A DNA stretch of 18,282 nucleotides from positions 1-18,282 of the forward strand of contig JAGHCW010000234.1 of the NCBI GenBank assembly GCA_021160245.1, read 5' to 3'. Under the pieces are notes generated by a model that did not search any database, had not been told where the DNA came from, and worked only from the letters and a program-made list of their open reading frames with translations. Below are positions 1 to 18,282 of this stretch, piece after piece. Each line of letters starts with the position of its first letter. Position 1 is the stretch's first letter. A program made the position numbers and the translations under genes. The DNA comes from a bacterium. GTDB lineage: Bacteria; B130-G9.

Positions 1-437
1 TCGGCGCCGGAGATGAGCGCAGCTAGAATGTCTCTGCCCTGAACGGTCTGACCGATTGTGTGGACCTCGACGAGCTCCGGGTAATCCGACTTCAACCTCG
101 AGAGATGCTCCACGGTCTCCTCATAAGTGTGGAAATCGCCCAGGTCGGCTCCCAATGCGGACAGGCCCTCTCGGATATCCGCGCGTAGCATGACATAACC
201 GATCTCCGAGCGGGCCACCTCTGATAGGCCCTTCTCTGTGGCCAGCAGGACCGGCCACGCTTGCCAGACAGCCCCCGAGAGCTCGATGTCGGGAGAATCC
301 AAGCTCATGATTTCCTCAATGTCGCCTGGTGGGACAGCGATTGCTGATTTCCGCTCGTTACAAAGCGTCGGGGAAGGTCCCAAGAAAACGCTTACGATAA
401 AAAGCGTCGCTACAAGTTGCGCAGAAAGCCCTCTCAT
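1..437 (-). CDS. Secreted M14 zinc carboxypeptidase-like protein, 5' part only
   Basis: The reading frame opens at an ATG and runs off the left edge, leaving about 145 residues. Residues 1-26 look like a Sec signal peptide: basic MRG, then a hydrophobic core, ending near PTLC. That cysteine lacks a normal lipobox, so cleavage by signal peptidase I is more likely than lipidation. Residues 102-145 match the start of an M14 catalytic domain: FHTYEETVEHLSRL, then YPELVEVHTIGQTVQGRDI and ALISGA, the usual pattern just before the first zinc ligands (HxxE). Those ligands fall outside the window, so activity cannot be judged. About 70 residues between signal and domain look like a propeptide, which is inferred. 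A purine-rich GAAAGAAAG lies upstream of the start. The gene follows the MscS-type channel by 40 bp on the same strand, so co-transcription is likely. Confidence 0.75.
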   Translation of the reverse strand, partial: MRGLSAQLVATLFIVSVFLGPSPTLCNERKSAIAVPPGDIEEIMSLDSPDIELSGAVWQAWPVLLATEKGLSEVARSEIGYVMLRADIREGLSALGADLGDFHTYEETVEHLSRLKSDYPELVEVHTIGQTVQGRDILAALISGA

Positions 438-477
438 CTGAACACCCGCTTTCTTTCAAGCCGACTGAACTTAGTAT

Positions 478-2010
478 CTATATTTGGAAGAACTGTTTGA
501 TTTTTCTGAAGAATCGCTCGTGAAGCTGCCTCTCTCGCTCCGCAGTCGGCATCTTGGGCGCCATATTCTCGCTGGCGGCCAGCTTCGCCTCCCGGTCTAG
601 CTGACGCTCAGCAAGCAGCCGGCCCAGCTCGCTCGCGATCTCGGGTTTTGAGACGAGCACCTTATTGAATGTCTCTTTGCTAATCACAAGAAGCTCGGTA
701 TCCGTGGCCGCTATCGCAGTGGCGTTCCTGGGCTCGCCAGTCAATAGTGATGTCGCCCCTAGATAGCTACCCTCGTTGAGCTCCGCTAGCGCAATCCTTT
801 TGTTCGAGGCGCCATCCACGACGATTCTGATCTTGCCTGATCTGATCAAAAAGAAACTGTCTCCCGGATCCCCTTGCTTGACGACCATTTCACCCTCGCC
901 AAACCGCATTGAGGGCGATTCAGATGCTAGAAGAGCAATATCCTCGTCATCCAAAGAACTGAAGAGCTCAACTTCCCTGAGCTGACGGGCCTTCTGCGCC
1001 TCAAACAGCGCCTTTCTCTCCACATCCTCTTTGTGCGAGGCGGTCTTTATGTGAATATCGCGCACGGGATAGGGGATTGTGATGTTGTGCCGCCTAAAGA
1101 GATACCATATAAGCGAATAAACCTGGTCCCTGGCGTCCTTGTAACAAGAGTATTCGTGAATCCAAACCCGCAACTCGTAATTGATTGACGAGTCGCCATA
1201 CTCCTTCACCCTGATCACCGGCTCGGGGTTGTTCAACACGTCCTTTGCGTGGTAGCAGGCCTCCTTCAGGACATTCCTGACTTTGTTTGGAGGGGCGTCA
1301 TAGGCCACACCCATCATCAAAACTAGAATGTCCCGGCGAGTGGGGAGCGAGAAATTCTGGACAACTGATTTGGATACTACGCTGTTGGGAATAACGATCA
1401 GGTCGTGGATCAAGGTCGATATCTTCGTGCTTCTCCACGAGATCTCCTTCACAGCGCCGATATGCTCTCCGATTTGCACCCAATCACCCTTTCTGAAGGG
1501 CATCTCGATATTCAAAGCCACGCCAGCGAAGAGATTGCCTAGAAGGTCCTGAAGCGCAAGACCTATTATTACGGTGAGGATGGCTGATGTCGTTAGAACT
1601 GTCGTGACCTGTATGCCAAACACCCAGGGCAAGAGTACCAGAATCGCGGCAATATAAAGAGCTGCTGTGATGATGTTCTTCGTAATCGTCTCAACGGTGA
1701 AGTTCAGGAATCGCTCCAAGATGGCCAAGGTCAAGAGCCATCGGATGGCCTCAACCGCCAGCCAGAGCACCGCAACGATCATGAGATTCCCGGCCTGTGA
1801 AACTAGATTGGGACCCCAAGAGCTGGGATAAACATTTGAGAAGGAGTAGCAACTGAGCGATAGAAATAACAACAAAAAGGGGATGCCAAAGCGCCTCAGT
1901 GAAGCGGCCGCTCGTCGCAAAGCCCAAGCCACTACGGGACCCGCACAAAGAAGCACAACGCCCAAAACCATAGACCACGTTGTTCCGCTCTCAAACTCCA
2001 TAACAATCAT
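478..2010 (-). CDS. MscS-family channel with C-terminal cyclic-nucleotide-binding domain
   Basis: This 510-aa inner-membrane protein has hydrophobic segments at about 15-31, 42-58, 73-96, 113-133 and 137-167. The last is the MscS pore helix, followed by the hallmark beta-domain start LNIEMPFRKGDWVQIGEHIG (167-186) and by TLIHDLIVIPNSVV. Residues 347-460 form a Crp-like cNMP-binding fold, including VVKQGDPGDSFFLIRSGKI and the phosphate-binding-cassette-like GSYLGATSLLTGEPRNAT (414-431). This is the layout of bacterial cyclic-nucleotide-gated (bCNG) MscS relatives, in which nucleotide binding is thought to gate or modulate conduction. The Glu that normally binds the ribose in such cassettes (FGE) is Ala419 here, so the ligand is uncertain. 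The C-terminal tail (about 494-508) is basic and amphipathic. The start codon has no strong Shine-Dalgarno, and Met4 is an alternative. The family call is firm; ligand and gating are not. Confidence 0.93.
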   Translation of the reverse strand: MIVMEFESGTTWSMVLGVVLLCAGPVVAWALRRAAASLRRFGIPFLLLFLSLSCYSFSNVYPSSWGPNLVSQAGNLMIVAVLWLAVEAIRWLLTLAILERFLNFTVETITKNIITAALYIAAILVLLPWVFGIQVTTVLTTSAILTVIIGLALQDLLGNLFAGVALNIEMPFRKGDWVQIGEHIGAVKEISWRSTKISTLIHDLIVIPNSVVSKSVVQNFSLPTRRDILVLMMGVAYDAPPNKVRNVLKEACYHAKDVLNNPEPVIRVKEYGDSSINYELRVWIHEYSCYKDARDQVYSLIWYLFRRHNITIPYPVRDIHIKTASHKEDVERKALFEAQKARQLREVELFSSLDDEDIALLASESPSMRFGEGEMVVKQGDPGDSFFLIRSGKIRIVVDGASNKRIALAELNEGSYLGATSLLTGEPRNATAIAATDTELLVISKETFNKVLVSKPEIASELGRLLAERQLDREAKLAASENMAPKMPTAERERQLHERFFRKIKQFFQI

Positions 2011-2498
2011 AATAGACCAAACCGGCTCATTTCATAAAGCCAAAATTTATCGGAATGTGTGTTATTCCCCAAGTGCCGCTTTTGAACTCCCCGAGAAAGC
2101 GAATTGGCAGGCAGCCCAAGGGGAGGGAACCACGAATGGACACGAACGACGTGATGAATCTCCTTCTTCGTGTGTCTTCGTGCCCTTTGTGGAGGGCATA
2201 TCTCGTAGAATCTGGGTCCACGAAGGCCACAAAATGCCACGAAGATGAGGGATGGTTCTCCTTATGCGTGATTCCATAAGATTCGAATGGTGACAACGGC
2301 TATATAAAAAGTGACAGAGACATTACCTGACAATCCAGGATCAAACTCTTGAATCAGGACAACCTTGACCAGCCTCTTGCTGACTGCCATAATACCCACT
2401 TAATGTTCTGTTTTACTCGGAATCGAATATTTCGATGGACGAAACATCTGAAATTGTTAGCCATTAGTAAATCTCTGCCATTTAGAAAGGAGAGCGAG
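2011..2498. other. Gene-free divergent intergenic region
   Basis: This stretch separates the leftward MscS gene from the rightward lipoprotein gene and should hold both promoters. Open frames run through it on both strands, but they are mutually overlapping, low-complexity and repeat-derived, so I call none of them. It contains the CACGAA-rich repeat listed separately and a perfect inverted repeat ATCGAA-TAT-TTCGAT at 2422-2436. A weak promoter candidate has TTGACC at 2365-2370 and TAATAC at 2390-2395, but the 19-nt spacer is long, so I give it little weight. The downstream gene has a clear AGAAAGGAGAG ribosome-binding site at about 2485-2495. Confidence 0.5.
2129..2243. repeat. CACGAA/TTCGTG-rich palindromic intergenic repeat
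   Basis: Six copies of CACGAA or its complement lie within about 115 bp, at 2131, 2141, 2166, 2176, 2219 and 2238. The left pair (CACGAATGGACACGAA) is inverted relative to the central pair (TTCGTGTGTCTTCGTG), so the segment 2130-2191 could fold into a hairpin; the pair at 2219-2243 returns to the first orientation. All six frames stay largely open through it, which explains the several spurious ORFs here. It looks like a dispersed non-coding element. I see only this one instance in the window, so its repetitive nature is inferred from internal structure. Confidence 0.55.
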
Positions 2499-3572
2499 AT
2501 GAGAGTTTCCACGATCTTCGGGGCCCTTGCGGTGCTCATAGCCGTAATAGCTGCATCAGGATGCGGCGATGACGCGTCAAACCCCGCCGGGCAGCAGGCA
2601 CAACAGGCTCCGTCGAGCCAGGCGGCCCCCGCCAACGTTACCGAAAGCAAGACCATTGCCAGAAGCGGCGAGCTGACCGTGACCCAGGCCGAGCTGGATA
2701 CGGTCCTTGCAAACCATCAACGCCAGATCAAGATGATGTTTGGCGATCGCAAAATGCCTGAGGAGAAAGACCCCAAGAAAGCGGCGGCGCGCAAGGCGCG
2801 CGAGAGGAAGGACGCAATACGGAGAATTATGGCCGGCAAATTGCATCTGAAAAAGGCGAAGGAGAGCGGCCTGACGGTTACGGACGAGGAGGTCAAAGAG
2901 AAGCTCGACACGTGGTTCAAGATGTATGGTGGCAAGGAGAAGTACCTCGAGCTAGTTGGCAAGGGGGGGCTCACGGAAGACCGCCTGCGGCAGGAAACCG
3001 CGGACTCGATCCTGAAAGAGAAATACATAGAGAAAGAAGTTTACTCAAAGCTGCCTGAGCCGACCGAGGATGAGATGAAGGAGTGGTACAAGAAGCAGAA
3101 GCGCCAATTCGGGACACCCGAGATGGTCAAAGCGTCCATAATATCCGTGAAGGTTGCGGAAGGCGCCTCGGAGGCTGATGTGGCAAAAGCAAAGGAGCAG
3201 CTGGAGAATCTGGCCAAGCGGATCAAGAAAGGTGAGAGCTTTGAGTCCGTTGCTAAGGAGGCCTCTCAGGACAGATGGGCAGAAAAAGGCGGCGAAATGG
3301 GCATGATTCGCCGGCAGCAGGCCAGGCTGGGCGATGACTTTGACAATGCTTCATTCTCGCTCGCAATCGGCAAAATGAGCAGCCCCATTAGAACGAATGA
3401 GGGTTTCTCCATTGTGAAGGTCACCGAGAAGATTCCTGCCAAGCAGAAGACCTATGAAGAGTCGAAGGAACAGATAAAGAAGATGCTTCCGGGCGTGCAG
3501 AAATTCCAAGCGTCCGCCAAGTTCTACGATAGGATGAAACGAGAGATCGAGATAGAGTTCCTGGGAGAGTGA
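2499..3572 (+). CDS. PpiC/SurA-like peptidyl-prolyl isomerase lipoprotein
   Basis: I start this 357-aa protein at the ATG with the AGAAAGGAGAG ribosome-binding site; a frame-open extension 50 codons upstream lacks a signal sequence and a good site. Residues 1-21 form a lipoprotein signal ending in AASG, with Cys22 as the lipidated residue. A low-complexity Gln/Ala/Pro linker follows (about 25-48). Residues 50-200 are a helical, charged SurA-N-like chaperone region, and 205-310 form a parvulin (PPIC) domain with the typical late pattern GGEMGMIRRQQ, FDNASFSLAIGKMSSPI and GFSIVKV. The role inferred is periplasmic folding of outer-membrane or secreted proteins from a membrane anchor. The gene ends with a GTGA overlap into maf, so the two should be co-transcribed and translationally coupled. 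A G7 run lies at 2963-2969. Whether it has isomerase activity or acts only as a chaperone cannot be seen. Confidence 0.88.
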   Translation: MRVSTIFGALAVLIAVIAASGCGDDASNPAGQQAQQAPSSQAAPANVTESKTIARSGELTVTQAELDTVLANHQRQIKMMFGDRKMPEEKDPKKAAARKARERKDAIRRIMAGKLHLKKAKESGLTVTDEEVKEKLDTWFKMYGGKEKYLELVGKGGLTEDRLRQETADSILKEKYIEKEVYSKLPEPTEDEMKEWYKKQKRQFGTPEMVKASIISVKVAEGASEADVAKAKEQLENLAKRIKKGESFESVAKEASQDRWAEKGGEMGMIRRQQARLGDDFDNASFSLAIGKMSSPIRTNEGFSIVKVTEKIPAKQKTYEESKEQIKKMLPGVQKFQASAKFYDRMKREIEIEFLGE

Positions 3573-4246
3573 CGAACAGAGCGTGTCATGGGCGTCCTCA
3601 ACTCGTGCTGGCATCAGCTTCACCGCGCCGGTCGGAGCTTCTTTCAAAGGCCGGGATTGCTTTCTCGGTGATGAGGCCCGGTGATGTGGAGCTCCCACTT
3701 GACCATTCGGCGGACCCCAGGATGTTCGCCCGAAGGATGGCACAAATAAAGGCGCAGGATGTCAAGACACGAATGCCCGGCGCCGCGGTTCTCGGTAGCG
3801 ACACAGTTGTCGTTGTGAACAACACGATGTTGGGCAAGCCAATAGATGAGAAGGACGTTGCGCGGATGCTCAGAATGCTATCAGGCCGCTGGCACAGAGT
3901 AATAACCGGCGTGTGCCTCATCGGGTCCTGCGATGATCAAGAGCTGCGGACGGTCCGACAGCCGCCGGCGACCGGGACGACGTCGCACGGCCATTTCATG
4001 GGCGCCGTGCAGATGATTGACCATGAGGAGACCGAGGTTGAGCTTGCCTCGCTTTCAGAGAGCGAGATTGATGCTTATGTCGCATCGGGCGAGCCGTTCG
4101 ACAAGGCGGGAGCATACGGGATACAGGGTGGCGCCTCGTCTTTTGTCGTGGGATTAAAAGGCTCCCTCGATAATGTCGTAGGATTGCCCGTTCGACTTGT
4201 TCGCCGAATGATAACGCAGATGGAGGCTTCCGTTGAGAAGATATGA
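3569..4246 (+). CDS. maf: Maf family nucleoside-triphosphate pyrophosphatase
   Basis: The product has 225 residues and carries the Maf signatures: LVLASASPRRSELL (12-25), GSDTVV with the catalytic Asp78, LGKP (88-91), LSGRWHRVITGV (104-115), and the C-terminal EPFDKAGAYGIQG (175-187) and NVVGLPV (202-208). The family hydrolyses non-canonical or modified NTPs such as dTTP/UTP or methylated nucleotides to the monophosphate; this sequence does not settle the subclass. The start is a GTG whose last two bases belong to the upstream TGA (GTGA overlap), so re-initiation from the upstream gene is likely. Residues about 119-152 are roughly 20 residues longer than in the family members I know, in a locally GC-rich stretch (QPPATGTTSHGHF), making the protein longer than the usual 190-200. 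The stop overlaps rpe by 14 nt. Confidence 0.93.
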   Translation: MTNRACHGRPQLVLASASPRRSELLSKAGIAFSVMRPGDVELPLDHSADPRMFARRMAQIKAQDVKTRMPGAAVLGSDTVVVVNNTMLGKPIDEKDVARMLRMLSGRWHRVITGVCLIGSCDDQELRTVRQPPATGTTSHGHFMGAVQMIDHEETEVELASLSESEIDAYVASGEPFDKAGAYGIQGGASSFVVGLKGSLDNVVGLPVRLVRRMITQMEASVEKI

Positions 4247-4904
4247 GCTCGCTCCTTCCATACTCTCCGCGAATTTCGCCAAGCTGGGCGATTCGATTGC
4301 TGCCGTTGAACGAGGCGGCGCGGACTTAATTCACATTGATGTGATGGATGGTCATTTCGTCCCGAACATCACAATCGGCCCATTGATCGTTCGGGCTGCG
4401 AGGGCATCGACCGCTCTGCCGCTGGATGTGCATCTGATGATTGAGAATCCGGACAGGTTTCTTGAGGATTTTGTGAAGGCTGGCAGCGACATGATCAGCG
4501 TTCATGTCGAGGCCTCAACGCATCTTGACAGGACAGTCCAGAGGATACAAGAGCTGGGCAACAAGGCTGGCGTCGTGTTGAACCCCGCAACGCCTCTTGG
4601 TCTGCTGGACGAGATAATCCCGGCGGTGGACTATATTCTGCTTATGTCTGTGAACCCGGGCTTTGCCGCGCAGAAGTTCATCGAGACGGTCAAGACGAAG
4701 ATATCGCGACTGCGCGCGCTGCTTGACCGGGTGAACCCGGAGTGCAGGATTGAGGTGGACGGCGGCATCGGCCTTCATAATGTTGAGGAGATAGCGCGTT
4801 TAGGGGCGGAGATGTTCGTGGCTGGGTCGGCTGTCTTCAATACAGAAGACCCCGAGGTGACGTCCAGGCTCTTCAAAGCTAAGCTCGCAAACCTAGAGAC
4901 TTGA
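4233..4904 (+). CDS. rpe: Ribulose-phosphate 3-epimerase
   Basis: This 223-aa TIM-barrel enzyme interconverts D-ribulose 5-phosphate and D-xylulose 5-phosphate in the pentose phosphate pathway. The sequence shows APSILSANFAKL (7-18), HIDVMDGHFVPNITIGP (34-50), DVHLMIENP (65-73), LLMSVNPGFAAQKF (136-149) and EVDGGIGLHN (174-183). The expected metal and catalytic residues are His34, Asp36, His67 and Asp176, and the length is normal. The start is TTG, supported by GGAGG at 4222-4226 six bases upstream; the nearby ATG is out of frame. It lies inside the last 14 bases of maf, so translation is probably coupled. Its product pool (ribulose 5-phosphate) also feeds Kdo synthesis through arabinose 5-phosphate, which fits the nearby kdsC gene, although that link is inferred. 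Confidence 0.97.
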   Translation: MRRYELAPSILSANFAKLGDSIAAVERGGADLIHIDVMDGHFVPNITIGPLIVRAARASTALPLDVHLMIENPDRFLEDFVKAGSDMISVHVEASTHLDRTVQRIQELGNKAGVVLNPATPLGLLDEIIPAVDYILLMSVNPGFAAQKFIETVKTKISRLRALLDRVNPECRIEVDGGIGLHNVEEIARLGAEMFVAGSAVFNTEDPEVTSRLFKAKLANLET

Positions 4905-4944
4905 CGGCAACGCGCCGGGCTGCAATCCGACCCCAGGGTCCGGG

Positions 4945-5046
4945 TGGTGTAGTACGGACTTTCCGGTCTGTCTGCTGGCGCAGAATGCGGGCAACTATAT
5001 GGCAGGCTAGGAAGCCGGCCCTATACTTCAATCTGATTTTTCGGGA
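4945..5046. repeat. Composite intergenic repeat, short copy
   Basis: This element in the rpe-kdsC gap shares both ends with the longer copy at 9914-10127. The left ends (4945-4973 and 9914-9942) match at about 23 of 29 positions, around CTTTCC and CTGTCT. The right ends share CCTAyACTTsAATCTGA and TTCGG, ending here in the exact word TCAATCTGATTTTTCGGGA (5028-5046). The middle differs: the longer copy carries a REP doublet here absent. A weak open frame crosses the element but has no ribosome-binding site or family resemblance. Confidence 0.55.
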
Positions 5047-5059
5047 CTCTCCGAAGAGT

Positions 5060-5088
5060 TTGACAGAGGATGTTGAACTACATATCCT
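5060..5088 (+). promoter_or_regulatory. Sigma70-type promoter for kdsC-lapB
   Basis: A perfect -35 TTGACA (5060-5065) is followed by a 17-nt spacer and a -10 TATCCT (5083-5088), which matches TATAAT at four of six positions. It starts 14 bp after the composite repeat and would give a leader of about 90 nt before kdsC. The element is seen directly in the sequence; its activity is inferred. Confidence 0.6.
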
Positions 5089-5184
5089 TACAGTAGTTGA
5101 TTTGCTTTCCATGAGATGATTTTATTTGCGAGTAATGAGGCCAAAGAGGCATACTTAGACAGTTCGCTGGGATTGGATTAAGCA

Positions 5185-5727
5185 ATGGCGTCGGAAGTTC
5201 TGAAAAAGAAGCTCGAGGAGATTAAGATACTCCTGCTGGACGTTGATGGCGTGATGACGAATGGCAAGGTTGCATTCAACAACAGCGGGGAAAAACTTCT
5301 AGCGTTTGACGTAAAGGACGGCAGCGGAATCCGCTATCTTATGCGCGCCGGGATTCTGGTCGGGATAATTACGGGTAAGAAAAACGAAGCAATCCTTCAC
5401 CGGGCCCGCGAGTTGAACATTGATATTGATAATGTCCATCGGAATGCGACGAACAAGGTAAAGGTCCTCGAGAACATACTTCATAAACAGAGCTTTGAGT
5501 CGCGTGAAGTGCTGTTCATGGGCGATGATCTTCTAGACTTGGCGGTTATGCAGCGTGTTGGCGTATCAGTCGCCGTGGCCGATGCTGTCCCGGAGGTCCT
5601 GTCCGCAGCGGACTATGTAACTGCCAAACCAGGCGGATCGGGCGCGGTTCGAGAGGTTTGCGAGATGATACTCAAGGCTCAGGGCAAATGGGACGAAACA
5701 GTCGATCATTACCGAACAATGAAATGA
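5185..5727 (+). CDS. kdsC: 3-deoxy-D-manno-octulosonate 8-phosphate phosphatase (HAD family)
   Basis: This 180-aa cytosolic HAD hydrolase should dephosphorylate Kdo-8-phosphate to Kdo, the inner-core sugar of LPS. Motif I is LLLDVDGVMTNG (16-27), with nucleophile Asp19 and acid/base Asp21. Motif II is IITGKKN (61-67), a lysine follows at about 91, and motif IV is FMGDDLLDLAVM (111-122). The C-terminal GGSGAVREVCEMILKAQGKW closely follows the tail typical of true KdsC proteins, which argues against the related sialic-acid or generic C0 phosphatases. The length is normal and there is no cap domain, as expected for a tetrameric C0 enzyme. The ATG has only a weak GGGATTGGA upstream. It lies about 100 bp after the promoter at 5060-5088 and 25 bp before lapB. 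KdsA, KdsB and KdsD are not in the window. Confidence 0.92.
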   Translation: MASEVLKKKLEEIKILLLDVDGVMTNGKVAFNNSGEKLLAFDVKDGSGIRYLMRAGILVGIITGKKNEAILHRARELNIDIDNVHRNATNKVKVLENILHKQSFESREVLFMGDDLLDLAVMQRVGVSVAVADAVPEVLSAADYVTAKPGGSGAVREVCEMILKAQGKWDETVDHYRTMK

Positions 5728-5752
5728 GAACTTCGCTTGGGGGATTGGCGTA

Positions 5753-6976
5753 ATGAGTTTTATGGGGATGCTCCCCTATCTTGTCGCTCTATTCTTGGTG
5801 GCGCTAGTATTCGTTATCTATCGGGCACGCCGTAAGGTGAAGGCTACCGAGGAGTCCAGCGCGGAGACTTCATACCTGAGGGGCCTTGACTTTCTGATTT
5901 ACGACAAGCGTGACCTTGCGATAAGAGAGCTCACGAGCGCGACGCTCAAGAATACGGACGATGTTTCGGCCTACATCAGTCTTGGGAATCTTCATCGAGA
6001 GCAGGGCAATATCGACCGGGCGATCCGGATACATGAGAGTGTTTCGATTAGGCCGAATCTGTCGAGGGATGCAAAGGTTCGGGCGCTCTATAGCCTGGGA
6101 CTTGACTACGTTCGGGGTGGTCTTCTGGACAGGGCCCGTTCGGCATTCAGAAGCGCAATCAAAGAGGACCCAACTCGGATTGAGAGTTATGAGAGCCTTG
6201 AGCGCGTTTATGAGGAGCTGAAGGACTGGAAGCGGGCGTATCACTGTCAACTCGCAGTTGACAAGGCGGCCAAGAAGAAGAGCTCAAGACTGCTCGCGTA
6301 CCTATTGACGGAGATGGCTCTTGCTGAGGCGCTGCAAAACTCGAGGACAAAGGAGGCCATTGAGCTTTTGCAGAAGGCTAAACAGACCGACCCAACCTGC
6401 ATTTCTGTGCTGATGTATTTGGGCGATGTTTACATCTCTCAGGGGGATTTCAAGAAAGCTGAGCAGGCTTGGGAACACGCGGTTGAGCAATTCCCTAAAT
6501 TGGCGTTCTTACTATTCGATAGGCTGCGACAAGTTTATCTGAAGCAGGACGCGGTGCAAAATATCAAGGCGATATACAACGTGGTGCTTGCCAAGAATCC
6601 GGATGACATCAATGCTCGAAAATCTTTGGGCGACTACTATTTCGACACGGGTCAGCTGGATAAGGCCGAGGAGGAGTACTCCAAGATAATTGAGATTTCA
6701 AGCGGCTCGACTCTCGGATACCAGAAGCTCGGGATGGTTCTCCTCAAGGAGGGCAGGAAGGACGAGGCGCTTGATGTCTATCAAAGACTCGCCTCGCTTC
6801 CGGAGCTGAAAGTGGTCTATTACTATTGCGGCAAATGTGGTTTCAAGGACACGACAATTCACTGGAGATGTCCGCAATGTCACGAATGGGACACATTTGT
6901 CCAGGAGATCGAGAGGCGGAGAGTTCCCGCGGGCCAAAAGAGAAAGCGAGCTGATGCACCTAAAGAAGCGCATTAG
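5753..6976 (+). CDS. lapB: LapB/YciM-like LPS assembly protein (TPR plus rubredoxin-type zinc domain)
   Basis: This 407-aa protein has one N-terminal membrane segment (residues 7-23), a basic stretch, a series of tetratricopeptide repeats (about 40-350, for example GNIDRAI, GDFKKAEQAWEHAV, GQLDKAEEEYSKII, GRKDEALDVYQ) and a C-terminal metal-binding knuckle YYCGKCGFKDTTIHWRCPQC with Cys359, Cys362, Cys373 and Cys376. That exact architecture defines LapB (YciM), which in E. coli sits at the inner membrane, links LPS transport and synthesis, and directs FtsH to degrade LpxC. The basic tail after the knuckle (385-407) is longer than I expect for E. coli LapB. A GGGGGA ribosome-binding site lies eight or nine bases before the ATG. 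It follows kdsC by 25 bp, supporting an LPS role, and its end overlaps the next gene by 23 nt. Confidence 0.9.
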   Translation: MSFMGMLPYLVALFLVALVFVIYRARRKVKATEESSAETSYLRGLDFLIYDKRDLAIRELTSATLKNTDDVSAYISLGNLHREQGNIDRAIRIHESVSIRPNLSRDAKVRALYSLGLDYVRGGLLDRARSAFRSAIKEDPTRIESYESLERVYEELKDWKRAYHCQLAVDKAAKKKSSRLLAYLLTEMALAEALQNSRTKEAIELLQKAKQTDPTCISVLMYLGDVYISQGDFKKAEQAWEHAVEQFPKLAFLLFDRLRQVYLKQDAVQNIKAIYNVVLAKNPDDINARKSLGDYYFDTGQLDKAEEEYSKIIEISSGSTLGYQKLGMVLLKEGRKDEALDVYQRLASLPELKVVYYYCGKCGFKDTTIHWRCPQCHEWDTFVQEIERRRVPAGQKRKRADAPKEAH

Positions 6977-7589
6977 ACGAACGCTCTCAGCTGCTCTGCT
7001 GGCGCTTGTGATGCTCACTCTAATAGGGTGTGGCGCAAGGTCCGCTTTTATATGCGACTCCCGGGTGCTTGATACCGCCGGTCTGAGGGATATTGGGCCC
7101 AGGCCGGACGTGGCTGTTCTGCCGTTCGCCTTTAGCAGGGGTGTTCCCGAAAACTTTGCACAAAGCGCCGGGGAGCGGCTAGCAGAATCTCTGCTCGCAT
7201 CAGGCATAAACGCGATTGGGCCAGCGGACGCTCTCTCATACTGGGCTGCAGCGGGGAATTCCCCGTGGGTCCAGCCCACAAGCAGCAATGATTTCAAGCG
7301 GCTTGGAAACATCATCCCGAGTCAGGCTCTAATTTCTGCAACGGTTGCTCGTTACGTTTATGGAAGTATAAACCCGAGCGAAGTCTCTTTTGACCTTTTG
7401 CTTATCGATCCGGCCACAGGCAGGACTATAGTGAAAATCAACGCGAATGGACGGAGCCGCAAGGGCAGGTCCTATACCGCGATATCCAAGCCGGCCGAAT
7501 CTCCGGAGATGCTGCAAGCCCGTTTGATGGACTCCGTGGCAGCAGCGCTTCTGGAACTGTTGGATGCGTCGAAAGAATCCGGTCGGTAG
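6954..7589 (+). CDS. Lipoprotein with CsgG/TolB-N-like fold, function unknown
   Basis: I take the ATG 39 codons into the open frame because it begins a textbook lipoprotein signal: basic MHLKKRIRR, hydrophobic 11-24 and lipobox LIGC with Cys26. The mature part (185 residues) has the pattern VAVLPF (53-58), then GERLAESLLASGINAIGPADAL (73-94), then ALISATVARYVYG (125-137) and LLLIDPATGRTIV (148-160). This rhythm recalls the small alpha/beta domain shared by CsgG, FlgO-like and TolB N-terminal domains, in which a lipoprotein builds an envelope complex. That assignment rests on pattern only. The gene overlaps lapB by 23 nt and precedes the large TPR protein, so an envelope role alongside LPS assembly is plausible. 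No transmembrane beta region like that of full CsgG is evident. Confidence 0.75.
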   Translation: MHLKKRIRRTLSAALLALVMLTLIGCGARSAFICDSRVLDTAGLRDIGPRPDVAVLPFAFSRGVPENFAQSAGERLAESLLASGINAIGPADALSYWAAAGNSPWVQPTSSNDFKRLGNIIPSQALISATVARYVYGSINPSEVSFDLLLIDPATGRTIVKINANGRSRKGRSYTAISKPAESPEMLQARLMDSVAAALLELLDASKESGR

Positions 7590-7640
7590 AGCTTCCGGAT
7601 AGGAGTTAATTCCGGAACGCGCGACGACCCAGCATTGCGT

Positions 7641-7658
7641 CACCGGGACTGCCCGGTG
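7641..7658. other. GC-rich hairpin between lipoprotein and TPR genes
   Basis: CACCGGG (7641-7647) and CCCGGTG (7652-7658) form a perfect 7-bp stem with a 4-base loop ACTG. No T-run follows, so it is not a standard intrinsic terminator. It could be a transcript-stabilising or attenuating hairpin 26 bp before the next start codon. Confidence 0.35.
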
Positions 7659-7683
7659 TTCGCCTCGTTCAGCGGGAGTATGG

Positions 7684-9912
7684 ATGTTAGCATTGCTCAA
7701 GGTCAGATTGCGAAATGGACATAACTATTCATCCGGCCCAGCCGCGACCCGATTTGAGCGCCTCGTCATTCCGCTAGTTTTTCTATGCGTTCTACTTCTC
7801 TTTCCGTGGCCGTTAAGCGCGGAGTCAACAACCTCTTCTATCACACAATCAAGCAATGATGGGGATGCGAAAAACGATGATGCGCCCGATAGAGAGAATA
7901 GCCTGAGCCAAGCCAAGAGCTTTCTGAAGGACGGGAAGCAATTTCTGGATGACCGGCTCTATCTTGAGGCGGCGGACTTCTTCGAGATGGTGCTGCAGAA
8001 CGAGAACGCGAAGGAGCTGTGGCCAGAGGCGACACTTCTGACTGGGAAGGCGAATCTGTTGGCCGCAAGGGCCATTGATTCTGCCGAGCTTCGGAGAAAG
8101 TCGATCGAAGTGCTCGAGGCGTTCCGCTCATCATTCGCCGACTCGCCGCTTATGGATGAGGCTATTTTCCTTTGCGCGATGGCGGAGTTTGAGGGGGGCA
8201 ATAGTTACGATGCGGAGCCCTTATTCGCCGAGGTTCTTGCCAAGTTTCCGGAGAGTCGGCGCGCGCCAGAGGCGGAATACTATTCGGGTCGCATACTCGA
8301 GACAACGATGAAGTACATTGAGGCGCAGAAGCGGTTTTACCGAGTGATTGAATACTATCGTCGTCCGGCGGACAAAGTCGAGGACGCTACGTTCCGACTT
8401 GCGAAGATCAGCGTTCTTCTTAGTAAACCTTCACTTGCCATCAAGTGGTACATTCTAGCATGTCGGCGGAACCCGACGAGATGTCTAATGGACGCGGACG
8501 TTCTCTTCTATCGGGCAAGCGCTTACATGAAAGCAAAAGAATACGAGGATGCCGCCAAGCATTTTCAGAGATTCGTCAATTTATTCCCCGAGGACGCTCG
8601 ATATGACGATGCGCTGCTCATGCTCGCCTCAAGTTTTGACGCACAGAAAGAGACATCTGCCGCCGAGGCAGTATTGGAACTGGTCTCAAAATCATCCAAT
8701 CCCGAGCCTCGAGTTGAGGGTTTGATGAGGCTGGCCGCACTGAAAATGAAGAGCGGCGAAGATTTTGCTGAAGAGGGCGCAAGTGCTCTTTACAAACAGG
8801 TAATCAAGGAGTCGCCTTTCTCAAACCAGGCGATGCTCGCCTCGCTCCGTCTATCCAAGATGATGCTGAAGAAGCGCGATTTCAAGGGAGGACTGTCTTA
8901 TATTGATTGGTTCTTCGACTCTTTTGACAAGTCGTCCTTCACAAATGAGGCTCTGGACATGCGGAATGCCTTGATACTAGGCTTGATTGAGACTCACCTG
9001 GCTCAAGAAGAGAGTTTTGACGCAGCAGTGACATTCGAGGAGAGAAAGGACGATTTGAGAGGAGAATCATCACTCTCCCAGGCGAGATTTCTGGCCGCTC
9101 AGGCCTACTATGGACTGATGGGTTATTCAAGATGCGCGTCGCTTCTTGGCGCCGTAGATGATAGGTATCTCTCAACTGAGAAGAGGCGCCGTAAACGGTT
9201 GCTGCTTGCGCTTCATCGCTATTTTGAGGGCGACAATGATGACAAAAGCGCCTCAGCGCTCGAGAAACTCACTGTCGGTAAGGAGGGCGAGATAACTCTG
9301 GAGTCAGGATGTAGGCTTTTTGATCTTCTTATGAAGCAGAAGAAACCAGCGGAAGCGGCGAGGCAATACGATAAGCTGCCTTCGGGCTATTCAGACACCA
9401 GATTCCTCCTATCCATTGATTTTCGGGCCGGAGCCTTGTTATTCGATCAGAAGCAGTTCGAGCTCGCCGCGAAGGCCTATGGACGATATATCGAGATGAA
9501 TCGCAGGAGGCGTCAGCTCGCCTCACCCCCCCCCTCGGAGTCCGGCGTCGGCGGAGACCAGAAGCCCGCCGTGGACTTGGATTGCTCATCCCCTCTAGTT
9601 ACAGGCTCCTTCATCGAACGGGCGAGATGCGCCGCAGCGCTGGGCAAGGAAAAGGAGGCGATCAAGTTGCTTGATCAGGTGATCAGCAAATGCACAAGCT
9701 CCCCATTGGTTTACAGGGCCTGCTACCTTCTAGGAGAGTATCGGGCGAAGGCTGGAAATACAGACGAGGCGATAGAATTGCTCAAGAGATGCGAGAAGAT
9801 CAACGAGTACGAAGAGATTTGGAAGGACGCCCAGTCGCTGCTGCTGGCGGATATAGAGGTCAAGAAACGGCTCTTGGACATCTCGAAGTGGTGGTTGGAT
9901 GAGCCCGAATGA
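7684..9912 (+). CDS. Large exported tetratricopeptide-repeat protein
   Basis: The product has 742 residues. Residues 27-46 are strongly hydrophobic and end in PLSA|E, giving a late but credible signal peptide after a 26-residue basic lead; the start is therefore somewhat uncertain, although AGCGGGAG precedes the ATG. An acidic linker (47-72) is followed by helical repeats of TPR type across about 75-735, for example LFAEVLAKFPESRRAPEAEY, YEDAAKHFQRFVNLFPEDAR, QFELAAKAYGRYIEMN and KEKEAIKLLDQVIS. The repeats resemble those of BamD/YbgF-type periplasmic scaffolds, but I recognise no specific family. A Pro/Gly-rich break at about 613-630 is encoded by a run of nine C (9526-9534). The gene follows the lipoprotein by 94 bp, and the two may form an envelope complex, which is inference. 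No catalytic motif is visible. Confidence 0.85.
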   Translation: MLALLKVRLRNGHNYSSGPAATRFERLVIPLVFLCVLLLFPWPLSAESTTSSITQSSNDGDAKNDDAPDRENSLSQAKSFLKDGKQFLDDRLYLEAADFFEMVLQNENAKELWPEATLLTGKANLLAARAIDSAELRRKSIEVLEAFRSSFADSPLMDEAIFLCAMAEFEGGNSYDAEPLFAEVLAKFPESRRAPEAEYYSGRILETTMKYIEAQKRFYRVIEYYRRPADKVEDATFRLAKISVLLSKPSLAIKWYILACRRNPTRCLMDADVLFYRASAYMKAKEYEDAAKHFQRFVNLFPEDARYDDALLMLASSFDAQKETSAAEAVLELVSKSSNPEPRVEGLMRLAALKMKSGEDFAEEGASALYKQVIKESPFSNQAMLASLRLSKMMLKKRDFKGGLSYIDWFFDSFDKSSFTNEALDMRNALILGLIETHLAQEESFDAAVTFEERKDDLRGESSLSQARFLAAQAYYGLMGYSRCASLLGAVDDRYLSTEKRRRKRLLLALHRYFEGDNDDKSASALEKLTVGKEGEITLESGCRLFDLLMKQKKPAEAARQYDKLPSGYSDTRFLLSIDFRAGALLFDQKQFELAAKAYGRYIEMNRRRRQLASPPPSESGVGGDQKPAVDLDCSSPLVTGSFIERARCAAALGKEKEAIKLLDQVISKCTSSPLVYRACYLLGEYRAKAGNTDEAIELLKRCEKINEYEEIWKDAQSLLLADIEVKKRLLDISKWWLDEPE

Positions 9913-9913
9913 C

Positions 9914-10127
9914 TGGTGTCCGACGGGCTTTCCAGGCTGTCTAATAAGTCGAATCTGGCGTTGTGTAGGGGCGGGGCTTGTCTCCGCCCATCTATATATT
10001 TGGGCAGACACACGGCCTGCCTCTACATCCTGGGTTATCAGAATTGGATCCAACCGCAACAGCGCGAAATGCACCCATAGGGCAGCATTAGAAGGGCCGC
10101 CCTACACTTGAATCTGACCATTCGGAA
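9914..10127. repeat. Composite intergenic repeat, long copy
   Basis: This fills most of the gap between the TPR gene and the next gene. Its left end (9914-9942) and right end (10091-10127) match the ends of the element at 4945-5046, while its centre holds the REP doublet at 9962-10026 plus about 65 bp I cannot place. The left end is itself a small palindrome around GGGCTTTCCAGGCTGTC. The right end closes with TTGAATCTGACCATTCGGAA, a diverged form of the CAATCTGATTTTTCGGGA word found three more times in the window. Confidence 0.5.
9962..10026. repeat. REP doublet (REPIN-like), copy 1
   Basis: The left arm starts with GTAG and then GGGCGGGGCTTGTCTCCGCCC, itself a hairpin. The right arm, read on the other strand, starts TGTAGAGGCAGGCC and ends TGTCTGCCC, matching the left arm at about 20 of 26 positions around an AT-rich centre (ATCTATATATTT). 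GTAG followed by a G/C hairpin in inverted pairs is the layout of REP elements mobilised by RAYT transposases. A close second copy lies at 17599-17662. Confidence 0.65.
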
Positions 10128-10135
10128 ATGCTAAG

Positions 10136-10660
10136 ATGAACAAGCCTTTATTAGCAGTAGTTGTTATACTGGCTATTGCGGTTCTCTATGTGGCAATTGA
10201 CAAGCTCTGGGTCACGGACGAGGAAATAATCAATGAGCAGATACACCTGGTCTCCCAGGCGATTGAGCATAAGGACCTCGAACTCTGCATGAGATATATC
10301 AGCGATGATTTCATGTCCGCAGAAAAGCGTGTGGACAAGAACCGTCTTCTGAGGTTGGCACAGGGCAAATTCGACCAGGCGGACAATCTCAAGATGATTC
10401 TGGCTGAGAAGGAAATATCGGTCGATGGAGATGAGGCGAGGGTTTTCCTGAAGTTTCGGCTGATGGGCGAATACATAGGGCGAATGGACCAATTTGTGGG
10501 CCAACGGGGCTTCATTCTAGGGGAACCGCTCAAGGCGGCAAGAGTAACGTTACATCTTCGGAGACGCTTGCCGGCGGGCGATTCAGATTCGGGTCAGCCA
10601 CAGTTTATGGTCTATTCTGTATCGGGCTTCGATCCAGGCTATAAGATGCCAGCACGATGA
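10136..10660 (+). CDS. Membrane-anchored hypothetical protein, possible NTF2-like domain
   Basis: This 174-aa protein has one N-terminal hydrophobic segment (residues 5-20) followed directly by acidic sequence, suggesting an uncleaved anchor with the rest exported, or a signal peptide without a clear cleavage site. Residues 28-60 (EEIINEQIHLVSQAIEHKDL, then MRYISDDFM) read like the first helices of an NTF2/SnoaL-like domain, in which a long helix precedes a curved sheet; later strands such as DGDEARVFLKFRLMG (97-111) fit. This is a pattern guess, not a recognised family. The ribosome-binding site is weak (GGAAATGCTAAG). The gene starts right after a composite repeat and ends 34 bp before the oxidoreductase, so the two may be co-transcribed, with no obvious functional link. 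Confidence 0.7.
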   Translation: MNKPLLAVVVILAIAVLYVAIDKLWVTDEEIINEQIHLVSQAIEHKDLELCMRYISDDFMSAEKRVDKNRLLRLAQGKFDQADNLKMILAEKEISVDGDEARVFLKFRLMGEYIGRMDQFVGQRGFILGEPLKAARVTLHLRRRLPAGDSDSGQPQFMVYSVSGFDPGYKMPAR

Positions 10661-10694
10661 GGCTGCATCAGAATATGAGTGAGTGAATATAGCG

Positions 10695-11822
10695 ATGAAG
10701 AAACTGAAGGTTGGGGTAATCGGCTGTGGCCGCGTTGGCTCTCTGCTGGAGAGGGACCCCCTTAGGCACAAACCTTGCAGCCATGCCGGGGCCTTTGCGG
10801 CATGCCCGGACACGGAAGTAACCTGCGCGTGTGATATCGATCCGGACAAACTGAAGCAGTTCAGGGAAGACTGGGGAGTTGAAAGGCTCTACCTTGATTA
10901 TCGGGAGCTTTTGGCCAAGGAAAGGCCGCAGATCATCTCAGTTGCCTCGTGGACGAGCACGCACAAGGACATCGTGGTCGAGGCGGCCAATTGCGGCGTG
11001 AAAGTCATACTCTGCGAGAAGCCCATCTCACTCAGTCTGGCCCGGGCTGACGTAATGATACAGGAGTGTCGTAATAACAAGGTTGCGCTGCTTGTGAACC
11101 ACGAGCGGCGATGGGACCAGCGATTTCTGGCCGCCAAGCAGCTGATAGATGATGGCGAAATCGGGACGCTTAGGAGTATCCGGGGGGCGATGCTCTGCGG
11201 CATCCCCGAGACCGCAAGCTGGAAGAGCGATCTCTCGCTCGTCGGAGGTGGGCCATTGCTGCATGACGGGACGCACTTGTTTGACATGATCCGCTTCTTC
11301 GGCGGTGAGGTCAAATCGATCGTCGGCTTTGTTCATCCCAACGAGAGATTGAGGATAGAGGACTGGGCAACCGCCATCCTGCAGCTCGAAAACGGTGTGC
11401 AAGCATACGTCGAGGTCGGAGGGCAGAGAAGCTACTTCCATTTTGCTATCGAATTCTGGGGCGCAAATGGCAAGATTGCCATAGGCAACGGCATAAACGA
11501 CCTCTTTGTAAGCCAAGAGTCAAAGAGCTTCTATGGATTTCGAGAGCTTGCGCCGAGGGAGTTTCCGCTGCCCGAGTCGCACAAGAGCTCCTACCTCGCG
11601 ATAGCCGAGGATATCGTGCGCCTCAAAAGGGGCTCATGCGAGAACAGGTCCTCCGGCGAGGATGCCCGGGGTGCGTTGGAGATTATATGGGGCATCTACG
11701 AATCTGAGAGGCTCTCAAACAGCATAGTCACCCTCCCACTCACTAGAAGGGAAGTCTCCCCTCTCATGTCGATACTCAAGAGAAAGAGCCAAAAGCAGGC
11801 GCCCCGTGCTGACAGGGACTAG
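10695..11822 (+). CDS. Gfo/Idh/MocA family NAD(P)-dependent oxidoreductase
   Basis: I start at the ATG giving MKKLKVGVIG; a GTG four codons upstream is in frame and equally possible because neither has a strong ribosome-binding site. The 375-aa product has the N-terminal Rossmann motif VGVIGCGRVGS (6-16), an acidic residue ending strand 2 (CACDID, 44-49), the family CEKP motif (107-110) with the catalytic-type Lys109, and GGGPLLHDGTHLFD (184-197), the usual His/Asp/His region of the C-terminal domain. Family members oxidise or reduce sugars, inositols or related polyols; substrate cannot be deduced here. No sugar-nucleotide or transporter genes flank it, so an envelope-sugar role is only a possibility suggested by the LPS genes upstream. 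The gene ends in a convergent, repeat-rich gap. Confidence 0.9.
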   Translation: MKKLKVGVIGCGRVGSLLERDPLRHKPCSHAGAFAACPDTEVTCACDIDPDKLKQFREDWGVERLYLDYRELLAKERPQIISVASWTSTHKDIVVEAANCGVKVILCEKPISLSLARADVMIQECRNNKVALLVNHERRWDQRFLAAKQLIDDGEIGTLRSIRGAMLCGIPETASWKSDLSLVGGGPLLHDGTHLFDMIRFFGGEVKSIVGFVHPNERLRIEDWATAILQLENGVQAYVEVGGQRSYFHFAIEFWGANGKIAIGNGINDLFVSQESKSFYGFRELAPREFPLPESHKSSYLAIAEDIVRLKRGSCENRSSGEDARGALEIIWGIYESERLSNSIVTLPLTRREVSPLMSILKRKSQKQAPRADRD

Positions 11823-11878
11823 AGAGGCGTTGCTTATCGGCCTTCTTTTCTGGTTCTGTCTTATGGAGACTCCTCCCT

Positions 11879-11897
11879 TCCCGAAAAATCAGATTGA
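11879..11897 (-). repeat. TCAATCTGATTTTTCGGGA dispersed word, inverted copy
   Basis: Read on the minus strand, this is identical to the 19-mer at 5028-5046. A one-mismatch copy sits at 12189-12207 and a diverged one at 10109-10127. The copies end within about 25 bp of other repeats here and in the two composite elements. Confidence 0.6.
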
Positions 11898-11918
11898 CGG
11901 AGGCGGTTCAAGCCTTTG

Positions 11919-11969
11919 GGAGTGTGGTGACTCGACACCGCTTTCATTGGTGGTGGCTTGACACCACCA
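11919..11969 (+). repeat. 51-bp palindromic repeat, copy a
   Basis: GGAGTGTGGTGACTCGACAC is followed by CGCTTTCATTGGTGGTGGC and TTGACACCACC. It contains two small hairpins (GGTGACTCGACACC; GGTGGTGGCTTGACACCACC). It aligns without large gaps to the reverse strand of 12040-12090, sharing GGAGTG, CCGCTTT and GGCTTGAC. Confidence 0.6.
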
Positions 11970-12039
11970 TGCTATAAATTGCCTTCTTGACCTTTTAGAC
12001 GATGATCTTTTAACCCGGACGCCAATTGATATGGGGTCG

Positions 12040-12090
12040 ATGCCGCGTCAAGCCGCGGCGAGCCAAAGCGGCGCCTGGCCGCCGCACTCC
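12040..12090 (-). repeat. 51-bp palindromic repeat, copy b (inverted)
   Basis: On the minus strand this reads GGAGTGCGGCGGCCAGGCGC, then CGCTTTGGCTCGCCGCGGC and TTGACGCGGC. It matches copy a in order and spacing, while G:C versus A:T changes preserve both hairpins (GGCGGCCAGGCGCC; CCGCGGCTTGACGCGG). Compensating changes suggest selection for the folded form. Confidence 0.6.
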
Positions 12091-12112
12091 ATAATCATCC
12101 AATGGGTGCAAC

Positions 12113-12244
12113 TCATAGACCGACTCCTTTCGAGCTCATAACCTCTGGGCTGCCGGCAAACGTGTTCATCCCTCGATGTCCTTTGCGGTCAATCTGATTT
12201 TCCGGGATGTGCTTGTCGGGTATGTTCTTGATCTCTACTTTCAT
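12113..12244 (-). CDS. Possible 43-aa small protein or truncated gene remnant
   Basis: An ATG preceded by CAAAGGAGGAG, one of the best ribosome-binding sites in the window, opens a 43-codon frame starting MKVEIKNIPDKHIPENQID and ending in SSKGVGL. I recognise no family, signal peptide or membrane segment. The dispersed 19-mer (12189-12207) encodes residues PENQID, so a repeat may have inserted into a longer gene and left only its 5' end. The start lies 19 bp past a likely terminator of the arsC operon, so expression would need read-through or a separate promoter. Alternatives are a real small protein, a leader peptide or a pseudogene. The ribosome-binding site is seen; the coding status is inferred. 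Confidence 0.35.
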   Translation of the reverse strand: MKVEIKNIPDKHIPENQIDRKGHRGMNTFAGSPEVMSSKGVGL

Positions 12245-12262
12245 GTTCACATCTCCTCCTTT

Positions 12263-12292
12263 GAAAACAAATACCGCCCCCGAGCCGGGGCG
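12263..12292 (-). terminator. Likely intrinsic terminator of the arsC operon
   Basis: On the minus strand, CGCCCC and GGGGCG form a perfect six-base-pair all-GC stem with loop GGCTCG, followed by GTATTTGTTTTC. It lies about 63 bp after the arsC stop. The T-run is interrupted, so termination may be partial. Confidence 0.45.
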
Positions 12293-12354
12293 CGAGCATT
12301 CAGAGATATAACCCTTGCATAGCCATCAAAGAGTGGATAAGGCCGCTTGTCTTG

Positions 12355-12816
12355 TCAAGTTTGCGGGGAAACACTTGACCCCTGACTTTGGAGATTGGCA
12401 TTTAGAAACTCGTTGATCTGGGATAATAACTCGTCTCTAACTTTCCTGAAGACCTTCAGTTTTTGAGCATCATCTCCTTGCGCAGTCGCCGGGTCCTCGA
12501 GCCCCCAGGTTAGTCTGAGCTTTGCCGCGCCGGGGAAGTATGGGCATTGTTGATTTTTGTCTTTTGCACAGACCGTTATGACGTAGTCGAACTTCTGGCC
12601 GATGAATTCGTCGAGCGACTTGCTCCGCTGCTCGGATATGTCGAACCCTATCTCGGCCATGACCTTGATGGCCAGCGGATGGACAAACGATGCGGTCGCG
12701 CCGGCGCTATGAACATCGAAGGTGCTCCCGGGTAGACTCTTGAGAAGGCCCTCGGCCATCTGCGAGCGGCAGGAGTTGCTGCCACAGAGAAACAGGACGC
12801 TATCCTTTCGGGGCAT
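12355..12816 (-). CDS. arsC: Thioredoxin-type arsenate reductase (LMW phosphatase fold)
   Basis: I choose the ATG giving MPRKDSVLFL because family members start a few residues before the catalytic loop; a TTG 16 codons upstream is also open. The 153-aa protein has the CX5R loop CGSNSCRSQMAEG (Cys11, Arg17), the redox pair in the flexible segment (Cys83 in ITVCAKD and Cys91 in QQCPYF) and the Asp108 general acid in WGLEDPA. These features match the S. aureus pI258-type enzyme, which reduces As(V) to As(III) using three cysteines and thioredoxin, rather than a plain tyrosine phosphatase. It overlaps the upstream Fe-S protein gene by 17 nt and is the last gene of the long minus-strand operon. 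No ArsR or ArsB/Acr3 is nearby; the permease two genes upstream is the only visible candidate for metal export. Confidence 0.93.
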   Translation of the reverse strand: MPRKDSVLFLCGSNSCRSQMAEGLLKSLPGSTFDVHSAGATASFVHPLAIKVMAEIGFDISEQRSKSLDEFIGQKFDYVITVCAKDKNQQCPYFPGAAKLRLTWGLEDPATAQGDDAQKLKVFRKVRDELLSQINEFLNANLQSQGSSVSPQT

Positions 12817-13528
12817 GTTTGGTGCTACAGGTTTCTGTCTGGCCTGGGAATCTGAGTATCCCAAGTGGGCACGCTGCCTGGCATTCGGGGCACTTGAGGC
12901 AGTCCTTGGATTGCAGCCTCCCCTTTGCCATGTCGGACGGAATCTTGAGGTTCATCGGGCAGGTCCTCTCGCACGCCCCACAGTCGGTGCAGCCATCATC
13001 GAGCTGCAGCTTCTGCTTGTGTCCGCCCACTGCAGCCTGCAAAGTCCCTATAGGGCAGAACGTGCACCATGTTCTTGGGTGAAAGAAAAGGGCCACAATA
13101 ACGCCTATGCCTGTCGTGATGACGCATATACGAAAGAAGACGGTTCCCCAATGTCGGTAGTCTCCGGGGTCAAGGCTTATCTGATAGACCATAAAACCCA
13201 TCAAGATGGCGAACACAGCCCATCTAAAGGCCGGGTTCCTAAACCAGCTGGGGATATTCCGATTGGGGCTAACATGCCTCATTACTCTGTCAAAGAAGGC
13301 GCCTCTGGGGCATAGCCAGCCGCAGACATATCTGCCTCGCACGAAGCCACCCACGACGCCGATCATCATCACAACCGGTACAGCATAGCCAAGCAGTGGA
13401 TAGCGCCAGCCAAGCCCAATAACGATCACGACCATTATCCACGTGCTGGATTGGATGATTCGCCTGATTCTTGAAAGCTCTGCGGCGTTGCTTCTGACTG
13501 CTGCACTTGTTGCGGTAGTCTTGCTCAA
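12800..13528 (-). CDS. NapH/CcoG-like membrane polyferredoxin
   Basis: The product is 242 aa if it starts at the TTG 10 bp after the permease stop, or 264 aa from a GTG at 13594 that overlaps the permease; I prefer the former, with modest certainty. It has hydrophobic segments at about 30-40, 46-62, 102-116 and 131-149. Two CxxC(P) motifs sit beside membrane segments (VCGWLCP, 68-74; WCTFCP, 154-159), as in NapH/MauN-type proteins. Two 4Fe-4S sites follow: Cys180/183/186/190 and Cys210/213/216/220. Such proteins pass electrons between the quinone pool and redox partners or act in metal-site assembly. Between a metal permease and arsC, it might supply electrons to reduction chemistry or help handle copper, as CcoG does; both are inferences. 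Translation should be coupled to arsC. Confidence 0.88.
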   Translation of the reverse strand: MSKTTATSAAVRSNAAELSRIRRIIQSSTWIMVVIVIGLGWRYPLLGYAVPVVMMIGVVGGFVRGRYVCGWLCPRGAFFDRVMRHVSPNRNIPSWFRNPAFRWAVFAILMGFMVYQISLDPGDYRHWGTVFFRICVITTGIGVIVALFFHPRTWCTFCPIGTLQAAVGGHKQKLQLDDGCTDCGACERTCPMNLKIPSDMAKGRLQSKDCLKCPECQAACPLGILRFPGQTETCSTKHAPKG

Positions 13529-13538
13529 TATGTTTATC

Positions 13539-14813
13539 TCAACTTTCTGCTTTTGATGGTTTGGCGTCCAGATTACAGCCGTAACCGAGTTCACTGACTG
13601 TCTTGCAGAGCGACTCGGCGTCGAGGTCCTTGCCGTCTAAGAGCGCTTTTCCAGCCTTGAGATCAACGTTGACCATTTCAACGCCCGGGCTGCCGGTCAA
13701 AGCGCGAGTAACGGCCTCCGCGCAATGGCTGCACGTCATTCCCGTGATATTGAGCGATAGCATTCTATCCTCCTTCTCCTTAGGAATTGCCGCATGGTGA
13801 GCGTGTTTGTGGGCATAATTCGACCAACCCAGAATGGCAAGCAGGGCTATCGCGCTCGCCACCTTGATGTATGGCGGTAGCATCCAGGGCATGTATGGCT
13901 CCGCGGTTCCGGCCGTCGTGGTGTAGATAAGATCGAGAAGCGAGCCAAAGAGCAGAGCACATCCGCCTGTTGTCAAAAGGTAAATAATTGCCACCTTCTT
14001 GCCCATGACTTTCCAGATCGTGGCGATAGTCGCGATGTTTGTGGCTGGTCCGGTCATCAGAAAGACGAAAGCCGCGCCAGGCGAAACACCAATCGCGATT
14101 AGAGCGCCAGCAAGGGGCACAGATGCGGTCGCGCAGACATAGATCGGTATCCCGATCGCCATGAGTAAGAGCTTCGCTAGAAAGCCGTGTCCGAGCGAAT
14201 TGGCAAAAAAATCTTGAGGCACAAGCGTGGAGATTAGCGCTGCTGCAAGAAGGCCAAAGAAGAGCGGCTTTGCGATGTCGCCTGCAAGCGTCACGAAGCC
14301 GTATTTGAACACCTGTGCGAGCCTATGACCTTTGGGGTGGACCATGCAGGCGCCGGTCGCGCACGTGCAATCTGGCCCCTTCGGCGCCTCTTCACCATCC
14401 TCCTCACCAACCGCGACGAGCGACCCGCCCAAGAGCCCTGTCAATAGTGCCGCAAATGGCCTGAATATGGCGAAGACGGGGCCAAGAAGGCTGAGTGTTA
14501 CAAATATCGAGTCTATTCCCGTCTGCGGCGTCGAAAGCAGAAAGGCTGTTGTCGCGCCCTTGCTCGCCCCTTGCTTTCTAAGCGACGCGGAAACAGGAAT
14601 GACGCCGCAGGAGCACAATGGCAAGGGAACCCCAAACAGCGAGGCTTTGACGACTGGCAGGAATCCCTTGCCTCCCAGATGACGACGGACAACATCCGGT
14701 GAGATGTAAACTGATAACACGCCTGCGACCAGGAAGCCGAATAGCAAGTATGGGGACATCGCGCCAAGCACGTCCCAGAACTCCGCAAGTATGCTCATGA
14801 CAACGTCATACAT
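13539..14813 (-). CDS. SO_0444-type metal permease with C-terminal heavy-metal-associated (HMA) domain
   Basis: I start at the ATG inside ATGTATGA, eight bases overlapping the upstream stop and preceded by GGGGAGGG; an ATG ten codons earlier has no ribosome-binding site. The 424-aa protein is a two-bundle permease of the ArsP/DUF318 superfamily with repeated conserved cores: GVPLPLCSCGVIPVSASL (61-78) with STPQTG (94-99), and ATASVPLAGALI (228-239) with TGPATNIATI (254-263). A cytosolic-type loop at 137-163 is rich in Cys and His (DCTCATGACMVHPKGH). Residues 335-340 are HKHAHH. Residues 351-413 form an HMA domain with MTCSHC (Cys361, Cys364). The closest family name I know is the SO_0444 Cu/Zn efflux transporter, while ArsP relatives export organoarsenicals. 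With arsC downstream, the substrate could be either. Confidence 0.88.
   Translation of the reverse strand: MYDVVMSILAEFWDVLGAMSPYLLFGFLVAGVLSVYISPDVVRRHLGGKGFLPVVKASLFGVPLPLCSCGVIPVSASLRKQGASKGATTAFLLSTPQTGIDSIFVTLSLLGPVFAIFRPFAALLTGLLGGSLVAVGEEDGEEAPKGPDCTCATGACMVHPKGHRLAQVFKYGFVTLAGDIAKPLFFGLLAAALISTLVPQDFFANSLGHGFLAKLLLMAIGIPIYVCATASVPLAGALIAIGVSPGAAFVFLMTGPATNIATIATIWKVMGKKVAIIYLLTTGGCALLFGSLLDLIYTTTAGTAEPYMPWMLPPYIKVASAIALLAILGWSNYAHKHAHHAAIPKEKEDRMLSLNITGMTCSHCAEAVTRALTGSPGVEMVNVDLKAGKALLDGKDLDAESLCKTVSELGYGCNLDAKPSKAES
13761..13782 (-). promoter_or_regulatory. Internal ribosome-binding site and start ahead of the HMA domain
   Basis: Within the permease gene, AAGGAGAAGGAGG stands five bases before the in-frame ATG of Met351, the first residue of the HMA domain. 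Translation from it would give a 74-aa CopZ-like metal chaperone (13539-13763). The codons read KEKEDRM, so the purine-rich run could also be chance within a charged linker. Confidence 0.4.
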
Positions 14814-15630
14814 CGGCGGAAGCCCTCCCCTGTCCGAATTCATTCAGAAAGCACTCGAGGTCCGCGTCCCGCCGAATCCCAAGCCTCGTCAAGGCAAAGT
14901 CATATCGCACAGGATCAAAAGGGGCAAAGCGTTTGAACGCATTCGTGATCTCTAAAGCACACTGCATGTCCGCATTCCTCCTGTTCGTGAAGCCCAATGC
15001 AAGTCCTATTCTATGTATATGAGTATCCAACGGCACAATCAGCTTCGATTTCGGCACATCACCCCAGCCCCCCGGATCCACCTCGTCTTTTCTAACCATC
15101 CACCGCAAAAAGAGATTAAGCCGCTTGCAGGCGCTACCCAGCTTCGGTGAGGGCACGAGACTGTTGCGCCGGCCTCCGGCTTTCTGACCAGACATAAGCG
15201 CCTCAGCAAACGTCGCAAGCGCTGGAAGCACGGTCTCATGCTCATCCATCAGCCCGGCCACAAAGCAATGATACAAAGAGCCATAATGTTCTATAAGCCG
15301 CTTAGCGCCGATGAGCATCTCCGCAACATCGTCTCCGGTCGTGAACCTATGCTTGAAATGCGAGAACAAGGACCGCAAATCATCCTCTGATGATTGCAGC
15401 AGGAATTCACGAGGCGCCGGTCCGAATCGCTCGAGAACATAAGAGACGCTTTTGAGTATCTGCGCAACTCTCCCATACGCAAGCGCGCTCGCGATCAGGC
15501 CCACTATCTCACGATCGCAAGGGTCCTCGTAACCATAGAGGAACTCAACCGGGTCAGGATGAACAAATTCGCGCCTGTTGTATCTCTCGTATAGCCGCTC
15601 GAGCGTCTGTCCATCTACGCCGCGCCTCAT
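14806..15630 (-). CDS. TIGR02757/DUF2400 family protein
   Basis: This 274-aa soluble protein carries the family features I know: [11 protein letters not shown] (24-34), [16 protein letters not shown] (39-54), [17 protein letters not shown] (173-189), and [18 protein letters not shown] (197-214) with [16 protein letters not shown] and [11 protein letters not shown] (242-252). No biochemical role is established that I know of. The [10 protein letters not shown] segment with its following helices resembles the VDTHxxRV segment of HhH-GPD DNA glycosylases such as endonuclease III, where that Asp is catalytic; Asp202 would be the equivalent. No Fe-S cluster cysteines follow. The start overlaps the rubredoxin stop (ATGA) and the end overlaps the permease start by eight bases, so it is firmly inside the operon. 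A repair role for oxidised or nitrosated DNA would fit its neighbours, but that is inference. Confidence 0.88.
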
Positions 15631-15788
15631 TCATCCAGTTTGAAGGCTTCCTTGCCGACACCGCAGACAGGGCAGGTCCAGTTCGGCGGAATGTCCTCAA
15701 AGGCTGTTCCTGGCTTGATTCTATTGTCGGGGTCGCCCTTCTCAGGGTCATAAAGATAGCCACAGACCGTGCAGACATATCTCTTCAT
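15627..15788 (-). CDS. Rubredoxin
   Basis: This 53-aa protein is a complete rubredoxin: [17 protein letters not shown] with Cys6 and Cys9, then [17 protein letters not shown] with Cys39 and Cys42, giving the iron-tetracysteine site, plus the conserved Tyr, Trp37 and Gly residues. It carries single electrons in the cytoplasm. AAAAAGGAGCG provides a strong ribosome-binding site eight bases before the ATG. The start overlaps the flavin reductase stop as ATGA, and its own stop overlaps the DUF2400 start as ATGA. Together with the upstream flavin reductase it reproduces the two halves of high-molecular-weight rubredoxin (Hrb), which in Moorella delivers electrons from NADH to the flavodiiron protein FprA. 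It could also serve the rubrerythrin-like protein encoded upstream. Confidence 0.97.
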
Positions 15789-16348
15789 CGGTTCGCTCCT
15801 TTTTCTGGTTCTATTTTTTCCTGTTTTGATTCACTCTCGATATAACTCGGCGCATTCTTCGGCGTCTTGCCTTTCAGGTGTTTGTGATAATAATCGTAGG
15901 TAAGTGCGCTCCCCGTCGCAAGGACCTCGCCGGACAAGAGATCGCCGACGAATATCGTATGCGTGCCCACGCTCATAGCATCAACGACCTTCGCCTCAAG
16001 CACCGAAAGCACGTGCTCCGTTACGAGCGGGGCACCGGTTGTCCCAGCTTTGTATCCGACGTTTTCAAACTTGTTCGCGTCGCGGCCTGATCGAAATCCA
16101 AACGTGCCGATAAGCGTCATCGGGGCCGTCTCATCCAGCACGGAAACGCCAAAGACGCCGCTCTCTGAGATAAAGTCGTGCGTCAGGTTCTCTTTGTTTA
16201 TACATACGCTTATTCTTGGTGGACTGGCCGTTACTTGAAACACAGTGTTGACTATTTGCCCATTTAGCCTGTCACCAGAGTACGAACTAGCTATGTAGAG
16301 ACCGTAGCTTATGCTGAATAACGACCGCGGATCGAACTCGCTCTTCAT
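15785..16348 (-). CDS. FMN-dependent flavin reductase domain protein (Hrb N-terminal half)
   Basis: The ATG giving [10 protein letters not shown] is chosen because AAGGAGAGG lies eight bases upstream and the open frame before it belongs to fprA. The 187-aa product is a flavin-reductase-like split-barrel: [16 protein letters not shown] (10-25), [20 protein letters not shown] (29-48), [11 protein letters not shown] (66-76), [15 protein letters not shown] (80-94). It ends with [20 protein letters not shown] (151-170), the linker typical of Hrb proteins before their rubredoxin domain, then a charged tail. The rubredoxin is instead encoded by the next, ATGA-overlapping gene. Expected role: NAD(P)H-linked reduction of FMN and electron transfer to rubredoxin and then FprA. 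It begins one base after the fprA stop codon, so the genes are tightly coupled. Confidence 0.92.
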
Positions 16349-16349
16349 C

Positions 16350-17552
16350 TTAGAGCCTCTCCTTAAGCCGTTCAGCCACCGCCTTCCCGAGAGCGCGGCA
16401 TTTCTCGAGCGCATCCGCATTCGGCACATAACTAGCCTTGATGCCATCGCTTATGAGCCTCACATTCATGGACTTCAGAAGCTCGTTCAGATGGCCGACC
16501 GCCTCGCCGCTCCATCCGAATGAGCCAAACGCAGCGCCGATGAGGTTCTTTGGCTTTAGGCCCTTCAGGTACGTCATGGTTTCCGCAATCGACGGAAAGA
16601 TGCCGTTGTTGATGGTCGGTGAACCCAGGATAAGGGCTCCGGCGTGCATCACAGCTGTCGCGACGTCGCTGCGATGGGTCGATCCAAGCGGCATGGTGCT
16701 GACGCTAGCGCCGCCCTCCGCCAGGCCGTCGCAGATTGCCCTCGCCATGATGTCCGTGCTATTCCACATCGTGTCATAGACGATAACTGCGCGCATTGAG
16801 GGCTGCTGCTCCGCCCAATTGGAATACCAATTGAGAATATCGGAGAAGCTCTTCCGCCAGATAGGGCCGTGGGTAGGCGCCACAATCTTGAAACTCAAGC
16901 CGAGCGTCGGGAGACTCTTCAGAAGCTTCGTAATAAGCGGCGAGAATGGCAGAAGGATGTTTGCATAATACTTGGCCGCCTCCTCTGCGATAACGTCGTA
17001 TGGCAGTTCATCGTCGAACCGCTCGGTCGAGGCGAGGTGCATCCCGAAGGCGTCTTGTGAGAAGAGAATCTCGTCCTCCGCAAGATACGTAACCATGCTC
17101 TCTGGCCAGTGCAGCATCGGCGTGTGGATGAACGATAGATTCATGTTGCCGAGGCTAAGACTCTCGCCATTCTTGACGGGCGTTACGTCAATATCGAGAT
17201 CGAAGAGATTCGACAGAACTTTTACGCCCATCACCGAAGCAAAAACCTTCGTGGGCTTCGCAACTTGAATGGTACGAGGCAGCGCCCCGGTGTGGTCAAA
17301 CTCGGCGTGATTCGAGATAATATAGTCGATCTTCTCCGGCTCGATGACCGAGGCGATGCGAGAAAGCATCTCGTCCGCGAACGGCCCCTTCACAGTATCG
17401 ATCAATGTGATCTTGTCAGCCATCACAAGATACGCGTTATACGTGGTTCCGCGCCTCGTCTGGTATCCATGAAAATTGCGCATGCCCCAGTCGATGGCGC
17501 CCACCCAATAGACGTTATCGGTAACTTTGGTCGCCTTGAACGGTCCTTTCAA
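16350..17552 (-). CDS. fprA: A-type flavodiiron protein (O2/NO reductase)
   Basis: This 400-aa cytosolic enzyme has a metallo-beta-lactamase-like diiron domain (about 1-245) and a flavodoxin-like FMN domain (about 253-398). The diiron ligands are all present: His82, Glu84, Asp86 and His87 in NHAEFDHTGALP, His148 in MLHWPESM, Asp167 in FSQDAFG and His228 in APTHGP. The FMN phosphate loop is VYDTMWNSTDIMA (258-270). Such proteins reduce O2 to water and/or NO to N2O in anaerobes; preference cannot be read from sequence. The start is TTG, supported by GAAGGAGAG just upstream. It is the first gene of the seven-gene minus-strand operon, and its likely electron donors are the next two gene products. 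The upstream gap holds a REP doublet and no promoter I can defend. Confidence 0.96.
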   Translation of the reverse strand: MKGPFKATKVTDNVYWVGAIDWGMRNFHGYQTRRGTTYNAYLVMADKITLIDTVKGPFADEMLSRIASVIEPEKIDYIISNHAEFDHTGALPRTIQVAKPTKVFASVMGVKVLSNLFDLDIDVTPVKNGESLSLGNMNLSFIHTPMLHWPESMVTYLAEDEILFSQDAFGMHLASTERFDDELPYDVIAEEAAKYYANILLPFSPLITKLLKSLPTLGLSFKIVAPTHGPIWRKSFSDILNWYSNWAEQQPSMRAVIVYDTMWNSTDIMARAICDGLAEGGASVSTMPLGSTHRSDVATAVMHAGALILGSPTINNGIFPSIAETMTYLKGLKPKNLIGAAFGSFGWSGEAVGHLNELLKSMNVRLISDGIKASYVPNADALEKCRALGKAVAERLKERL

Positions 17553-17598
17553 TTTGCTCTCCTTCGATGATTATCGCGTTACATCCTCTCGTAAAGGC

Positions 17599-17662
17599 TG
17601 TGTAGGGGCGGGGCTTGTCTCCGCCCATCTATAATTCGGGCAGACACAAGGCCTGTCCCTAG
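17599..17662. repeat. REP doublet (REPIN-like), copy 2
   Basis: The first 37 bases, from TGTGTAGGGGCGGGGCTTGT through TCTCCGCCCATCTATA, are essentially identical to 9962-9998, and the right arm GGGCAGACACAAGGCCTG differs from copy 1 at one position. Read on the minus strand the right arm is CTAGGGACAGGCCTTGTGTC then TGCCC, giving an inverted pair of GTAG/CTAG-headed hairpins. It fills the gap between the rubrerythrin-like gene and fprA. Confidence 0.65.
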
Positions 17663-17697
17663 GGACCTTACCGCCCTGCTGCAGCCGTCCCCCCGAA

Positions 17698-18213
17698 TTA
17701 GAACGGCGCAAAGCCCGCCTTCTCCCAATAGAACTCCTTTAGCGAGTCATACTGCTTCAATAGCGCCCTATAATGACCTGCTTCCCACGCCTCGAGCTCC
17801 TTGAAGAATCCCTTCACAAAATCGTCCGAGCTCTTCTCGGAATGTTCTCTGTAGAATCTCATGGCGAGAAGCTCGAGCTTCACCCCTATGGACAGCGCCG
17901 TCATCTCATAATGGGCATCCGAAAGCCGTTCGAGCAGCTGTTCGGAGAATATGGGGTGCGCCCCGGAGAAGTCCGCCTTGGGGCCCAGCTTCAACTTCTT
18001 ATCGAACTCGCCTCGCTCCAACAACGAGAGATATTGTTTCTTGAGATACTTCAGATGTATCTCCTCCTCCGCAGCCAGCGTCTCAAAAACCTGCTTGCCC
18101 TTTGGGTCCGCCGTGCTGTTGGCTGCCATCAGGTAAAAGTACTTGCCGTCGTTCTCCGTCCTGATCGCCTCAGCAATCCCCCTCGCGACCTTGTCCCTTG
18201 CCTCATTATTCAT
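17698..18213 (-). CDS. Rubrerythrin-like ferritin-fold diiron protein
   Basis: I start at the ATG nine bases after AAAAAGGAG, giving MNNEARDKV; earlier in-frame starts overlap that ribosome-binding site. The 171-aa protein is all helical, with two repeated carboxylate/His helix pairs: Glu20 (AIRTEND) and EEIH (50-53), then Glu114 (VKLELLAMRF) and EAGH (144-147). These fit the ferritin-like diiron site of rubrerythrin-type proteins, which reduce hydrogen peroxide in anaerobes. There is no C-terminal rubredoxin domain; the chain ends in YWEKAGFAPF. The separately encoded rubredoxin in the operon downstream could be its electron donor, which is an inference. Sulerythrin-like or COG1633-type ferritin-like proteins are the alternatives. 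It lies 145 bp upstream of fprA on the same strand and may or may not share a transcript with it. Confidence 0.88.
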   Translation of the reverse strand: MNNEARDKVARGIAEAIRTENDGKYFYLMAANSTADPKGKQVFETLAAEEEIHLKYLKKQYLSLLERGEFDKKLKLGPKADFSGAHPIFSEQLLERLSDAHYEMTALSIGVKLELLAMRFYREHSEKSSDDFVKGFFKELEAWEAGHYRALLKQYDSLKEFYWEKAGFAPF

Positions 18214-18282
18214 AGTCATCTCCTTTTTCAAGCAGCCCCAAACGTGGCAAGAACCGGCTACGCCTGGCCATCTGTCGTCGAA

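Follow-up and report, generated by a model that had tools for sequence, protein, structure and literature searches.

The window analysed here is an entire contig of 18,282 bp. It carries seven genes on the minus strand (17552-12355), flanked by one further gene upstream and a terminator-like site downstream:

17698..18213, minus strand: rubrerythrin/ferritin-like diiron protein of about 171 aa (Pfam PF02915), in an ORF open to 18231.
16350..17552, minus strand: flavodiiron protein (FDP) FprA with a TTG start (PF19583 and PF00258), a predicted O2 and/or NO reductase.
15785..16348, minus strand: flavin reductase domain protein (Flr; PF01613), half of a split Hrb.
15627..15788, minus strand: rubredoxin (Rd) of 53 aa (PF00301; NF045768 above cut-off), the putative electron carrier to FDP.
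14806..15630, minus strand: DUF2400/TIGR02757 protein (PF09674, E 1.2e-75), a predicted HhH-GPD DNA glycosylase/lyase.
13539..14813, minus strand: SO_0444-family predicted metal efflux permease with a C-terminal HMA (CxxC) domain (NF033936, 342.8 bits; PF00403).
12800..13528, minus strand: NapH-like membrane protein with Fer4_5 cysteine motifs and two [4Fe-4S] motifs (PF12801, PF13187).
12355..12816, minus strand: ArsC-like protein of the LMW-PTP fold with arsenate-reductase cysteines (PF01451).
12275..12292, minus strand: terminator-like hairpin and T-rich tail after arsC (consensus scan, weak evidence).

The rubrerythrin-like ferritin gene at 17698-18213, directly upstream of the seven, was missed by the first-pass annotation. 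Read from the sequence, the fprA stop (16352-16350) is separated from the flr ATG (16348) by 1 nt; the flr/rd and rd/DUF2400 junctions are both ATGA overlaps of 4 nt; the DUF2400 and permease genes overlap by 8 nt at ATGTATGA; 10 nt lie between the permease stop and the TTG of the NapH-like gene (13528); and the NapH-like and arsC genes overlap by 17 nt. These gaps and overlaps, together with the profile matches for the families, bear out the earlier description of the seven minus-strand genes, and going by the overlaps the genes probably form an operon. A consensus scan found no minus-strand terminator-like sites within the seven genes; the site at 12292-12275, a kind of match that is weak evidence, has six G-C pairs and lies about 60 nt past arsC.

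The flavodiiron protein has ODP and flavodoxin domains and the ligands of FprA-type enzymes (H-x-E-x-D-H...H...D...H motifs). The flavin reductase and rubredoxin, two overlapping genes in the window, are a single fused ORF in one relative (G003), as they are in Moorella Hrb. Judged by sequence, the reading of the first three genes as a chain of the Hrb-FprA type is sound; in the Moorella thermoacetica system (Silaghi-Dumitrescu et al. 2003, as cited in PMC7482061), an FDP is likewise accompanied by flavin reductase and rubredoxin. What sets the window chain apart from the Moorella system is its place in a larger island, together with metal efflux and DUF2400 genes.

The upstream continuation of this island is probably to be found on a second contig of this genome. 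Contig C148 ends in the gene order Fur/PerR-rubrerythrin (Rbr)-peroxiredoxin (Prx)-superoxide reductase (SOR)-ferritin (Ftn), with the ferritin cut by the contig end. We joined C148 to the window through the gene order of relatives from the same family, because there is no end overlap between the two contigs. In G001, a single contig reads Rbr-Prx-SOR-Ftn-RbrL-FerL-FDP-Flr-Rd-DUF2400-SO_0444/HMA; in G002, two contigs read Prx-SOR-Ftn-RbrL-FerL-FDP-Flr and Rd-DUF2400-SO_0444/HMA-NapH-ArsC; and G003 has Ftn-RbrL-FDP-Hrb-DUF2400-SO_0444/HMA-ArsC (families confirmed by Pfam). The RbrL gene, whose window counterpart is the rubrerythrin-like gene, precedes the FDP gene in G003, and in G001 and G002 it comes before another ferritin-like gene. 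Every genome of the family (four in all, G002 being read over its two contigs) has the flavodiiron chain linked to the metal permease; in other phyla the link exists within a larger island, as the earlier proposal of such a link would have it. Judged from these three relatives, a single island of some 12 genes would have the end of C148 as its upstream part and the seven genes as its downstream half; the genes of the proposed seven-gene unit stand, but not its extent. A Fur-family regulator, rubrerythrin and superoxide reductase, the content of a PerR-type anaerobic oxidative-stress operon, are found together on C148 and at further loci.

The two genes at the far end of the cluster behave differently from the rest. 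The NapH-like gene is present in two of the four family genomes (the window genome, G000, and G002) and absent in G001 and G003, and arsC lies beside the permease in three of the four, being absent there in G001. The NapH-like and ArsC genes are therefore optional, lineage-specific additions, and of the trio that was expected to accompany the FDP chain in relatives, the permease does so throughout the family, arsC mostly, and the NapH-like gene in half. In the first-pass annotation, one pool of low-potential electrons was proposed to feed both the FDP chain and the metal/arsenic trio, and the NapH-like Fe-S membrane protein was cast as the electron route to reduction of metalloid or copper. 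The Fer4_5 and [4Fe-4S] motifs of this protein, and its position between the permease and ArsC in G000 and G002, would suit such a role; however, G001 and G003 lack it and yet keep FDP, Hrb, DUF2400 and the permease. Its only close relative (73% identity) is in G002, and outside the family it matches only distant Fer4_5/ferredoxin-type proteins over the full length at about 30% identity or less. It is NapH-like only, scoring 48.9 bits against the NapH model TIGR02163, for which the subfamily cut-off is 213. The usual partner of ArsC proteins in this class is thioredoxin, which also speaks against the link. Because both genes are optional, the Fe-S electron link is unsupported, and we regard it as very improbable.

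The permease passes NF033936, the model for the SO_0444 Cu/Zn efflux family (cut-off, 300 bits); it carries an ArsP_1 domain, and its HMA domain resembles Cu chaperones. Against solved structures, compared by sequence, only the HMA domain finds matches among the rows listed and the membrane part none. A selenoprotein SAO operon was considered and dropped, the SaoE model scoring 162.8 of 325 bits. Mutant studies showed that SO_0444 is needed under Zn or Cu stress (PMC3219624), and the Nitratiruptor homologue NIS_RS04910 is induced by Cd and Cu (PMC10092412). The window permease likewise belongs to this family by its score; unlike Shewanella SO_0444, which has a ZntR-like regulator, it has a C-terminal HMA fusion and oxidative-stress neighbours. 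The mutant results for SO_0444, together with the HMA domain, lead us to infer that it exports a thiol-seeking metal (Cu+, Zn2+ or similar).

Alternatively, the permease-ArsC end could be mainly an arsenic module: arsenate would be reduced by ArsC, arsenite or an organoarsenical would leave through the permease as a member of the ArsP_1 superfamily, and co-exposure at redox boundaries would account for the module's place in the island. The ArsP_1 domain and the presence of ArsC next to the trio in three of the four family genomes are consistent with this, as is a Zixibacteria locus (L139) in which ArsC adjoins the permease in the order rbr-arsC-permease-FDP-Rd. ArsC has the conserved Cys-X4-Cys-Arg loop and a distal cysteine pair with a spacing of 8 (7 in staphylococcal arsenate reductase); its score against TIGR02691, the thioredoxin-type arsenate reductase model, is 130.2 bits, below the equivalog cut-off of 174.3. 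However, most islands are without ArsC, which occurs within 8 kb in only 3 of 55 loci with an HMA-bearing permease, and the model that the permease passes is that of the Cu/Zn SO_0444 family, with an HMA domain that resembles Cu chaperones. We consider an arsenic module unlikely and favour export of a thiol-seeking metal.

The most informative member of the cluster, DUF2400, was passed over by the first-pass annotation. No described function for DUF2400 was found in the open-access literature, where the family is named once, in a gene list, and no mention of TIGR02757 was found there. The AF2 model (pLDDT 92.9, pTM 0.91) is predicted to have the endonuclease III/MutY/OGG fold: the best 28 Foldseek matches are all DNA glycosylases, with weak E-values (best, 0.013), and VIA structure comparison gives Z scores of 13.3 for EndoIII (198 residues), 12.5 for MutY and 11.7 for MjOgg. 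PDB sequences give weak matches only (EndoIII at E 0.04), and hhalign against EndoIII gives P 95.7 (E 9.5e-9), whereas ten unrelated control families and 30 column shuffles all gave P <1%. K169 and D202 do not vary across 34 sequences, and they align to EndoIII GRKTA/VDTH and with the catalytic pair of the HhH-GPD superfamily. The protein has the predicted fold of this superfamily, the GPD-motif Asp used in catalysis and the Lys of bifunctional members. EndoIII, MutY, OGG and AGOG have a like fold and catalytic Lys and Asp, and the Lys-Asp spacing of 33 in DUF2400 compares with 32 in AGOG (K140/D172), an HhH-GPD DNA glycosylase (PMC9638937). DUF2400 differs from these enzymes in being a separate Pfam family (PF09674) without the [4Fe-4S] cluster loop; the AGOG family PF09171 was not listed for the window protein in the Pfam search, and hhalign against two bacterial AGOGs, a very shallow profile, gave P 12.3. 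Many HhH-GPD members are not 8-oxoG enzymes.

DUF2400 is accordingly a predicted HhH-GPD-superfamily glycosylase/lyase, for which the gene context makes an oxidised base in DNA the likeliest target of excision. It could instead have no part in DNA repair, acting on nucleosides as an N-glycosylase like DUF2419, or serving only for binding, with an HhH-GPD fold that has no catalytic activity. Entries for DUF2419, a queuosine-salvage enzyme, share the fold (VIA Z of about 11.2), and the Fe-S cluster cysteines are missing at the EndoIII position, as might be expected of either; however, the Z scores for EndoIII and MutY are higher, hhalign against two DUF2419 sequences gave P 0.2 on a shallow profile, and the invariant K169/D202 and the oxidative-stress context argue for an active enzyme of DNA repair. 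We consider these alternatives rather unlikely.

Outside the family, DUF2400 paired with SO_0444/HMA is found again in Coatesbacteria, TA06, Omnitrophota, Krumholzibacteriota, Planctomycetota, UBP1 and others. Its usual companions are rubrerythrin, superoxide reductase, ferritin and flavodiiron protein, and a Fur-family gene often stands at the head. Among 80 named SO_0444 loci, a non-independent set selected for resemblance to the window permease, at least two of Rbr, SOR, ferritins and FDP lie within 8 kb of the permease in 21, and a Fur-family gene immediately precedes DUF2400 in 7. DUF2400, rubrerythrin, superoxide reductase and ferritin accompany the permease most consistently, and 26 of 32 island loci group within a single 32-row subclade of the permease (support 91, with weakly supported internal branches). 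Outside the family, genomes of an untargeted set that contain both DUF2400 and a full-scoring SO_0444 never have the two as neighbours; therefore, the linkage is limited to subfamilies. Likewise, with the queries used, neither FDP nor Rd nor SOR-type genes turned up beside the SO_0444 loci of unrelated genomes (L066-L082); therefore, the link is no general feature of SO_0444. In 19 neighbourhoods outside the family, DUF2400 adjoins FDP or rubredoxin in three (G006, G014 and G045) and SO_0444 in none.

The genes could be mere neighbours brought together by chance or drift, with no functional joining, as the different gene orders between lineages and the occurrence of SO_0444 as a whole mostly outside such islands might suggest. 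However, DUF2400 lies directly upstream of the permease in 19 of the 68 loci with enough flank, in many phyla and at about 45-55% permease identity, whereas we estimate an expectation of about 0.02 for a gene present once among about 3000; clustering by chance or drift is extremely unlikely. Chance overlap was also considered as an explanation and dropped.

The reading we prefer, with a probability of roughly 0.7, is that the island is an anaerobic oxidative-stress operon of the PerR type, extended by metal efflux and oxidised-DNA repair; gene content and the predicted fold are established here, and the repair, substrates, regulation and joint function are proposals. It would comprise Fur/PerR, rubrerythrin, peroxiredoxin, superoxide reductase, ferritin, the ferritin-like protein, FDP, flavin reductase, rubredoxin, DUF2400 and SO_0444-HMA, to which this lineage appears to have added the NapH-like protein and ArsC. 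Upon exposure to peroxide or O2, a repressor of the Fur/PerR type would release the island genes; NAD(P)H would supply electrons to the split Hrb, whose flavin reductase and rubredoxin would hand them on to the flavodiiron protein for the reduction of O2 (or NO). By the known functions of their families, superoxide reductase, rubrerythrin and peroxiredoxin would clear superoxide and peroxide, and the ferritins would take up iron freed from damaged Fe-S proteins. The permease would export metal caught by its CxxC domain and so limit mis-metallation and Fenton-type damage, DUF2400 would remove an oxidised DNA base, and the NapH-like protein and ArsC may extend the metal/metalloid end.

A known analogue is the PerR-controlled rbr-perR-sor-CD0828 operon of Clostridioides difficile (PMC11980386). 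This operon of a strict anaerobe likewise has a Fur/PerR-family regulator, rubrerythrin and superoxide reductase; however, it consists of rbr, perR, sor and CD0828 only, without DUF2400, the SO_0444-HMA permease, ferritin or FDP-Hrb. No description of the combined island was found in the open-access literature. We hold the odds to be even that DUF2400 is a new bacterial family of oxidised-base DNA glycosylases/AP lyases within a cross-phylum PerR-type regulon that joins it to a dedicated HMA-fused metal exporter and to a complete chain for detoxification of O2, superoxide and peroxide. If this is true, detoxification, metal control and DNA repair would be a single co-regulated unit in anaerobes. 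The islands in any case show anaerobes of several candidate phyla to bundle predicted metal efflux with defence against O2 and reactive oxygen species. DUF2400, which is also found in Bacteroides and Bifidobacterium, would pass from a family of unknown function to a testable enzyme with named catalytic residues. As to why anaerobes die in air, through damage involving metals, DNA or Fe-S proteins, one gene set would hold all three answers together.

Sequence reading and family models bore out the assignment of seven minus-strand genes (17552-12355) to the flavodiiron protein (FDP), flavin reductase, rubredoxin, DUF2400, SO_0444-type permease with an HMA domain, NapH-like and ArsC families. The overlaps and short spacings claimed in the first-pass annotation were confirmed from the sequence; in 5'-to-3' gene order, the junctions are a 1-nt gap, overlaps of 4, 4, and 8 nt, a 10-nt gap, and a 17-nt overlap. 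A terminator scan found no minus-strand terminator-like hairpins within the seven genes. The window is the whole of contig C225 (18,282 bp), which belongs to a draft genome (G000) totaling 3.43 Mb, and two further features were located on it:

12292-12275, minus strand, terminator-like hairpin 3' of arsC
17698-18213, rubrerythrin-like ferritin gene, missing from the first-pass gene set

Beyond the hairpin lies a short minus-strand open reading frame (12245-12110; MKVEIKNIPDKHIPENQIDRKGHRGMNTFAGSPEVMSSKGVGL), possibly a decayed gene fragment. A second ArsP_1 permease of G000 (C223:2690-3865; L001) is not of the SO_0444 type by score.

The linkage between the FDP chain and the metal genes is real; however, it is not a unit of its own but part of a larger island. 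Another G000 contig, C148, carries genes for a Fur-family regulator, rubrerythrin, peroxiredoxin, superoxide reductase (SOR), and ferritin up to its very end, the group beginning with the following feature:

C148 6638-7051, Fur-family regulator

The ferritin gene is truncated by the contig end, and the minus strand of C225 opens with a possible ferritin tail followed by a ferritin-like gene; the two contigs, whose ends do not overlap, probably adjoin in G000. The relative G001 holds the entire order on one contig (rubrerythrin-peroxiredoxin-SOR-ferritin-ferritin-like-ferritin-like-FDP-flavin reductase-rubredoxin-DUF2400-SO_0444/HMA). In G003 the run is ferritin-ferritin-like-FDP-(flavin reductase-rubredoxin fusion)-DUF2400-SO_0444/HMA-ArsC, and in G002 the island is split over two contigs, with the break inside flavin reductase and NapH-like and ArsC genes at the end. 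In G001 (L063:10640-10660) and at the matching site in G003 (L065), the DUF2400 frame continues in-frame after the rubredoxin stop, TAG, and no ATG, GTG, or TTG lies between this stop and the conserved DUF2400 N terminus; these sequences suggest either initiation at a rare ATC codon or read-through of the UAG to give a rubredoxin-DUF2400 fusion. In the window, by contrast, the two genes are in different frames with an ATGA overlap.

We found no functional description of DUF2400 in the open-access literature, only a single incidental mention. The AlphaFold2 model (34 homologues as input; pLDDT 92.9, pTM 0.91) predicts its fold with high confidence. All 28 leading Foldseek matches were DNA glycosylases, albeit with weak E-values, and VIA alignment gave Z scores of 13.3 over 198 residues for EndoIII, 12.5 for MutY, 11.7 for Methanocaldococcus (M.) jannaschii Ogg, and 11.2 for the queuosine-salvage enzyme DUF2419. 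Profile-profile comparison with EndoIII/MutY-like proteins of related genomes gave a probability of 95.7 (E = 9.5e-9), and 10 unrelated families and 30 column-shuffled profiles all scored below 1%. K169 and D202, invariant in 34 sequences, align respectively with the Lys in the GRKTA motif of EndoIII and the Asp in its VDTH; their spacing of 33 is close to the 32 of the AGOG catalytic pair, K140/D172 (PMC9638937). The four-cysteine cluster loop is absent from the C terminus. A glycosylase fold with a catalytic pair is thus well supported by prediction; DUF2400 may act as a glycosylase on an oxidized-base substrate in DNA.

The window permease passes the SO_0444 model, and its HMA domain, which contains CxxC, is closest to copper chaperones and copper-ATPase domains. 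Shewanella requires SO_0444 when stressed by Zn or Cu (PMC3219624), and Cd and Cu induce a homologue in Nitratiruptor (PMC10092412); the permease here may handle such metals. ArsC, which lies beside the permease end in three of the four family genomes, scores below the equivalog cutoff in the window but keeps the arsenate-reductase cysteines. It also adjoins the permease in Zixibacteria (L139), and an arsenic role for this end of the island therefore remains a live rival. The proposal that the FDP chain and the metal/arsenic genes share low-potential electrons was not borne out: the NapH-like gene, the postulated link, occurs in only two of the four genomes. Its product fails the NapH model, and a metal-reductase role for it is only a guess.

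Outside the family, searching a genome collection with the permease alignment yielded 80 named loci, a sample biased towards the window permease whose rows are not independent. Where flanks sufficed, DUF2400 lay directly upstream of 16 of 47 HMA-bearing permeases and 3 of 21 HMA-lacking ones; 21 of the 80 loci had at least two of rubrerythrin, SOR, ferritins, and FDP among same-strand genes no more than 8 kb away. By record title, DUF2400-linked loci come from Coatesbacteria, TA06, Omnitrophota, Krumholzibacteriota, Latescibacterota, UBP1, Auribacter, Planctomycetota/Phycisphaerae, Lentisphaerales, and a Chlamydiae MAG. When 98 genomes collected without targeting were examined, DUF2400 and SO_0444 were adjacent in the window's family only. 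The fullest island, in a Coatesbacteria relative (L102), reads DUF2400-SO_0444/HMA-rubrerythrin-peroxiredoxin-SOR-ferritin-CMD-ferritin-like-Rrf2-cupin-Hcp-FDP-rubrerythrin-like-flavin reductase-rubredoxin; a carboxymuconolactone-decarboxylase-like protein, Rrf2 regulator, cupin, and hybrid cluster protein fall within 12949-16372. One permease subclade holds 26 of 32 island loci, many inner forks being weak, and in the DUF2400 tree a 25-row set with starred support contains 21 SO_0444-adjacent and 2 FDP/rubredoxin-adjacent rows. DUF2400 also lies directly 3' of FDP-flavin reductase-rubredoxin, FDP, or rubredoxin with no permease (L200 in G006, L194 in G014, and L196 in G045), so its tie to FDP/rubredoxin exists independently of SO_0444. 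For HMA-lacking SO_0444 permeases, a second neighborhood type occurs in Planctomycetota (L108, L127, L133, and L162), with DUF2400 approximately 4 to 5 kb upstream; L108 and L127 also have ArsC. Several such loci have Rrf2, cupin, 4Fe-4S, and hybrid cluster protein genes close to the permease.

Gene content, order, conservation, and the FDP ligand motifs were observed directly; the functions of FDP and its flavin reductase-rubredoxin partner, SOR, rubrerythrin, and ferritin are those known for their families. A Fur-family gene lies immediately 5' of DUF2400 at L084, L085, L096, L099, L101, L104, and L106. The island is likely to be a single transcript under PerR-type control. As a whole, it would represent a PerR-type anaerobic oxidative-stress operon, of which rbr-perR-sor of Clostridioides (C.) difficile is a simpler known form (PMC11980386), with the addition here of metal efflux and probable, predicted DNA repair.
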